Shown here: piece by piece, positions 1-64,000 of the stretch
How positions within the stretch are numbered: the stretch's first letter is position 1
Layout of the letters: each line of letters opens with the position of its first letter
NCBI RefSeq assembly: GCF_003173335.1
Contig: NZ_QGMZ01000027.1
Span: forward strand, 1 to 64,000
Length of the DNA stretch: 64,000 nt
Direction of reading: 5' to 3'
Source of the DNA: Methanospirillum stamsii
GTDB lineage: Archaea; Halobacteriota; Methanomicrobia; Methanomicrobiales; Methanospirillaceae
Notes under the pieces: model-generated
The model's database searches: none
Told to the model about the DNA's origin: nothing
What the model saw: only the letters and a program-made list of their open reading frames with translations
Position numbers and translations under genes: made by a program

Positions 1-30
1 ACTGGAGGTTACAGTTTTTCATGAGTTAAG

Positions 31-60
31 CATGAGGCGGAGCCTCATGGGTGTTTTTTT
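31..60 (+). terminator. Intrinsic-type terminator of an upstream gene
   Basis: CATGAGGC (31-38) and GCCTCATG (42-49) form a perfect 8-bp stem with a GGA loop, followed by a T run at 54-60. This is the classic hairpin plus U-tract layout for the plus strand. The gene it ends lies outside the window; an open frame reads from base 1 to a TGA at 22-24, which may be its tail. Confidence 0.6.
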
Positions 61-165
61 ATTTTTCTCTGAAAATTCAGAAACAACTGCCCAATATAGG
101 ACCAACAAAGAGAAGGGCCTACTCTGATGCCAATGCAATGATATCTGATAAACCCATATCATCCA

Positions 166-1173
166 TTGAGTATGCTTGAAGAATTTATCAGAGTTAACCG
201 GTTTGACCAGGCATATCTTCCAATATTACAGAGAAAACTCTGTTTTGAAGGAGAATGTGCAAGTAACGGATTTCTCAATTATGCAGTCCTCCTGACACTG
301 GCAACAATCATCGCGACGTACGGAGTAATTGCAGGCTCTACTGCAACAGTAATTGGAGCAATGATAATCTCACCACTGATGACACCCATAATGGCAACTA
401 CTCTGGCTATTGTTCTGGGTGATACTCACCGGGCAAGTCGCTCCATGATAATGGTACTAGCCAGCGTGATTTTTGTTATTCTTATAGGAGCACTTATCAC
501 CTCAAGTATATCTCCTCTGGCCATCGATTTTCAACAAAATCAGGAGATAGTTTCAAGGACAGCACCAGATATGTTTGCCCTTTACGTAGCTCTTGCTTCA
601 GGTGCAGCAGGCGCTTATGCAGTCAGTCGTGAATCAGTCAGCGATTCACTCCCGGGTGTTGCAATTGCAATCTCCCTTGTTCCTCCTTTGAGCGTTACAG
701 GGATTTCTCTTGCGAAATTCCAATGGACCGATGCATTAGATTCATTCCTCCTGTTTCTCACAAACCTTTTTGCAATTTTAGTATCCGGAGGCGCAATATT
801 CTGGCTTTCAGGCATAAATCCGGGCCAGATGGATAAAAAGCGAACGAAACGAAGAAAACAAGCATTCAGTGTTGCTATCATATGTGTAATCCTCATCTCA
901 ATTCCTCTTTTCATATCAGGATATGAAACTCTGGACGTATCTCATAAGAATAAGGAGGCACAGGATATCACAAAAGAATGGTTGTCCAAAACAACCTATG
1001 AAATAAAAGAATTCAGCCTTCGCAAACAAAACCTTACTATGCAGATAGCTGGTTCTGGTCCACTCCCTCCCCTTGATACGTTACACCAGAATCTTGATGC
1101 GCATTTTAATACACCAATTGGAATAGAAATAAAGGCAATACCCATTGAATTCCTGCATTACCCAGCTGAATAA
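166..1173 (+). CDS. DUF389 family membrane protein
   Basis: A protein of about 335 residues. The sequence IGAMIISPLMTPIMA near residue 65 is the hallmark of the DUF389 family (TIGR00341-like), followed by several hydrophobic segments (roughly residues 38-60, 63-84, 95-115, 135-155, 165-185 and 190-215). A basic KKRTKRRK stretch then precedes one more membrane helix near 235-255, and the C-terminal 80 residues are soluble. The family has no firmly known function; some members were proposed to be transport-related. The frame opens with TTG at 166 and has an ATG at 172; neither has a strong ribosome binding site, so the start is uncertain. It stands alone on the plus strand after the terminator. 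Confidence 0.8.
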   Translation: MSMLEEFIRVNRFDQAYLPILQRKLCFEGECASNGFLNYAVLLTLATIIATYGVIAGSTATVIGAMIISPLMTPIMATTLAIVLGDTHRASRSMIMVLASVIFVILIGALITSSISPLAIDFQQNQEIVSRTAPDMFALYVALASGAAGAYAVSRESVSDSLPGVAIAISLVPPLSVTGISLAKFQWTDALDSFLLFLTNLFAILVSGGAIFWLSGINPGQMDKKRTKRRKQAFSVAIICVILISIPLFISGYETLDVSHKNKEAQDITKEWLSKTTYEIKEFSLRKQNLTMQIAGSGPLPPLDTLHQNLDAHFNTPIGIEIKAIPIEFLHYPAE

Positions 1174-1263
1174 CCTATTTTTTCCTATACCTGCAACAAA
1201 AAACTTTCCAGTGAGGACACATTTATGTGTACATTCAAACTATTATCAGAGGGAGGAGATTTT

Positions 1264-1950
1264 TTGACAGGGAAGACAAATGGAGCAATATTACAACGTG
1301 ATGGGAAATCATATGCAATCATGACAAACACTCCGGCAGGCTTGGTAAAACCTGAAGAACTTGAACGTATTGCCGCAGTCGGAAAAAAATTTCACATACC
1401 ATTAATGAAAATTACTTCCGGACAGCGGATTATTCTTGCCGGTATTAGCTCTGATGATGTACCCAATGTTTTTAAAGAACTCGGGGACCTTGCAAAGCCG
1501 GACCTGGGCCCCTGCGTAAAATTTGTACAGGGATGCCTGGGAACAGAGTCCTGCAAATGGGGAGCACAGGATTCTATCGGTTTTACTAAAGTGATAACAA
1601 AAAAAATGGAGACCCAGACATTTCCGGCAAAAATAAAAATCGGTATTTCCGGATGTCAGCGATGTTGTAGTGAGAGTCAACTTCGCGATATCGGCCTTAT
1701 TGGAACATCCCGGGGATGGATTGCTCTTTTTGGTGGAAATGGAGGGAGAAAACCACGGAATGCAGATCCCATTGCATATCATCTATCTGCTGACGAGGCA
1801 TGTGACCTGGTGCAGCGTCTGCTTGATTATTACAAAAACCATGCAAACCCTCAGGAAAGGACTGCAAGATTTATGGAGCGTATAGGTATGGAAACATTAA
1901 AATCTGATTTGTTGTCAATGATTCCTTATATCTCACTGGATAAGGTGTAG
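1264..1950 (+). CDS. Small sulfite/nitrite reductase-like Fe-S protein (Dsr-like protein)
   Basis: This is a short protein of the nitrite/sulfite reductase family, as found in many methanogens (dissimilatory sulfite reductase-like proteins). It has a ferredoxin-like half-domain (QRDGKSYAI to QRIILAGI) and then the two Cys motifs for a coupled siroheme/[4Fe-4S] centre, CLGTESC and CQRCC. The downstream ferredoxin insert seen in longer family members is absent. The substrate cannot be read from sequence; sulfite or nitrite chemistry is a family expectation. The frame is open from ATG 1225, but a TTG at 1264 sits 5 nt after a strong GGGAGGAG, so I prefer 1264. The cupin gene follows after 4 nt and is likely co-transcribed. 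Confidence 0.75.
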   Translation: MTGKTNGAILQRDGKSYAIMTNTPAGLVKPEELERIAAVGKKFHIPLMKITSGQRIILAGISSDDVPNVFKELGDLAKPDLGPCVKFVQGCLGTESCKWGAQDSIGFTKVITKKMETQTFPAKIKIGISGCQRCCSESQLRDIGLIGTSRGWIALFGGNGGRKPRNADPIAYHLSADEACDLVQRLLDYYKNHANPQERTARFMERIGMETLKSDLLSMIPYISLDKV

Positions 1951-1954
1951 AAGA

Positions 1955-2293
1955 ATGATAATTACCGATGTCTCACAAGTCGTATCCGGACCAAATCCCC
2001 ATCACGTTGATGCCAGAAAAATCTTTGATTCCCCTCATGCCATGGCAGTAGTCATAACACTCCAACCAGGGGAATCTCTGAAAAAACATATGACTCCGGT
2101 GGATGTCTTCTTTTATGTTCTGGAAGGCACCGGAATCGTTGAAATCGGCGAAGAACGGGCAGAGGTAACGAAAGATAAACTGGTTGAAAGCCCGGCCAGG
2201 ATCCCTCACCGGTGGATAAACCAGAGCACTGAAGTTTTCCGGGTTCTTGTCGTAAAAGTTCCAAAACCGACTGAAGAAACGAAATTACTCTGA
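1955..2293 (+). CDS. Small single-domain cupin protein
   Basis: A protein of 112 residues matching a single cupin barrel. Motif 1 is seen around VVITLQPGESLKKHMTPVD, with a Gly-rich turn in FYVLEGTGIVEIGEE, and motif 2 around SPARIPHRWINQS near residues 80-92. Metal ligands would be His and Glu in these two motifs; motif 1 has only one clear His (KKHMT), so metal binding is not certain. It starts 4 nt after the sulfite-reductase-like gene, which suggests one transcript. Whether it helps that enzyme or only shares its regulation cannot be told. Confidence 0.8.
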   Translation: MIITDVSQVVSGPNPHHVDARKIFDSPHAMAVVITLQPGESLKKHMTPVDVFFYVLEGTGIVEIGEERAEVTKDKLVESPARIPHRWINQSTEVFRVLVVKVPKPTEETKLL

Positions 2294-2408
2294 AATTTCC
2301 CGTTTTTCAGAAAAAAAGATAAGAATTCTCACGTGGAAATCCACCATCCACCTTTTAGAACCCGGATCTCAAATAAAGTAACCTTCCCTTCTTCCCCCCG
2401 TTCGGTAA

Positions 2409-2594
2409 TATAACAATCAGTATTGCGATAAAGGAAGGGAATCATTTGATCAGGAATACCGGAAAAAACGGCGTGATGGGGAATACCAATGGATATATGA
2501 CTTTAAGTTCGTTAAGTGGGACATTGAAGGATCCATACCACAAACTACTCTCCTGAACGGTTACCCGACATTCAGGCAGTATACTATTCCTTAA
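2409..2594 (+). pseudogene. Decayed PAS-domain fragment
   Basis: An open frame without a start codon, between stops at 2406 and 2592, encodes GRESFDQEYRKKRRDGEYQW followed by IYDF. This resembles the C-terminal half of a PAS_3 domain, where the pattern EYR-RRKDGEYRWI is common. The typical ending of the domain is lost. It is most likely the remnant of a sensor kinase of the type still present elsewhere in this window. The resemblance is judged by eye only. Confidence 0.4.
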
Positions 2595-3080
2595 CGCGAA
2601 CCTGCAAGGGTCAGATGAAAAATCTGAACATTGCCACAAATGAGATGGATCTCAATTTTGATAATGATCGACATTTCAATAGAGCCACGCTATTCCCTTT
2701 TCACACCTATCCCTTACTATTACTAACCCTCGTTCACACACCCAATAGCACCCCCATATAAAATCCAGATATTTGCAGATCATCGTAAATGAGTTGATTA
2801 TCAACCTTCAATTTTTCTGCGTGGCCGGATTTATATTGAGATATGTAAATAAATGCTAATTTGGAAAAAAAAGGTCAAAATATAATTTTTGATGAAACAT
2901 AAACTGAATATACCAGAGTATTCCCCCATAAGAGGGAAAATATGGATAACGGACAATAAGATTATCGACAATTAAGAAAATTTCGATTTTAAACATGAAA
3001 ATCAAATTAAAAACACATAAATTACCCTCGTATCCATTATGATTCCCACTAACGTTCATGATAAATAATGATAAATATCC
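2595..3080. other. AT-rich intergenic region upstream of ech
   Basis: About 490 bases with no convincing gene. It contains a 13-bp inverted repeat GTTGATTATCAAC near 2793 and several TATA-like stretches (for example around 2757 and 3006), any of which could belong to the ech promoter. No site can be assigned with confidence. It is more AT-rich than the flanking genes. Confidence 0.5.
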
Positions 3081-5015
3081 ATGCTCTCAAACGTAAGATA
3101 CATGGAGCTGCTCATCTTCCTGATACTCTTTCCTCTTCTGATTGCCGGCCTGATTACTCTCATTCACGGTGAAAATTTCAGAAGGGGAGCGGTAATTTGT
3201 GGAGCAGTCCTCGTGGGGATTGCATCACTTTTTGCACTTATGGGAAGTGTCACCAGTCATCCGATATTTTACTCTGTTCCGGTTGGTATCATAGGGATAC
3301 TCATCTTTATCGGTGACATTGCCATAAGCGGGTATATCATATTCGTAAGTACTAAAGCCAGACAATATCTTGTCACAGCCATAACCATCATTCAGCTCAT
3401 CCTCCTTTGTGCAGTTGAATACCTTGCACTATCGGATCATGCAACAATTCCGGAACTGTTCCTGGATCAGCTTTCTGGAATCATGGCTGCAATCATTGGC
3501 ATTATAGGTGGTCTGATATGCGTATATGCACTCGGATATATGCGTGAATACCATACAGAACACCCGGAAAGACCGGATAAGAGGCCACAGTTCTTTGGAA
3601 TCATGTTTCTTTTCCTGTCGGCCATGTTTGGCGTGGTATTCTCCAACAACCTGCTATGGCTATTTTTCTTCTGGGAAATCACCACCTTATGTTCATATCT
3701 TCTCATCCGTTACCCGGAGACTGATGAAGCCATTAAAAATGCATTCAGGGCTCTTCTCTTTAATCTTGTCGGGGGTGCATGTATCCCCATCGCGTTCATT
3801 GTGATTTTTCTGTCCCATGGATCTGACCTCATCGGTCTTCATGAACTGGTGGTTGCAGGACCGGGAATTGCGCTCATTCCGGCTGGACTCATTGGAATCG
3901 CTGGCCTCGCGAAATCTGCACAATTCCCCTTTTCATCCTGGCTTGTGGGAGCAATGGTTGCACCAACCCCGGTATCTGCCCTTCTTCACTCCAGCACAAT
4001 GGTAAAAGCAGGAGTGTATATTATTGCCCGATTTGCCCCGGTCTTTGAAGGGCAACTCATCGGAATTCTGATAGCACTGATTGGAGGTGTCACCTTCCTT
4101 GCTGCATCAGCGATTGCAATATCTCAAAGCAATGCAAAGAAAGTCCTCGCTTATTCAACTATTGCAAACCTGGGTCTTATCGTTGCATGTTGTGGTGTCG
4201 GAACTGCAGAAGCGCTATGGGCAGCAATACTCCTCATAATATTCCACGCAATCGCAAAATCCCTGCTCTTCCTCTCTGTTGGAACTGTTGAACATCAGAT
4301 TCACAGCAGGGATATTGAAGATATGACCGGACTTGTTACAAAAATGCCAAGAATTACCATGATAATTCTGATTGGAATTGCTGGTATGTTTCTTGCACCG
4401 TTCGGAATGCTCATTTCTAAATGGGCCTCCCTTCATGCCTTTGTAGAATCTGTTCCCCCGTTCGGAATTCTCCTGGTCATCATCATCGCATATGGAAGTG
4501 GCATTACAGCATTTTTCTGGGCTAAATGGATGGGAAAACTCATCGCTGTAGGAGAGCCACAGCAAAAAGACGAATCACACATCCCAAAATCTGAAAAAAA
4601 TATCCTCTATATCCTGTCTGCCCTAACGATAGGGGTCTGTTTTGGTTTTCCCATAATATCATGGTACCTGATAGAACCCTGGCTACAGAACATCTACCAG
4701 TCAGTTACAGAACTAATCTCCCTCAGCAATATCGAGATCATGTTCATGATGCTGTTTTTAGTGCTTATTATGCCATTTTCACTCGCCAGGTTCTCCCGGT
4801 CTGCTTCACGGGTTCCCCGGTACTTATGCGGTATTCCGGAAAGCAGGAGCACGGAATTTATTGGCAGTTGTGGAATAACAAGAGAGATTGAACTCTCAAA
4901 TTATTACCTGGACAAAATATTTGGTGAAGAACGCCTCTCCCGGATAAGTGTGGGAATTGGCATCTTCCTGATTGTCCTGATTCTGAATATCATTATTGTC
5001 GGAGGTGGCCTGTGA
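3081..5015 (+). CDS. echA: Ech-type hydrogenase, large membrane subunit (NuoL/MrpA-like)
   Basis: A protein of 644 residues that is almost entirely hydrophobic helices. It carries the proton-antiporter family core HSSTMVKAGVYIIAR near residue 303 and a long C-terminal part ending in a further helix. It is the ion-pumping subunit of a group 4 membrane [NiFe] hydrogenase, which couples ferredoxin oxidation and H2 formation (or the reverse) to ion transport. The assignment rests on the family core and on the five following genes in canonical Ech order. The stop overlaps the echB start by 4 nt. ATG 3081 and ATG 3102 (MELLIFLILF) are both possible starts; neither has a clear ribosome binding site. 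Confidence 0.92.
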   Translation: MLSNVRYMELLIFLILFPLLIAGLITLIHGENFRRGAVICGAVLVGIASLFALMGSVTSHPIFYSVPVGIIGILIFIGDIAISGYIIFVSTKARQYLVTAITIIQLILLCAVEYLALSDHATIPELFLDQLSGIMAAIIGIIGGLICVYALGYMREYHTEHPERPDKRPQFFGIMFLFLSAMFGVVFSNNLLWLFFFWEITTLCSYLLIRYPETDEAIKNAFRALLFNLVGGACIPIAFIVIFLSHGSDLIGLHELVVAGPGIALIPAGLIGIAGLAKSAQFPFSSWLVGAMVAPTPVSALLHSSTMVKAGVYIIARFAPVFEGQLIGILIALIGGVTFLAASAIAISQSNAKKVLAYSTIANLGLIVACCGVGTAEALWAAILLIIFHAIAKSLLFLSVGTVEHQIHSRDIEDMTGLVTKMPRITMIILIGIAGMFLAPFGMLISKWASLHAFVESVPPFGILLVIIIAYGSGITAFFWAKWMGKLIAVGEPQQKDESHIPKSEKNILYILSALTIGVCFGFPIISWYLIEPWLQNIYQSVTELISLSNIEIMFMMLFLVLIMPFSLARFSRSASRVPRYLCGIPESRSTEFIGSCGITREIELSNYYLDKIFGEERLSRISVGIGIFLIVLILNIIIVGGGL

Positions 5016-5860
5016 ACCCGTTCCTTGCAGCAGCAGTATTTATCATCCTTGCACCGGTTGTAGGCATACTTATCACCGGACTGGATCGTATCCTGACCGC
5101 ACGTATGCAGGGACGGGTAGGACCACCAGTCCTTCAGCCCTGGTATGATATCAGAAAGTTGATACAGAAAAAGCAGGTGGCAGTCTGGGGAGCACAGAGC
5201 TTTTTCATCTTCTGTTATCTGATCTTCATCATCTTCACCGGTGCTCTCTTCTTTGCCGGAGGGGACATCCTGCTGGTAATATTTGCATTCACCCTGGCCC
5301 ATGTCTTCCTGGTTCTTGGTGCGTACGTTTCATTTTCACCATATGCCCACATTGGAGCCGAGCGTGAACTTATCCAGCTGATGGCGGTAGAACCAATGAT
5401 TATCATTGCAGCCATCGGCCTGTACCAGGTAAATGACTCCTTCCTCATCGGAGAGATGGCAGATCATCCCGGAATGCCCATTCTTCTCCTTCCCGGAGTA
5501 TTTTTAGGGTTTATCTATATCCTGACATTTAAACTGAGAAAATCACCCTTTGATCTGGCAACGTCACACCATGCCCATCAGGAACTGGTAAAAGGAAGTA
5601 CCACGGAGTTTTCAGGCAGAACCCTTGCGATGGTAGAACTTGCCCATATCTATGAGCTCGTCGTGATGCTCGGGTTTATCTGGCTCTTCTTTGGTGCTAA
5701 TCTCATCCTGTGTGCACTCGCAATTGTTGTCATCATGTTCCTTGAAATTCTCGTTGACAACTGCACCTCAAGAGTAAGGTGGCAGGATGCCATGATCAGT
5801 GCATGGTTTGTCACCCTTGTAGCCGGAGCAGGAAATATATTTGCACTTTCAATCATGTGA
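5012..5860 (+). CDS. echB: Ech-type hydrogenase, small membrane subunit (NuoH-like)
   Basis: A protein of 282 residues with about eight membrane helices. The loop LTARMQGRVGPP after the first helix and the acidic stretch around EFSGRTLAMVELAHIYE are typical of the NuoH/EchB family, which links the membrane arm to the hydrogenase module. A third feature is the cytoplasmic loop FKLRKSPFDLATSHHAHQE near residue 170. It overlaps echA by 4 nt at its start (GTG) and is followed by echC after 5 nt. Confidence 0.93.
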   Translation: MNPFLAAAVFIILAPVVGILITGLDRILTARMQGRVGPPVLQPWYDIRKLIQKKQVAVWGAQSFFIFCYLIFIIFTGALFFAGGDILLVIFAFTLAHVFLVLGAYVSFSPYAHIGAERELIQLMAVEPMIIIAAIGLYQVNDSFLIGEMADHPGMPILLLPGVFLGFIYILTFKLRKSPFDLATSHHAHQELVKGSTTEFSGRTLAMVELAHIYELVVMLGFIWLFFGANLILCALAIVVIMFLEILVDNCTSRVRWQDAMISAWFVTLVAGAGNIFALSIM

Positions 5861-5865
5861 GAATT

Positions 5866-6312
5866 ATGTCATACCTACAGAAATCACCCTGGATAATTCA
5901 TTATGATGCCTCAAGCTGCAATGGCTGTGACATTGAAGTACTGGCCTGTCTGACACCACTTTATGATGTTGAGCGGTTTGGAATTCTCAACACAGGAAAT
6001 CCGAAACATGCCGATATCTTTGTAATCACTGGCGGCGTCAATGAAATCAACAAGGAAGTTGTGAAAAACATTTATGATCAAATGCCCCACCCGAAGGTCG
6101 TCGTTGCCGTTGGTATCTGTGCATGTTCCGGCGGGGTATTCAAAGAATGCTATAATATTTCGGGTGGTGTTGCAACCGTCATACCCGTTGATATTTATGT
6201 ACCCGGATGTGCAGCACGACCCGAATCTATCATCGATGGTATCGTGCAGGCTCTTTCCATCCTGGAACAGAAAAGAAACAGTATGAAAACCGGTGTGGAG
6301 GGAACAGCATGA
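5866..6312 (+). CDS. echC: Ech-type [NiFe] hydrogenase small subunit (NuoB-like)
   Basis: A protein of 148 residues when started at ATG 5866, which gives the usual N-terminus MSYLQKSPWIIHYD; the longer open frame upstream runs into echB. The proximal [4Fe-4S] ligands are visible as C18 and C21 (SSCNGCD), C85 (GICACSGG) and C115 (PGCAARPE). This subunit passes electrons between the NiFe site in EchE and the ferredoxin-like EchF. The stop overlaps echD by 4 nt. Confidence 0.94.
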   Translation: MSYLQKSPWIIHYDASSCNGCDIEVLACLTPLYDVERFGILNTGNPKHADIFVITGGVNEINKEVVKNIYDQMPHPKVVVAVGICACSGGVFKECYNISGGVATVIPVDIYVPGCAARPESIIDGIVQALSILEQKRNSMKTGVEGTA

Positions 6313-6698
6313 AACAGCCGGATCAAAAAGTTGAGACAATTCAGGTGGAAGAACTTATTCATCGGGTTCACAGTTTCCATGACGATGGATATCGACTCGT
6401 TCAGATAAGTTGTGCACAGGAAGGAGATGCATTTGAGGTGACCTATAGCTTTGATAAAAATCTCAGTATTTCTCATATCCGGATCCCTGCAACCCCTGAA
6501 AACCCGATTCCAAGTATATCAAAAATTTACCTTGCCTCATTTGTGTATGAAAATGAAATCGCGGATCTCTTTGGAATCCCATTCAGCGGGATTGCAATCG
6601 ATTATAAAGGGACCTTTTTCAGAACCAGCGTACCCCATCCGTTTGGCACATCCCAGATAACAGTGGTGAAAAAGAAACCGGAGGAGCAGCATGAGTAA
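6309..6698 (+). CDS. echD: Ech-type hydrogenase subunit D (NuoC-like)
   Basis: A 129-residue hydrophilic protein between echC and echE. The part ASFVYENEIADLFGIPFSG is the conserved NuoC/EchD signature (E-x2-DLFG) and YKGTFF follows it. It is a structural subunit without cofactors that docks to the catalytic subunit. The ATG at 6309 overlaps the echC stop; an upstream extension of the frame lies inside echC and is not used. Confidence 0.9.
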   Translation: MKQPDQKVETIQVEELIHRVHSFHDDGYRLVQISCAQEGDAFEVTYSFDKNLSISHIRIPATPENPIPSISKIYLASFVYENEIADLFGIPFSGIAIDYKGTFFRTSVPHPFGTSQITVVKKKPEEQHE

Positions 6699-7770
6699 AA
6701 AAATAATTGTCCCGTTCGGACCACAGCACCCGGTACTTCCTGAACCAATTCACCTGGACCTTGTCCTTGAAGATGAACGGGTCATTGAAGCAATTCCTTC
6801 AATCGGATATGTGCACCGTGGCCTTGAAAAACTGGTAGAAAAACGGGATTATAAGGATTATGTCTTCATATCAGAACGTATCTGTGGGATTTGCAGTTTT
6901 ATTCATGGAGCAACCTATTGCCAGGCGGTAGAGCAGGTAATGGGCGTTGAAATTCCACGCCGTGCTGAGTTCCTTCGTGCCATCTGGTCAGAATATTCAC
7001 GTATGCATAGTCACCTTCTCTGGCTTGGATGTTTTGCAGACAGCATGGGGTATGAAAACCTCTTTATGGACTGTTGGAAAGTCAGGGAAAAGATTCTTGA
7101 TGTTCTTGAACGAACAACCGGCGGCCGGGTCATACAGGGAGTCAACCGGGTAGGTGGTGTCAGCAGGGACATGGATAAAGAAGAATTAAACAGGATTAAG
7201 AGCGAGATCCCTGGATTAAGGGCAGACTATGTTGAACTGACCCGCATCTTTGACGAAGACCTGACCGTTCAGTCGAGGACAAAAGGAATTGGCATGCTTC
7301 CAAAAGATACAGCATGGGAACTTGGAGCAGTAGGCCCTACAATCAGGGGCAGTGGACATGCAGTTGATGCCCGAATGACCGGATACGGTGCCTATGATGA
7401 ACTGGACTTCAAACCGGTTGTCAGAACTGAAGGGGACTGTCATGCCAGATGTATGGTACGGACAGGAGAACTTTTCACCTCATTAGATCTTATTGAGAAC
7501 GCCATCGACCGGATACCGGAAGGAGATATTATTGTCCCGGTGAAGGGAAACCCGTCCGGAGAATACTATGCCCAGACAGAACAGCCACGGGGAGAAGTCA
7601 TCCATTATGTAAAAGCAAATGGAAAGAAAAACCTGCTCCGTCACCGGGTCAGAACACCAACACTAGCAAATGTTCCTGCCCTTGTCCAGATGCTTGCCGG
7701 ATGTGAACTCGCCGATGTGCCGGTTATCGTACTGACCATTGATCCCTGTATCGGCTGTATGGAGCGGTGA
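6691..7770 (+). CDS. echE: Ech-type [NiFe] hydrogenase catalytic large subunit (NuoD-like)
   Basis: A protein of 359 residues. The NiFe ligands are the N-terminal CGIC (C65, C68) in ERICGICS and the C-terminal DPCIGC (C353, C356). The chain ends at R359, directly after the second motif. In most hydrogenases this motif is followed by a peptide that a protease removes; here there is nothing to remove. It overlaps both echD (8 nt) and echF, as expected for one translational unit. No maturation (hyp) genes lie nearby. Confidence 0.95.
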   Translation: MSKKIIVPFGPQHPVLPEPIHLDLVLEDERVIEAIPSIGYVHRGLEKLVEKRDYKDYVFISERICGICSFIHGATYCQAVEQVMGVEIPRRAEFLRAIWSEYSRMHSHLLWLGCFADSMGYENLFMDCWKVREKILDVLERTTGGRVIQGVNRVGGVSRDMDKEELNRIKSEIPGLRADYVELTRIFDEDLTVQSRTKGIGMLPKDTAWELGAVGPTIRGSGHAVDARMTGYGAYDELDFKPVVRTEGDCHARCMVRTGELFTSLDLIENAIDRIPEGDIIVPVKGNPSGEYYAQTEQPRGEVIHYVKANGKKNLLRHRVRTPTLANVPALVQMLAGCELADVPVIVLTIDPCIGCMER

Positions 7771-7775
7771 TTCTC

Positions 7776-8138
7776 ATGAAAGTAGGAGTTATGGCCCTAA
7801 ACGTCCTAAAAAACCTTATAAAAGGTCCAGCTACGATAAGATATCCCTATCAGCCGGCAAAGGTGACGCCGGTAACCCGTGGCCACCTGGTTATCAATAT
7901 TGAGAACTGTATTTTTTGTGGTCTTTGCAGAATGCATTGTCCGGCAGATGCCATTGAAGTAAACAAGCAGGAACGAACCTGGCAGCTCAATCAGTTCCAG
8001 TGTATTATCTGTGGAAACTGTGTGAGTTACTGCCCAAAAGACTGTTTATCTATTAAGCAGACTTATCTTCCGCCTTCAGCATCGGCAACGTATGTTACAA
8101 TTACAGGACCTGAACCGGAGACGAAAGAGAATCCATAA
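7776..8138 (+). CDS. echF: Ech-type hydrogenase ferredoxin-like subunit (NuoI-like)
   Basis: About 120 residues with two [4Fe-4S] motifs, CIFCGLCRMHCP and CIICGNCVSYCP. It takes up electrons from soluble ferredoxin and passes them to EchC. ATG 7776 follows GGTGAT at a spacing of 4 nt and is preferred; the frame is open from 7767 and ATG 7791 is a further option. It is the last gene of the ech operon. Confidence 0.93.
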   Translation: MKVGVMALNVLKNLIKGPATIRYPYQPAKVTPVTRGHLVINIENCIFCGLCRMHCPADAIEVNKQERTWQLNQFQCIICGNCVSYCPKDCLSIKQTYLPPSASATYVTITGPEPETKENP

Positions 8139-8152
8139 GACCGAAAGGGTCT
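8138..8152 (+). terminator. Small stem-loop after the ech operon
   Basis: AGACC and GGTCT form a 5-bp stem around the loop GAAAG, starting in the echF stop codon. No T run follows directly, so it may be a transcript-end or processing structure rather than a true terminator. Confidence 0.3.
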
Positions 8153-8244
8153 GATTATCTCTCATAACCTCTTTTGCCGGTTCTGGAAAGACCATTACCC
8201 ATCAAGCAAAATTTTTCGGAGGGAATACTGAAACTCTCCGATTC

Positions 8245-8254
8245 TTATATAAAC
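8245..8254 (+). promoter_or_regulatory. TATA box candidate for the histidine kinase gene
   Basis: TTATATAAAC is a good archaeal TATA element. A start site 25-27 nt downstream would leave a leader of about 110 nt before the ATG at 8382. It lies in the only gap of notable size between echF and the kinase. Confidence 0.4.
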
Positions 8255-8381
8255 TTTTTTGGCAGATATACCCTTTATTACCATAGCCAGATAATTGCTG
8301 GAAAATTATTGACAGTTCTATTCCTCTTGTATAGGACGAAATTGTGCAGTTGTTTGTATCAGAATGTAAAAGGGATAACCG

Positions 8382-11243
8382 ATGATTGAATCTCTTGATG
8401 TAAGGACCCTGATCCTCATTCTTACTCTGGGCCATGCCATTGCTGCCCTTCTCCTCTTTTTTTCCACCCTAAAACGGGCACAGATCTACGATACTGTCTT
8501 CATGATCAGTATGGCCCTCCAGGCCGCCGGGTGGATGCTTCTCTTTTTCAGGGGGACAATATCAGATATTCTCTCGTTTTCCCTGGGCAACACGCTGATA
8601 TTCTGCGGATTCTGTCTGGAAAACATCGCTCTTCTCTCCCTTGTCCGGACGGTTAACAAACACTGGCTCCAGTATTTTGCAGCAATTCTTGCCCTCTCCA
8701 TTTTCATCATATGGCTCCCCCTCACCGGGCAGAACCAGAATGTGGGGATCGTTTCATTTGTTATCCCGCTCTTTTTTCTCTTCCCAGGAGTTTTCCTCGT
8801 CTTCTCCTCTCCGCGACCAACGCCCCTGCAACAGTTCACCGGAAGCATCCTTCTCTTTTATAGTACTGCAGTCATAATCCGGGGCATATCTCTCCTTGTA
8901 GCAAAAGATTACAGCCTTCTAACGCCCACATTCTTCCAGATCCTATTTTTATCCGGTCAGTTTGTTATAATGGCACTTGCATCTACGGGCTATATTCTTA
9001 TAAGAAGGGAGATAGTGAGCTCAGATCTTGAGGATGAAATTTCAGATCGCCAGGTAATTGAAGAGGAAGTAAGAAGAAAATCAGATTTACTCAAGGAATG
9101 GGTAAAAGAGTTAAACTGCCTGTATGAAGTTTCACGCCTGATTGAAACTACCCCACGGGATAAAGATCTATTCAGTGCATTGGTGAATGAAATTCCTGCG
9201 GGATGGAGATATCCAGACTTGACTTGTGCCAGAATTACCATAAATAGCAGGGAATATCCCTCAAAAGGTTTTCAGACAAGTGGTATAAAACAGGAATCTG
9301 TCCTGACCATGTATGGTAAAACAGTTGGTTCCATTGAGGTCTTTTTTCTGGGAGATCCGACGATTTATGGAACAGAACCATTCCTCCCCGAAGAATCAAG
9401 TCTGATCATCGCTCTTGGTGAACGAATCAGCAGGATGATGGAACGCCATTGGTCAGAAGTAACACTCCGGGAGAGTGAGGAGCGGTTTCGCCGGCTCCTT
9501 TCCCGCTCATTCGATGCAGTAGTTATCCATCAGGATGGCAGGATCGTGATGGCTAACGATTCTGCGGTGCGTATTGTAGGAGCATCAAATCCAGATGATC
9601 TGATAGGGAAGCAGATTATCGACCTGGTTCATCCTGATTATCGGCTGGCCGTTGCCGAGAGGGTACAGGAGATGCTCGCCTCAAAGGAGGGAACCGTGCC
9701 TCTCATGGAAGAGAAATTCCTCCGACTTGATGGGACTCCTATCCCTGTTGCAGTCATGGCCACTGCAACACAGCATGAAGGAAGGCCGGCGGTCATAGTC
9801 GTGTTCCGTGATATCACCAGACAGAAAGAAGCAGAAAAAGCACTTGAAACGGCAAACCAGTTTTCAGATACTATAATCGACAGTATACCGGGAATTTTTT
9901 ATGTATTAGATGAACAGGGGCATTTTGTCCGGAGAAATCCACACCACCAAATTATAACCGGTTATTCAGATGAAGAACTGCACAATATCACGGCTCTGGA
10001 CACCATCGCACCTGATGACCGCGATTTAGTTGCCGGAATAATCCAGAAGGTGTTTAGAGAGCAGGGTTTTACCACTACAACAGTAAACATCCTGACAAAA
10101 GACGGCAGAAAAATCCCTTACCTTCTGGGAGGTCTCACTATGACGTTAGCCGGAAAGAAGTACCTGGTTGGTACCGGTATTGACATCACAAAACAGGTCC
10201 AGGCACAAGAGGCACTCCGGGAGAGCGAGGAGAAGTTCCGGACAATGTTCGAAAATATCCAGGACTTCGTATATCGGGCCGATATGGACGGGAACTTCAC
10301 TATGGTCAACCCGGCAGGAGTCCGGATGCTAGGGTATGAATCAATGGACCAGATGATTGGTCTGCCAGTTACGGACGTATACGCGAACCCAGAAGACCGG
10401 AAAACCTTTTTAGATGCCTTAAGCCAGAACGGCTCGGTGTCCGGGTACCCAATCATCTTTAAATCCCGGAAAGGGACGAATCTTCACGTGATAGCCAGCA
10501 GCCACTTATATTATGACGAGAACGGTGTCCCTATTGGGGTGGAGGGTGTTCTTCATGATCTGACGGATCTGCACCGGGCAGAGGAAGGCTTACGGATGGC
10601 TAATCATAAACTCAACCTCCTCTCCTCAATCACCCGCCATGATATTATGAACCAGCTCCAGGCACTTCATGGTTACATCCATCTCAGTACTGATTCACTT
10701 GAAAAGCCCGAGACGCTTGCCGACTATTTGGCCAAGGAAGAAATAATTGCCCTGAATATTCAACGACAGATAGAATTCACCAAAGATTATGAGGATCTGG
10801 GAGTAAAATCTCCGGTCTGGCAGGATGTTTCAAAGCTGCTCCACAATGTTTCACTGGCATTACAACTGCAGGATATTCGGTTGTTAATTGAATGCCCGGG
10901 TATTGAAATTTTTGCAGATCCTCTTCTTTATAAGGTTTTTTACAATCTTACCGATAATGCACTTCATTATGGCGGTGGGAAGATGACAAGTATCCGCCTC
11001 TTTGCATACCCTCAAAGTGAGGATCTCATTCTTATCTTTGAGGATGATGGAGAAGGCATCAGTTTTGAAGATAAACAAAAACTCTTCACCAGAGGTTTCG
11101 GGAAACATACCGGCCTTGGACTCTTCCTTTCCCGGGAGATCCTCGCAATCACCGGTATCACGATAATTGAGAACGGTAAACCTGGAAACGGAGCCAGATT
11201 TGAGATAACGGTACCAAATGGGAAGTGGCGGGCTCTTCAGTGA
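8382..11243 (+). CDS. Membrane multi-PAS sensor histidine kinase
   Basis: A protein of 953 residues. Residues 1-210 form about seven membrane helices. A short coiled linker and a GAF-like segment (about 240-360) follow, and then three PAS domains beginning near residues 365 (ESEERFRRLLSRSFD), 490 and 613 (ESEEKFRTMFENIQD). The phosphoacceptor region near 750 reads SSITRHDIMNQLQALHGY, a form common in methanogen kinases. The ATPase domain shows the N box (NLTDNALHYG), DDGEGI and GLGLFLSREI. The signal is unknown and no response regulator gene is adjacent. It converges with ATP synthase operon 1. Confidence 0.9.
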   Translation: MIESLDVRTLILILTLGHAIAALLLFFSTLKRAQIYDTVFMISMALQAAGWMLLFFRGTISDILSFSLGNTLIFCGFCLENIALLSLVRTVNKHWLQYFAAILALSIFIIWLPLTGQNQNVGIVSFVIPLFFLFPGVFLVFSSPRPTPLQQFTGSILLFYSTAVIIRGISLLVAKDYSLLTPTFFQILFLSGQFVIMALASTGYILIRREIVSSDLEDEISDRQVIEEEVRRKSDLLKEWVKELNCLYEVSRLIETTPRDKDLFSALVNEIPAGWRYPDLTCARITINSREYPSKGFQTSGIKQESVLTMYGKTVGSIEVFFLGDPTIYGTEPFLPEESSLIIALGERISRMMERHWSEVTLRESEERFRRLLSRSFDAVVIHQDGRIVMANDSAVRIVGASNPDDLIGKQIIDLVHPDYRLAVAERVQEMLASKEGTVPLMEEKFLRLDGTPIPVAVMATATQHEGRPAVIVVFRDITRQKEAEKALETANQFSDTIIDSIPGIFYVLDEQGHFVRRNPHHQIITGYSDEELHNITALDTIAPDDRDLVAGIIQKVFREQGFTTTTVNILTKDGRKIPYLLGGLTMTLAGKKYLVGTGIDITKQVQAQEALRESEEKFRTMFENIQDFVYRADMDGNFTMVNPAGVRMLGYESMDQMIGLPVTDVYANPEDRKTFLDALSQNGSVSGYPIIFKSRKGTNLHVIASSHLYYDENGVPIGVEGVLHDLTDLHRAEEGLRMANHKLNLLSSITRHDIMNQLQALHGYIHLSTDSLEKPETLADYLAKEEIIALNIQRQIEFTKDYEDLGVKSPVWQDVSKLLHNVSLALQLQDIRLLIECPGIEIFADPLLYKVFYNLTDNALHYGGGKMTSIRLFAYPQSEDLILIFEDDGEGISFEDKQKLFTRGFGKHTGLGLFLSREILAITGITIIENGKPGNGARFEITVPNGKWRALQ

Positions 11244-11289
11244 TGATTGTTTCATTGTTTTCATCACTAGGACTAATGTCCGGAAATCA

Positions 11290-11299
11290 TTTTTTTTTT
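11290..11299 (+). terminator. T-tract after the histidine kinase gene
   Basis: Ten consecutive T residues lie about 45 nt after the kinase stop codon on the plus strand. Archaeal transcription commonly ends at such U-rich tracts without a hairpin. It also falls just outside the end of the convergent atpD gene. Confidence 0.4.
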
Positions 11300-11301
11300 G
11301 G

Positions 11302-11958
11302 TTACGAGACAGAAGCCATTAATTTTTTCTTTTTCTTCCGTTCAATCAGTTTTTTTACTTTTTTCAGCCTGAACAGATCCTCCCGTTCCCGTTCCTCGAT
11401 ACTGAACCGGATATACTTTGCCTGCTCTTTAAGTTCCGGAATGATTATCTGATCAAGAGCATTAACCCTTCTCCGGTTCATCTGAATCTCATTTCCAAGC
11501 CGCCGAAGCGTGGTTTCTGTCTCAGCGAGACGGATGATCATATCCATCTCGGCTTCAAACTTCTCAGCAGCCTCATTGATCCTACTGCTTGTCCCGATAA
11601 GACCATACCCCCGTTCCATCACATTCAAAGCAACACTCTTCTTCTGAATAACCGGAACCGGAACACCCATGATATTTTTTCCGGCAATATCTACCATTAT
11701 CTGCCGTTTTGTTGCATATGAAGCGGATTTTACCGCGACCGGATCATCCACGGCCTCTGCAACGAGGAGAGCTAGATCTGCCTCTATGGCAAGCTGTTCA
11801 AGCCCTTCCCTGGACTCGGAAAAGTTGACCATTATCTTAAAAAATTCCTGAATAAGTGCCTCCATTTTTTCCTTGAGAAGGTCACGACCCTGCTCTGCCA
11901 GCAAAATCTGGGACCGTTTCTTCATCAATTCCATCCGGGTCGGATGCACCTGTTCCAT
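11302..11958 (-). CDS. atpD: A-type ATP synthase subunit D, operon 1
   Basis: A protein of 218 residues, mostly long coiled-coil helices. The N-terminal HPTRMELMKKRSQILLAEQG and the C-terminal NRRRVNALDQIIIPELK are the conserved ends of the archaeal D subunit, the central axle that turns inside the A3B3 head. A Lys-rich tail follows. It is the last gene of operon 1, 4 nt after atpB, and its C-terminus faces the histidine kinase gene. Confidence 0.95.
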   Translation of the reverse strand: MEQVHPTRMELMKKRSQILLAEQGRDLLKEKMEALIQEFFKIMVNFSESREGLEQLAIEADLALLVAEAVDDPVAVKSASYATKRQIMVDIAGKNIMGVPVPVIQKKSVALNVMERGYGLIGTSSRINEAAEKFEAEMDMIIRLAETETTLRRLGNEIQMNRRRVNALDQIIIPELKEQAKYIRFSIEEREREDLFRLKKVKKLIERKKKKKLMASVS

Positions 11959-11962
11959 GAAA

Positions 11963-13363
11963 TTATCCTCCGGAAATAATAAGAGTCCGGTATTTTTCGA
12001 TATATTCTTCTTTTATCCGCTTGAGTGCTTCATCAGGGAGAAGACCGAAGAGTTCCCAGGCAACCTGAAGGGTTGTCTCAATGCTCCGATCAACATTGCC
12101 CTGGGAAATAAACCGTTTCTCAAAATGATCTGCAAACTTCAGGTAATTCCGGTCAAGGTCCGATAGAGCTTCTTCTCCGACAATGGCAACAAGCCTTCGA
12201 AGGTCTCTGCCATAAGCATAAGAAGCATACAGCTGATCTGCAACATTACGGTGGTCTTCACGGGTCTTATCCGGACCGATGCCAAGGTTCATGAGCCGTG
12301 AAAGACAGGGGAGAGCATCTATGGGAGGATTTATTCCCTTCCTGAAGAGATCACGTGAAAGAACGATCTGGCCTTCAGTGATGTAACCCGTGAGGTCCGG
12401 AACCGGATGGGTGATATCATCGTCAGGCATGGTCAGGATGGGAATCTGGGTGATAGAACCACTGCATCCTTTTATCCTGCCTGCCCGTTCATAAATTGTT
12501 GCAAGGTCGGTATACATATACCCGGGATACCCCCTCCGTCCGGGGATCTCTTCCCGTGCAGTTGAGATCTCACGGAGGGCATCGCAGTAATTGGTCATGT
12601 CGGTCAGGATGACAAGAACTTGAAGATTATGGGTATATGCAAGAAACTCTGCTGCTGTAAGAGCACACCGGGGTGTTGCAATCCGTTCTATGGTCGGATC
12701 ATCTGCAAGGTTGAGGAAGAAAACTACCCGTTCAAGGGCACCACTCTCCTCAAACTCTTTCATGAAAAACGATGCTTCCTTGTAGGTAATTCCCATCGCT
12801 GCGAAAACAACGGCAAAGTTTTCTCCTTCTCCAAGTACTTTTGCCTGTTTGGCAATCTGTGCTGCAAGCAGGTTTGCAGGAAGACCTGCACCGGAGAAGA
12901 TAGGAAGTTTCTGCCCTCTTACAAGGGTATTTAATGCATCAATCGCGGATATTCCGGTCTGGATAAACTCTGCAGGTTTATCACGGGAATAGGGATTAAT
13001 TGGCATTCCGGCAATGTCGAGTCTTGCTTCAGGGATAATTGCAGGCCCTTCATCACGTGGCCTTCCAACCCCGTCAAGTACTCTGCCGAGCATATCAAGC
13101 GAAACGTCAATATGAGGAGACTGCCCGGTAAAGCGAACCGTTGTCACATCACTGTCTATACCCCTTGTTCCTTCAAAGACCTGAACAATGGCAATATCTT
13201 CAGAAATATCAAGGATCTGCCCGGTTCGTGTCTCACCATCAGGAAGTGTTATCTGTGCCGTTTCTCCAAAAGAAATCTGTTTTGGACGCTCAACAAAGAT
13301 AAGAGGGCCGGACACATAATTTACCGTCTGATAATCAACGGTAATCAGGCTGCCGTGCTGCAT
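11963..13363 (-). CDS. atpB: A-type ATP synthase regulatory subunit B, operon 1
   Basis: A protein of 466 residues, the full family length. It is the non-catalytic nucleotide-binding-fold subunit of the head and has no P-loop, as expected ([20 protein letters not shown] stands in its place). Other conserved parts are [27 protein letters not shown] and [15 protein letters not shown]. It overlaps the 3' end of atpA by 19 nt. A second copy lies at 21496-22905. Confidence 0.96.
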
Positions 13364-15099
13364 GTCTGCACCTCCAGGTTTTCGGTCTGTTCCCAGACCT
13401 TATCACTCAAAGCCTTGATTCTATCAGGATCTTTTTGTTCTTTCATCCGGGCGATCTCTGAACGTGCAGAGATGGAAAGAAGCTGCCTTACCGGAACTCC
13501 CCGACGCATCGCAGCCCTAACAGCATCATAATACCAGATTATTACCTTAAGCATCCAGTACTGCTTTTCAAGCGGACAGAATGAATCATCATCACTATAC
13601 GCACTCTGCTGAAGGAAATCTTCCCTGATAATCCTGGCAACCTCAAGAACCACCTTCTCTTTATCCGGAAGAGCATCAGGTCCGACCAGCTGAACAATCT
13701 CCTGAAGTTCCACCTCTTTTTGCAGGAGATACATCGCCCGGCCCCTGAATTGGTACCAGTCACGTGCAACCGTTTCAGAAAACCAGTCCTCCACATCCTC
13801 TAAGTACAGGGAATAACTTCGAATCCAGTTAACAGAGGGGTAATGCCGACGATATGCAAGATTTGCATCAAGTGCCCAGAAGGTTCCGGCTATCCGGAGG
13901 GTATTCTGGGTGATTGGTTCAGAAAAATCTCCGCCGGGTGGTGAAACAGCACCGATAATCGTAACCGAACCGGTCTTCTCTTCTGTCCCGGCACAGTTTA
14001 CCCGTCCGGCCCGTTCATAAAAAGCTGCAAGCCTTGTTGCCAGATATGCCGGATATCCCTCTTCTCCTGGCATCTCTTCAAGTCTTCCGGAGACTTCACG
14101 AAGGGCTTCACCCCACCGGGACGTTGAATCTGCAAGGAGGGCCACGTCATATCCCATGTCCCGGTAATATTCTGCAATGGTAATTCCGGTATAAATGGAA
14201 GCTTCTCTGGCTGCAACCGGCATGTTCGAGGTATTGGCAATCATTATCGTCCGCTCGATAAGCGGATACCCGGTCCTGGGATCGGTCAATTCAGGAAATT
14301 CGGTGAGTACATCGGTCATCTCGTTTCCCCGCTCACCACACCCGATGTACACAACCACCTGCGTATCTGCCCATTTTGCAAGGGTTTGTTCTGAAACCGT
14401 CTTTCCGGTACCAAATCCTCCGGGGATCATGGCTGTTCCTCCTTTGACAAGTGGGAACATCGTATCAAATACCCGCTGTCCGGTAAGGAGCGGAACCTCC
14501 GGGTCCAGTCTTTTAACAAACGGCCTTCCCTTCCTGACCGGCCATCGCTGAAGCATCGGGATTTGTGTACCATCAGCAAGGACACAAACAGGTTCGGTTA
14601 CCGTGTATTCTCCGGATGTAATGGTCTTAATCTCACCAGATATGCCGGGTGGCACCATGATAAAATGAACCAGGTGAAATTCCTGAACCGTGCCGATAAC
14701 ATCACCCTGACTCACCATTTCTCCGGGTTTCTTCACCGGAGTAAAAACCCACTTCTTCTCCCGGTCAAGTCCCGGGACCATGATACCTCTCTGAATATAA
14801 TTCCCGCTTTTTGCAAAAAGGGCAGGGAGAGGCCTTTGTACACCGTCATATATCGATGCCAGCAGTCCGGGCCCAAGTTCAACAGAGAGAGGAACTCCGG
14901 TGTTTTTCACCGGCTCGTGAATCAGAAGGCCGGTCGTGTCCTCGTAGACCTGTATAACTGCCTCATCTCCTTCCAGACGGATGATTTCTCCGGGAAGTGC
15001 AGCAGATCCCACCGAGACGACATCATACATCCGCGATCCGGTCATCTTTTTTGCAGTAATTACAGGCCCGGAGATCCGGGCTATTGTTCCGGTTATCAT
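13345..15099 (-). CDS. atpA: A-type ATP synthase catalytic subunit A, operon 1 (variant P-loop)
   Basis: A protein of 584 residues with the complete catalytic core: [38 protein letters not shown] and the long non-homologous insert of A/V-type subunits. The P-loop at residues 227-234 reads GGFGTGKT; the copy in operon 2 has the form GPFGSGKT usual for archaea. Both versions satisfy the general GxxxxGKT pattern, so activity is expected, but the Pro-to-Gly and Ser-to-Thr changes are unusual. It starts 1 nt after atpF. Confidence 0.96.
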
Positions 15100-15100
15100 G

Positions 15101-15421
15101 TTAACTCCTCATCACCACATTATACCCGATTGCTCTGCGTAGCAGTCGTTCTACATATCCGCTCACTTCATCTCCTTTCCGGGGTGCCGGTATTGGAATA
15201 ATGACCGGGTGATAACAGCGTTCAACCTGTTCATAGAGACTTTTATCAAGATTTGCCAGAAAATCCTCCCGGATTGCGATAATACCGGTTTCTTCTTCAT
15301 GTAACAGAGACGAGAGAACCTGAGATGCTTCATAAGAATCTTCAGCCTCTAAAACATCAGAACCAGCAAGTCGAAACCCGGTCGCAGATTCCGGATCAGT
15401 GATGACGACAACCTTAAACAT
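15101..15421 (-). CDS. atpF: A-type ATP synthase subunit F, operon 1
   Basis: A 106-residue protein with the Rossmann-like start [19 protein letters not shown] and IIAIREDFL in the middle, both typical of subunit F. This subunit binds the central stalk next to D. It overlaps atpC by 8 nt at its start. Confidence 0.92.
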
Positions 15422-16463
15422 AGACCATCTCAGCCTCCATCTCCTCCGGTGAAATCAGGGCATTTTTACACCGGGCAATAATTCGCAGATTCATGATTTC
15501 AGTGTATTTTGCCCACAGAAACCCGATTACTACGGTGACTGAGAGAGGATCTCCGCGGTACAGGCGTACTGCATGCCGAATCATGTATTCATCAAGAAGA
15601 TGCTGATATGCAGAAATCTTAAGATTGTCACCTTCAGTGCTCCGAAGATCTTCCAGAAACCGGTATGGTGTCCCCTCAAGTGATTCAATAACTCCGGCAA
15701 CAGATCCCAGTTTAAGCATTACCCGGAGTTTTTTCAGGTTAAAAACCCTGCCTCCCTCCAGCAGGATACGTTCTCCATCATCAGGATCAATGTCATCTCT
15801 GACCATCATCAGAATCGATTTTAGATTGATGAGATCAATTTCCGTCTGAACAAGTTGCCTGATAATCTGTTCTTCAGTAGATTTCCCCTGCACAAGACCG
15901 ATTACCCGCTCATAATAGAACCTATCAAGGGCGTTTTCGAGAATAATAAGGTCTGACTTCTCGGTATATTCAGGAAATACTTCAGTAAGCGGAGCTGCAT
16001 AACTGACATCAAACGTTGCAAGAAGATCAATTACACTCCTGATATCTGGTTGCTTTAAGAGTTCTGATAAAAGAGCTTCATCGAATTCACCGGCAGGAAT
16101 AAGGTTTTCCCTGATCTGCCCTGATGGAACATAGATTCTCTTACCCCGCAGTATGGTTTTAAGATTATGAATATCCCACCTGGATGAAAAGATGGCAATA
16201 TAACGCTCACTTTTCTCTCCTTCCAAAAAACCCTTTATCTTCTGGATTGTCCGAACAAAATTTTGCCGGAGAGCCTCTTCTATCCCTGACAAACCTGGTT
16301 TTAAAACAAGTGCCCGTTCCAGATCTTCACGGTATGGGGTATCTTCAAGGGCTGTAATCAGGGAACTGATATCAGGTTTTAAAATCAGATTGCTCAGGCT
16401 GCCTTTGTCAAGTAATCGTGAATACATCCCTTTTACCCGTGCATTGACGTACCCGTTATCCAT
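15414..16463 (-). CDS. atpC: A-type ATP synthase subunit C, operon 1 (soluble form)
   Basis: A protein of 349 residues from ATG 16463, which follows GGGGGT. It begins MDNGYVNARVKGMYSRLLDK, the standard N-terminus of the archaeal C subunit, the funnel that connects the central stalk to the K ring. There is no membrane segment, unlike the paralogue in operon 2. It overlaps atpE by 8 nt. Confidence 0.93.
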   Translation of the reverse strand: MDNGYVNARVKGMYSRLLDKGSLSNLILKPDISSLITALEDTPYREDLERALVLKPGLSGIEEALRQNFVRTIQKIKGFLEGEKSERYIAIFSSRWDIHNLKTILRGKRIYVPSGQIRENLIPAGEFDEALLSELLKQPDIRSVIDLLATFDVSYAAPLTEVFPEYTEKSDLIILENALDRFYYERVIGLVQGKSTEEQIIRQLVQTEIDLINLKSILMMVRDDIDPDDGERILLEGGRVFNLKKLRVMLKLGSVAGVIESLEGTPYRFLEDLRSTEGDNLKISAYQHLLDEYMIRHAVRLYRGDPLSVTVVIGFLWAKYTEIMNLRIIARCKNALISPEEMEAEMVYV

Positions 16464-17049
16464 CAGGACCCCCAAGGATTAGACTGATAATCTCAAGGGT
16501 GTCCTGATTCCGGATTTTTGAAAGCCGGCTTTCCAGGGTGTTATCAGCCTTGATTTTTCCATCCGCAGATGTTCCACAAAGACCTCCAATGGTAGTGAGA
16601 TCCTTTACAATAATACAATTAAGACCTGTTTTTGTAATAATCTCATTGCAAAGTGCTGAGTCACGTGGATCAACATGAAGAACAATATCTTCACCTACAA
16701 GGGCATCTGTAACTTCCCGGACAAAGCCTGCAAACAGAGAAGAATAAACCGGGTCAGATCTGATTGCCGAAAGAGAGTGAAGTGAACCTGAAAAAGCATC
16801 GTCAATGAGTTTTTGGCGTACTAAACTTATTTTCCGCTTTACATCCTGACGGGCCAGAAATTTTTGCCGGTTGGATTCAAGGGCCAGATCACGTTTTGCT
16901 TTTTCCATATACTGGGCATGGATTGCAGATGACTCTGTTTCAGCTTCCCGAAGAACAGCTTCTACTTCACGTTCAGCATTCCTGAGAACTTCCAGCTTTT
17001 TTTCACCCGCTGCTGACTCTATAGACTTAATCAGGTCTTCATATGCCAT
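16456..17049 (-). CDS. atpE: A-type ATP synthase subunit E, operon 1
   Basis: A protein of 197 residues: a long N-terminal coiled coil rich in Glu, Lys and Arg, then a globular C-terminal part (CIIVKDLTTIGGLCGTSADG). E pairs with H to form the peripheral stalks. The start follows GGGGAGGG, a strong ribosome binding site. It is encoded 35 nt after atpK. Confidence 0.93.
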   Translation of the reverse strand: MAYEDLIKSIESAAGEKKLEVLRNAEREVEAVLREAETESSAIHAQYMEKAKRDLALESNRQKFLARQDVKRKISLVRQKLIDDAFSGSLHSLSAIRSDPVYSSLFAGFVREVTDALVGEDIVLHVDPRDSALCNEIITKTGLNCIIVKDLTTIGGLCGTSADGKIKADNTLESRLSKIRNQDTLEIISLILGGPDG

Positions 17050-17084
17050 TGCTTCCCTCCCCTGTGAATATGGTTACAGGCTGA

Positions 17085-17303
17085 TTATTCAACCATTATG
17101 ATGATCATTGCGGCGACGACGAATCCTAAAATAACGAGCGTTTCAGGAATAGCCTCAAGAACTATGACTATACCTGCTGATTCAGGACGTTCTGCAACGG
17201 TTCCTGCTCCTGCTGCACCAATTTTTGACTGGGCAATACCAGTCGCAATTGCTCCTCCTGCAAAAGCAATTGCAGCGCCAATAGGGACTTCCCATCCTGT
17301 CAT
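17085..17303 (-). CDS. atpK: A-type ATP synthase rotor subunit K, operon 1 (single hairpin)
   Basis: A protein of 72 residues from ATG 17303, which follows GGAGGTTATC. It is one two-helix hairpin. Helix 2 holds the ion-binding carboxylate E54 in IPETLVILGFVVA, and helix 1 ends in ATGIAQSKIGAAG. The single hairpin with one carboxylate predicts the highest ion load per rotation for its ring. It differs strongly from the triple-hairpin K of operon 2. A likely promoter lies directly upstream (17334-17347). Confidence 0.94.
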   Translation of the reverse strand: MTGWEVPIGAAIAFAGGAIATGIAQSKIGAAGAGTVAERPESAGIVIVLEAIPETLVILGFVVAAMIIIMVE

Positions 17304-17333
17304 GATAACCTCCAACGATTACCTTATCCCCTG

Positions 17334-17347
17334 TATATTTATATATT
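17334..17347 (-). promoter_or_regulatory. Internal TATA box in front of atpK
   Basis: On the minus strand this reads AATATATAAATATA, a near-perfect archaeal TATA element in the 81-nt gap between atpI and atpK. Transcription would start about 26 nt downstream, just before the GGAGG at 17309-17313. A T-rich stretch (TCTTTTTTT near 17371-17379) lies between the atpI stop and this element and could end upstream transcripts. Together these suggest extra expression of K, which is needed in many copies. Confidence 0.6.
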
Positions 17348-17384
17348 GTGGTTTGATCAGCGATCCGTACCATTTAAAAAAAGA

Positions 17385-19298
17385 TTATAATCGTTCTTTT
17401 CCAAAAGGGCGATAGGGAATTCCTCCCCCTTCGTAAAACTTGGAGAAGAACTCTACAACATGAAGACGAAGTGAATGAATTGAGGGACTGAACATTGCAA
17501 GAAGAATATTGAGTGCATGGAGAAGAATTGCAATAATTATACCGACAATGAGTATTCCAATTTCATGTGCCAGCCGGTTGGCTACGAGTGCAAGAATCAC
17601 CGATGCAAGTCCGATTGCCATCAGACGGGCATATGACATGATATTTCCAATAGTTCCCATGATTTCAATCACTCCGCGACTTCCACCGCCATAAATCAGG
17701 CCAATAACAGATATCAGTAGCAGGATGAAAAGAAAAATCTGTACCGACTCCGGAACATGACCTGCAAAGGAAAGAACAAGGAGAAGTATTGACGATATTG
17801 CACCAAGCATTCCAACCTTTTCTACAATATGCTTTTTTTTATGGTGTCTTGCTGCATTGTAGATACCTAAAGATAACCCAAGATAGACATGAAATACTCC
17901 GATGCCAATAGTTAGGACGAGTAATGGAATAATTGCCTCAATCCGGTTCCATGTAACACCAAACAGGGTGAGCGGGTGGAGCCAGCCCATGTGTTCCGCA
18001 AAATCCCCAAAAAATTCCCCGAATACATATCCAAAGATAATAGTAGGGATAGATGAGATCATAAGAATGGCCATCATCTGCTGAATCCATGCAATCTCCT
18101 TAAAATGGAACCTGACTACCAGACTAAAAATCAAAATGATGAGACCATACCCTATATCCCCCACAATCAGCCCGAAAAAGAGAGGGAAGAAGATAGCAAT
18201 GATTGGTGTCGGGTCAATTTCACGATACCTTGGAGGCTGGACCAGGTTCATAAAAAATTCAAATGGCTTGGCCCAGAACGGATTATCAAAATAAACCGGA
18301 GCAGAATCTTCAGTTTCTTTCTCCACCTCAAGTTCATTAACCACTACCGCATCACCAAAAGATACATGCAAGGCCTTTTTTATTGCAGGCAGACTCTTTT
18401 TTGGTATCCATCCCTTTACAACAAAAGTGTAATCAGTCTGACCGAAATTTGAATACGCACTTGTTTCTTCAAGAAAATCAGAGAGCAAGGTTTTTAGTGT
18501 TATAAGATCAGAATACCACCGGGTTGAAATCTCCCGGATTTTTTCGGATATTTCAGAAATTTCTAAAGTAATAGCCTTTTTATCTGCCTCAATGAGAGTA
18601 AGTGCATCATCAAGAGGCATATTTGAATATTCCTGTGGGATACGCACTTCATTGACGTTTTTAGAGTAGAGGAAATCATGTACCTTTGATGCATATTTTT
18701 TACTAAAAACGGTGATTACAGCGATATTTTTTTCATCAAGGTCGGCACTGATAAACTCAAACTGGTTTCTCGTGATTTCTGAAATGAAGGGACGAATTAT
18801 CTCAAGGACTGATTCATACTCTTTCTGAATGATAAGGATAGTAACTTCAAATCCCTCAAGAATGGGAAGCTGCTGCTCTAGGGGGGAGATTTTTTTAATT
18901 ATTTTTTCATACCGGAGAAGAGTAGTGTACCGGACATCAAGGTCTCCTTTCCGGGTTTCAAGCGACCGCAGTCTCTCTTCAAGAGAATCACAAAGAGATG
19001 TGGCAGTTAATTTTAATTCATCATAAGAAAGACCGGCATATTTCTCGATGAAAGGGCTTTTTAGTTGTTTTTTTGCATCAACCGGCGTTAGAATCTGGAT
19101 CTGACCCTTGATTCGAACCAAAAGAGATAAAACCTCATCCGCATTAAAAGAATCAAGGGGCCCGATTGGCATCTGCGTAAAAGACTCAGTTTTTGCATCT
19201 TCAAGATGAAGTGAACCAGCCTGGTATAATACATCAATGATTCGTTGATAATCCCTTTTCGGGCCCACAACCAGAACCTGTTTCATCTTCTGTAGCAT
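17385..19298 (-). CDS. atpI: A-type ATP synthase membrane subunit I (a), operon 1
   Basis: A protein of 637 residues. The N-terminal half is soluble with coiled coils; the C-terminal half has about eight membrane helices. Conserved parts include PTPIIAIFFPLFFGLIVGDI, the arginine-bearing SYARLMAIGLASVILAL and the ending SLRLHVVEFFSKFYEGGG. It forms the ion half-channels against the K ring and anchors the peripheral stalks. ATG 19298 and ATG 19286 are both possible starts. Confidence 0.95.
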   Translation of the reverse strand: MLQKMKQVLVVGPKRDYQRIIDVLYQAGSLHLEDAKTESFTQMPIGPLDSFNADEVLSLLVRIKGQIQILTPVDAKKQLKSPFIEKYAGLSYDELKLTATSLCDSLEERLRSLETRKGDLDVRYTTLLRYEKIIKKISPLEQQLPILEGFEVTILIIQKEYESVLEIIRPFISEITRNQFEFISADLDEKNIAVITVFSKKYASKVHDFLYSKNVNEVRIPQEYSNMPLDDALTLIEADKKAITLEISEISEKIREISTRWYSDLITLKTLLSDFLEETSAYSNFGQTDYTFVVKGWIPKKSLPAIKKALHVSFGDAVVVNELEVEKETEDSAPVYFDNPFWAKPFEFFMNLVQPPRYREIDPTPIIAIFFPLFFGLIVGDIGYGLIILIFSLVVRFHFKEIAWIQQMMAILMISSIPTIIFGYVFGEFFGDFAEHMGWLHPLTLFGVTWNRIEAIIPLLVLTIGIGVFHVYLGLSLGIYNAARHHKKKHIVEKVGMLGAISSILLLVLSFAGHVPESVQIFLFILLLISVIGLIYGGGSRGVIEIMGTIGNIMSYARLMAIGLASVILALVANRLAHEIGILIVGIIIAILLHALNILLAMFSPSIHSLRLHVVEFFSKFYEGGGIPYRPFGKERL

Positions 19299-19307
19299 GA
19301 TTATACC

Positions 19308-19616
19308 CTACCTGGCTTTCTCCACGATACGTATGATAGCATTATCTACGTTTTTCTCCCCTCTTGAAAGGACATCTGCCGCTTCTCTTTCACCAGCTTT
19401 TCTAATCTCCTCAACCTGAAAAGAGAGTTCTGCCATCCCTTTTTGCATAAATACTAACGCTTCTTCAGCCCCTTTTTTCTCAGCTTCCTCCAGTTGACCC
19501 CGTGCTTTCACCCGTGCATCATGAATCAAATCTTCAGCTTCTTTGCAGGCCAAGTCACATTCCTGTTTTAATTCTGATTCTTTTTTAGAGATCTGATCGA
19601 GAAGTGAATGCTCCAT
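19308..19616 (-). CDS. atpH: A-type ATP synthase subunit H, operon 1
   Basis: A protein of 102 residues, one long coiled coil rich in Glu, Lys and Ala, with the C-terminal SRGEKNVDNAIIRIVEKAR typical of the archaeal H (G) subunit. It is the partner of E in the peripheral stalks. It lies 9 nt before atpI and 14 nt after the small gene at 19631-19798. Confidence 0.92.
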   Translation of the reverse strand: MEHSLLDQISKKESELKQECDLACKEAEDLIHDARVKARGQLEEAEKKGAEEALVFMQKGMAELSFQVEEIRKAGEREAADVLSRGEKNVDNAIIRIVEKAR

Positions 19617-19630
19617 ATCTATGGTGCCCC

Positions 19631-19798
19631 CTATAATCCGTATTTACTCTTCATTCTCCTGGTCATACCATAGCTTTCTGCTTCTTCCAGTTTTTTTTTA
19701 CAGGGCGGACGGATTGCAGCCTCAAGAATCCGATCCTCACATCGCTTCATAGCAATCTGTTTTAATTCAAGGATCTTTTTCATATCAGGAACAACCAT
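19631..19798 (-). CDS. Small 55-residue protein at the head of ATP synthase operon 1
   Basis: ATG 19798 follows AGGGGTGAG at a good spacing and opens a 55-codon frame ending 14 nt before atpH. The product is basic and helical (MVVPDMKKILELKQIAMKRC near the start, ESYGMTRRMKSKYGL at the end) with two Cys residues and no membrane segment. I do not recognise a family. The strong ribosome binding site, tight spacing and lack of any other leader gene support a real gene. No counterpart was seen in operon 2. Confidence 0.6.
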   Translation of the reverse strand: MVVPDMKKILELKQIAMKRCEDRILEAAIRPPCKKKLEEAESYGMTRRMKSKYGL

Positions 19799-19989
19799 TT
19801 TTTCTCACCCCTGTAATTTTTATGGCACTGACCGATTGATTTCACCCGATAAATAATTAACGGATTCATCTTTCAGATTACGGAAGATGCTCTGCAGAAG
19901 AGTCCTCCATAAAAATGTTTTTCGATTATTATATGAACTTTTACCAGGCACTATACTATCATAGGTTACCCTGCCCTGGATGAGATAGA
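19799..19989. promoter_or_regulatory. Divergent promoter region, ATP synthase operon 1 and stress protein gene
   Basis: This 191-nt gap separates the minus-strand ATP synthase operon from the plus-strand stress protein gene. On the minus strand AATTATTTATCGGG near 19840-19853 is a TATA-like element suited to the operon. No clear element for the plus-strand gene was picked out. Confidence 0.4.
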
Positions 19990-20841
19990 ATGTTTCGAAG
20001 AATACTTTTTCCCACTGATTTCTCTGATTATGCACGGAGAGTAATGGACTGTATCGCCGGGTTACCCGGAGTCGAAGAGGTTACTCTTCTTCATGTGAGT
20101 AGTGCCAGCAGCCCGGCATTGGTAAAAGGAGAACTTGTTTCCTCGGCACGTGAACGGATTGAATCAGACCGGTTATTCCTTTCGCAACTTGGGATTATGA
20201 AAACAAAGACTGAGGTTGTGGTATCGGATTCAGTAGCAGAAGCCATTGAGCAGGCAGCAACCAGAAATGATACCACTATTATTGTCATGGGAGCCAGAGG
20301 GAAAGGGTTAATCAAAGGGCTGCACCTAGGAAGTGTAACAAACAAGGTACTCCATATTTCAAAAAAGAATCTGCTCATCATGCGGGGATCAATTATTGAA
20401 CAACTCTCCGGGGAGAAATTTCAGAAATTCTGTCCCATGATATTTTCCCGGGTGTTAATCCCGGTTGATCTCACCAAAGAATCCTGGGATGCAGTCAAAA
20501 AAATTGCTCTTATTCCGGATGTTACTGAAATTATTGTAGGATTTGTTATCTCACGTGGAGAGACTGAACGGGAACTTGAACGACTCAGGAAAGAGTCAGA
20601 ACAGAAAATAATAAAGCAATGCGAACAGATCAAAACTAACGGAGCACAGATCAGATGGAGAATCCTTGAGGGAGACCTTGTCAGCAGGATTAATGAATAC
20701 GCAAGTGAGGCAGATGTCTCTCTGGTCTGCACAGCTCCAACAGAAAAAGGGTTTTTTGCAGAGATACTGCATGGAAGTTTTTCATGCGAACTAGCCAGGC
20801 TGGCCTCTCATCCGGTACTTGTAATCAGGCGCCAGAAATAA
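19990..20841 (+). CDS. Tandem universal stress protein (two UspA domains)
   Basis: A protein of 283 residues with two Usp domains. The first (1-133) starts MFRRILFPTDFSDYARRVMD and has the ATP-binding signature GARGKGLIKGLHLGS. The second (about 145-283) starts SRVLIPVDLTKESWDAVKK but lacks a clear GxxGxxxxxxxxxG signature, so only domain 1 is likely to bind nucleotide. The gene lies between the two ATP synthase operons, and its 3' end overlaps the 3' end of atpD2 by 17 nt in convergent orientation. Confidence 0.88.
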   Translation: MFRRILFPTDFSDYARRVMDCIAGLPGVEEVTLLHVSSASSPALVKGELVSSARERIESDRLFLSQLGIMKTKTEVVVSDSVAEAIEQAATRNDTTIIVMGARGKGLIKGLHLGSVTNKVLHISKKNLLIMRGSIIEQLSGEKFQKFCPMIFSRVLIPVDLTKESWDAVKKIALIPDVTEIIVGFVISRGETERELERLRKESEQKIIKQCEQIKTNGAQIRWRILEGDLVSRINEYASEADVSLVCTAPTEKGFFAEILHGSFSCELARLASHPVLVIRRQK

Positions 20842-21511
20842 CGGGTATTGCAGTTTCCTGACTCTTTTTCTCCATTATCTGTTTCATTCTTTTTCTTCGG
20901 AACAAATCTTCACGTTCACGCTCTTCAAGTCTGAACTCAATATACCGCATTGTTCCCTGGAGACGGGGAATGACCAGATGTTCAAGGGCATTTACCCGTC
21001 TTCTGGTCCGGTTCATCTCAAGGATGAGTCGGTCAGCTCTCCCCTGGAGAGATGCATATTCGAGGATCAATGAAAGCAGTTTTTCATATCTCTGGGATAC
21101 TTCATCGACCTGTCCGGATGTTCCAACCATGCTATATCCCCAATTTTGCCTGGAACAATCAGTGTGATCTTCACTTTTACGGCTAACTTCCGGAACTCTG
21201 ACACCCATAACCTGTGTGGAGGTAACGAAGATTTCAGGTATTTTCCTGGATGATGAAGCGATTTCAGAAAGGTGTACCCATCCTGTCATAACCCCGGCAA
21301 TTTTTAAATTTTCATATGCATGAGCCATCTGCTCCCTGATGTTTTCAGCCATTCTTTCCAGTTCAACAGAAAGTCGGCTGTGTTCAAGGACAAGAGCATC
21401 GAGTTTCTCCTGCAGAATGTCGCGGCCTTTCTGTGCTATGAGCTCTCTTCTCCGGAGCCGGAGTAGTTCTAGCCGCGTTGGTCTTACTCCACTAATTACG
21501 GCCCTTTGCAT
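20825..21511 (-). CDS. atpD: A-type ATP synthase subunit D, operon 2
   Basis: A protein of 228 residues from ATG 21511 ([20 protein letters not shown]), a start that overlaps the end of atpB2 by 16 nt; the longer open frame is inside atpB2. The C-terminal [19 protein letters not shown] is diagnostic for the D axle subunit. It is last in operon 2 and overlaps the stress protein gene by 17 nt. Confidence 0.93.
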
Positions 21512-22905
21512 TCTCCTCCCTCTACGCCATGATAATAAGAATCGATGTATTCCTTGCTGATTCTCTTTAGTTCTGATCTTGGAAGAAGAGAGAGGAGATC
21601 CCATGCAAGGTTCAGAGTATCTTCAAAAGATCTGTCTTCATATGATGCCTGACGAATGAAATCAGATTCATAACGGTCACAAAACCGAAGATAGACTTTA
21701 TCAAGAGGAGTAAGACCTTCTTCACCCATCACTGCAACCAGACTTTTCAGCCGAATGCCCCGTGCATATGCTGAATATAACTGATTTTTCACTTCAGCAT
21801 GATCTGCACGGGTCCGGCCCTCCCCGATACCTCCCTGCATAAGACGGGAAAGACAGGGCAGAACATCAACAGGTGGATAGATACCTTTCCGATGTAGTTC
21901 ACGGGAAAGAACAATCTGACCTTCGGTAATATACCCGGTCAGATCAGGTACCGGATGGGTGATGTCATCATCGGGCATGGTGAGAATGGGAATCTGAGTA
22001 ATCGATCCTTCTCTTCCCCGGATACGTCCGGCCCGTTCATAAAGAGATGCAAGGTCGGTGTAAATATAACCAGGATATCCCCTTCTACCCGGAACTTCCT
22101 CCCTTGCGGCGGCAATTTCCCGGAGAGCTTCACAATAATTTGTTAGATCGGTAAGCACAACAAGCACATGCATGCCCTTGTCAAAGGCAAGAAACTCTGC
22201 AGTGGTGAGAGCAAGTCTTGGGGTAATAATCCGTTCGATAGCTGGATCATCTGCAAGGTTTAAGAACAATACAGCCCGTTCGAGTGCCCCACTTTCTTCA
22301 AATTCCCGGATGAAAAACGCAGATTCCTCATAGGTGATACCCATCGCTGCAAAGACCACGGCAAACTTCTCTGCCTGTCCGGTTACCTTTGCCTGACGAG
22401 CAATTTGTGATGCAAGCAGATTGTGAGGAAGTCCTGCACCGGAAAAAATTGGGAGTTTCTGGCCCCGAACCAGCGTGTTCATCCCGTCTATTGAAGATAT
22501 TCCGGTTTCAATAGAGTTTCTTGGATGTTCACGTGCTGATGGATTGATAGGAGAACCATAAATATCCCGTATACATTCAGGAATAACCGGACCTCCTCCG
22601 TCAATTGGCTGTGCACTTCCATCAAAAGTCCTTCCCAGCATTTCAGCGGAGAGAGAAATCTTCATTGGCTCTCCCCTGAACCTGACCTTTGTCCCTTCCG
22701 TATCAAGATCACGGGTCCCCCGGAACACCTGAACCAATGCACGGGTCGTCGTTGTTTCAAGCACCTGACCTATTCTGGTTTCACCACCAGGAAGAGATAT
22801 TTCTGCAATCTCTCCATAGCCAATCCCCTCAACCCCCTCAATGACAATAAGGGGCCCGACCACCTTTGAGACTCCGGTATAAACCCGGGATGAGAGATCC
22901 ATCAA
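21496..22905 (-). CDS. atpB: A-type ATP synthase regulatory subunit B, operon 2
   Basis: A protein of 469 residues, collinear with the operon 1 copy over its full length ([62 protein letters not shown]). It is non-catalytic. It overlaps atpA2 by 4 nt. Many residues differ from the operon 1 copy, so the two are old paralogues and not a recent duplication. Confidence 0.95.
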
Positions 22906-24674
22906 AAAGCCCCCTTAAGGTTTTTCATCGATTCCATATCCCGGGCAATAGCCTGAAAGAGTTCATCCTCCTCTTCCGGAGAAGAAGAGCCCATCCGGGC
23001 AAAGAGTTCTATAAGTGAAAGAGTCCTGATATTAGATACGGTAACTCCGGAATCAAGGGCACGTTCAGCCCGTTCAAAGAATGAAAAGATAGATTTTAAC
23101 ATCCGGTATTGTTTCTTAGGCCCGGTATAGGTATCAAATTCATCAAAAGCATACTGCATCAGGTAACTTTCCCTGATTATCTCAGCCTTTAAGAGTAACA
23201 GACGATCTGATTCCGGCAGGGTCTCAGGACCGACCAGGCGGATAATCTCCTCAAGTTCATTCTCCCGCTGAAGGATTTCCATCATCTCCTGTATCATCCG
23301 GATAAAATCAGGCCCGACATGCTCTTCCCACCACTGACCAGCCATGTTCCCGTACAGTGAATAGGACATAAGCCAGTTAATCGCCGGAAAATGCCTTTGA
23401 TATGCAAGGTCTGCATCCAAAGCCCAGAACACCTTGACAATACGAAGCGTGTTCTGCGTAACCGGTTCAGAAAAGTCACCTCCCGGAGGAGATACCGCTC
23501 CGATGACAGAAATTGAACCCTCATGCCCGCCAGATCCCAGAAGTGAGACCCTTCCGGCCCGTTCATAAAAATCAGCAAGACGGGAACTCAGGTATGCAGG
23601 ATATCCTTCTTCACCTGGCATCTCCTCAAGTCTTCCTGATATCTCCCTCATGGCTTCTGCCCACCTTGAGGTTGAATCGGCCATCAGAGCCACATGATAA
23701 CCCATATCCCGGTAATATTCTGCAAGGGTAATCCCCGTATACACCGATGCTTCCCTTGCAGCAACCGGCATATTACTGGTATTTGCAATGAGTACCATGC
23801 GGCTGCTGAGAGCATGGCCGGTTCTTGGGTCTTTTAAGGTAGGGAATTGTTCAAGGACGTCTGCCATCTCGTTGCCCCGTTCACCACATCCAATGTATAT
23901 AATGATGTCAGCGTTCACCCACTTCGCCAGCTGCTGTTGGACAACAGTCTTCCCTGAACCAAATGGACCTGGAATTGCTGCAGTTCCTCCACGGGCAAGG
24001 GGAAAGAGGGTATCTATGATCCTCTGGCCGGTGATAAGAGGTTCAACAGGATCAAGACGTTCCCGTACCGGACGAGGACTTCTGACCGGCCAACGCTGAA
24101 TCATGGTAATCGGGGTCTTTTCTGATCCGGACATTATGACCGCAATAGTATCGGTGACCACGTATTCCCCTTTTTTTGCAAGAGACATGAGAGTTCCACT
24201 CATCCCTGGTGGAACCATGATGAAATGATTGACTGATACCGATTCACGGACACAGCCTAGCCTGTCACCTTCATGTACCTCGTCACCCTCCTTTGCCAAA
24301 GGATAAAACCGGTATTTTTTTGTCCGATCTAGGGCAGGTGCAGAAGAACCACGTTCAATCATATCCCCGGTACGACGCAGGATTTCTTCGAGGGGCCGCT
24401 GGATACCGTCATACATGGTACCAACAAGGCCTGGCCCGAGCTCTACTGAAAGAGGAAGATATGTTCTTATTACCGGCTCGCCTGGAACAAGGCCGGTAGT
24501 CTCTTCATAAACCTGTATGGTAGCACGGTCTCCCTCCAGAATAATAATTTCCCCAATAAGACCGGCTTTTCCTACTCTGACTGACTCATACATCCGGCTC
24601 CCGGCCATACCTTCCGCTTCAACAACCGGCCCGGTTACCCGGATAACTGTACCATCTCTGCTCTTACTATTCAT
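22902..24674 (-). CDS. atpA: A-type ATP synthase catalytic subunit A, operon 2
   Basis: The catalytic subunit with the P-loop GPFGSGKT in the normal archaeal form, then [25 protein letters not shown] and [13 protein letters not shown]. About 590 residues. The frame is open from 24737; ATG 24674 follows GAGGG at a good spacing and gives an N-terminus ([20 protein letters not shown]) close in length to the operon 1 protein. ATG 24719, 5 nt after the atpF2 stop, is the alternative. Confidence 0.94.
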
Positions 24675-24724
24675 CGCATCCCTCTTATCATCACCAACCA
24701 TCGTTTCGTTCTTCTTCATGGTCT

Positions 24725-24997
24725 TTATACTCCACAAGTATCCGGTCTTCTCATCTCATCCGGAATGACGGATACAACCGGTATCATCCGGGGGGATGTT
24801 CTCGCTGCATAAACACGATCCGGAATCAGATCGGCAACCGACTGACTGATTAGGATTATTCCGATATCCGGTTCCACCAGGCATTCTTCCAGTCGCTTTT
24901 TTGATTCTTCAGTGTCCTCACACACATACCCCTCATGAATTCCGCCCAGCAAAAACCCCATCACCATCCTTTGGGGGCCAAGAAGTACAACCTTCAT
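24725..24997 (-). CDS. atpF: A-type ATP synthase subunit F, operon 2
   Basis: A 90-residue protein starting MKVVLLGPQRMVMGFLLGGI with IGIILISQSVADLIP in the middle, as in subunit F. It is shorter than the 106-residue copy in operon 1. It overlaps atpC2 by 4 nt. Confidence 0.88.
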   Translation of the reverse strand: MKVVLLGPQRMVMGFLLGGIHEGYVCEDTEESKKRLEECLVEPDIGIILISQSVADLIPDRVYAARTSPRMIPVVSVIPDEMRRPDTCGV

Positions 24998-26187
24998 GCT
25001 TCACCACCTGTAAGGACCAGCATCCGGGTAATCATTTCTGCTGAAAACCCTTCTGATAATCCGGAGAGGATCACCCTGATATTTCGAAGCTCAAACTCTT
25101 TTGCAATGAGATACCAGAGCAGAGGCCCGCCGGTATGATAATAATCCAGTGAGAGGCGGGAGACAATATCAAGTTCCAGTTTGTCAAGTGCTAAATCAAA
25201 AGAAACCATGCTGTCCGGAGACGGATATTTCCGGATTAACGGTGTGAGAACTGGTTCAAACCTGGTGCCTGAAAGCTGCCTGACAATATCTGGAACGCTC
25301 ATCATCTCATTTAACTGGACCAGCCTCCATTGTGGAATTTCAAGGCCACCGGGGAGTAAACAGACAGGGGCAGAACCCGGATCCCTCCCGGTATGCTTGA
25401 ACCTGATAAGTGTTTTTACATTCTGAATATCTGCCAGAATTGAAAAAAAATCCCGGTATGGAGAGGCCAGGTAACTCGTAACCTTTGATGTCTGCCTGGA
25501 GATTTCATCATATCCCAGGCAATCCAGGGCATGTTCCAGGTAAAACAGTAAATGCTCTTTTTCATAAGCAGGAAGAGCATTCATAAGCGGTATGCCATAC
25601 CTTGTATCCTGCATTATCCGGACACATTCACTAACCGTCTGTGAATTTGAAACCTTTATTGCAAGGTCATACGTAAATCCGTCAGGCCAGAGCACCGGGT
25701 TTTCAGAAAATGATTTTATCTGATGCTGATGAACAAACCGGAGTATTCGTTTAATTTTTGCCAGTTCCTGAAAAAAGAGATAGGCATCAAAAAATTCCCA
25801 TGCATCCTGAGGAGATTCTGACCTCATTAAGGTGACCTCTTCATACCACAGAGCAAGGACTTCTTCTTCGACCTGATCCGAATTACATTCAGGTGGAATA
25901 TTCCGAAGATAACCAGCGGTTTTTAGCCGGTTTATGCAGTCAGGAAGTGAACCACTCTGCAAAAGCCCCATCACCTGTTCGTTTTCAATAAAAGGAACTC
26001 CCTTTGCCTTGATACGGGCAATTACCGGAGTGTATGAAGTAATAGAGAGAAGAACAGGAAAATAGCCGGCTGTACTCAGAATTGCTATGAGTAATAATGC
26101 AATAATAAGGACAACAATCGCCGTTGTCAAAGGGGTGAGATATGGCAGGCCTGCATCAAAAAGAGGTGATAGCATCTCATTAGTCAT
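24994..26187 (-). CDS. atpC: A-type ATP synthase subunit C with N-terminal membrane helix, operon 2
   Basis: A protein of 397 residues from ATG 26187, about 50 residues longer than the operon 1 copy. The extra N-terminus contains one strong hydrophobic helix at about residues 20-42 (LTTAIVVLIIALLLIAILST). After it the usual subunit C fold begins (SYTPVIARIKAKGVPF) and continues to the normal C-terminus (LRNIRVILSGLSEGFS). Archaeal C subunits are normally soluble, so this form should be anchored in the membrane, perhaps in the lumen of the K ring. It overlaps atpE2 by 8 nt. ATG codons upstream at 26226 and 26199 lie inside atpE2. Confidence 0.88.
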   Translation of the reverse strand: MTNEMLSPLFDAGLPYLTPLTTAIVVLIIALLLIAILSTAGYFPVLLSITSYTPVIARIKAKGVPFIENEQVMGLLQSGSLPDCINRLKTAGYLRNIPPECNSDQVEEEVLALWYEEVTLMRSESPQDAWEFFDAYLFFQELAKIKRILRFVHQHQIKSFSENPVLWPDGFTYDLAIKVSNSQTVSECVRIMQDTRYGIPLMNALPAYEKEHLLFYLEHALDCLGYDEISRQTSKVTSYLASPYRDFFSILADIQNVKTLIRFKHTGRDPGSAPVCLLPGGLEIPQWRLVQLNEMMSVPDIVRQLSGTRFEPVLTPLIRKYPSPDSMVSFDLALDKLELDIVSRLSLDYYHTGGPLLWYLIAKEFELRNIRVILSGLSEGFSAEMITRMLVLTGGEA

Positions 26188-26791
26188 CAGAGACACCATT
26201 TTCAAACAGGATTTTTGATACTGCAACGATCATGTCTCGTTTCATACGGGAAAACCGGGCTTCAACAGTATTATCAATCGTTACACGGTCTGTAACTCTT
26301 TCGCAGATAACGCCTCCGGCAGTCATAACCGGCTCATCAGAAAGGTGTATGGAATTCCCATCTTTCTGCATTGAATTGATTATCTCCTGAACAATTTTCC
26401 GGTCATCAGGATGTACAGATATGATATGTTCCTGGCCGCCCAGATTTACCATGCATTCTTCAATAAGATGTTTCAGAAGAGAGGGATATTCATTTTTTGT
26501 CCGAAGTGTCTGCAGGTACTTTTCTGTCTCTTTAAAGCACTGATTAATAAGATCCTCTTTAGACTCCCGGACTAGTTTTTTTGCTTCAATCCGGGTCCTG
26601 GACTGCTGACTGGCAATGTTTTGTCGAATCTCTCTGAAGCCTTCTGATAACCGGTGATTGTATGCAGCTTCTGCTCTCTGTTCAGCCAGGTTTCTGATAT
26701 TAGTTAGTTCACATGCTTCTTCTGCCCTGATTGACCGGACTTCTTCTTCTGCTTCTCTTTTTATCCGGTTTATGATTGCTTCGACAGTCAT
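26180..26791 (-). CDS. atpE: A-type ATP synthase subunit E, operon 2
   Basis: A protein of 203 residues: an N-terminal charged coiled coil (IKREAEEEVRSIRAEEACEL) and a globular C-terminal part with AGGVICERVTDRVTIDNTVE, matching the E subunit ending. It lies 26 nt after atpK2 and overlaps atpC2. Confidence 0.92.
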   Translation of the reverse strand: MTVEAIINRIKREAEEEVRSIRAEEACELTNIRNLAEQRAEAAYNHRLSEGFREIRQNIASQQSRTRIEAKKLVRESKEDLINQCFKETEKYLQTLRTKNEYPSLLKHLIEECMVNLGGQEHIISVHPDDRKIVQEIINSMQKDGNSIHLSDEPVMTAGGVICERVTDRVTIDNTVEARFSRMKRDMIVAVSKILFENGVSDD

Positions 26792-26817
26792 AGTACGCCA
26801 GTTTGTTATCCAATAAA

Positions 26818-27543
26818 TTATCCACTAAATAATCCAAGACCGAACAGTATCAAAATTGCAACCAATAGTCCGAATATTGCAAATGTCTCGGACATTGCTG
26901 CAAAAACAAGGCTTCTTCCGATTGCCCCCGGATTTCGTGCTGTAGCAGCAATTCCACTTGAACAGGTGATACCCTGACCAATAGCAGAAAAGCCGGCAAG
27001 ACCCACTGCAAGACCTGCACCAACAAGGCCGATTGCTATTGGCATCTCTACAGAGAAGTCCGATGACAATATTCCGGTCAGTGCCAGCATCAGAACTGCT
27101 ATCAACAGACCATAGATGGCCTGAGTCTCACAGACTGCCGCGAATACCACACCTCGCCCAAACATCTCAGGTTTTTCAGCAGTATTTGCCACCCCTGAAG
27201 CAGCAGCAATACCCTGGCCAATAGCAGAAAAGCCGGCAAGACCTACTGAAAGCCCTGCTGCTATTGCAACAATTCCGGCCGGAGTCGGGATATCTCCGGC
27301 AGTTCCTCCTAGAAATCCTCCGGCCTGCAGGATCAAAATCGCGATTAATAGACCATAGATAGCCTGGGTCTGCGGAACCGCAGTAAAGACAAGAGCCATC
27401 CCAAATTTCTCAGGACGTTCTGATATCACCCCTGAAGCTGCTGAACCAACAATACCAACCCCAATACCAGATCCAATTGCTGAACATCCCACAGCAATAC
27501 CCGCACCGATAGCCATCAGAACTGCACCTGTACCAATTGTCAT
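26818..27543 (-). CDS. atpK: A-type ATP synthase rotor subunit K with three fused hairpins, operon 2
   Basis: A protein of 241 residues made of three tandem copies of the two-helix hairpin, about 80 residues each. The carboxylate positions are Q58 (VPQTQAIYG), E139 (VCETQAIYG) and E219 (MSETFAIFG). Helix-1 Gln residues that help bind Na+ in related rings are present in hairpins 2 and 3 (Q110 and Q190, in FSAIGQG), while hairpin 1 has S25 there. So only two of three hairpins should carry an ion. Triple hairpins with one missing carboxylate are known from Methanocaldococcus and relatives. It overlaps atpI2 by 4 nt and has no promoter of its own. Confidence 0.93.
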   Translation of the reverse strand: MTIGTGAVLMAIGAGIAVGCSAIGSGIGVGIVGSAASGVISERPEKFGMALVFTAVPQTQAIYGLLIAILILQAGGFLGGTAGDIPTPAGIVAIAAGLSVGLAGFSAIGQGIAAASGVANTAEKPEMFGRGVVFAAVCETQAIYGLLIAVLMLALTGILSSDFSVEMPIAIGLVGAGLAVGLAGFSAIGQGITCSSGIAATARNPGAIGRSLVFAAMSETFAIFGLLVAILILFGLGLFSG

Positions 27544-29522
27544 GAATAATCCTCATTATTTACGTGTGTATAGATACGATTTTCACGGAATGGAATAAAT
27601 TCCCTTCCTCCTCCGGAATAAAACCTGCCAAAAAATTCAATGTAATGCAGACGAAGAGCATGAATAACACTTCCAAGAGTCTGAATTGCAAGGTTAAAGA
27701 ACTGTCCGGCAATACAGAAGATAATCGCCGGTACAATCATAAATGGGTGAACAGATGCTATCATTTCAGATAAAATATTAATTGTCATCGCTATTCCTCC
27801 GGTAGCAAGAGCGAGAGCTAAGATCCTGACATAGGAAAGCCAGTCTCCCAGGAATCCGGTAAGACTGAAAAAGCCCATCGGGCCCTTTTTAAGAAATAAC
27901 ACTGCAAGCCCGATGAGTCCCCCACCAATAGCAAGATTGGTAATTATAGATGGAAATGTTGTCCAGCCAAAAAACTGAATCAACAGAACTGCTGCTGAAG
28001 GCTGGAGAATAAACCAGATAATGTTCTCCTGGATAGCAGCACTGTACAGCCGATTCCGGATATTTTCCCAAAGTCCAATGATAATACCAAGGTTGAGGTG
28101 GATTGTACCAATGATAAGGGCTATCTGGAATAATAAGATTGGAGAATTAAGCGGTTCAATCAGCACAAATGGTGGCTGAATATTGAAAAACCGAGGAAGC
28201 AGATCTCCAAACCAGCCCCCCTGAATTGTCCCAAGGATAATATCTGCAACACCAGAACAGAGGAGGATATAACTCATATCCCGAAACGATGCATCGGTTC
28301 TTCCAGGTCCACGGTATAAGAGCCACCCGACAAGGGCAATAATAAGTCCATATCCGGCATCACCCAGCATCATCCCGAAAAAGAGCAGATAAGCGGGTGC
28401 AAAAAATGGAGTAGGATCTATCTCATCGTACCTGGGTCGGGAAAATGTCGTTGTAAGGAGTTCAAATGGTGCCAGCCAGGAGGGGTTATCATACCTGACC
28501 GGAACATCATCATGCGGGTCAGCCGGTTCCGTAATTACAAAGCACTCCTCCCCTGTGGCCGACCGGATGAGAGACTTCAGTTTTTCCTCATCCCTTTGTC
28601 GTACCCATCCCCGGAGATACGAAACATCTCTGCTTGTCCCAAATTTCCGGTTAATATCAATCCTTTCCCGCCGGAGGATGAGCTCTTCACGGTATGCCTG
28701 AAGTAGTGATAGATAGGTATGGGCATAATCAGTCAGTTGTTCCTGTAGTTTCTGTTCTTTTGTAGCATATTCAGAAAGTAGCGCCAGTTCCTGCTTTTGC
28801 ATATCATCTGGCAGGCCGGAGAAACTTTCAGGAAAAACCAGCTGATTAAACCACGAGGCATGAATCAGATCAGATAATGCATCCCGGTGATTATTGGTAG
28901 AGACACAAAAAATCAGGATTATACCATCTTTTTTTTCTGAATACAGGGAAATTTCATCAGTTCCTGCCTCTGCAAGCCATCTATCCGGGAGGGAAGAATG
29001 TTCCTCTTTTACATACCCGGCAATGAAATGTGTAAAAGGAGCAGGTTTCAGGTAAGATAGGGAAATTCCGGTTCCCTTCAGACGTTCAAGGCTTGCAATA
29101 TATCCTTCACATGATGTATAGTGATCCCGGTTTTTTTTCAGATCTTCCTGGATTTTTAAAACTTCCTCTGCCCGATCTAATTGAGAAAGGATATCAGAAA
29201 ACAGCCCATCGTGTGAACCTGAATAACCAGGAACATACTGTTGTTCCTGCCTGGAGAAAATTGATGTGAGAAGATTACCGGTTTTTTGAGCATATGGCTC
29301 CAGGATTTCAAGAACCCGATCAATCCTGAACTGAATGTTAAGTATTTTTTCGAGATCTTCTTTTGGAATTACCGGTACCTGAAAAGTTACATCACCGACA
29401 GGAACTGAACGAAGGTCTAGTATTTCCAGTTCTCCCTGTTTGTGAAGAGCAGTGGTGACCTCTAAAAGCCACCTCTGGTGGACCCCGATGAGGACATTAC
29501 TCATTCGAGCTGGATAAAACAT
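27540..29522 (-). CDS. atpI: A-type ATP synthase membrane subunit I (a), operon 2
   Basis: A protein of 660 residues with a soluble N-terminal half and about eight C-terminal membrane helices. PTPFFAPAYLLFFGMMLGDA, LSYVRILALALATGG (with the conserved Arg) and ALRLHYIEFFGRFYSGGG match subunit I. It must pair with the triple-hairpin K encoded next to it. It overlaps atpH2 by 26 nt. Confidence 0.94.
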   Translation of the reverse strand: MFYPARMSNVLIGVHQRWLLEVTTALHKQGELEILDLRSVPVGDVTFQVPVIPKEDLEKILNIQFRIDRVLEILEPYAQKTGNLLTSIFSRQEQQYVPGYSGSHDGLFSDILSQLDRAEEVLKIQEDLKKNRDHYTSCEGYIASLERLKGTGISLSYLKPAPFTHFIAGYVKEEHSSLPDRWLAEAGTDEISLYSEKKDGIILIFCVSTNNHRDALSDLIHASWFNQLVFPESFSGLPDDMQKQELALLSEYATKEQKLQEQLTDYAHTYLSLLQAYREELILRRERIDINRKFGTSRDVSYLRGWVRQRDEEKLKSLIRSATGEECFVITEPADPHDDVPVRYDNPSWLAPFELLTTTFSRPRYDEIDPTPFFAPAYLLFFGMMLGDAGYGLIIALVGWLLYRGPGRTDASFRDMSYILLCSGVADIILGTIQGGWFGDLLPRFFNIQPPFVLIEPLNSPILLFQIALIIGTIHLNLGIIIGLWENIRNRLYSAAIQENIIWFILQPSAAVLLIQFFGWTTFPSIITNLAIGGGLIGLAVLFLKKGPMGFFSLTGFLGDWLSYVRILALALATGGIAMTINILSEMIASVHPFMIVPAIIFCIAGQFFNLAIQTLGSVIHALRLHYIEFFGRFYSGGGREFIPFRENRIYTHVNNEDYS

Positions 29523-29838
29523 CCTCTTCTCCGGTTACAATACGGACAACCTGAAGAACTGCTGCATTGACATTCTTCTCTCCCTTGGACCGCAGGTTTG
29601 ATACTTCATTCTCCGCTTCCGACATCACGAAGAGAAGTTCCTTCCGTAATATTTCTTCTTCTTTCTCCCGTTCACTTCGAAGCCGGGTCTCGGCATCTGA
29701 AAGACGAACGGAAAATCGTTCTTCTCCTTCGCGCTTTGCTTCTTCCATCGCGAGTTTCATGCGATGTCGTGCAGTTTCGATCAGGTTGACTGCTTCTTTT
29801 TCAGCTTCTTTAATCTGATCAATCTCACGAAGATCCAT
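29497..29838 (-). CDS. atpH: A-type ATP synthase subunit H, operon 2
   Basis: A protein of 113 residues, one coiled coil (IDQIKEAEKEAVNLIETARH at the start, RSKGEKNVNAAVLQVVRIV near the end). It is the peripheral stalk partner of E and the first recognised gene of operon 2. Confidence 0.9.
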   Translation of the reverse strand: MDLREIDQIKEAEKEAVNLIETARHRMKLAMEEAKREGEERFSVRLSDAETRLRSEREKEEEILRKELLFVMSEAENEVSNLRSKGEKNVNAAVLQVVRIVTGEEDVLSSSNE

Positions 29839-29961
29839 ATTTCCCTAAATAATACTATTCCCCCTGCTCATTTATCAATTGTTATATGATAGCAGATGAG
29901 AACAAAGAGGAGGATGAGGGCAAAAAAAGAGCATTCGCCTGAAAGAAAGGACGGAATTATA

Positions 29962-30102
29962 TCATCGGATCCACATCCCATGATATAACGAGAGAAAAAT
30001 CACCATGAGAACCACAGGAACTGCAAGATGAATTGTAAAGGCGATGACTTCCATACAATACTGCACAAATTTTGAGGTCTTTTCATAATTCCTTACGTGC
30101 AT
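29962..30102 (-). CDS. Possible 46-residue single-helix membrane protein
   Basis: ATG 30102 opens a 46-codon frame ending at 29962. The product has an N-terminal polar part with one hydrophobic segment (FTIHLAVPVVLMVIFLSLYH) and a short tail. There is no ribosome binding site, but TATA-like stretches lie 13-35 nt upstream, so a leaderless transcript is possible. It lies about 120 nt before atpH2. It resembles no family I know and could be a chance frame; the membrane-like composition and position are the only support. Confidence 0.3.
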   Translation of the reverse strand: MHVRNYEKTSKFVQYCMEVIAFTIHLAVPVVLMVIFLSLYHGMWIR

Positions 30103-30152
30103 GTATAGTTATATTTACAAAATGGAATATACCCTTTCCTCTCCCCGGATAA

Positions 30153-31262
30153 TTACAATTCCACCAGCGAATAATCCTTTGAGCCAAGGCCAATAGAATG
30201 ACCATATTCAACAATATGTCTTCCCTCAACATATTCCCATACTCCGGTGAATTTATTCTCCCCGGGTTCATGGTGACAATGAAGAGATGAGCATTCAAGA
30301 CCTTTTTCAGCATTAATCAGGTCAAGAGCAGCGGCATCAATTGCCACCGGATCAGTCGACGCTAAAAAACCGATATCGGGGACTATTGGTGAGTCACTCC
30401 AGGGGACACAATCGCAATCGGGGGTTATATCGGTTAAAAAACTAATATACAAAACTTTTTCCTTAAGACCGGCAACTGCCCCTAATGCATATTCAGCCAT
30501 TCGTTCAAGAAAAACCGGAACATCCCGCTTCCACATGAAAGAGATGGCATGTTCCGGACAGACCTGGAGACAGGCAGAACACCCGTAACAAATGGATTTA
30601 TCAACAAATGCTTTCTCATTTTTCATACTGATTGCCTGGAAGGGACACTGGGTTAAACAGTAACCACACCCGATACAATCAGCATCACACACTTCAGCCT
30701 GCATTCCCTGGTGCTGATCACGTTTTCCTAATGGGGGAGCACAGCCCATGGCCAGGTTTTTTATCGCTCCGCCAAATCCGGCAAGAGCATGCCCTTTCAC
30801 ATGGCTAAGGACAATCATTGCCTGCGAATCCAGTATATCACGGGCAATTTTTACCGATGAAAAATGCTTTCCCCTGATAGGAACTTCAGCATAATTATTA
30901 CCAGTAAGACCATCGGCAATGATGACCGGTGCATCTACAACCGCATACGCAAATCCATGTCTTATCGCAGTAATAATGTGGTCAGCTGAATTATGCCTTG
31001 AACCAATGTACATCGTGTTGGTATCGGTGAGAAATGGTTTTCCAGATATGTTTCTGACTAAGTCCACTATCTGCCGGACATACACCGGCTTTATAAATGT
31101 ATCATTCCCTAACTCCCCGAAATGAAGTTTAATTGCTGTTAGATCACCTTCATTGATGATTCGAAGCAGACCTGCACTTTCACAGAGCCGAACAATTTTC
31201 TTCGCATTATTCTCTTCTGGACTTTTGATCCTCATCCTTGCAAGATAAACTATACTGGACAT
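30153..31262 (-). CDS. DUF362 protein with two ferredoxin [4Fe-4S] motifs
   Basis: About 369 residues from ATG 31262 (MSSIVYLARMRIKS); the frame is open to 31307. The body matches DUF362 proteins (KLHFGELGNDTFIKP, LSHVKGHALAGFGGAIKNLA). Near residue 190 there are two clusters of Cys, CIGCGYCLTQCP and CYGCSACLQVCP, binding two [4Fe-4S] centres. The family is common in methanogens and clostridia and is thought to act in redox chemistry, but its reaction is unknown. Confidence 0.85.
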   Translation of the reverse strand: MSSIVYLARMRIKSPEENNAKKIVRLCESAGLLRIINEGDLTAIKLHFGELGNDTFIKPVYVRQIVDLVRNISGKPFLTDTNTMYIGSRHNSADHIITAIRHGFAYAVVDAPVIIADGLTGNNYAEVPIRGKHFSSVKIARDILDSQAMIVLSHVKGHALAGFGGAIKNLAMGCAPPLGKRDQHQGMQAEVCDADCIGCGYCLTQCPFQAISMKNEKAFVDKSICYGCSACLQVCPEHAISFMWKRDVPVFLERMAEYALGAVAGLKEKVLYISFLTDITPDCDCVPWSDSPIVPDIGFLASTDPVAIDAAALDLINAEKGLECSSLHCHHEPGENKFTGVWEYVEGRHIVEYGHSIGLGSKDYSLVEL

Positions 31263-31315
31263 GACTACTCTTCCGGGAACATGGGTGAGCCAGATATATG
31301 AATCCAATTATTCCC

Positions 31316-32236
31316 TTATGTCAAAAGAAGTACGCCAATAACCGGAATAGTAACAAGTGACAACAAGGTAGAGATAAAAACCCCTTTTGAAGCCAGTTCT
31401 GCGTTAACACCATATTCTTCGGAGAGAAGAACCGTATTCGCGGCAACCGGCATGGCTGCAAGAAGAACAGAAACTCCAATCAATAACGGATCAGAAGTAA
31501 AAAACCTGATAATGAGAAGAACAATTATTGGAATTACGAGCAGTCTAAACCCGGATATTGCCCAAATCCTGATGTCAGAGATCATATCATAAACCGGAAG
31601 AGGTGCTAAAAATGTCCCGATAACTATCATGGCAAGAGGGGTGGTAATGTCCCCGAGCAGTGATATGGATTCATTTAAGGGTGACGGGATGGTAAGTCCG
31701 GTGCCAAGTAGAAACAAACCGATAAATGAAGCAATCAGTCCGGGAGTGATGATTCGTTTTACATCCGGATGACTGGCAAGATCAGGACGAAGGAGGAACA
31801 CTCCGATTGTAAAGACCAAAAACCCAAAAGGTAGATTTATCAGAGTCACATAAAATACTGACTCTTCTCCAAACATTGCAAATGCTACTGGGTATCCCAT
31901 GAAACCGAGATTTGAAAAAATGAGCATGAACCTCATAACTCCTGTTTCAAAAAGGGAACCCTTGAAAAAATACGGGACTAATACTGCAATAGTAAATGAT
32001 ACTGCATACACCACGATCTCAATCAAAAGAAGAATTTTCATTGAATGAATAAGTCCGGAAGATAACGGGACCTGCATACTCTCCAGGATAAGACAGGGAA
32101 TAGACACATTCACCAGGAGTGAGGAGAGACCGGATGCTCCACTCCGTGATAAGTAGCCAACCCGGTATGCGATAAAACCGACACCTATCAGAATGAAGAG
32201 TGTAAAAATACTTGATGCTACCGGAAAAAAATCCAT
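31316..32236 (-). CDS. AEC family membrane transporter
   Basis: A protein of 306 residues with about ten membrane helices. The start (FILIGVGFIAYRVGYLSRSG), the conserved Asn/Pro-rich helix NVSIPCLILESMQ and the ending TVLLSEEYGVNAELASKGVF are typical of the auxin efflux carrier family, whose archaeal members probably export organic anions. The substrate is unknown. It sits 53 nt upstream of the DUF362 gene on the same strand. Confidence 0.88.
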   Translation of the reverse strand: MDFFPVASSIFTLFILIGVGFIAYRVGYLSRSGASGLSSLLVNVSIPCLILESMQVPLSSGLIHSMKILLLIEIVVYAVSFTIAVLVPYFFKGSLFETGVMRFMLIFSNLGFMGYPVAFAMFGEESVFYVTLINLPFGFLVFTIGVFLLRPDLASHPDVKRIITPGLIASFIGLFLLGTGLTIPSPLNESISLLGDITTPLAMIVIGTFLAPLPVYDMISDIRIWAISGFRLLVIPIIVLLIIRFFTSDPLLIGVSVLLAAMPVAANTVLLSEEYGVNAELASKGVFISTLLSLVTIPVIGVLLLT

Positions 32237-32396
32237 ATGACCTGCTTTTGAGAGATGAATGAAATCCTCGTGATAGTCTTTTCCTAAATTTCTGTCGCGA
32301 ATATATTATTTTACTTCTATGGTCAAGAGTCCATTCATCACCATCAGGCATAACCTGGGTTCATGAGAGGGGAATTATCTTCTTTTCTTAAAGTCC

Positions 32397-32417
32397 ATAG
32401 GTAAATGGAATACCTAT
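32397..32417 (+). promoter_or_regulatory. Inverted repeat covering the lemA start codon
   Basis: ATAGGTA (32397-32403) and TACCTAT (32411-32417) form a 7-bp stem with the loop AATGGAA. The 3' arm includes the first two bases of the start codon ATG at 32416, and the 5' arm includes the only SD-like AGGT. It could hide the start in RNA or be an operator in DNA. Confidence 0.35.
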
Positions 32418-32973
32418 GATTGAATGGATAATCATCGGGGTTATAATCCTCGTTGTAATCGGACTCATCGTCTGGTTCATATCACTGTATAATCGATTTT
32501 TTGCCTTAAAAAATTCATATGAGGCCACGATGGGCCAGATAAAGGTGGCCCTGAAAAAACGTCTGGATATGATTGACCAGCTCCTGGGCGCAGTAAAGAG
32601 TTATGCAGCATTTGAACAGGAGACCTTTGAACGAGTTACCGCAATGCGGAGTCAAGTGGGATCAGCAGGAAGCGGCGATATCCCTGCCCTTGAAGCTGAA
32701 TCCAGATCAATTCTGGGCAGGCTATTTGCGGTTATGGAAAATTATCCTGATCTGAAGACTCAGCAGACGGTATCTGACCTTATGGGTAGCGTAAAAAATG
32801 TTGAAGATGAGATAGCCAGGCAGCGATATACCTGTAATAATATTGCAGAGCAGTTTAATACGATGGTCGACACCATCCCTTCGAATTTTGTTGCGGGGAT
32901 AGCCGGCCTTTCCAAATTAGAATACCTGGAGTTCGAAGAAGAGATAAACAAAAGACCTGAAATCTCCTTTTAA
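32416..32973 (+). CDS. LemA family protein
   Basis: A protein of 185 residues with one N-terminal membrane helix (IIIGVIILVVIGLIVWFISL) followed by the LemA four-helix domain (NSYEATMGQIKVALKKRLDM; YTCNNIAEQFNTMVDTIPSN). LemA proteins are single-pass, with the helical domain on one side of the membrane; their role is not known. The gene is alone on the plus strand and converges with the diadenylate cyclase gene. Confidence 0.88.
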   Translation: MIEWIIIGVIILVVIGLIVWFISLYNRFFALKNSYEATMGQIKVALKKRLDMIDQLLGAVKSYAAFEQETFERVTAMRSQVGSAGSGDIPALEAESRSILGRLFAVMENYPDLKTQQTVSDLMGSVKNVEDEIARQRYTCNNIAEQFNTMVDTIPSNFVAGIAGLSKLEYLEFEEEINKRPEISF

Positions 32974-32979
32974 TCTTTT

Positions 32980-34260
32980 TTAACAGGTCTCAAAAATTAT
33001 CCGGCCTTTGGCCATAATCCGGACCTGACCGCCACTTTCAGAAACTACAATTCCAATAGCTCTTGTTTCCTGGGTTATTGCTGCAACAGACACGTGTCTT
33101 GTTCCGAATCCTTTTGATAATTTTACTTTGCTGGTATCTATCGAGATATATCTGCCTGCAGCTTCCACCGTTCCATCCTCACGGATAACAAATGCACCAT
33201 CGAGGAGAGAGAGTTCCTTGATATTCTCCCGCATATCAGCATTGGTAATTAACCTTTCAGAGGGCTTGTGCCCGGCAAGAGGGTTCAGTATTAACTGACG
33301 TGACCGTTCCAGGACTGCGTCACTGTCTCCAAGGACAAAAGCAGTCCCCACAGCTTTACCCTCTCGTCCTTCCCGGGCAATTTCTATCGCAAGTTTTAGT
33401 ACCTGTATCAGGATATTACGATCTCCATAGTAACATTTCATCACCTGATCCGCAATATGAGTCAGATCTTTCTCGGAGACAGGCCCTGAAGAGGACCGGG
33501 AAATAACACCGGTTCCGTGTTCAGGAAGTCGGCTTCTGATATGATAAATGACAAGACCGCTGATAACCAGACCTCCTACCCCGATGCCAATGAGAATCCA
33601 GAATAGCGGAGTTGACATGAAGGGTATTTCACCATTCATCCCAGGAGGGAGCATTCCGGGAGTAATATTTACGGTCAGATTAGATGCAGTAATATTTTCT
33701 CTTGATGAAAAAAACTGGGGATCAATCGTCAGTAAAAACCGGTATGAATCATATGCCTCATCATACATCCCCTGTTTTTCATAACAGACCGCACGGTGAT
33801 ACCAGGCATCGACATAATATGGCTCCCGGGCAATTGCTTTTTCAAACTCTGTCAAGGCTGCTGCACAATTACCAACATCCGCATATGCCCTTCCCCATTG
33901 GTAATACGTTTCAGCGGTTTCATTATTCCCGGTACCAACTGGAGTTTCGGTAAGTGTAGGAGTTACAGAGGTAACCACAGGCCGGGGAGAGGGTAACTGG
34001 ACCGGAGTCTCTCCGGGAGTTCCTGTGGGTTTAGGCGTATTGTCAACCGGAGGCTTTACTTCGGGTTCCTTGGTATGAATTGGAGCAATCGTCGCTTTTA
34101 ATGATGGTTCCTCAACAGGAAGCGAAGATGTAACTACCGGTGTTGCCAGAGTTGTAACTGTAGTTGTGACCGTATCAGCAGAACATGCCTGAATTCCGAT
34201 AAAACCTGCCAAAACCAGAATAAACACCATCAGGCACCGGTACCAGAAGATGGTGTTCAT
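32980..34260 (-). CDS. Membrane-bound diadenylate cyclase with TPR and Pro/Thr-rich ectodomain
   Basis: Four parts are visible: an N-terminal signal or anchor (FWYRCLMVFILVLAGFIGIQ); a Pro/Thr-rich stretch with TPR repeats (TYYQWGRAYADVGNCAAALT); a membrane helix (FWILIGIGVGGLVISGLVIY); and a C-terminal DisA_N/DAC domain. The DAC motifs are DGAFVI, GTRHVSVAAIT (the usual RHR reads RHV) and IVVSES, so synthesis of cyclic di-AMP in the cytosol is likely, with the TPR part outside. The frame is open to 34314; ATG 34260 fits better with a TATA element near 34321-34330. The layout is unlike the soluble archaeal DacZ. Confidence 0.75.
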   Translation of the reverse strand: MNTIFWYRCLMVFILVLAGFIGIQACSADTVTTTVTTLATPVVTSSLPVEEPSLKATIAPIHTKEPEVKPPVDNTPKPTGTPGETPVQLPSPRPVVTSVTPTLTETPVGTGNNETAETYYQWGRAYADVGNCAAALTEFEKAIAREPYYVDAWYHRAVCYEKQGMYDEAYDSYRFLLTIDPQFFSSRENITASNLTVNITPGMLPPGMNGEIPFMSTPLFWILIGIGVGGLVISGLVIYHIRSRLPEHGTGVISRSSSGPVSEKDLTHIADQVMKCYYGDRNILIQVLKLAIEIAREGREGKAVGTAFVLGDSDAVLERSRQLILNPLAGHKPSERLITNADMRENIKELSLLDGAFVIREDGTVEAAGRYISIDTSKVKLSKGFGTRHVSVAAITQETRAIGIVVSESGGQVRIMAKGRIIFETC

Positions 34261-34390
34261 AGTAATATTAAGGTGCTGATAACTGATAAATGTGTAACCG
34301 GAAGGACGTGTCATTTTGAGTATTAATATAGTTTACAGTCCTGATTCCGAATAAACACAAGAATTATCAGGATATATAAAAAATTTATTT

Positions 34391-36445
34391 TCAATCAAAC
34401 CCTGCGATGATCGTATGATCCCGTGTTACGTTTATAAACTGATATTCAGGTGTAGCATTTACGGCTGATCCATCGATGAGCAGATAATCAACCTCATGGC
34501 CTTCATACGGAGTCATAACAAAAGTGATGTTACCCTCCGCCATAACTTCTATCGTTCCTTCCGGAAAAATCGCTCCTCCCGGTCCTGCATATGCGGTGAT
34601 GGTATATCCGGGAACTAGCCCGCCATCTGCTGTATTTACCATAACCATTGACTCAATACCTGAACTGTTTTCTGCTCCGGCATCTTTGGGCAGGTATGTC
34701 AGCACAGGTGGAATTACCATAGTAGGGGTAGTATTAACCGATTCAATCACAGGAGGACTCACATTCGAACCATCAAATGGTTCGGTGAGATTTGACAACT
34801 GTAGGATGGTTGCTCCGGGGTTTTCCGGAGAGACTGCTGCTGGTTCATTGGTATTTATTACCACCGTTTCATCTGCTGCAGGATACCTGGAAATTGTTCC
34901 GGCTCCAATCGTCCTGGTATCATCCATTATCTTCCATGAGGAATACAGAGACATGTCTGCGGGTACCGGAACGGAGAGGGTAGAAGTGAGTACCGTATCA
35001 AGGTTTACTTCAGTTCCAGCACTGGTCAGAAGGATCACCTGGTTCCCCGGTGTAAGGCCGGTAAAAAGAAGGTAACCGTTTTTCACCGGAGAAATGTTTG
35101 TTACAGAATCATTGTCTACGATCTGACTTGTGTTATTACCAGCTTCTTCTTTGACACGGACAACTTCTGATCCCAAGGCAGAGAATGCTGACTCACCATC
35201 AACATATTCATTCTGAACCGGAGTTAAGGGGAGAGCAATTTCTGCTTCGGTAACATTTTCACTGAGAATTTTATCCGAAGGAATCTCACTGACCTCCTCG
35301 GAATCATTTGTTCCGGTCAGGTTACCATCAGAAACAGTCTGGTTTTCTGCTTCTATACTTGCAACAGGCTCAACAGGTTCAGGAGTTGGAGCGGGATAAT
35401 TCTTCTCGGTGTTAGTAAGGGGGAGGTAATCAATATTGTAGGAATTTATTTCGTATGGTTTATCCCCGATACCAAATCCGTCTTCATCATCTACAGTGTC
35501 AGAATAACCTTCAAGTCCTGGAGCAGAACCCCAGTAATTACCACCCATATACGGGCCGCCAAGGATATTCACACCTACTTCAAGAGTCGTGTTCCAGGTT
35601 ATATCACTGCTGATTTCATCAACTGAGATGTTTTCCACTGATCCAAAGTAATTATTATAAATATCAGCACCGGTCACTCCATTTCCAATAACTACAACAG
35701 GTCCGGTTTCAGTCTTTGAAAAGTTATTATCGGTGATGGTTGAATCCCTGGAATTTTCAATCTTCAGTGCAGCGTACTTGTTATCACTGACACTGTTTTT
35801 TACCATGCTAAATCCGGATGAATCGGTAACCTCTATTCCGTATACATCACATGAATTGACATTATTGTCGGAAAGTGAAACATCAACAGTATTGGCAACC
35901 AGAATCCCGGCCCCATTGTCCTTGACATTATTTTTCGTAAGGGTGACCTTATTTGAATTCTGTTCAATATTTATTGCCGTAGAACAATCCCGGATCATAT
36001 TGTCGACCAATTGGATAACATCAGAATACTCAATATGGATGCCGGTCAGACAATCGATGATATCAAGGTTTGTTACCTCATTCCTGTCACCTTCCTGGCC
36101 TTTGACATACTGGTAACTGACTGCTGAATTCCAGTCCTCAAGTTTCAGGTTTTTAACGGTAACATTAGTAATGGAACCTCCGTACTTGTTGACATATACC
36201 CCGACAGATTTGTCACGAAGATCTCCTCCGAGGAAATGACCCTGACCGTCAAGAACAACATCAGAACATTCGATTTTTATTCCGTATACATCAGTAAGTC
36301 CCCTCGCATCTTCTGTCAGTTCGTATGTTCCCGGAGATGTTATTACAGCAGGAGCGACTATTGGTTGGGCTGCTCCAAAAGCACACATTAATACGAGTAT
36401 CACCAGGATTGAAAGACCCTGGAGATATATTTTTTTCTTACACAT
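34391..36445 (-). CDS. Secreted beta-helix (NosD-like) surface protein
   Basis: About 684 residues from ATG 36445, which follows AGGTG at a spacing of 6 nt (the open frame reaches 36454). A signal peptide (LSILVILVLMCAFGAAQ) is followed by a right-handed beta-helix of NosD-type repeats, about residues 35-330 (many copies of NxxTxNxxxxxG-like turns), ending in GGNYWGSAPG and DGFGIGDKPYEI. A Thr/Pro/Asn-rich linker leads to a C-terminal InlB-B-like repeat (FVMTPYEGHEVDYLLIDG). It is likely cell-surface exposed and possibly adhesive. It lies upstream of the cyclase gene on the same strand. Confidence 0.82.
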   Translation of the reverse strand: MCKKKIYLQGLSILVILVLMCAFGAAQPIVAPAVITSPGTYELTEDARGLTDVYGIKIECSDVVLDGQGHFLGGDLRDKSVGVYVNKYGGSITNVTVKNLKLEDWNSAVSYQYVKGQEGDRNEVTNLDIIDCLTGIHIEYSDVIQLVDNMIRDCSTAINIEQNSNKVTLTKNNVKDNGAGILVANTVDVSLSDNNVNSCDVYGIEVTDSSGFSMVKNSVSDNKYAALKIENSRDSTITDNNFSKTETGPVVVIGNGVTGADIYNNYFGSVENISVDEISSDITWNTTLEVGVNILGGPYMGGNYWGSAPGLEGYSDTVDDEDGFGIGDKPYEINSYNIDYLPLTNTEKNYPAPTPEPVEPVASIEAENQTVSDGNLTGTNDSEEVSEIPSDKILSENVTEAEIALPLTPVQNEYVDGESAFSALGSEVVRVKEEAGNNTSQIVDNDSVTNISPVKNGYLLFTGLTPGNQVILLTSAGTEVNLDTVLTSTLSVPVPADMSLYSSWKIMDDTRTIGAGTISRYPAADETVVINTNEPAAVSPENPGATILQLSNLTEPFDGSNVSPPVIESVNTTPTMVIPPVLTYLPKDAGAENSSGIESMVMVNTADGGLVPGYTITAYAGPGGAIFPEGTIEVMAEGNITFVMTPYEGHEVDYLLIDGSAVNATPEYQFINVTRDHTIIAGFD

Positions 36446-36472
36446 ATCAAACACCTAAATCCCCTTTTTAAT

Positions 36473-36492
36473 TTCTCAGGCAAACCTGAGAA
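36473..36492 (-). promoter_or_regulatory. Hairpin in the leader of the surface protein gene
   Basis: TTCTCAGG and CCTGAGAA form a perfect 8-bp stem with a 4-nt loop, 28 nt upstream of the ATG at 36445. It could be an RNA structure in the leader or a DNA operator. The rest of the 240-nt gap to the endonuclease gene holds no visible gene. Confidence 0.35.
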
Positions 36493-36685
36493 GAATTCCC
36501 TACCTTTTACGTATATGCAAGACACCCTATAAGGTTCTCGATAAATTCACACTAATCAAGGGTATTTACTTCACATGACCATAAAAATTCAATGAAAAAG
36601 TAAAGAACAGATACAGGAATATTATTTAGAAATTTGAATATTTTAACGAAAATCTCGCCATATTAGGTTGTTTTAACATATTTAA

Positions 36686-37540
36686 TCACAGTGCAAGCAT
36701 TCTTGCTATTTTTACATTATCAAGGTCTCCGCGCCGATCATCAACCGGAGTTTCACAAATACAGGGAATGCCCTGAAGCCCGGGAGCATGGAGTATAGAA
36801 CGTATCCCTTCTTCTCCTATCTTCCCCAGTCCGATGTGTTCATGCCGGTCAAGCCCGCTTCCGAGATCCGCTTTTGCATCATTAAGATGGATAAGTTTGA
36901 GATTTGAAAGGCCAATTAGGTCTTCAAAAAGATCTGTCACCTCTCCTATGGATTCTTCATTGCGTAGATCATATCCGGCTGCAAACGCATGACAGGTATC
37001 AAAACATACACCAATCCGGGAGGGATCATGACACCTTCCAATAACATCAGAGATGTCTTCAAGGGCACTTCCAACAGAATGTGCCTCTCCGGCTGTATTT
37101 TCCAGGAGAATTGTGGTTTTTCCCGGAATAGTCTCAAGAGCAGTGTTAAGGGCAGATGCTACCCTCACCCTTCCATGTTCCGGATCATCGACTGCATGAC
37201 CAAGATGAGTTACGAGATATGGAATGGTGAGTGTTTCACATCGCTCAAGTTCAAGACAAAAACCCTGAATTGATTTCTCATACATTGCCGGATTATCGCC
37301 AGCCAGATTGGGGAGGTATGACACATGGGCAAAAACGATACCTGGTGCATAGAGGTGTAAAGCATGAGCAAATGCCTCTGCATCACTGGGTGAAATCGGT
37401 TTTGCCTTCCATCCTCTCGGATTTTTCGTGAAAAGCTGAAAACAATCGCATTCACGCTCCTTTGCCCGGTCAAATGAAAAAAGGAGTGAACCGGATATTG
37501 AAACATGGACCCCTACCTTAAGGGAACTTTTTTTATTCAT
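36686..37540 (-). CDS. nfo: Apurinic/apyrimidinic endonuclease IV
   Basis: A protein of 284 residues with the TIM-barrel Zn signatures of endonuclease IV: LLENTAGEAHSVGS, GVCFDTCHAFAAGYD, LIHLNDAKADLGSGLDRHEH and the final CETP. It cuts DNA 5' to abasic sites in base excision repair. It overlaps the aldehyde dehydrogenase gene upstream by 4 nt, a coupling that looks accidental in function. Confidence 0.93.
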   Translation of the reverse strand: MNKKSSLKVGVHVSISGSLLFSFDRAKERECDCFQLFTKNPRGWKAKPISPSDAEAFAHALHLYAPGIVFAHVSYLPNLAGDNPAMYEKSIQGFCLELERCETLTIPYLVTHLGHAVDDPEHGRVRVASALNTALETIPGKTTILLENTAGEAHSVGSALEDISDVIGRCHDPSRIGVCFDTCHAFAAGYDLRNEESIGEVTDLFEDLIGLSNLKLIHLNDAKADLGSGLDRHEHIGLGKIGEEGIRSILHAPGLQGIPCICETPVDDRRGDLDNVKIARMLAL

Positions 37541-38952
37541 GGATTTATCAGAATGGTTTTTTCTTCCAGATATGACAGCAGGGCATTCCTGCCATTTTCC
37601 CGTCCGATGCCTGAAGATTTCATGCCACCGAAAGGAACCTCCGGAGGGATTCGCAGGTGCTGATTAACCCAGATAATCCCTGCGTTGAGTTCTTCGATCG
37701 CCCGGGATATGGTTCTTGCATCATGAGTCCACACTGAAGAGCCAAGACCAAACCTGGTTGCATTCGCATGATCAATTGCTTCATCAAGGGTGCTAAACGT
37801 GGTAACCGGAAGAACCGGACCAAAAACCTCTTCCTTCATCACCGGTGCATCAGGATCCACATCGGTCAGGATGGTAGGCATATAAAAATTGCCTGAATTC
37901 AATGAACCCGCGTCAGAAAGTACTCCTCCGGTCAATACTTGTCCCATATCAGAATCAATCGTATTTCTGACGATCTCATGAACCAGATCCCGCTGCCGGC
38001 GTGTGTGAAGAGGCCCCATATCCACGCCTGATTCAAGTCCGTTTCCAATCTTAAACCTGGATGTAAGTTCTTTTATTTCATTAATGAATGACCCGGCAAT
38101 TTGTTCGTGTACAAAAACACGTTTTATCGCAGTACAGGTCTGACCACAGTTAAAAAACCTCCCAGAAACAGCACCTTTTGCAGCAGCTTTAAGATCTGCA
38201 TCATGGCAGACGATCATAGCATCACTCCCACCAAGTTCTAAAATTGTTTTCTTCAGAGTGGGTGCTGCAAGACTGGCAACCCTGATTCCAGTATCAACTG
38301 ACCCGGTAAAAGAAAGCGACCTGATATCCGGATGAGTGGCCAGAGATTTCCCAATTACTTCGCCAGTTCCGGTAACAATCTTAAGAACATCCTCAGGAAG
38401 TCCTGATGCTGAAAGATGACCGGCCAGAGCAATACATGTTAACGGTGCGGTTTTGGAGGGTTTCAGCACCATGGTATTCCCGGTTGCAAGAACAGGCCCT
38501 ATCTTCCAGGCCATAATAAGAGCAGGCATATTCCAGGGGATGATTGCAGCACAGACTCCAAGGGGCTGCCTGGCAACCACCATATGTCCATAGGAGCTGC
38601 TCTTTCCATAGTCACCCGGTAATGAACCGGATATTGACGCATAATATTCTAAGACACGTGCAAATCCGGCAATTTCATTCATGGATTCGCGAATAGGTTT
38701 TCCCTGTTCCCGGGTAAGGAGAACGGCTAATTCTTTCTGATCTGCCCGCACTCGTTCTGCTGAAGTAAACAGGATTTTTGAACGGTTCGTAGCATCAGTC
38801 CTCGACCATGAAGAAAATGCCTCCCGTGCGAGCAAAACGGCATTATCTGCATCCTGCCGGGTTCCTGCAGGAACTTCCCCGATAATACTGCCATCTGCAG
38901 GATTGAGAACTGAAATTTGTTCATGTGGTTCATCCCCCGGCCCGATTTTCAT
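37537..38952 (-). CDS. NAD(P)-dependent aldehyde dehydrogenase
   Basis: About 471 residues from ATG 38952 (MKIGPGDEPHEQISVLNPAD). The active-site motifs are ILELGGSDAMIV (general base Glu) and FFNCGQTCTAIKR (nucleophile Cys), with IPWNMPALIMAWKIGPVLA for the cofactor. It resembles succinate-semialdehyde or lactaldehyde dehydrogenases. Methanogens use a lactaldehyde dehydrogenase (CofA) for coenzyme F420 side-chain synthesis, and this is a possible role, but the substrate cannot be decided from sequence. Confidence 0.85.
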   Translation of the reverse strand: MKIGPGDEPHEQISVLNPADGSIIGEVPAGTRQDADNAVLLAREAFSSWSRTDATNRSKILFTSAERVRADQKELAVLLTREQGKPIRESMNEIAGFARVLEYYASISGSLPGDYGKSSSYGHMVVARQPLGVCAAIIPWNMPALIMAWKIGPVLATGNTMVLKPSKTAPLTCIALAGHLSASGLPEDVLKIVTGTGEVIGKSLATHPDIRSLSFTGSVDTGIRVASLAAPTLKKTILELGGSDAMIVCHDADLKAAAKGAVSGRFFNCGQTCTAIKRVFVHEQIAGSFINEIKELTSRFKIGNGLESGVDMGPLHTRRQRDLVHEIVRNTIDSDMGQVLTGGVLSDAGSLNSGNFYMPTILTDVDPDAPVMKEEVFGPVLPVTTFSTLDEAIDHANATRFGLGSSVWTHDARTISRAIEELNAGIIWVNQHLRIPPEVPFGGMKSSGIGRENGRNALLSYLEEKTILINP

Positions 38953-39020
38953 GCATATATAGTACAATCATGAATATGAAAGAATTAATTGATAAAAAAA
39001 AGAGGAGTGGCTGAATAGAA

Positions 39021-40160
39021 TCAACAACAAACGGTGCCGTACATATCGTCAAGTCGGTGTGCAATTCCTTCCCATTTAAATTGCCGGTATACTTTCGATC
39101 TACCGGTTCTTCCAAATTTAGAAAGTCTGTCGGTGTCCCGGAGTGCCTGACAAATCCCTTCCGCAATCTGATTTGAATCTACCGGAACTTTTATTCCATC
39201 ACGATATGATTCGATGTTTTCATGCAGGCCCCCGACATCACAGGCAACCACCGGTTTACCAGCACTCCACGCTTCAGGAAGAACAATGCCAAATGGCTCA
39301 TTCCGGCTTGGAATAACAACAAGATCTGCTGCTTTAAGAAGCCGGATATACTCGGCATCACTGATATAGCCTGGAAACCGAACCGGAAGATTACGCATAT
39401 ATGCTTCATGCATAAGCCAGGGACGCATACCTCCATCACCAGCCATAATAACCTGCATTCCCCAGAACTCATCTTTTACACGCGGTAGGGCGTCCAGTAA
39501 AAGGTCCGGCCCTTTCTGAACCGCCATCCGTCCGATGTACAGAATTGTCGGTGCGTATGGATGTATTCCAAGGTCGGCTTTGATTGAACCCTGGTCAAGG
39601 TCAACGTCAAACTGTTCCGGAATCACCCCGTTCGGGAAGACACGAATCTTCCAGTCAGGAACCTTGTACAGATCCATTACCTCATTTCGAAGAACATTAC
39701 TGACCGTTGTGACCTGCCTTGCAATCAGACCAGCATACCATTCTTTGCCACATATCTCATGATATTCCCACCAGTCCCCATGTTTATCTCCATTTCTTCC
39801 GAATTCAGTTGAATGATAAGTGAATACCGTATTTCGTTTCTGTAGAAGGTGTAACGCCTCGGTGACATGCCAGTCATGGAAGTGAAGGATATCGAATGGA
39901 ACCTTATCATATTCCCTGAACCGGTTTACCATCTGGTGACTCATATTATGGCAATATTCTAGAATATTTCCTCCTTCCGGCCTTACCCCGTGATAATGAA
40001 CACCATTGAAGGAATAATCACCATCCCCTCTGGTAAAGAAGTGTACTTCATTATATCGGGCCAATTCCTGAGCCAGATAGGTTGCTGCATTTGCCAGTCC
40101 GCCAACCCGTTCGGAGTACATTGACTCCCAACAGAAGAATGCAATCTTTTTTCGTTCCAC
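39021..40160 (-). CDS. GT4-type glycosyltransferase (glycogen synthase-like)
   Basis: A protein of 379 residues with a GT-B fold. The N-terminal domain starts KKIAFFCWESMYSERVGGLA, a form shared with starch/glycogen synthases; the C-terminal domain has ILYIGRMAVQKGPDLLLDAL and the nucleotide-sugar motif PSRNEPFGIVLPEAWSAGKP. It may make storage glycogen or a surface glycan. The start is a GTG at 40160, following AGAGGAAA. A leader with several stem-loops lies upstream. Confidence 0.87.
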   Translation of the reverse strand: MERKKIAFFCWESMYSERVGGLANAATYLAQELARYNEVHFFTRGDGDYSFNGVHYHGVRPEGGNILEYCHNMSHQMVNRFREYDKVPFDILHFHDWHVTEALHLLQKRNTVFTYHSTEFGRNGDKHGDWWEYHEICGKEWYAGLIARQVTTVSNVLRNEVMDLYKVPDWKIRVFPNGVIPEQFDVDLDQGSIKADLGIHPYAPTILYIGRMAVQKGPDLLLDALPRVKDEFWGMQVIMAGDGGMRPWLMHEAYMRNLPVRFPGYISDAEYIRLLKAADLVVIPSRNEPFGIVLPEAWSAGKPVVACDVGGLHENIESYRDGIKVPVDSNQIAEGICQALRDTDRLSKFGRTGRSKVYRQFKWEGIAHRLDDMYGTVCC

Positions 40161-40184
40161 GTATTTTCCTCTTGGAATATCACC

Positions 40185-40305
40185 CGGCAGTTACCTGCCG
40201 AAATTTCGGGATGTTCAACAACCGTTATTGTTTATTCATACTCATGACTTACCTGGATTGGATTGTTAATGTCAGCTGCCCCTTCAGGGCAGAACAGATT
40301 CCAAT
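40185..40305 (-). promoter_or_regulatory. Structured 5' leader upstream of the glycosyltransferase gene
   Basis: Three elements are visible: CGGCAG-TTAC-CTGCCG (40185-40200); the perfect palindrome CCGAAATTTCGG (40198-40209), which overlaps it; and a long hairpin at 40257-40305 with ATTGGA/TCCAAT, TGTT/AACA and CTGCCC/GGGCAG arms around the loop CTTCA. A TATA-rich stretch at 40311-40330 could start minus-strand transcription so that the long hairpin lies at the 5' end of the mRNA. It is not a riboswitch class I recognise. Confidence 0.4.
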
Positions 40306-40379
40306 AGGATTGAATAATATATATATTTACCTCGGGCATGAAAATTAAAAAAATATTATTATTATTTCTCTCCTTTTTT

Positions 40380-40493
40380 TGTACAGAAAGCGCTCACCAA
40401 AGATTTTGATCTTACGAAATTTTTTCATGAACGTGAAAGTACATCAAATGTGCATCTTGCATCAATAAATACAACAATGCATAAATATGTACA
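40380..40493 (+). promoter_or_regulatory. trp operon promoter with TGTACA boxes
   Basis: A TATA element GCATAAATATG lies at about 40479-40489. TGTACA occurs at 40488-40493, directly after the TATA box, and again at 40380-40385; a near copy AGTACA is at 40439-40444. TGTACA is the TRP box bound by the tryptophan repressor TrpY in Methanothermobacter, so a similar control is inferred here. No trpY-like gene is in the window. The remainder of 40306-40550 holds no visible gene. Confidence 0.5.
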
Positions 40494-40550
40494 ATGACAC
40501 ACATCTAGTATCATGTTATGTATAGCAGACCAGAAGGTGATGCCGGTGGA

Positions 40551-42071
40551 ATGGAACATGCCATGAAGGCGTCTAATGACACAGAAACTATCTCATATAA
40601 AAAATTCAGGGAGATAGCCACATCCCATAATGGACCCGCTTATATCCCGGTGAGCAGGGAGATACCTCTCCCACAATCTTCACCAGCGACTATTTATGCT
40701 GCAATGTCTGAAGAACAGGGTTTCCTGCTTGAATCAATGGAAGGAATTCCAAAACGGGCGGTACGTTCCATAATAGGCATTAAACCTCTTGCAACCCTGG
40801 CATTTTCTGACAAATTCCGAATATCCGGGGATTGTCGAAGATCGTTTCAAATCATCGAAAACGAATTGGAAAATGAAGCATCTGCACTTAATGCACTTCA
40901 GCAATTTTGTTGCTCCATTGCCTGCTATGCCCCGGATAGTTGCTCTTTTTCAGGAGGAATGGCAGGCTACTGCAGGTACGATCTGGTAAACGAGATCTCC
41001 GGCGGGATGGTCAGAGCAGAATCTGAAGACGGACCAAAAATCAGGTTCATGATTCCTGGTGAACTTATCGTGTTTGATCATATCAGAAATACATGCACCC
41101 TGATTGCAGGCAATCTGGTTAACCCCGGAGATGAACTTACTGAACTTTACGATAATGCAATTCAAAGGCTGAATACCCTGGAAAAATGTACACAGGTAAA
41201 GGAGGTTCAGTTAGAATGCCCGGTTATGACAGGGAATAGTAATCTTCTTCCGGATGCTGACCGGAGCGAATATGAGAAATCGGTAAAGCAGGCCCAGGAA
41301 TACATCAGAGCAGGAGACATATTCCAGGTAGTACTCTCCAGACGCTTTTCTGTAAATTATCAGGAAGATCCATTCAGGATTTACCAGATCCTCAGGACAA
41401 TAAACCCTTCACCGTACCTCTATTATTTCAATTTTGGTGATGAGGCGGTAATTGGATCCAGCCCGGAGATGCTTGTCAAAACAGAAGGAACAACTGTAAC
41501 AACCGTACCGATAGCAGGAACCCGGCCCAGAGGCAAAACAGACCAGGAGGATGAAGAACTCGCAGCAGAACTCCTTGCTGACCCGAAAGAAAGGGCAGAA
41601 CATCTCATGCTTGTTGACCTTGCACGTAATGACATCGGAAAGGTATCAAAATTTGGGTCTGTCCGGGTTTCAGAATTTATGACCGTCGAAAAGTTCTCCC
41701 ATGTCCAGCATATCACCTCGGTAGTAAACGGGAACCTTCAACAGGGATTACACCCGATAGATGCCCTCAAAGCATGTTTTCCTGCAGGAACGGTGAGTGG
41801 TGCACCAAAAATCCGGGCCATGCAGATAATCGAAGAACTGGAACCGGTAGCAAGGGGTCTCTACTCAGGGGCTGTCGGGTACTTAGGTTTTGATAACCAA
41901 ATGGAGTTTGCAATTGCCATCAGGACAGTAATGGTAAAAGATGGTCTCGCAACATGTCAGGCAGGAGCAGGAATTGTAGCAGATTCCGTTCCTTCACGTG
42001 AGTTCAACGAGACACAAGCAAAGGTATCGGCAATGGCACAAGCGGTTTTTTGTGCAGGAGGTCAGGCATGA
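40551..42071 (+). CDS. trpE: Anthranilate synthase component I
   Basis: About 506 residues from ATG 40551, which follows AAGGTGAT at a spacing of 9 nt; the open frame begins at ATG 40518. LLESMEG near the N-terminus is the tryptophan feedback-inhibition element. The catalytic region shows [41 protein letters not shown] and [11 protein letters not shown]. It makes anthranilate from chorismate with TrpG. The stop overlaps trpG by 4 nt. Confidence 0.95.
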
Positions 42072-42646
42072 ACGTCGTAATTGTTGACTGTTTTGACAGT
42101 TTTACCTATAATCTCTACCAACTCGTTGGAACCCTTGGTGCAAATCCAATTCCGCTGACTTCAGATAAAACAATACAGGAGATTAAAAATGCTGATCCGG
42201 ACCGGATAATTCTCTCCCCCGGACCTGGAACTCCTAAAGATGCAGGAGTCTGTGCAGAAGTAATCAGAACATATTCCGGAAAAGTGCCAATTCTCGGAGT
42301 CTGCCTTGGACACCAGACTATCATTGACACCTATGGGGGGACCATATCACGAATGCAAAATCCGGTACATGGAATGACCAGTGAAATTGAGAACAATGGA
42401 GAAGGGATATTTTCCGGAGTTCCAACAAAGTTTCACGCTGCAAGATATCACTCCCTTGCTGTTGTGCCTGACACGCTCCCTGCAGATTTTTGCATCACGG
42501 CGGCCACCATCGATGATGGAACCATTATGGCCGTCTCACATGTGAAATATCCAATATATGGCCTGCAATTTCATCCGGAGAGTATCATGACTCCGGCAGG
42601 ACAGATGATTATGAAAAATTTCCTGCACCATGGAGGGGAGTGCTAA
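42068..42646 (+). CDS. trpG: Anthranilate synthase component II (glutamine amidotransferase)
   Basis: A protein of 192 residues with the class I amidotransferase triad: nucleophile Cys in GVCLGHQTI and the His-Glu pair in FHPESIMTP. It supplies ammonia to TrpE. The start ATG 42068 overlaps the trpE stop, and the stop shares a base with trpD (TAATG). Confidence 0.95.
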
Positions 42647-43656
42647 TGATCCAGCAGTCAATAAAAAAAGTTATCGGGATGCATGACCTTGCCGATGATG
42701 AAGCCAGAGAACTGATGACATCCATCGCAGATGGAAAAGTCACCGAAGCACAGATTGGATCCATCCTCACCGCTCTGGCTATGAAAGGAGTGACGGCAGG
42801 TGAGATTACTGCCTTTGCACTGGTTTTAAAAGAACGGGCAATCAGGATTGAGACCGATAAAACCGGCACGTATGTTGATACCTGCGGGACCGGAGGAGAC
42901 GGAGCCCAGACATTTAATATCAGTACTGCAGCAGCTCTTGTGGCTGCAGCAGCAGGCGTAAGGGTCGTAAAACATGGAAACCGGGGAGTTTCAAGCAGGT
43001 CAGGATCAGCTGATGTCCTTGAAGCCCTTGGTATCCCGATTACCCTGACTCCGGAAAAAGCAGCAGAATCGGTTGCCAGGAACAATATTGCATTCCTCTT
43101 TGCACCCGGATACCATCCGGCCATCGGGAGGGTTGCAATGGCCAGAAGAGAGATAGGGTTTTTTTCGGTCTTCAATATTCTCGGCCCACTCCTAAATCCG
43201 GCAGAAGCATCGGCCCGTCTCATCGGTGTCGGGGATTTAAAAAATGTGCCATCAATTGCAAAGGCACTTGCAAACCTTGGGGTATCACATGCCATGGTAG
43301 TCCATGGAAATGGAACCGATGAGATTACTATCACCGGTGAAACGCAGGTGTATGAACTCTATAAAGGAACAATTTGCAGGTATACGCTGACACCTGAAGA
43401 GTTTGGCATCTCCCGTGTCCAGAAAGAGATGATTCAGGGGGGAGATCCCAGGGAAAATGCAGTTATCATCAGGGATATTTTTGCTGGAAAGCAAGGGCCG
43501 TGTCGAGACATCGTCCTGCTTAACGCGGCTGCCGCAATATATCTGGGTGGAAAAGCCTCGTGTTTACAGGAGGGATACCATGCCGCCTGCGGAATTATTG
43601 AATCAGGCAAAGCACTGGACCTGCTTGTATCATTAAAAACCGGAGACAATCAATGA
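42646..43656 (+). CDS. trpD: Anthranilate phosphoribosyltransferase
   Basis: A protein of 336 residues with the PRPP-binding motif [16 protein letters not shown] and [22 protein letters not shown] 42646 follows GGAGGGGAG; the open frame reaches back to a GTG at 42640. It transfers the ribose phosphate group to anthranilate. It overlaps trpC by 4 nt. Confidence 0.95.
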
Positions 43657-44402
43657 TTCTTGATGACATTGTATCATGCTCACACCGCCGGGTATCGTCA
43701 CTTCCGGATTCATTTCCCTCATCCACTCATGTCCCGATAAGCCTCAGGGAGGCCATTTTACAGGCCAGAAATAATGCAGTTATCGCAGAATTAAAATTTG
43801 CATCTCCCTCCAGAGGAATAATCAGAGAAAAGCAACAGCCGGCAGACATATCTGAAGACATGATTCTTGGAGGATGTTGTGCTCTTTCTATCCTCACTGA
43901 ACCGGATTTCTTTCATGGATGTCCGGACACCATTCCAGCGATAAGAAATTCAGTGAATGTCCCGATATTAAGAAAAGACTTCATAGTAAATGAGCATCAG
44001 CTTGATGAAACAAAATCTCTCGGAGCAGATGCAGTCCTCCTGATATCCTCAGTATTGGGGAATGAAACAGGTCATTTTGTGAAAGAAGCACAAAAAAGGG
44101 GTCTTGAACCTCTCCTTGAAGTCCATACAAGAAAAGAGGCAAAACAGGCAATGGACAGCGGTGCTGAAGTTGTCGGAATTAATAACCGCGACCTCCGGAC
44201 TTTCAGGACTGACCTTTCAACAACGAAAAATATCGCTCCGATGCTGAAAGATGCCGGGCTCACGGTAGTCTCTGCAAGTGGTATGGTATGGCCCTGTGAT
44301 ATCAGGTCACTTCATCGCTATGCAGATGGATTTCTTATCGGATCCAGTATCATGTCATCAAATAATCCAAGAAAAAGAGTGGAGGGATTCGTATACGCAT
44401 AA
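43653..44402 (+). CDS. trpC: Indole-3-glycerol phosphate synthase
   Basis: A protein of 249 residues. [31 protein letters not shown] and [13 protein letters not shown] are the conserved catalytic parts of the TIM barrel. Its 3' end overlaps the trpF coding region by 10 nt in another frame, and the A-rich run before the stop (GAAAAAGAG) is of interest for frameshifting. Confidence 0.94.
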
Positions 44403-44977
44403 AAATATGTGGGATAACAAGGCAGGAAGACGCAAGACTTGCAGATCATGCGGGTGCTGATGCAATAGGAGTAGTCCTTTTTTCAGACTCGCCCAGGTCT
44501 GTCTCACCTAATACGGCTCGGGAAATATTCAGGGCTGCAGGGCCATACATGGGCAGAGTTTGTGTCTCACACACCAAATCCCCTGAAGAATTCTCAAGAA
44601 TTCTGGACCTTCACCCAACTGCAATTCAGATATCATACCCGCATGAAATGCCAAAAAACAGTACCTGCTTGGTTATAAGGGTAATTCAACCAGGAGACCC
44701 GATACCTTCTTCTGCAGATGCCATCATCGTCGATGCAAGCATGGGAAAAGGTACCCTCTACGACCAGGAATATGCCAAAAAAATTATAAAAATGTCAAAA
44801 GTTCCGGTAATTCTCGCCGGGGGATTAAACCCGGGAAATGTCGGTGATGCAATCAAAGCAGTTCAACCATATGCAGTAGACGTTGCATCCGGTGTCGAGT
44901 CATCACCAGGCATAAAAGATCCAGAAAAAGTGATTGAATTTATTAAAAATGCAAAGGAGGCATCTCATGCAGCTTAA
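44393..44977 (+). CDS. trpF: Phosphoribosylanthranilate isomerase with no canonical start codon
   Basis: The frame encodes the normal TrpF N-terminus ([20 protein letters not shown]) only if read from upstream of the first ATG at 44549. Back to the stop TAA at 44363-44365 there is no ATG, GTG or TTG. The best start is ATA at 44393, 7 nt after GGAGG (44381-44385), which gives the standard M-R-I-K-I-C-G-I; ATT 44387 is another option. A -1 frameshift near the end of trpC could also produce a TrpC-TrpF fusion. About 194 residues in full, a normal length, including [11 protein letters not shown] and [15 protein letters not shown]. Confidence 0.85.
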
Positions 44978-46142
44978 TACCAGACTCGGACCATACGGGG
45001 GCTGTTTTGTCCCTGAAACACTTATGGGAGCCCTCGAAGAACTTGAATCAGCGTACATCAATATTCTCCCTGAAACCACATTTCAGACAGAACTCTCCGG
45101 ATATCTTACAACCTATGCAGGAAGGGAAACACCACTCACCCTGTGCAGGAATATGTCCAGAGATTTTGGCTGCACAGTATATCTTAAAAGAGAAGATCTC
45201 CTCCATTCAGGTGCTCATAAACTTAACAATGCACTCGGTCAGGGGCTTTTGGCAAAACACATGGGGAAGAAACGGCTGATTGCAGAGACTGGAGCAGGAC
45301 AGCACGGAGTTGCAACAGCGATTGCAGGTGCTGTTCTTGGCCTGGAAGTGGACGTATTCATGGGAGAAGTTGACATCAAACGCCAGTCTCTCAATGTAGC
45401 CCGGATGAACATGATGGGAGCAAGAGTAATCCCAGTCAGTTCAGGGACCAGAACACTTAAAGACGCCATGAATGAGGCACTTCGGGAATGGGTTGCCAGG
45501 GTAAATGACACCCATTATCTAATAGGAACCGTAGCAGGCCCTCATCCCTATCCTGTCCTGGTCCGTGACCTCCAGCGTATCATTGGAGATGAGACGAAAA
45601 GGCAGATTATGGCAGCGGAAGGAAGACTTCCCGACGTAATTATTGCCTGTATTGGTGGCGGATCAAATGCCATTGGTATGTTCCATCCGTTTATAAGCGA
45701 TGCTTCGGTCAGGATGTACGGAGTAGAAGCTGGAGGCGAGGGACTTGACAAAAAGCATGGTGCATCACTTTGCGGTGGAAAACCCGGAATCCTTCATGGG
45801 AATTTTTCCTATCTCCTGCAGGATACATTCGGTCAGATAATTGAATCTCATTCCATATCAGCCGGGCTTGATTATCCGGGAGTCGGACCTGAACATGCTA
45901 TGCATAAGGACTCCGGACGAGTAACCTATGCTGCTATCACCGATACCGAGGCAATGGAGGCATTCCTGTACCTTTCCAGGACAGAGGGAATAGTTCCTGC
46001 ACTGGAATCATCTCATGCAGTTGCATTTGCCAGAAAAATCGCACCAGAACTTGGAAAGAACACCATTATGATAATCAACCTTTCCGGACGGGGCGATAAA
46101 GATGTTGAGACGGTGCTGCGATACATGGAGGATAAAAAATGA
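44967..46142 (+). CDS. trpB: Tryptophan synthase beta subunit
   Basis: A protein of 391 residues from ATG 44967, which follows GGAGG. The pyridoxal phosphate lysine lies in [15 protein letters not shown] and the phosphate-binding loop is [26 protein letters not shown] is also conserved. It belongs to the TrpB1 type that pairs with TrpA. It overlaps trpF by 11 nt and trpA by 4 nt. Confidence 0.96.
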
Positions 46143-46921
46143 ACCGTCTTGCAAGAGTATTTGAAAACCGAACTCGCGAACTCCTTATGACCTTTACTGT
46201 GGCAGGAGACCCGGATTATAAAACCAGTCTTAATATAATCCGGGCACTTGAGACAGGGGGAGCAGACATTATTGAACTCGGACTTCCGTTCTCCGATCCG
46301 GTTGCAGACGGCCCGGTAATCCAGCAGGCAGACCAGCGGGCCCTGAATGCAGGAATGAACACCGACCGGTTCTTTTCCCTGGTCCGGGAATTTCGGGAAC
46401 AATCAGATGTTCCACTGGTAGTCCTCACCTATACAAATCTGATTCTTCAGAGAAACATCGAAAAATTCTACCAGGACGCTGCAGATGCCGGGATTGACGC
46501 AGTTGTGGTTGCAGATCTTCCCTATGAGGAAGCTGGCCCCTATATCAAAGCAGCCGAACTTGCAGGTATTTCACCAGTAATGATGGTCAGCACGACAACC
46601 TCAAAAAAACGGCTTTCAAATATCCTGAAAGTAAAAAGTGGATTTATATATCTGGTCGCAGCCCTCGGGGTCACGGGGGTCAGGCAGACCACTGACATGA
46701 ATGCCCGAAAGATGCTGGTGGATATTAAATCAAAGACCAGTATCCCGGTCGCACCCGGATTCGGTATATCTGACAGAGAACAGATAAAAGAATGGGGACT
46801 AGCCGGAGCAGATGCGGTAATTGTCGGATCTGCACTGGTAAAAAAGATAGAAGAGTATCACCTAAAGCCTGATGTATTAATCGAACAGATAACCGGATTT
46901 GTAAAAGATCTAAAAGGATAG
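46139..46921 (+). CDS. trpA: Tryptophan synthase alpha subunit
   Basis: A protein of 260 residues. [19 protein letters not shown] contains the catalytic Glu and the conserved Asp; VTGVRQTTD and [15 protein letters not shown] complete the active-site loops. It is the last gene of the trpEGDCFBA operon and converges with the hybrid kinase gene 8 nt away. Confidence 0.95.
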
Positions 46922-46929
46922 ATGCGCAC

Positions 46930-49890
46930 TTAATTTTCCGAAGGTACAGTAAAGCACCCGGTATTTGAAAGGGGGATACAGATAGTAAACCTTGATCCCA
47001 TATTTTTTCCTTCGCTCTCAACCCAGACATTACCCCCGTACATATTAATGATCCGTTTTACAATTGCCAGTCCAAGGCCTGAAGACTGACGATCATGACG
47101 TGATCTATCAACCATATAAAACTCATCAAACACTTGTCCTGCTTCTTCTTTTGAAAGTCCAATTCCAGTATCTTCAACAGTAATGGTAACGGTATCAGGA
47201 TTAATATCGGCATAAACCCTGACGAAACCGTTATTTGGGGTATATTTTATTGCATTACTGATAAGATTATCAAAAACTGAAGATGCATCCCGGGTTGAAA
47301 AAGGAATTACCAGATCATCAGGAACCTGTACATTAACGGTGAGATTTTTCTTTTCAATAAAGAACCAGTTTTTATCCACCGACTGTTTTATCAGTGCTGT
47401 CGGATGAATCATTTCAAAATCAGTGATTCCTTCCTGCCGGCTAAGCCGTGCCAGCGTGAGGATTTTATCAGTCTGTTCGCGGATTGAATATACCGAACGC
47501 AGGAATACACTGTAGAGTTCACGTTTTTCGGAATCTGTCTCTTCCCTGACCAGATGAGGAAGAAGTGCAATAAGCGGGGTAAGGGGGGTTTTCAGATCAT
47601 GTCCCAGCTGATTTATAAAATCATCTTTCTGACGAAGCAGCTTGCTGACTTCTATCGTCCGTTCTTTCACCCGTTCATCAAGATCTCGGTTCATTGTCAG
47701 CAGACGGTTAGTAAGAAAGTCAAGTTCCCGGTTTTTATCCTCAAGAACGGAGGCATATTCTCTGAGTTGTGCCTCCGCTTTTTTTCGTGCACCAATGTCC
47801 CATGCAACAATCAGAATTGCCCGCTTTCCCTGAAAAGAGATCGGCATTGATGAGACCTCTACATCAACCTTTTTACCATGAACATTTAGGAAAACCTCTT
47901 CTTCAGAAGGTGAGGGAAGCATTTTGATGAGCGTTCGTTCAGTTCTCTGTTTTACGAGAGGGATGTAATCGGGGTGAATAAAATCAAAGGGATGGCGGTG
48001 GAGAACCTGATCTTCATGCTGTGCACCGAGGAGCTGAAGACCTGCCGGATTTACAAAGAGTAATTGTTCTCCATCATGAACATAGATAGCATCAGGTGAT
48101 AATTCAACCAGGGTCCTATATCGCTCCTCACTCTCTCTGAGTGCCAGGTTAACCTGGACCAGTTCGCTGGTTCGTTCAGCAACGAGAGATTCCAATTCTT
48201 CCTGTGATTTTAGAAGTTTTTCTTCGTCTTCCTTGCGCCGGGTGATGTCTCTGATACACTCGATTGCACCGACAATAGTTCCATGAGCATTCCGGAGAGG
48301 TGCTGCTACACCCCAGAGCCATCTCTTTTCCCAGCCAGGCTCGGGCATATACTTCTCCCCAATAATAGCATCACCATCGTGAGAGACGTTAATATACTCA
48401 TACTCAATTAAGGAATCGGGATGTAAAGCAAGGTCCACCAGAATGGGCCTCCTTTGACCATAAAACGGGATTGAATACTCATAATTCCCTTTTCCAATGA
48501 TGTCTTCTGCATTGATATGAGTCATATGAACCATAGCCCGGTTCCAGAACAGGACTTCACCACTGGTGTTGATGACCATCGTTGCATCAGGATAAAATTC
48601 AATAACATCTGCGAGCTGCTGTTTGGATTCTTTTATCTCATTTTCAGCGCGTTTTCGTTCAGAGATATTTACTATTACTCCCCGAATCCCGACAATCACA
48701 CCATTTCTGACAGCCTGGGATGAATGAATTATTACAGAAAATTCTTTTCCATCGGATCTGATTGCAGAATATTCATGCGGCTCAGAAATTCCCTTCGTGA
48801 TAACATCATGCATGGTTTCCATCGCCCTTGCCCTGTCCTGCAGACTTAAAAACTGATATACAAAAAGATTTTCTAAATCTGAATCTTCATATCCGAACAG
48901 CAGCCTGGCCTGGCGATTCACATACGTAATATTCCCATCAGATGTACACTCAAATACCCCTTCGGGAAGCAGATCTGCAAGGTCACGGTATCTCTCTTCA
49001 CTTTCCTGGAGTTGTTCCTTGGACAGCCGGAGTTCTTCAAGCCGGTATTTTATCTCTTCACCAGAGGCAATGAGTTCCTCATAAGCGGCAGAGAGATCAA
49101 TATTTCTCTGTTCCAGTTCAATTTCAGCTTTTAAGCGTTCGGTAATATCCCGGATGATCGCCTGATGGAGTACATCTTCACGAATTACCAGTTGATTAAT
49201 ACTAATCTCTGCATCAAATTCTGTATGGTCAACCCGAAGACATTTCCACCTGATGAAAACGTTTTCTCCACCTGATGCGGTATGAATTATTGATTCTAAC
49301 TTCTCCCGTGACCTGTTGCCATCGGGCTGGACATTTGGAGCAAGTAATGCAAAATCTCTTCCAATCAGACTCTCACGGGAGGTCTGAAACATCCTGGCAG
49401 CCTGATCATTGCAGTCTTTGATTATCCAGTCAGATAGAAGAAGAATACCATCACTGGCAGTTTCAAAAAGCAGTCTGAACTGTTCTTCGCTCTCCCGAAG
49501 AGATCTCAACGCTTCTTCTGCACGGACAGCCTGGCGGATTTTATGTGCAAGTTCAGCAAATAACGATACCGGATCTCCTCCCTTCTGCAGGTAAAAAGCA
49601 ACACCACTGTTAATCGCTTCAATAATGACTTCTTCACGACCCTTTCCGGTAAAAAGAATAAAAGGGACCTGTGAACCAGCCTGTCGGTATGCTTTGAGAA
49701 GATCTATGCCATTCATACCAGGCATCTGGTAATCGGACACAACAATATCAAATATCCCGGACAATATCAGATCCACGGCACTTTTTCCGGACCGTACCGT
49801 GGTTACCGCAAATCCCCCTGATTTTTCCATAAATATCTTGAAAAATCCGCAGAAGGATTCGTCATCATCAACATAGAGAACTGATATCAT
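46930..49890 (-). CDS. Soluble receiver-PAS-histidine kinase
   Basis: About 986 residues from ATG 49890 (MISVLYVDDDESFCGFFKIF), after AAAGGA; the longer open frame upstream is unlikely. The domains in order are a receiver (phospho-Asp in VSDYQMPG), four PAS domains (starting near ESEEQFRLLFETASD, ESEERYRDLADLLPE, VIEFYPDATMVINTS and ESEERYRTLVELSPD), a coiled coil, HisKA (GHDLKTPLTPLIAL) and HATPase (NLISNAIKYTPNN, DTGIGLS, GLGLAIV). No membrane helices. An N-terminal receiver suggests that it takes input from another kinase. Confidence 0.9.
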   Translation of the reverse strand: MISVLYVDDDESFCGFFKIFMEKSGGFAVTTVRSGKSAVDLILSGIFDIVVSDYQMPGMNGIDLLKAYRQAGSQVPFILFTGKGREEVIIEAINSGVAFYLQKGGDPVSLFAELAHKIRQAVRAEEALRSLRESEEQFRLLFETASDGILLLSDWIIKDCNDQAARMFQTSRESLIGRDFALLAPNVQPDGNRSREKLESIIHTASGGENVFIRWKCLRVDHTEFDAEISINQLVIREDVLHQAIIRDITERLKAEIELEQRNIDLSAAYEELIASGEEIKYRLEELRLSKEQLQESEERYRDLADLLPEGVFECTSDGNITYVNRQARLLFGYEDSDLENLFVYQFLSLQDRARAMETMHDVITKGISEPHEYSAIRSDGKEFSVIIHSSQAVRNGVIVGIRGVIVNISERKRAENEIKESKQQLADVIEFYPDATMVINTSGEVLFWNRAMVHMTHINAEDIIGKGNYEYSIPFYGQRRPILVDLALHPDSLIEYEYINVSHDGDAIIGEKYMPEPGWEKRWLWGVAAPLRNAHGTIVGAIECIRDITRRKEDEEKLLKSQEELESLVAERTSELVQVNLALRESEERYRTLVELSPDAIYVHDGEQLLFVNPAGLQLLGAQHEDQVLHRHPFDFIHPDYIPLVKQRTERTLIKMLPSPSEEEVFLNVHGKKVDVEVSSMPISFQGKRAILIVAWDIGARKKAEAQLREYASVLEDKNRELDFLTNRLLTMNRDLDERVKERTIEVSKLLRQKDDFINQLGHDLKTPLTPLIALLPHLVREETDSEKRELYSVFLRSVYSIREQTDKILTLARLSRQEGITDFEMIHPTALIKQSVDKNWFFIEKKNLTVNVQVPDDLVIPFSTRDASSVFDNLISNAIKYTPNNGFVRVYADINPDTVTITVEDTGIGLSKEEAGQVFDEFYMVDRSRHDRQSSGLGLAIVKRIINMYGGNVWVESEGKNMGSRFTICIPLSNTGCFTVPSEN

Positions 49891-50006
49891 CAAGAGTCCT
49901 TTGGTTATCCCTGATACTTCTGTAGGATATCGTGTTATATCAAGGTAAGGAATCAGGCACCTTGGAAAAAGAAGATGATTATGAAAAGAAAACACAGTAT
50001 ACGAAT

Positions 50007-50636
50007 ATGATGAAATTTGTGTGGCTGATACTGGCAATTAGTATGCTTTTTACCTGCTCCTCCCTGGCTGATGAAGCAGATGACCTGGCAGCGGAAGGAA
50101 ATCTCCTCTATGATCAGGATTTTTATGACGAGGCCCTTGTTGTTCTGGACCAGGCACTGGCAATCGACCCGGAGAACCTCGAAGCATTGAACGGAAAAGG
50201 AAAAACCCTGAAAAGTCTGGGGAGATATGAAGAAGCAATAGAAGAATATGAAAAAGCAATTTCCATTGATCCTTCCTATAAAAAGGCCTGGAATAACAAA
50301 GGGATAGTGCTTACATATCTCGAGCAGTATGATGAAGCGGTGGAGATGTATAATGAGGCTATCAAAATCGATCCGGAATATGCCAAGGCTTACAGTAATC
50401 TGGCCTGGTGTTTAAACCTGGCCGGTCGTTATGAAGAAGCTCTTGATAATGCAAAAAATGCAACTGATCTGCTGCCAGATTATCCAAAAGGATGGATTAA
50501 CCACGCAGATGCTCTTTTTGCTCTCGGAAGATACAATGAGGCAGTAACATCATATGATGCAGCGCTGCTCCTGGATCCCGACCAATCGGATGCCAAAAAC
50601 GGAAAAGCAAGAGCGATAGAAAAGATGGATGTGTAA
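50007..50636 (+). CDS. Secreted or anchored TPR protein
   Basis: About 209 residues from ATG 50007. A signal-like helix (FVWLILAISMLFTCSSLAD) is followed by five TPR units from about residue 30 to the end (for example AWNNKGIVLTYLEQYDEAVE). It is divergent from the hybrid kinase and lies 74 nt upstream of the Cache-domain gene on the same strand. TPRs bind proteins; the partner is unknown. Confidence 0.85.
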   Translation: MMKFVWLILAISMLFTCSSLADEADDLAAEGNLLYDQDFYDEALVVLDQALAIDPENLEALNGKGKTLKSLGRYEEAIEEYEKAISIDPSYKKAWNNKGIVLTYLEQYDEAVEMYNEAIKIDPEYAKAYSNLAWCLNLAGRYEEALDNAKNATDLLPDYPKGWINHADALFALGRYNEAVTSYDAALLLDPDQSDAKNGKARAIEKMDV

Positions 50637-50710
50637 TTGACAGATTATCCCCCTTTCCACACATTCTTAATAGGCAAAATCCATACCTCACGGTGGCGAA
50701 GAATTATATC

Positions 50711-51211
50711 ATGAAGAACTATGCAATCATACTCTTTTCCTGCTGTATACTCATTCTGGCAGGTGGTTTGGTATCAGGAGAAAATGAGTCTTTTTCTACT
50801 AATCAGACAATATCAAATCAGACTCCTGAACCAACTCTGATTCCCATAACACCTGAAGAAGAACTGATGAATCTAGCATTTATAGCAAGAGAATTTGCAC
50901 TGGAAAATGGAAAAGACTCTGCGATCGCTGAATTTTCAAACCCAAACGGGCGTTTTTTTCTGAACGGGACTGGTATCAGGGCTTATGGTGTGGATGGAAC
51001 ACTGCTTGCAGATCCCTTTAGTCCATCAAATGCAGGAACTTTATTGATATCCGATGACTATGATTCGGGAAATATCCGGCTTATGCGGGATCTTGCAACA
51101 ACCGGCGGGGGTCTCTTCACTGACCCGGTCACGAAAGAGTACTGGTTTGTAATGGATATAGATGGCAGCTGGTGGATTTCTGCTTCCCGGATAATCCCCA
51201 AGGCTCAATAA
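50711..51211 (+). CDS. Secreted single Cache-domain protein
   Basis: About 166 residues from ATG 50711 (the frame opens at GTG 50693). A signal peptide (IILFSCCILILAGGLVSG) and a Thr/Pro/Asn-rich stretch lead into a small sensor-like domain (FALENGKDSAIAEFSNPNGR, FLNGTGIRAYGVDGTLLADP, MDIDGSWWISASR). This resembles the ligand-binding Cache domain of chemoreceptors and kinases but stands alone without a signalling domain. It could present ligands to a partner. Confidence 0.7.
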   Translation: MKNYAIILFSCCILILAGGLVSGENESFSTNQTISNQTPEPTLIPITPEEELMNLAFIAREFALENGKDSAIAEFSNPNGRFFLNGTGIRAYGVDGTLLADPFSPSNAGTLLISDDYDSGNIRLMRDLATTGGGLFTDPVTKEYWFVMDIDGSWWISASRIIPKAQ

Positions 51212-51237
51212 CCGAATTTAAAAAGCAGGAGACACCC

Positions 51238-52095
51238 ATGATTCTGATCAGAAAGCGTAGCATCGGACAGGCACATGAAGAAGTAATCAGGGAGATTGCA
51301 AAACGTTGTGAAGGTAATGTCAGGGTAACAGAAGACGGCGAATATACCTGGGACCCGGAAGAGCCCATCTGTATTCATGTAGAAGAGCCGTTTTCAGAAC
51401 CGATGCGATCCGGCGCATCACTGTTTGGAGAGAAATTTTCAGAACAGTATCAGGCCTCTCTCTACACGATTACACCGCGCCGCAATGACGGGACGGATGC
51501 TGTATATACATATGGAAACCGTTTGAGGGATTACCCGCGGGCATTAGTAAAAATATCAGAGAATTCATCTGGTAAAAAGAAAGGAATTCTTCAGGGACTT
51601 TTCAGGAAGATGGGATATGTTCCGGCAGATTCATGCGGGGCATTGAATTTTTCAGGAGATGGAAACTATGGCGGATATGACCAGATTCAGGAAAGTATCA
51701 TCAATCGTCTGGTAGCAAATCAGGAAAGCAGACGCGCAATTGCAATTACCTGGTTCCCGGAGAAAGATATCTCTGCAGATGAACCTCCATGCCTGCAGAT
51801 AGTGCAGGGAGTTGTGGATAAAAATCACAAATTAAACCTGATCTGTTTATTCAGGAGCAATGATATGTTATCTGCCTGGGGTCAGAATGCATACGGTCTT
51901 GCTCATCTTCAGAAATATATCTGCGAGCAGATAAACCAGAAAAGAAAAAAAGAAGAAGTAGAGCTCTCTTCCGGATGGCTTGAGACAATTAGTATTTCAG
52001 CACATATGTATTTTCACCGTGACCAGCTGGAACTGAACCTCTTTTTAGAGAAAATTAAGACTGGTGAACTCTTTTCTTCATTTCAGAAGAGATAA
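51238..52095 (+). CDS. Thymidylate synthase family protein (archaeal ThyA-like)
   Basis: A protein of 285 residues from ATG 51238, which follows GGAG; the open frame upstream overlaps the Cache gene. The C-terminal half carries the thymidylate synthase pattern: RRAIAITWFPEKD, the likely nucleophile C185 in EPPCLQ, LFRSNDMLSAWGQNAYGLAH (the dUMP-binding RS-D region) and HMYFHRD near the end. Archaeal ThyA enzymes are about 220 residues, so there are about 60 extra N-terminal residues here. Hydroxymethylation of dCMP is the alternative reaction in this family. Confidence 0.6.
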   Translation: MILIRKRSIGQAHEEVIREIAKRCEGNVRVTEDGEYTWDPEEPICIHVEEPFSEPMRSGASLFGEKFSEQYQASLYTITPRRNDGTDAVYTYGNRLRDYPRALVKISENSSGKKKGILQGLFRKMGYVPADSCGALNFSGDGNYGGYDQIQESIINRLVANQESRRAIAITWFPEKDISADEPPCLQIVQGVVDKNHKLNLICLFRSNDMLSAWGQNAYGLAHLQKYICEQINQKRKKEEVELSSGWLETISISAHMYFHRDQLELNLFLEKIKTGELFSSFQKR

Positions 52096-52141
52096 TTCAA
52101 AAATTCTTTCTGATTTATAACCAGATGGGAAAAGAGAAAAG

Positions 52142-52150
52142 ATATAAATA
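52142..52150 (+). promoter_or_regulatory. TATA box of the small RNA candidate
   Basis: ATATAAATA after a purine-rich GAAAAG is a good archaeal promoter core. The expected start site, about 26 nt downstream of its centre, falls at 52170-52174, exactly where the base-paired region of the RNA candidate begins. Confidence 0.55.
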
Positions 52151-52169
52151 ACCAACCCGATATGAAATC

Positions 52170-52259
52170 GTGTGGTGCATGGGAAAGCACCAGGAATACA
52201 CTTCACAGAAGAAAGGTATCCGGGACAGGCGGATACCTCACTGCCTGTAAGTCTTTTTT
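52170..52259 (+). ncRNA. Structured small RNA candidate with pseudoknot
   Basis: About 90 nt. Stem A is TGGTGC (52173-52178) with GCACCA (52187-52192) around ATGGGAAA. Stem B is GGTATCCG (52215-52222) with CGGATACC (52230-52237) around the loop GGACAGG. The loop bases ACAGG (52225-52229) pair with CCTGT (52244-52248), making an H-type pseudoknot, and a T run at 52254-52259 follows. A good TATA box sits at the right distance upstream. It does not fit tRNA, box C/D or a riboswitch class known to me. A 37-codon frame (52162-52275) overlaps it but begins before the predicted transcript start and lacks a ribosome binding site. Confidence 0.6.
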
Positions 52260-52287
52260 CAATCCCGATTATTAAGCATACTATCTT

Positions 52288-52316
52288 ATAGGATAACAAA
52301 TCGAGAGATATCCTAT
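52288..52316 (+). promoter_or_regulatory. Inverted repeat covering the start of the OLD-like gene
   Basis: ATAGGATA (52288-52295) and TATCCTAT (52309-52316) are perfect 8-bp arms separated by 13 nt. The right arm contains the first two bases of the ATG at 52315, and the left arm touches a TATA-like TTATAG. It may be an operator for autoregulation or a hairpin that hides the start codon. Confidence 0.45.
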
Positions 52317-54354
52317 GCAACTTGCCGAGTTCCGGGTCCAGAACTATAAAATTGTTGAGGACACCGGATGGATTCCAGTCCAGAACCTTACAACATTCGT
52401 TGGAAAGAACGAATCCGGAAAGTCAGCAATTTTTCGGGCGCTATCAAAATTAAACCCCTCTGATGGAGAGGGATATGATGGGCTCAAGGAGTTTCCAAGG
52501 CAGCGGTATGCCTCAGAAATTACCCGAACCGACTGGCCGGTAGCATCGGGCAGGTTTGAATTAAACCCTGATGAACAGCGCGATATTGCAGCGATATCCG
52601 AGTTGTGTCGTGATATTACCCATGTGGAAGTAACCAGGCATTACACCGGATCATACAGTATCACCTATCAGCCTGATGTAGGAGTCGACCTGGTTACCTC
52701 GCCAGATCTTATCTATGCCATTGAAAGTGCCATTGAACATATCAGGAACCTTTTCGCGCCGGAAGGAAAGGGAGATATCCTCGGAAGAATAAAAGAAGGA
52801 CTCCTCTCTTTCCTTGAAGAACAGAAAAATGCCATCCCGGTTGACGGACAGATTCAAAAACGGCATATTTCAGATCTTATTAATGCAATTAAAAGCAGGG
52901 CCAACGAACCCTGGCAGCATGAGATTCTGGATCCGGTTACCGAACCGATGTACAGACTTGTCCGGCAGATGGAAATCTACGAAGGTCTCATGGCAGCAAA
53001 CAGGTATGTCATTGAGCACCTTCCAAAATTTGTCTATTTTGACCAGTACAATGTTATTGAAAGTGCGATTCATATCCCGACCTTTATTGCAACACTCAAA
53101 TCCCATCCTGACTCTCCGGGTCTTCGTGCCACCAACTGCCTGTTCAGACATGTGAACCTGGATCTTGATCAGCTTGACCGGCTGGGATCTCACAAGAATG
53201 CCGTTGATGATAACCCTATCATCAGGAGGCAGGTGGATGAACGGTCTATTCTTTTATCAACCGCATCAAACCTGATGACTAAAAAGTTCGAGGACTGGTG
53301 GGGACAGAGGAGAATCAGGTTCAGATATGATATTGACGGGGATTATTTCAGAGTCTGGGTTTCTGATGACCTTGATCCTTCAGAGATAGAACTTGAACAG
53401 AGAAGTGCAGGACTCCAATATTTCTTCTCCTTTTACCTGGTCTTCCTTGTTGAATCCGGAGATGCATATCACGACAGTATCCTGCTTCTTGATGAACCAG
53501 GTCTGCAGTTGCATCCGACAGCTCAGCAACAGACAACCAAATTCTTTGACCGGATTTCAAAAGGGAATCAATTATTCTTTTCGACACATTCTCCGTTCAT
53601 GATAGACCTTGACCATCTGGACAGGGTACGAACGGTTTATGAAGGTCCGGGTGGGACAACAAAAGTCTCTCTTGATGAATGGCCTGCTGACAAAGACTCC
53701 CTCTTTCCACTTGAAGCAGCCCTTGCAACAAAAATTGCAGAAAAAACCCTTGTGTGTGGCAACCAGCTCATCGTTGAGGATACTCATGACCTCTGGCTGC
53801 TTCAGGCTATGAATTATGCACTTCGAAGCAGAGGCAAAAGTGGTCTTGATTCATCAGTCCGGATTACCCCGGCAGGAGGAACGGCAAACCTTATTCCCCT
53901 GGCCCTGATGATGACATCCAATAAAAAACCGGCAGGGGTCCTTTTATCCGGGAAAACCGTACCCGACGGCGTTCTCGAAAAGTTCCCTGCAATGCACTTC
54001 AAAGAGGGACATGGACTCCTTTTTTATAGCAATATCATACACAAAAAGGGTGCAGGAATTGAAGACCTTTTTTCACCGGATTTGTATTTCAGGTGTGTAA
54101 AAGAGATATATCCAGACCTACTGCTCGGACAGGTTCCGGAGAAATCACCTACTGAACGGAACGATGAACGAGGTTTTGCAAGTATAATTGCAGAAATGAT
54201 AGAACGAAAACAGGGAGAACACTTTGAGAGGTGGCGGGTTGCAGAACTGCTCTCAGACCGGATATGTGAATCACCACAAAATATTGATGATGAAACTCTT
54301 GAGCGGTTTTCTCGTCTTTTTGATGAGATAAACCGTCTCACCAGTAACTCCTGA
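52315..54354 (+). CDS. OLD-like AAA/SMC-type ATPase with degenerate TOPRIM region
   Basis: A protein of 679 residues. The Walker A GKNESGKS is at 30-37, an ABC-type signature lies around EQRSAGLQYFF, Walker B is SILLLDEPGLQLHP near 390, and the His switch is in FSTHSPFMIDLD. The C-terminal part from about 480 looks like the TOPRIM nuclease domain of the OLD family: LIVEDTHDLWLL keeps the Glu, but the place of the usual DxD reads LLSGKT. OLD proteins act in phage defence or DNA processing. No methylase or other defence gene is adjacent; the structured RNA candidate lies 55 nt upstream. Confidence 0.8.
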   Translation: MQLAEFRVQNYKIVEDTGWIPVQNLTTFVGKNESGKSAIFRALSKLNPSDGEGYDGLKEFPRQRYASEITRTDWPVASGRFELNPDEQRDIAAISELCRDITHVEVTRHYTGSYSITYQPDVGVDLVTSPDLIYAIESAIEHIRNLFAPEGKGDILGRIKEGLLSFLEEQKNAIPVDGQIQKRHISDLINAIKSRANEPWQHEILDPVTEPMYRLVRQMEIYEGLMAANRYVIEHLPKFVYFDQYNVIESAIHIPTFIATLKSHPDSPGLRATNCLFRHVNLDLDQLDRLGSHKNAVDDNPIIRRQVDERSILLSTASNLMTKKFEDWWGQRRIRFRYDIDGDYFRVWVSDDLDPSEIELEQRSAGLQYFFSFYLVFLVESGDAYHDSILLLDEPGLQLHPTAQQQTTKFFDRISKGNQLFFSTHSPFMIDLDHLDRVRTVYEGPGGTTKVSLDEWPADKDSLFPLEAALATKIAEKTLVCGNQLIVEDTHDLWLLQAMNYALRSRGKSGLDSSVRITPAGGTANLIPLALMMTSNKKPAGVLLSGKTVPDGVLEKFPAMHFKEGHGLLFYSNIIHKKGAGIEDLFSPDLYFRCVKEIYPDLLLGQVPEKSPTERNDERGFASIIAEMIERKQGEHFERWRVAELLSDRICESPQNIDDETLERFSRLFDEINRLTSNS

Positions 54355-54360
54355 CCTTTT

Positions 54361-55350
54361 TTATAGATCTACCGGCTCTTTTTGTTGTGATAATGCCAGG
54401 TTTTTCAGGATTTCTCTACCCACCTCATCGGTTGTCGCAGTTCCTCCAAGATCCGGGGTTTTTATACCTGCGGCAATGGTCTTCTGAATCGCCCGTTCAA
54501 CCTCGATAGCAAGGGGTCTTTCTCCGACATATTTTAACAGAAGTGACACACACCGAATCGCTGCAATCGGATTTGCTATCCCCTTTCCGGTAATATCCGG
54601 AGCACTCCCGTGAACCGGCTCAAATAATGCCTGGTGCCTGCCGATATTCGCACTTGGCAGCATTCCAAGACCTCCCTCAAGAAATGCGGCTGCATCGGAG
54701 AGAATGTCTCCAAAGATATTCGTGGTCACAATCACATCATAGCGTGACGGGTGTTGCAGAACATCAAGGACCAGGGCATCAATATATTTCTTGTCAATGG
54801 AAATGCCGGTCTTTTCAGCCTCTTCCATGCAGATTTCCAGGAAATATGCATCAGATTTCATCACATTTGCTTTATTCCCGATGGTAAGATGCCTCCTTCT
54901 CCGGTTTGCACATGCACTTGCAAATTTGGCAATCCGACGGGAACCTGCTTCGCTTACTACCCGGAGTGTGCATGCCCGGTCCTTTTCTTTCCATTCTATT
55001 CCTGAATAAAGACCTTCGGTATTTTCCCTGACTATAAGAATATCAAAACCCTCACCAAAAACCGGGCGAAGGTTGGCATAGAGGTCAAGTTCTTTTCTTA
55101 TCCTGAGCACCACACTATGATATTTCGGGTCAGGAGGAGTTGTTATTGCTCCAAAAAGGATAAGATCAGCTTTTCTCAGTGTCTCAAGTGTCTTATCTGA
55201 TAAGGCATCCCCGGTTCGTTTCCAGCACTCATACCCAAGGTATACCGGAGTATACTCCCAATCCGGATGAAAAAACTTCAGAACATCCAGTGCCGGAGGA
55301 ATCACTTCTGGCCCGATTCCATCTCCAGGAGCCACCACAACTCGTTTCAT
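54361..55350 (-). CDS. aksF: Homoisocitrate dehydrogenase-type decarboxylating dehydrogenase
   Basis: A protein of 329 residues from ATG 55350 ([20 protein letters not shown]). The isocitrate/isopropylmalate dehydrogenase motifs are seen: [38 protein letters not shown] and [18 protein letters not shown]. In this operon it should oxidatively decarboxylate homoisocitrate and its longer homologues on the way to 2-oxosuberate, the coenzyme B precursor. LeuB is the close alternative; operon context and the YLRT motif of the adjoining aconitase small subunit favour AksF. It is the last gene, 6 nt from the convergent OLD-like gene. Confidence 0.85.
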
Positions 55351-56144
55351 TGTCTTCTCCATTCATGAATACAATCATACAAGGCGTCCGCTATCTCTTT
55401 CGGAGACGAACCCCAGTGGACAACAACGCCCATTTTTCCATTTATTCTCTGAATCCCTGTCCTTTCAGCCCTGCAGCACCGGGCGATAAATGGCTCTTCC
55501 ATTACCGCATTGGCAGGGCATATGTCAATTAAAGGAAAATCATGACCATAACAATCCCTCAAAACCTGCCTTGCAGTCATGCACCCGGCAATCTGTTCAT
55601 CACCAATAAGCCGGTCTGAGTCGATAGTCCGGGAAAAACCACCGGCCTTACAGGGATAGACATCAGCATGTGTCTCCCTGATATCCCGGATATGATAATT
55701 AAAGGTCACCTCAAGTTCCCCGAATATCCCCACTTCGTCCAGTTTTTGTAAGGTTCCGGCCAGGTGGGGGTGGGGCGGAGTCACATCATATACATGAACG
55801 GTTAAAAGTGAGGCCGGATCAGGGTCACATATGAAGATCATATGCTCCTCGATTCCGGTAAAAATCGTACACCTCTTCTCCACATGAAGGGCTTTTTTAA
55901 TTAGGTCCCCACGATTATGGAGCACCACCGGTTCAGGATAGCAGTATACCTCATCCGGGCCTGCAATCACAGATACGTGTTTGATATCACGCATAAGCCC
56001 GGTTCCTTCAGCCGGTTCAACTGCAAGTATCTCATAACCATCCGGAACTTCATGAATCAGGTATTGCGAAAGGAAATATACCCGATCCCCCACTGGTTTA
56101 TTGCCTGCATAACCGATACACTTGCAATGGGGAGGAAAGATCAT
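55347..56144 (-). CDS. Unrecognised Cys-rich protein inside the coenzyme B operon
   Basis: A protein of 265 residues, with no membrane helix or signal peptide. I do not recognise the family. Cys residues are frequent and partly clustered: HCKCIG near the N-terminus, then CYPEPVV, RQVLRDC, DICPANA and ARCCRAE. A His/Pro-rich stretch VYDVTPPHPHLAG lies near the middle. It overlaps aksE and aksF by 4 nt each, so it is made together with them and probably serves the same pathway, either as an enzyme or as a sulfur or metal carrier. No catalytic class can be named. Confidence 0.8.
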   Translation of the reverse strand: MIFPPHCKCIGYAGNKPVGDRVYFLSQYLIHEVPDGYEILAVEPAEGTGLMRDIKHVSVIAGPDEVYCYPEPVVLHNRGDLIKKALHVEKRCTIFTGIEEHMIFICDPDPASLLTVHVYDVTPPHPHLAGTLQKLDEVGIFGELEVTFNYHIRDIRETHADVYPCKAGGFSRTIDSDRLIGDEQIAGCMTARQVLRDCYGHDFPLIDICPANAVMEEPFIARCCRAERTGIQRINGKMGVVVHWGSSPKEIADALYDCIHEWRRQ

Positions 56145-56629
56145 CGCTCAAGTCTCCGTTTCCAGTACTCCACAAGACCGCCGGTATTCAGAATTTCCTG
56201 CATACGGGAGGAAAGGGGGCGGAAAAAGTATTTTTTTCCATCAACAGCAATCCAGCCGTCAACGCAGTCAAACGTAATATTCATATCATCATGGCATCCG
56301 GGAATTTCACATTCAATGACAGGTAGCCCGACATTGATGGAGTTACGATAGAAGATACGGGCAAATGAAGGAGCTATGACTGCCAGAACCCCGGCTTCAC
56401 GAAGAGCAACAGCTGCCTGTTCACGTGATGACCCGCATCCCATGTTCTTTCCGGCAATAAGAACCGCACCTTTCAGACGGGGGGCCAGTCCGGGATCCAG
56501 GTCTTCAAACACATGCTGGGCCCATACACTCCGGTCTTTTGTTCGGAGGTACCTTCCGGCAATGACTAGATCAGTGTCAATATCTGCACCGATACAAACT
56601 GCCGGACCTGAACCTGAAAGGGCTGTCAT
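56141..56629 (-). CDS. aksE: Homoaconitase small subunit
   Basis: A protein of 162 residues with the swivel domain of the LeuD/aconitase family (KNMGCGSSREQAAVALREAG, SFARIFYRNSINVGLPV). The substrate loop reads YLRTKD. The YLRT form marks the methanogen homoaconitase (MJ1271 type), while isopropylmalate isomerases usually have YLVY-like loops. This supports chain-elongation substrates. It overlaps both neighbours by 4 nt. Confidence 0.88.
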   Translation of the reverse strand: MTALSGSGPAVCIGADIDTDLVIAGRYLRTKDRSVWAQHVFEDLDPGLAPRLKGAVLIAGKNMGCGSSREQAAVALREAGVLAVIAPSFARIFYRNSINVGLPVIECEIPGCHDDMNITFDCVDGWIAVDGKKYFFRPLSSRMQEILNTGGLVEYWKRRLER

Positions 56630-57840
56630 ATGACCTCCCGTGGATCAGCAATCTCACCGGAAAGAGCACTTGCGGCAGCGGTAGACGGAGAACAAAGATA
56701 ATATGATGCTCCAACCCCCATTCGGTTTTTAAAGTTCCGGTTCGCGGTTGACAAACCAACTTCTCCTTCACCAAGTACTCCCATATGTGCCCCAAGACAG
56801 GGTCCACACCCGGGAGGTCCCATAACACACCCTGCCTGAATAAGATCTGCAGCAACTCCGGTTCTAATAGCTTTGAGGTAATCACCCTCCGAAGCGGGTA
56901 CAACAATCGTTCTGACAGAGACCCGGTGGCCTTTCAGTATTTCTGCCGCCCGTTTCAGATCTTCAAATCGTCCGTTTGTACAGGTCCCGATAAATATCTG
57001 ATCAACCGGAGTTCCTGCCAGTTTTGTTACTGGCTCTACGGTGTCCACCCGATGAGGAACTGCACAGACGGGTTCCAGATCTAACAAAGATATAAAGCAT
57101 TCCCGGACATAGGAGGGGTTTTCAGGGACTTGCGTATCAACAGGTGCATGATACAATGCTAAGTACCGGGCTGTCTCCTGGTCTGCATAAAAAAGTCCGG
57201 TCTTGGCTCCTGCTTCAACAGCCATATTACACAATGTTAGACGTCCTTCCATTGGGACGCTTTGTGCTGCTTCACCAACAAATTCAAGTGCTGCATAGGT
57301 TGCTCCATCCATACCAAGGAGCGAGACATACGAAAGGGCCAGATCTTTCCATTCAACCCCGGCGGGAAGAACATCGGATAGATGTATTCCAATTGAATCC
57401 GGGATCCTGAGCCAGGTTTCTCCCGAAATCCATATTCCGGCCATGTCACTTGCACCTACCCCGGTGGCAAAGGCGCCCAGTGCTCCAAGTGTACAGGAGT
57501 GGGAATCAGCCCCGATAACCACTTCACCCGGATGAACAAGACCTTCTGCCATGACCTGGTGACAGATTCCTGAACCAATGTCCATGAAATTCACCCCGTT
57601 TTTATGTGAAAAGTCCCGGAGTTCTGCCTGAAGCTCAGCGGTCTGTGAATTGTTGGCCGGAGAGATATGATCATAAATTACATAGATAGAAGCTGGATCT
57701 GCCAGTTTTGGCGATCCTATCCTGTCAAACACTAATTTTGCCTGTATTCCGGTCCCGTCATGACAGAAAGCCCGGTCTACCTGCCGGTCAACATATGTGC
57801 CGGCCTTCGCACCCAGAATTTTCTCCGATAGTGTTACCAT
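56626..57840 (-). CDS. aksD: Homoaconitase large subunit
   Basis: A protein of 404 residues of the LeuC/aconitase family. The [4Fe-4S] ligands are seen in IGTCTNGRFEDLKRA and GPPGCGPCLGAHMG; GADSHSCTLGALGAFATGVG is also conserved. With AksE it interconverts homocitrate and homoisocitrate and the longer homologues. The frame starts at ATG 57840, after GGATG, and overlaps aksA by 53 nt, so a later start is possible. Confidence 0.9.
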   Translation of the reverse strand: MVTLSEKILGAKAGTYVDRQVDRAFCHDGTGIQAKLVFDRIGSPKLADPASIYVIYDHISPANNSQTAELQAELRDFSHKNGVNFMDIGSGICHQVMAEGLVHPGEVVIGADSHSCTLGALGAFATGVGASDMAGIWISGETWLRIPDSIGIHLSDVLPAGVEWKDLALSYVSLLGMDGATYAALEFVGEAAQSVPMEGRLTLCNMAVEAGAKTGLFYADQETARYLALYHAPVDTQVPENPSYVRECFISLLDLEPVCAVPHRVDTVEPVTKLAGTPVDQIFIGTCTNGRFEDLKRAAEILKGHRVSVRTIVVPASEGDYLKAIRTGVAADLIQAGCVMGPPGCGPCLGAHMGVLGEGEVGLSTANRNFKNRMGVGASYYLCSPSTAAASALSGEIADPREVI

Positions 57841-58969
57841 TTATTACATCCTCCCCGGTTACCTGTGAAATTATCTCCCGCAAAACCTGCTGGTTGATAC
57901 TGCATTTATCCTCACTTCTATCCTTAATCAGTTCAAGCACCTGCATAACCTGCTCATCAGAGATGTGATATCCAAATATGGTAAGAATGTGCGATAGTGC
58001 CCTTTTTCCGGTATGTTTGCCGAGAATGAACCGCCGCTCAAGCCCGAGAATTTCAGGAGGAATAAACTCATACGTCGAAGGATTTTCAAGGATTGCAGCG
58101 ATATGAATTCCACTTTCATGGGCAAAGGCATTCGCTCCGACAACGGGTTTGGTTATCGGCATGTAAATTCCGGTATATTTCTGGACACAGTCTGAAAGGG
58201 CCGGAATTTCAGTAAGATCATACCGGGTGATACCCCCTTTGAGAACAAGAGAAACAAGCACTTCTTCAAGACGGGCATTTCCCGCCCGCTCACCAAGACC
58301 GTTCACCGTGGTATGAAGCTGGAATGCACCAAGCTCAGCAGCAATAAGTGTATTTGCCGTTGCACAGCCAAGATCATTATGTGCATGAATAGCAATTGGA
58401 ATAGGAGTCCTCGGGACAAGGTCTTTCATTACCGTTGCCACTTCAAGAGGAGTCAGACAGCCGGTGGTATCAGCATAGGTAACATAGGAAGCCTTGTGCT
58501 CTGCTGCCTGCCGGTATATATCCACGAGAATATCTGGTTCAGTCCTGGATGCATCCTCTGCTCCGAATCTGACGATAAGGCCATGGTCAACAGCATAGTC
58601 CAGTTGTTCAATTGCATTGGCAACCACAACCTCGCGGGGTTTTTTATGCTTATACTTCAGGTGCAGATCTGACGGGGCAATAAAAAGCCCAATCATATCC
58701 ACTTCAGCATCAAGGGCTGCATCCACATCTTCCCGGCAGGCCCGGGACAGACCACAGATCTTTGCATTAAGGCCGAGTTTGGAGATTTCACGAACCATCT
58801 CCTTCTCATGAACGGATACTATCGGAAACCCTGCCTCAATAACCTCGACCCCGATGGCATCAAGCCGGGTTGCAATATCCTTCTTCTCATCAGGAGTAAA
58901 CGAAACTCCCGGAGTCTGTTCGCCATCACGGAGAGTTACATCACAAATTTCAACATGCCAAGGTTTCAT
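57788..58969 (-). CDS. aksA: Homocitrate synthase
   Basis: A protein of 393 residues from ATG 58969, which follows GGAGGAG and overlaps the previous stop (ATGA). It has the DRE-TIM barrel motif DVTLRDGEQTPGVSF, IHAHNDLGCATANTL and NGLGERAGNARLEE, and ends soon after the barrel (KHTGKRALSH), without the long leucine-regulatory domain of LeuA. This fits AksA, which condenses acetyl-CoA with 2-oxoglutarate and its homologues. Citramalate synthase or a short isopropylmalate synthase is less likely given the neighbours. Confidence 0.87.
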   Translation of the reverse strand: MKPWHVEICDVTLRDGEQTPGVSFTPDEKKDIATRLDAIGVEVIEAGFPIVSVHEKEMVREISKLGLNAKICGLSRACREDVDAALDAEVDMIGLFIAPSDLHLKYKHKKPREVVVANAIEQLDYAVDHGLIVRFGAEDASRTEPDILVDIYRQAAEHKASYVTYADTTGCLTPLEVATVMKDLVPRTPIPIAIHAHNDLGCATANTLIAAELGAFQLHTTVNGLGERAGNARLEEVLVSLVLKGGITRYDLTEIPALSDCVQKYTGIYMPITKPVVGANAFAHESGIHIAAILENPSTYEFIPPEILGLERRFILGKHTGKRALSHILTIFGYHISDEQVMQVLELIKDRSEDKCSINQQVLREIISQVTGEDVINGNTIGENSGCEGRHIC

Positions 58970-60063
58970 AAACATCGCTCCTCCGGACATGCTCCCTGAA
59001 TGACCAGCACCTGAAGCTTGTTATCAGGAACGAGGAGTCCGGAAATTTTTTCTTGTTCACCTGCATCACAAACCACCGGATTTGTAAACCCGATGTAATC
59101 AAGAATCTCCGGAACAGGCTGGCGACCGGTTGTTCCCATGCACCTGTTCTGGAGAACAATACAAAGAAGAGGACGACCTTTTGCATGCAGATCGATAAGG
59201 GTGAGTATCCCGGAGTGAAGAAGAGCATAATCACCGGTAAGTGCAACACCGGTTGATGTTGCTGCAACCCCCAATGACGATCCCATTCCATAGTTGGCAA
59301 TACCGCTGGTATATGGAGGTATCATTGAAAGAAGACTACAACCAGTATCACAGATAACCCGGATCTTTTTCTCCTCAAGGAGATCAAAAACTCCCTGAAA
59401 CGGGCATCCCGGACAAAACATCCGAGAGGACCCACGCTCGGACCGGCTTTTTGAAACATTTTCTCCAGTGAGAGGCGATATTGGAAATGGAACAAATCCT
59501 GCATCTGTCATTGCAGGAACTGATTCATAGGCACGAAAAGCCCGCCCATACATAGTAAGGTCAGGATCAGCAAGTTTCCCGGTATTTCTCTCTGACCCGT
59601 TCGCATGAACATTTCCCGGCTTTTTTAGATCTTCTGGGACAAATCGTAGTATTACAACCCGTGACCACTTCTCAGAGGCAGCAAATGCATCACCTACCGG
59701 GTCAGGTCTCTCCATCCCAATCACCGGACAGACTGCAATCGAACCATATATCCGGCTGTCCTGAACAGTCTGGGTCCCAAAAGCAGTAGGATCATCGCCT
59801 ACCACAATGACAACCCCGGCAGTAAGCCCCTGGGCTGTTGCATGGGCAAGGGGATCTGCAAGTACATTCATGCCCACATGTTTGACAATGACACAAGCCC
59901 TTTTTCCGGAAAGAGAGTCTCCAAGAGCACATTCAAGAGCAACTTTCTCATTAATACAAAGTTCTGCCCCGGTTTCTTCGATTAGGGTTGTTACCGGGTA
60001 TCCGGGTACTGCATATATCCTGTCAGCATAGGCAGTAATTGACTTACCAAGGGCTGAAATCAT
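58966..60063 (-). CDS. TPP-dependent 2-oxoacid decarboxylase-like protein (IorA-like, no ferredoxin domain)
   Basis: A protein of 365 residues from ATG 60063, which follows GGGGAGGG. Residues 1-190 resemble the pyrimidine-binding domain of 2-oxoacid oxidoreductases (YAVPGYPVTTLIEETGAEL, catalytic Glu in NEKVALECALGDSL). Residues 240-365 form the TPP-binding domain (FCPGCPFQGVFDLL, then GDYALLHSG and LQNRCMGTTG). IorA proteins are about 600 residues with a C-terminal ferredoxin domain, absent here, and no IorB gene is adjacent. Size and domain order recall sulfopyruvate decarboxylase ComDE as one chain. In an aks operon, decarboxylation of 2-oxosuberate is the attractive guess. Confidence 0.78.
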   Translation of the reverse strand: MISALGKSITAYADRIYAVPGYPVTTLIEETGAELCINEKVALECALGDSLSGKRACVIVKHVGMNVLADPLAHATAQGLTAGVVIVVGDDPTAFGTQTVQDSRIYGSIAVCPVIGMERPDPVGDAFAASEKWSRVVILRFVPEDLKKPGNVHANGSERNTGKLADPDLTMYGRAFRAYESVPAMTDAGFVPFPISPLTGENVSKSRSERGSSRMFCPGCPFQGVFDLLEEKKIRVICDTGCSLLSMIPPYTSGIANYGMGSSLGVAATSTGVALTGDYALLHSGILTLIDLHAKGRPLLCIVLQNRCMGTTGRQPVPEILDYIGFTNPVVCDAGEQEKISGLLVPDNKLQVLVIQGACPEERCL

Positions 60064-61025
60064 GTGTCCCTCCCCGGAATCAGATCGCATCCGGTACATG
60101 CCGGACACATCGTCAGGGCATTTTTGGGGTCAAGCCCATATCGCAGCAGGTTTTGTTCAAGAATCCGGGCGATACGGACAATTCGTTCCGGCCCTGGTGG
60201 TTGATAGTGAACAAGATCTCCGCCGGGAGTCAGAGGACGGATTACCGGCATAATCCCATGCCTGCAAAGATTTTCGATACATGCCGTCATCTCCTCGTCA
60301 GTTTCCCCAAGGCCCAGGATAATGTTTGAAAAAACATGATCCTTTCCAAAGATTGAAACTGCAGCAAGAAGGGCTGATATTGCATCTTCCCGATTCATTT
60401 TCGGGCACATGAGGGAAAAGAGTTCTGCGGTTGCGGCCTCAAGATTAAACTTTACCTCTGTCGCTCCTGCATCCTTCAGCCGCTCTGAAGTTCCCGGTGA
60501 GGGATAGATAGAAACACCAATCGGGAGATTAAAATGGCGAAGCCTCCTTACCACCCCGAGAACATAATCCTCTTCTTCTCTGGTATCGGTCAGCACTCCG
60601 GAAGTCAGCGAAATTGCATCAATGTCTGGAAAAACATCGCTGACCATTTGCTCTATTTCGTCAATGCTTCTCCGTGTTCCCGGATTTCTCCATACATTGC
60701 AATACCGGCACCTGTACACACATGAACCGGTAACGGTCAGATATGCCTGACGTGGACAGTGATGCCCGGGTTTTTCGAGAACTCCGGTATACTCCTGCCC
60801 CTCAAAAAGAAGTATGGCCTGACCATTTCCCTTATGCACAATTTCAGCACCTGCAGTTTTTGATAGAGTCAGGCGGACTCTTCGGCCATTCATTGAAAAA
60901 AATACCGACCCGGCTCCTCCTGCTCCGGGTCCGGCTCTGGATCTGGCAATAAACGTATCTGCCTCTTCTCCGGTGATTCTTACCTTCCCAGCATAAAGGA
61001 GCCTGGCTTTCAGATCTGCCCACAT
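60060..61025 (-). CDS. Radical SAM enzyme with C-terminal Cys triad
   Basis: A protein of 321 residues. After about 90 residues of N-terminal domain comes the SAM-cluster motif C102-x3-C106-x2-C109 (GSCVYRCRYCNVW) and a barrel with LTSGVLTD, EVKFNLEAAT and IILGLGETDEEM, similar to the lipoyl/biotin synthase group. Near the C-terminus C307, C310 and C313 (CPACTGC) could hold a second Fe-S cluster. In lipoyl and biotin synthases such a cluster donates sulfur. The substrate is unknown. It overlaps the TPP enzyme by 4 nt and marker protein 11 by 16 nt. Confidence 0.8.
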   Translation of the reverse strand: MWADLKARLLYAGKVRITGEEADTFIARSRAGPGAGGAGSVFFSMNGRRVRLTLSKTAGAEIVHKGNGQAILLFEGQEYTGVLEKPGHHCPRQAYLTVTGSCVYRCRYCNVWRNPGTRRSIDEIEQMVSDVFPDIDAISLTSGVLTDTREEEDYVLGVVRRLRHFNLPIGVSIYPSPGTSERLKDAGATEVKFNLEAATAELFSLMCPKMNREDAISALLAAVSIFGKDHVFSNIILGLGETDEEMTACIENLCRHGIMPVIRPLTPGGDLVHYQPPGPERIVRIARILEQNLLRYGLDPKNALTMCPACTGCDLIPGRDT

Positions 61026-61900
61026 AATAACAGCCCTTCTTCATACCTCGTGTAAAAGGGGATTGCTGCAACAGCACCGGTAATTCCTCTCCCATTAATC
61101 CAAATGGTCAGATCATCGCCAGTAAGGGCACGGGCATCATCCGGACTAACCTGTCCTTTTTTCGTCCGCCACCCGTATTCGAGAAGTCTTTCAGGAGAAA
61201 AACCGGTGAATACTGCCATTCCGGTTTTGGGTGAGAGGGTATATTTTTTTAATAATTCTGAAAACCGGCCGGCCAGTTCATCAGGGTCACTGGATGCAAA
61301 TTCAACAACCACCCCGACACAGTTCTTTGTCCTGAAAGGAACCGGAAAGAGTTGGACAATTGTATGAGAGAGATACCGGTTCTTATCATCAGCAACTGCC
61401 TGTGCAATATTATGAACAAGAGTCCAGGTTGCTCCCTGTTCAGGGGTATCAGTATCATCCACACCAATTAACACCCTTGAAAAGCGTGGAAGGATGATTT
61501 TTGATCCGGCAACCTTTCCACCGCCGGATTCATCAAACTCTGAACGGATTACCCCTTTCGCGCTGGCCCTGCAGATAGTGGCGCCGACTCCGCCTCCACC
61601 CATTCCGATGTAAGAGATAGTAATCTCATTATCCTGGACATCTACCCCGGATATGCCAGCGGGAAATTTCGAACCCTCAAGCGCCAGATCAACAACACCA
61701 GTCCGGAGTAAAAACCGGTTCATGGACCCGACGGTTCGCACAGATTCCACCAGGGGTGATTGTGCATAATGTTTTTTTACCCACATCGCTCCGCCGATGC
61801 AGTCAAAGCACTCAATCAGTTCAACCTGACTACCTGCGGCATCACTAACTGCACAAATCCATGGATAATGGATAACATATGGTTCTGAAATACCAGACAT
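61010..61900 (-). CDS. Methanogenesis marker protein 11
   Basis: A protein of 296 residues, found as far as I know only in methanogens. The core VLIGVDDTDTPEQGATWTLV resembles the nucleotide-handling domain of TiaS, the tRNA agmatinylcytidine synthetase, and IGMGGGGVGATICRASA is a Gly-rich loop upstream of it. The function is not known. It is the first gene of the eight-gene coenzyme B operon; a TATA-like TCTTATAGG lies about 60-70 nt upstream, around 61985. Confidence 0.8.
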   Translation of the reverse strand: MSGISEPYVIHYPWICAVSDAAGSQVELIECFDCIGGAMWVKKHYAQSPLVESVRTVGSMNRFLLRTGVVDLALEGSKFPAGISGVDVQDNEITISYIGMGGGGVGATICRASAKGVIRSEFDESGGGKVAGSKIILPRFSRVLIGVDDTDTPEQGATWTLVHNIAQAVADDKNRYLSHTIVQLFPVPFRTKNCVGVVVEFASSDPDELAGRFSELLKKYTLSPKTGMAVFTGFSPERLLEYGWRTKKGQVSPDDARALTGDDLTIWINGRGITGAVAAIPFYTRYEEGLLLCGQI

Positions 61901-62025
61901 CCCATGCTCCTGATTTTCACCGGAATGACCTGAGTCTTTGCTGGCGAAAATTTCGTCAACAAAATTAGTGCATCAATACCTATAAGAGTTCTCTATTGAA
62001 TCTCACGACAGTAAAAACAAGAATA

Positions 62026-63822
62026 TTAAAAGATTCTTTTACATTCTTCCTGCGCTTTGGCAGCATACGCCTGGGTAATATCCCGTCGTGTCAGAAGACC
62101 CAGTATAAGATAGTTATCGCCACATGATTCAACGATGGGAACATGACCAATATCCATGGCAATCATGTCAGTGAGGATTGTTTCAAGATCTGTATCAGGT
62201 CCGGCGGTGACCAGTTCTTTCGTCATGACCTCATGAATTTTCCGATCATCCCAGCACCCCTTGCAATCTCTGATTGTAACAAACCCAACCAGCACATTTT
62301 TCGATATAACAACAGGAAAACCATAATGGGCTGATTTCTCAACTAGGGTCAGTACTTTATAGCTTGGATCCTCAGGAGAGAGTGAAATAATATCCTCAAG
62401 AGGGGTCATGGCCTTTTTTGCCGGAATGGCCTTAAGTACATGGGAATCAAATTCTCCCCGATGTGCTCCGGATAGTGTCTTATTAGGGATCTGGGACCGG
62501 TATATCGTCCGGTTTCCAACTAGGATAACACTTGCAGCAACTGCACCCATCGCCGGGACAAACAGTGAAAAGTCACCAACCATTTCGATAATCATGATAA
62601 GACAGGCTATTGGTGAATGGGCAATTCCTCCAAAAAGAGCAATCATACCACATATCACAAAAACCGGGACTGCAGTCATCGGTACCATATCCGGGAGAAT
62701 AATATGCATTACCATCCCGAACGCTCCACCGGTTGTAGCCCCAATGGTAAGACCAGGAGCAAAAACACCACCACTTCCCCCGGAACCAATTGTAAGCGAT
62801 GTCGTGATGATACGAACTATAGGAATCAGAAGCAAAACCGAGAGGGGAAGCATGTTATAGACGGCCAGTTGGATAAACCCATACCCGGACCCGATACTTC
62901 CAAGGGCAACAAGAAATGTTTCATGGGAAAAACTTGCAAGACCAATGACAAGAATCCCTATACATGCTGCTCCGATAACCGGTTTTGCATAGATGGGGAT
63001 GTTATATCGGGTTATCAGATTCTGAAAAAAATCCTTTGACCGATAAAACATTTCCAGATATCCGATTCCAACCGCTGCACAGACCACTCCCAGAATAATA
63101 AATAACGGAATCTCTGAAATCGACCAGAATAGATCACTTTTGGAAAAAACCGGTTCGTACCCTTCAAAATACCCAAAGATTCCGTACCCGATAATCGAAG
63201 AGAGAAATGCCGGAACAATCGCATCTGATTCAAAATCACGCAGATACAATATTTCTGCTGCCAGAATTGCCCCCCCGAGAGGAGCTTTAAAAATTGTCCC
63301 AATTCCTGCACCAATACCTGCTGCAATAGCTATCCGCCGTTCTTTTTCAGGCAATTTTAAAAAATCTGCTGCAATGGACCCAAAACCTGCTGCTATCTGG
63401 GCAGTAGGCCCTTCTCTTCCGGCACTCCCTCCCGTGGAAATCGTACAGATAGAAGCAATTGCCTTTATCAGGGGGATCCTCCTCCTAATCCGGCCGGATT
63501 TATGAAAAGCAGCGATTGCAGCATCTGTACCATGCCCTTCAGCTTCAGGGGCAAACCGGTAAACTAAAAATCCGGATACCAGTGCACCCATACAAATGAT
63601 TGGAAGAAACATCCAGATATTCGTGGGCGGGGACCAGGCAGCAATCATTTCTGCTGACATGCCATCTACAGGATAATTATACCCCCATACATCCCCCATG
63701 ATAATCTTTGTAGCAATCCTGATACCTTCAAAGAAGAAAAGTGCTCCAAAACCTGAGATTATACCTATCAGGATAGACAACCCGATGGTCTTTCGGAAAA
63801 GGATAACCTCTGCAGACACCAT
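62026..63822 (-). CDS. CLC chloride channel/antiporter with CBS pair
   Basis: A protein of 598 residues. The CLC filter motifs are GGSAGREGP (133-139, with the gating Glu E137 present) and GGSGGVFAPGLTIGA. The kept gating Glu suggests a chloride/proton antiporter or gated channel. The C-terminal 150 residues form two CBS domains (AKKAMTPLEDIISLSPEDPS and HEVMTKELVTAGPDTDLET) that usually bind adenine nucleotides. It stands alone, upstream of marker protein 11, with a 125-nt gap. Confidence 0.92.
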   Translation of the reverse strand: MVSAEVILFRKTIGLSILIGIISGFGALFFFEGIRIATKIIMGDVWGYNYPVDGMSAEMIAAWSPPTNIWMFLPIICMGALVSGFLVYRFAPEAEGHGTDAAIAAFHKSGRIRRRIPLIKAIASICTISTGGSAGREGPTAQIAAGFGSIAADFLKLPEKERRIAIAAGIGAGIGTIFKAPLGGAILAAEILYLRDFESDAIVPAFLSSIIGYGIFGYFEGYEPVFSKSDLFWSISEIPLFIILGVVCAAVGIGYLEMFYRSKDFFQNLITRYNIPIYAKPVIGAACIGILVIGLASFSHETFLVALGSIGSGYGFIQLAVYNMLPLSVLLLIPIVRIITTSLTIGSGGSGGVFAPGLTIGATTGGAFGMVMHIILPDMVPMTAVPVFVICGMIALFGGIAHSPIACLIMIIEMVGDFSLFVPAMGAVAASVILVGNRTIYRSQIPNKTLSGAHRGEFDSHVLKAIPAKKAMTPLEDIISLSPEDPSYKVLTLVEKSAHYGFPVVISKNVLVGFVTIRDCKGCWDDRKIHEVMTKELVTAGPDTDLETILTDMIAMDIGHVPIVESCGDNYLILGLLTRRDITQAYAAKAQEECKRIF

Positions 63823-63924
63823 AAATAGTCTACTTTTATGTTCCGGTGTTGTTATGCATTCCTCTTTCAGTTTACAGGAATTTCCGGAAAAAATCAGAAT
63901 GATAAAAAAGTAATTATTCAGGGA
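63823..63924. other. Intergenic region after the CLC gene
   Basis: No convincing gene. A 19-codon plus-strand frame at 63854 and a TTTCCGGAAA palindrome near 63878 are present. The CLC promoter is likely in this stretch, but no clear TATA box was chosen. Confidence 0.4.
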
Positions 63925-64000
63925 TTATTTACAGGAAAGACACCAGACCTCATCATTCCACCCGACAATCCGCACAAAATTCAAACACATATCCCGGATC
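63925..64000 (-). CDS. Possible C-terminal end of a gene cut by the window edge
   Basis: A minus-strand frame is open from the window end to a stop at 63925-63927 and encodes a tail ending in NFVRIVGWNDEVWCLSCK. The composition looks protein-like, with a CxxC near the end. With only 25 codons visible no family can be named. Confidence 0.3.
   Translation of the reverse strand, partial: IRDMCLNFVRIVGWNDEVWCLSCK

Follow-up and report, generated by a model that had tools for sequence, protein, structure and literature searches.

Subunit C of A-type ATP synthases is treated as a soluble cap sitting on the rotor ring. In the 64,000-nucleotide stretch of Methanospirillum stamsii DNA analyzed here (the window), one subunit C gene instead begins with a hydrophobic extension ahead of the domain expected for such a cap. 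This raises the questions of whether the extension is genuinely translated, whether it spans the membrane, and where such a helix could lie in the rotor.

The gene in question, atpC2, occupies positions 24994..26187 of the minus strand and encodes a protein of 397 amino acids, an A-type ATP synthase central-stalk subunit C (AC39/subunit d family) with an N-terminal transmembrane (TM) extension. The ATG is found at 26185-26187 and the stop codon at 24994-24996, exactly as initially annotated. The ATG overlaps the stop codon of atpE2 (ATGACTAA) with GGTG immediately upstream, and the atpC2 stop codon in turn overlaps the ATG of atpF2. In keeping with an A/V-type subunit C, the gene lies inside an operon with the order H-I-K-E-C-F-A-B-D (operon 2; 20825..29838, minus strand), as determined by Pfam and NCBIfam matches. 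The PF01992 match covers residues 56-388 and scores 178.7 bits against a curated Pfam cut-off of 29. Within the same operon, the longest atpD2 frame (20825-21604) begins inside atpB2 with an overlap of ~109 bases, and its true start is probably further in. Between both ATPase operons, a plus-strand gene of 283 amino acids with a universal-stress-type look (two repeats) is found at 19990-20841.

To assign the ion type of the two operons we used the rotor subunit K, in which a polar Na+ ligand marks the Na+-type site and an aliphatic residue the H+-type site (Mulkidjanian et al. 2008, PMC2359735). The atpK2 gene (26818..27543, minus strand) encodes a triple-hairpin rotor subunit with the sites PQTQ, CETQ and SETF. 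PQTQ has no carboxylate, leaving two carboxylates for three hairpins. K2 scores 315 bits against the triple-hairpin model NF004913, above its cut-off, which was also passed by one control genome. K2 carries the polar Gln next to Thr, with F replacing Q in the last hairpin, whereas the single-hairpin K1 of operon 1 (atpK1; 17085..17315, minus strand) has the H+-type site PETLVILGF, with PETLVI at the corresponding position. On these residues the K ring of operon 2 is classified as Na+-type, and AtpC2 is assigned as subunit C (the subunit d homologue) of a Na+-type archaeal A1AO ATP synthase.

The genome contains three subunit C genes and only AtpC2 carries the extension; the other two (C11:39910 and C20:15432, the latter AtpC1) are ordinary. 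The comparison gene atpC1 in operon 1 (15414..16463, minus strand; ATG at 16463) has an ordinary soluble start with no TM segment. AtpC1 and the third AtpC belong to the same PF01992 family and occur in the same gene order as AtpC2, but have no helix and accompany a single-hairpin, H+-type K. The initial annotation had described about 50 extra residues with a hydrophobic helix in AtpC2 and none in AtpC1, and this description is borne out: PF01992 begins at residue 56 in AtpC2 versus residue 10 in AtpC1, and the 19-residue Kyte-Doolittle peak ahead of the AtpC2 domain reaches 2.99, while AtpC1 has only a few residues ahead of its domain and shows no peak of this kind. The ~50-residue extension consists of three parts. 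The N-terminal tail (residues 1-18; 26134..26187, minus strand) is acidic, with 0 K/R and 2 D/E, and is predicted to lie outside. It is followed by a single uncharged membrane helix at about residues 19-39 (26071..26133, minus strand) and a conserved junction (residues 41-65, GYF..LL.I.SY....ARIKAKGVP; 25993..26067, minus strand) predicted to lie at the membrane surface.

An AlphaFold2 model, built as a single chain from a four-sequence alignment, reached a mean pLDDT of 79.6. In the model, residues 19-39 form a helix that is separated by a break at the conserved G41 from a second one at 42-61, which leads into the AC39 fold. Confidence is moderate for the TM helix (pLDDT about 60-69) and low at residues 1-18 and 41-50 (42 at 41-50). 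The remainder forms a three-domain helical funnel which matched 1r5z at Z 24.9 over 312 residues (Foldseek, VIA-align). Subunit C of the Thermus thermophilus V/A-ATPase (1r5z, 6ly9, 8ywt) has the same three-domain AC39 funnel fold (Z 24-25) but lacks the N-terminal extension, beginning at the equivalent of C2 residue 48-50; model residues 48-392 are matched. Eukaryotic V-ATPase subunit d, a homologue of C, matches from residue 41-45 (Z about 24). Thus none of the matches to these solved structures extends to the TM helix, and a sequence search of the PDB returned no TM-bearing subunit C.

If the extension were a peculiarity of one gene model, it should not recur in relatives. The initial annotation had proposed a search of other Methanomicrobiales, and searching 199 genomes of the order with AtpC2 yielded 55 C2-type genes (E 1.8e-15 or better), all 55 of which carry the helix. 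Each of the 55 aligns from query residue 28 or earlier, while ordinary C subunits in the same genomes align from residue 42 or later. Two genomes of the window's own genus (G163 and G167) have no C2-type gene, and operon 2 is not universal even within the genus. In an alignment of 30 C2 homologues, the helix occupies the same position in every protein and is followed by the same junction. Additionally, codons 1-52 have a dN/dS of 0.04-0.08 in the closest pairs, indicating that the extension is under purifying selection. Absence from the operon 2 homologues, named at the outset as an outcome that would count against the helix, was not what we found; the helix is conserved instead.

A mis-called start, with translation beginning after the helix, had also been raised as an objection and would make the extension an artefact. 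Some homologues do contain in-frame TTG, GTG or ATG codons. Such internal starts show no conservation, codons 8-75 of two homologues contain none, and by sequence a usable downstream start is absent. Together with the purifying selection, the conservation of the extension and the overlap of the atpC2 start with the atpE2 stop behind GGTG, this makes an artefact very improbable, and we reject a mis-called start as far as sequence can. A cleaved signal peptide is also unlikely. The positive n-region is absent, and cleavage would put the C domain outside.

The charges flanking the helix are sharply asymmetric. Across the 30 homologues, 5 K/R versus 102 D/E precede the helix, and 91 K/R versus 32 D/E occur in the 20 residues after it. 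The helix itself has no charged residues in columns 22-37 and one at column 21. Because of this positive-inside asymmetry, the helix should be oriented N-out/C-in, with the acidic tail outside and the C domain inside. Residues 40-66 constitute the most conserved stretch of the protein, with a mean column entropy of 1.34 bits versus 2.29 for the rest. In contrast, the helix (2.30 bits) is as variable as the rest of the protein, and no conserved helix face was detected in the aligned C2 proteins (moment p about 0.5). Because the helix is variable and without a conserved face, while residues 40-66 are the most conserved, we read it as lipid-embedded or loosely packed and held at a precise exit point. 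The missing face gives no indication of a specific contact with K, and favors a lipid-embedded anchor or plug rather than a specific lock.

The helix is also not confined to operon 2 of Methanospirillum, as initially supposed. AtpC2 residues 20-391 align with positions 19-389 of NCBIfam NF002267 (PRK01198.1-3; V-type ATP synthase subunit C, 390 aa) with no shift, scoring 137 bits, below the equivalog cut-off of 488. AtpC2 is therefore a distant relative and not a member of this TM-bearing AtpC family of the class I methanogen type, sharing its length and N-terminal helix. When the first 65 residues were isolated, the N-terminus of one homologue (L062) matched profile positions 17-57 at E 1.1e-4 and that of another (L064) weakly at E 0.019; AtpC2's own N-terminus gave no match. 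By these alignments, the first 48 positions of NF002267 hold a homologous hydrophobic helix (profile about 17-48). The 488-bit cut-off was passed by exactly one of 14 control genomes and by none of the 148 genomes of the window's phylum (best 329). By exclusion, the passing control must be Methanocaldococcus jannaschii, because the window's phylum fails, which we take to exclude Haloferax and Methanosarcina, and the two bacteria are unlikely. The AtpC of M. jannaschii would then be a member of NF002267. The A1AO ATPase of this organism was reportedly purified and imaged by electron microscopy by Coskun and colleagues in 2004. The helix therefore probably exists in an already-studied enzyme as well as in a curated family. 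A hydrophobic helix also seems to open the AtpC of Thermococcales, Methanococcales and Methanobacteriales. The literature searched, which lacks most subscription journals, yielded no account of a membrane helix in AtpC; as far as we found, the helix is an old lineage trait that is catalogued yet undescribed.

To define how the helix relates to the rotor ring, operons were annotated around 80 subunit C genes, with [EQ]TQ or ETF taken as the Na+-type K motif and PETLVI, PETIVIFG and similar as H+-type. Every helix-bearing operon with a readable K (53 of 53) has a Na+-type K, and none of the 20 operons with an H+-type K has the helix. The converse does not hold. Five operons (L136-L139 and L140) combine a Na+-type K with a helix-less C, so the helix is not required for such rings and an absolute rule that Na+-type K implies a TM-bearing C is rejected. 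In four of them (L136-L139; f16 g51), a two-hairpin K with PGTQ/VETF sites stands beside a C that lacks the TM segment and is 334 aa long (314 aa in L139, at a contig end).

A dependence on triple-hairpin K, as the initial annotation had envisaged, did not hold up. K in helix-bearing operons has 1, 2, 3, 4 or 6 hairpins (counts in L048, L062, L069 and L145, where contig ends cut the K genes, are minima), and one-hairpin K accompanies the helix in L113-L115, indicating that hairpin fusion is not needed. On a tree of the C core built with the extension left out, hairpin number changes 13 times and the helix about twice. The same tree limits what can be read from the association with ion type: because it offers only 1-2 independent pairs of changes, the link between helix and K type may mostly be shared ancestry. 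Thus, the helix appears to be an old trait of Na+-type A-ATPases that is independent of K hairpin number and absent from the H+-type paralogues examined.

Where, then, would the helix lie? Subunit C turns with the K ring, and subunit I stands beside that ring. The short GYF...ARVxAxGNP junction, which is highly conserved, links the N-out/C-in helix straight to the helix that opens the funnel-shaped C domain, and a helix rigidly joined to C in this way, if outside the ring, would strike the stator on every turn. Because C rotates against subunit I and the short rigid link leaves no room outside, we infer that the helix probably threads the lumen of the K ring and serves there to anchor or plug the rotor. 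In that position it would hold C on the ring along the axis of rotation and help to fill or seal the lumen, with the acidic tail emerging on the outer face. The lumen was also the placement first proposed, and it stands as the most plausible one; the accompanying suggestion that the helix locks rotor parts together is one of several possible roles, and the helix has no conserved face.

The AtpC2 helix would take the place held in eukaryotic V-ATPases by helices of Voa1/Ac45/AP1, AP2/PRR and subunit c''. Middle helices are present in plant, yeast and mammalian c-rings (PMC10003446), the c'' N-helix has been considered a possible plug with d reaching into the pore (PMC4838861), and subunit d is located on the c-ring (PMC10352029). 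The ring-lumen helix beneath d is the proposed analogue. The eukaryotic helices belong to other proteins, whereas the AtpC2 helix is part of the C/d homologue itself; the likeness is put forward as an analogy only. We regard as an even call the broader proposal that an entire class of Na+-type archaeal ATP synthases has a membrane-integral rotor cap (C/d) with a helix occupying the ring axis, a one-protein prokaryotic counterpart of the eukaryotic lumenal helices that would render rotor and cap inseparable.

The main rival to a lumen anchor is a purely assembly-related tether. Here the helix would act as a reverse signal-anchor that brings C early to the membrane and nucleates the K ring; it would still end in or near the lumen, with its value in assembly and not in torque or sealing. 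A generic helix, in which hydrophobicity is kept and residues and faces are not, fits such a tether, and the atpC2 frame comes directly after those of atpK and atpE, with the genes of the operon packed tightly together. Eukaryotic Voa1/Ac45 is likewise listed under Vo assembly (PMC8269383). However, the most conserved stretch is the junction beside the C domain, pointing to a geometry that is fixed once the complex is complete, and the paralogue C1 presumably assembles in the same cell with no helix at all. We therefore consider a role confined to assembly possible and clearly less probable than the lumen anchor. The reading that the helix is an evolutionary leftover of the Na+-type lineage, doing little today other than weak anchoring, is more doubtful still. 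The two changes needed on the tree and the existence of two Na+-type lineages without the helix fit a relic, but the low dN/dS of the extension and its retention in every C2 gene of the order do not.

If C is membrane-threaded in many methanogens, as a lumen anchor would have it, the central stalk would be tethered on the rotation axis. Such tethering would have consequences for how ring and stalk exchange torque, for what occupies the ring lumen (lipid or protein) and for how rings of fused 3- to 6-hairpin subunits are put together, and it would bear on where the lumenal helices of eukaryotic V-ATPase came from. These possibilities are directly testable in Methanospirillum hungatei, which has one TM-bearing and two TM-less versions of C in one species; the cluster with the TM-bearing C is present in strain JF1 (G154). 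Three A-ATPase clusters have been described in JF1 with their gene order, called highly unusual and with ion use left open, and the account of the clusters in that report does not mention the helix (Gunsalus et al. 2016, PMC4704411).

Additional K architectures were observed among the annotated operons. Six-hairpin K proteins of about 480 aa are frequent among the C2 operons of Methanomicrobiales (25 operons in L036-L074 whose K is full-length; for example, K2 of L060 at about 6738) and carry five carboxylates, because hairpin 1 has Q for E. Four-hairpin K was found in L066, L111 and L119. Lastly, the helix-less operon L140 (6663-7619; G207:C1:75000-89000) has two K genes. One encodes a triple-hairpin K of 234 aa with PQTQ at each of its three sites and no carboxylate at any of them, the other a 76-aa single-hairpin K with PETQ; the pair suggests a rotor of mixed composition in which carboxylate-free subunits act as spacers.

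Follow-up and report, generated by a model that had tools for sequence, protein, structure and literature searches.

A triplicated hairpin in rotor subunit K has been published for M. jannaschii and "some other methanogens" (PMC2359735), and a monomeric rotor of 13 hairpins, all reported to carry Na+ ligands, is described for Methanopyrus kandleri (PMC2359735). In M. hungatei JF-1, three A-type ATPase clusters, Aha1, Aha2 and Aha3, have been published (PMC4704411); the section describing these clusters mentions neither the hairpin number of the rotor subunits nor lost carboxylates.

We analysed 64,000 nucleotides of Methanospirillum stamsii DNA (contig NZ_QGMZ01000027.1, positions 1 to 64,000; hereafter the window), in which the rotor subunit K2 is encoded between subunits I and E of an A-type ATPase operon, operon 2 (Table 1). 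Across this gene the plus strand contains many stops and is non-coding, and the minus strand holds a single 241-aa ORF. A hairpin scan and the helices of a structural model (pLDDT 92.5) place three two-helix hairpins in the one chain. Translation of the ORF bears out the initial annotation, according to which these hairpins carry Q58, E139 and E219 at the carboxylate position, compared with E54 in the single hairpin of K1, the rotor subunit of operon 1. K2 scored 315 bits against the NCBIfam model NF004913 (three-hairpin subunit K, PRK06271), above the curated cut-off of 211; the model also found matches in control genomes including M. jannaschii and exceeded the cut-off in one of them, M. jannaschii or another. 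Given this match, the published triplication and the three clusters of JF-1, K2 belongs by its sequence to the known three-hairpin subunit K family. Like K2, the M. jannaschii-type K (PRK06271) has three fused hairpins; K2 differs in lying in an accessory operon beside a single-hairpin A-type operon, with a third, canonical one elsewhere in the genome.

Other Methanospirillum genomes encode relatives of K2 with 94–96% amino-acid identity, and K2 is conserved in seven genomes of the genus, the present one included. The dN/dS ratio is ~0.02; strong purifying selection acts on K2. The Q/E/E pattern of the carboxylate positions is invariant in all 12 of the 12 aligned three-hairpin sequences, where sequence is present. 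Together with the family score, these observations show that the presence of only two carboxylates, to which the initial annotation drew attention, is not due to chance. A subunit that is cleaved, silent or decaying appears extremely improbable in view of the low dN/dS and its retention in seven genomes, and also because the operon is intact, as are its motifs (the P-loop of A, the B-subunit motifs and both (stator) arginines of subunit I).

Table 1 Coordinates of the two ATPase operons of the window, of K2 and its residues, and of the 12-hairpin genes of other loci.
Feature	Coordinates	Strand	Remarks
ATPase operon 2, H-I-K-E-C-F-A-B-D	20825..29838	(-)	complete A-type
Operon 2 H	29497-29838	(-)	
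Operon 2 I	27540-29522	(-)	
K2, three-hairpin rotor subunit K of ATPase operon 2, 241 aa	26818..27543	(-)	
K2 hairpin 1	27295..27543	(-)	Q58, no carboxylate; lacks Gln110 equivalent; T59/Q60/Y63 retained
Q58 codon, lost carboxylate	27370..27372	(-)	arithmetic from ORF
K2 hairpin 2	27055..27294	(-)	Q110, E139, T140/Q141/Y144; both faces live
E139 codon	27127..27129	(-)	arithmetic from ORF
K2 hairpin 3	26821..27054	(-)	Q190, E219; F221/F224 replace Gln/Tyr ligands
E219 codon	26887..26889	(-)	arithmetic from ORF
Operon 2 E	26180-26791	(-)	
Operon 2 C	24994-26226	(-)	
Operon 2 F	24725-24997	(-)	
Operon 2 A	22902-24737	(-)	
Operon 2 B	21496-22905	(-)	
Operon 2 D	20825-21604	(-)	
Universal-stress-protein-like gene, between operons 1 and 2	19990..20841	(+)	named by inspection; position conserved
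ATPase operon 1, same gene order	11302..19616	(-)	complete; downstream of operon 2
Operon 1 H	19308-19616	(-)	
Operon 1 I	17385-19298	(-)	
K1, single-hairpin rotor subunit of operon 1, 72 aa	17085-17303	(-)	E54; ligand pattern Q/E/T
Operon 1 E	16456-17049	(-)	
Operon 1 C	15414-16475	(-)	
Operon 1 F	15101-15421	(-)	
Operon 1 A	13345-15099	(-)	
Operon 1 B	11963-13363	(-)	
Operon 1 D	11302-11958	(-)	
12-hairpin gene of L025	1158..		
12-hairpin gene of L034	5216..		
12-hairpin gene of L036	7390..		

A third, canonical A-type operon with a single-hairpin subunit, K0, which the initial annotation had missed, lies on another contig of the same genome. Nearly all members of the order (133 of 135 good genomes) carry this canonical single-hairpin operon, which makes operon 2 an extra; operons with a multi-hairpin K are present in roughly one quarter of the genomes of the order, as counted from the locus table. 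The numbering of K1 starts from the ATG at 17303, which is preceded by a GGAGGT site. In the operon 1 A subunit the P-loop reads GGFGTGKT, compared with the usual GPFGSGKT of operons 0 and 2. M. hungatei JF-1 (G012) has an orthologous arrangement with the same operon pair; by chromosome order, operon 1 is equivalent to Aha2 and operon 2 to Aha3. The JF-1 protein Mhun_1764 (subunit I), detected in co-culture (PMC9275234), was assigned to operon 1 by gene order; for operon 2, we found no expression data in the literature.

Methanospirillum and several Methanoregulaceae share the order multi-hairpin operon, stress-protein-like gene, K1-type operon. The same two-operon order with extra DNA in between is found in G052, and in another family (L139–L142) the two ATPase operons adjoin but are convergent. 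Adjoining multi-hairpin and single-hairpin K operons are kept in the same order across families (L012, L013, L029, L032, L135 and L149–L152), often with a universal-stress-protein-like gene between the pair. In a Methanospirillaceae relative (L138, G006:C45), operon 1 has its I gene on the strand opposite to the remaining operon genes. The adjacency of operons 1 and 2 in many genomes is what one might expect if K2 and K1 (or K0) were built into one mixed ring, with the ion count set by their ratio, and such rings have a precedent in Acetobacterium woodii (4bem), where one long and nine short chains are combined. However, each operon encodes a complete subunit set of its own and K1 and K2 are only ~38% identical, and we regard a mixed ring as very unlikely.

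The solved ring that best matches K2 in both sequence and structure is that of NtpK, the two-hairpin Na+ rotor subunit of E. hirae (2bl2; structural match with Z 17.7), which overlays the modeled hairpins 1–2 of K2 with an rmsd of 2.1 Å over 150 residues. We take the NtpK ion site to consist of Gln110 and Glu139 of one hairpin and Thr64, Gln65 and Tyr68 of the preceding hairpin, and the five ligand positions were read for each hairpin in the order Gln110, Glu139, Thr64, Gln65, Tyr68 (NtpK numbering). The three hairpins of K2 read V-Q-T-Q-Y, Q-E-T-Q-Y and Q-E-T-F-F, and the two of NtpK V-G-T-Q-Y and Q-E-T-Y-L. K1 (Q-E-T-L-L) and K0 (E-E-T-I-F) have one carboxylate per hairpin. A full E. hirae-type Na+ ligand set is thus present at two of the three K2 interfaces, 1-2 and 2-3, with T59, Q60 and Y63 of hairpin 1 forming the ligand face toward hairpin 2. 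The third interface, the 3-to-1 contact between neighboring chains, is degenerate on both faces: in hairpin 1, Glu is replaced by Gln and the Gln110 position is occupied by Val, and hairpin 3 has Phe in place of Gln65 and Tyr68. These ligand residues, like the Q/E/E pattern, are shared by all 12 aligned three-hairpin sequences wherever they are covered.

The claim that, per hairpin, K2 would bind two thirds the number of ions is therefore sound, and the suggestion of Na+ binding from the ligand residues is well founded as far as sequence can tell; Na+ is the likely ion of K2. The K2 chain would consist of a "start", a "middle" and an "end" hairpin, with ion sites of the NtpK type formed at the 1-2 and 2-3 contacts, and the chain-to-chain interface would carry no ion because the ligands are lost on both of its faces. 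NtpK has the same ligand pattern in its start and end hairpins and likewise one dead interface per chain, but its two hairpins form one site per chain in a ring of ten chains, whereas K2, with its extra middle hairpin, would form two. The M. kandleri rotor resembles K2 as an archaeal A-type rotor with fused hairpins; unlike it, K2 has three hairpins, has lost one carboxylate, and does not span the ring with one chain. The first hairpin of M. jannaschii K reportedly also lacks the carboxylate, according to older reviews.

The hairpin scan covered 127 loci. Complete K2-type genes have 3, 4, 6 or 12 hairpins, with 2 in the most remote relatives; all of these numbers divide 12. Six-hairpin K subunits occur in Methanolinea and Methanogenium. 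In every complete multi-hairpin gene, the first hairpin lacks the Glu, and in nearly all it reads V-Q-T-Q-Y, the exceptions being I-M-T-Q-Y, I-Q-T-Q-Y and V-M-T-Q-Y in two-hairpin forms, T-Q-T-Q-Y in one odd lineage and T-Q-T-Q-F in L170. The last hairpin, except in L170, keeps the Glu and lacks Gln65. Since, in dozens of relatives, both acid and Gln ligand are missing from the first hairpin, and the last hairpin has the acid but no neighbor-side Gln or Tyr, the number of complete Na+-type sites in a chain of n hairpins is n-1, with a dead site where chains meet. To this rule there are two kinds of exceptions: the 12-hairpin genes of L025 and L034, each of them a 6+6 fusion that contains a further, internal dead contact, and L047, L049, L162 and L163, which have other losses. 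The n-1 pattern in dozens of relatives, with its dead site at the chain junction as read from the ligand residues, is new here.

The first and last hairpins are orthologous between lineages. In contrast, the middle hairpins are interchangeable and resemble each other more within a chain than across distant lineages. Middle hairpins are thus gained and lost freely, which leaves their number free to vary. In a tree of the A (catalytic) subunits of the same operons, the hairpin number changed 14 times, and at least 10 times after branches with less than 95% support had been collapsed. We could reject one common origin of the 4-hairpin form (p 4e-49) but not a single clade of the 3-hairpin genes of Methanomicrobiales (p 0.085). 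The tree favours an origin of the 3-hairpin K2 inside a 6-hairpin clade in Methanospirillaceae. The probability that ten changes would all fall on divisors is ~4e-4 under a crude null with equal chances for 2 to 12 hairpins, an optimistic figure because doubling (3 to 6 to 12) favours divisors of 12.

Three genes of Thermoplasmata (L025, L034 and L036) encode 12 hairpins in a single chain of 1120–1190 aa, and this number has been reached by two architectures, a 6+6 fusion (L025 and L034) and a 1+10+1 arrangement (L036). These are possible one-chain rotors, besides the 13-hairpin rotor of Methanopyrus. An AlphaFold2 prediction of L036, run for ring closure on a three-row alignment, failed, with a pLDDT of 34. 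Five hairpins are only apparent in L040 and L132, which are broken or at contig ends. L040 and L019 (G233), when joined at a 335-base, 98.8% identical overlap, would give a gene of 8 hairpins in which the contact of hairpins 5 and 6 is a second dead one; a frameshift is present. In L057, L058, L061 and L172, of the same lineage as L040, the contigs end inside near-identical hairpin repeats. This badly assembled lineage (L040/L019, also L057, L058 and L172) may have 8 hairpins.

That complete genes have only divisors of 12 despite the free turnover of middle hairpins is most naturally read as a ring of twelve hairpins, the size seen in Thermus; each of the family's hairpin numbers (2, 3, 4, 6 and 12) would close such a ring. 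We consider it fairly probable that K2, serving as rotor subunit in an accessory A-type (A1Ao) ATPase, forms a ring of this size from four chains of start, middle and end hairpins joined through dead 3-to-1 interfaces, with eight ions per turn, or 2.7 ions per ATP. It is doubtful, by comparison, that ring size varies in the K2 family and hairpin number merely records gene history, in which case the ion-to-ATP ratio of K2 may equal that of K1 or K0. Such variability would agree with the difference between related rotors of 12 and 20 hairpins, a bias toward doubling could by itself give 3, 6 and 12, and a single 3-hairpin clade of Methanomicrobiales is compatible with the tree. Yet the polyphyletic 4-hairpin form interconverts with 6 with no 5 seen, 12 has been reached by both architectures, and the turnover of middle hairpins is free.

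Solved Thermus rings contain 12 single-hairpin chains per entry. The ring of E. hirae contains ten two-hairpin chains, that is, 20 hairpins, so twelve is not universal in the wider family. An overlay of the K2 model on known chains does not distinguish between rings of 12 and 20 hairpins. The same chain pattern could also build a ring of 24 hairpins, with eight K2 chains and sixteen ions, or another multiple, and hence more ions per ATP: 3, 4, 6 and 12 all divide 24, as does the 8 of the doubtful lineage, and the related two-hairpin ring of E. hirae has 20 hairpins. We find this distinctly unlikely, as 24 hairpins exceed the rings seen in Thermus and E. hirae and 5.3 ions per ATP is, to our knowledge, above known values. 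About 24 helices were reportedly assumed for M. jannaschii in older reviews, hence a prediction of 8 sites.

In a ring of twelve hairpins, the number of ions per turn would be 8 for n=3, 9 for n=4, 10 for n=6, 11 for n=12 and 12 for n=1, and 10 for the fused 6+6 form. An eight-ion ring would need a larger ion-motive force for ATP synthesis than one with all 12 sites, or, run as a pump, would build a steeper gradient; if one ATP takes 50 kJ/mol, the thresholds would be ~194 mV for 8 ions and ~130 mV for 12. With eight ions, operon 2 would be best suited to spending ATP on the build-up of a steep gradient, or to synthesis at high force. The broader proposal, that the ring is fixed at twelve hairpins, that the number of fused hairpins shifts the ion-to-ATP gear and that Methanospirillum can run two or three differently geared ATPases, seems to us about evenly balanced. 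The initial annotation had assumed a constant helix number and, from it, a different gear for K2 with one third fewer ions than K1. Constancy is supported within the K2 family by chains of 2, 3, 4, 6 and 12 hairpins, and the altered gear by the eight ions predicted for a 12-hairpin ring; the comparison with K1 is conditional on the size of the K1 ring.

The ion-to-ATP ratio sets how little energy can support a cell, a limit to which methanogens live close. Provided that rings are of constant size and that the ion count is determined by dead interfaces, the ratio would be readable from the K gene in many genomes, closely related enzymes with 3, 6 and 12 hairpins would serve as natural experiments on gearing, and the occurrence of fused hairpins only in certain numbers would be explained. 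We found neither a published divisor-of-12 rule nor published six- or twelve-hairpin K subunits in a search of literature other than subscription papers by specialist groups.

One K-like gene departs further from the common pattern. L170 (G705:C1:75000-85000, minus strand; L181, L182) encodes three hairpins in 244 aa; Gln occupies each of the three carboxylate positions, and in hairpins 2–3 the Gln110 position holds Asn. No relatives of this carboxylate-free K were found in its order, which includes one other genome, and it was seen in a single genome. The gene is followed, 21 bases on, by a single-hairpin K of 77 aa whose ligand set is complete; as a rotor with one live hairpin in four, the pair would be extreme. 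In L031, L034 and L066, the A-subunit gene appears as two separated matches, as would result from an insertion, such as perhaps an intein, or from a frameshift.
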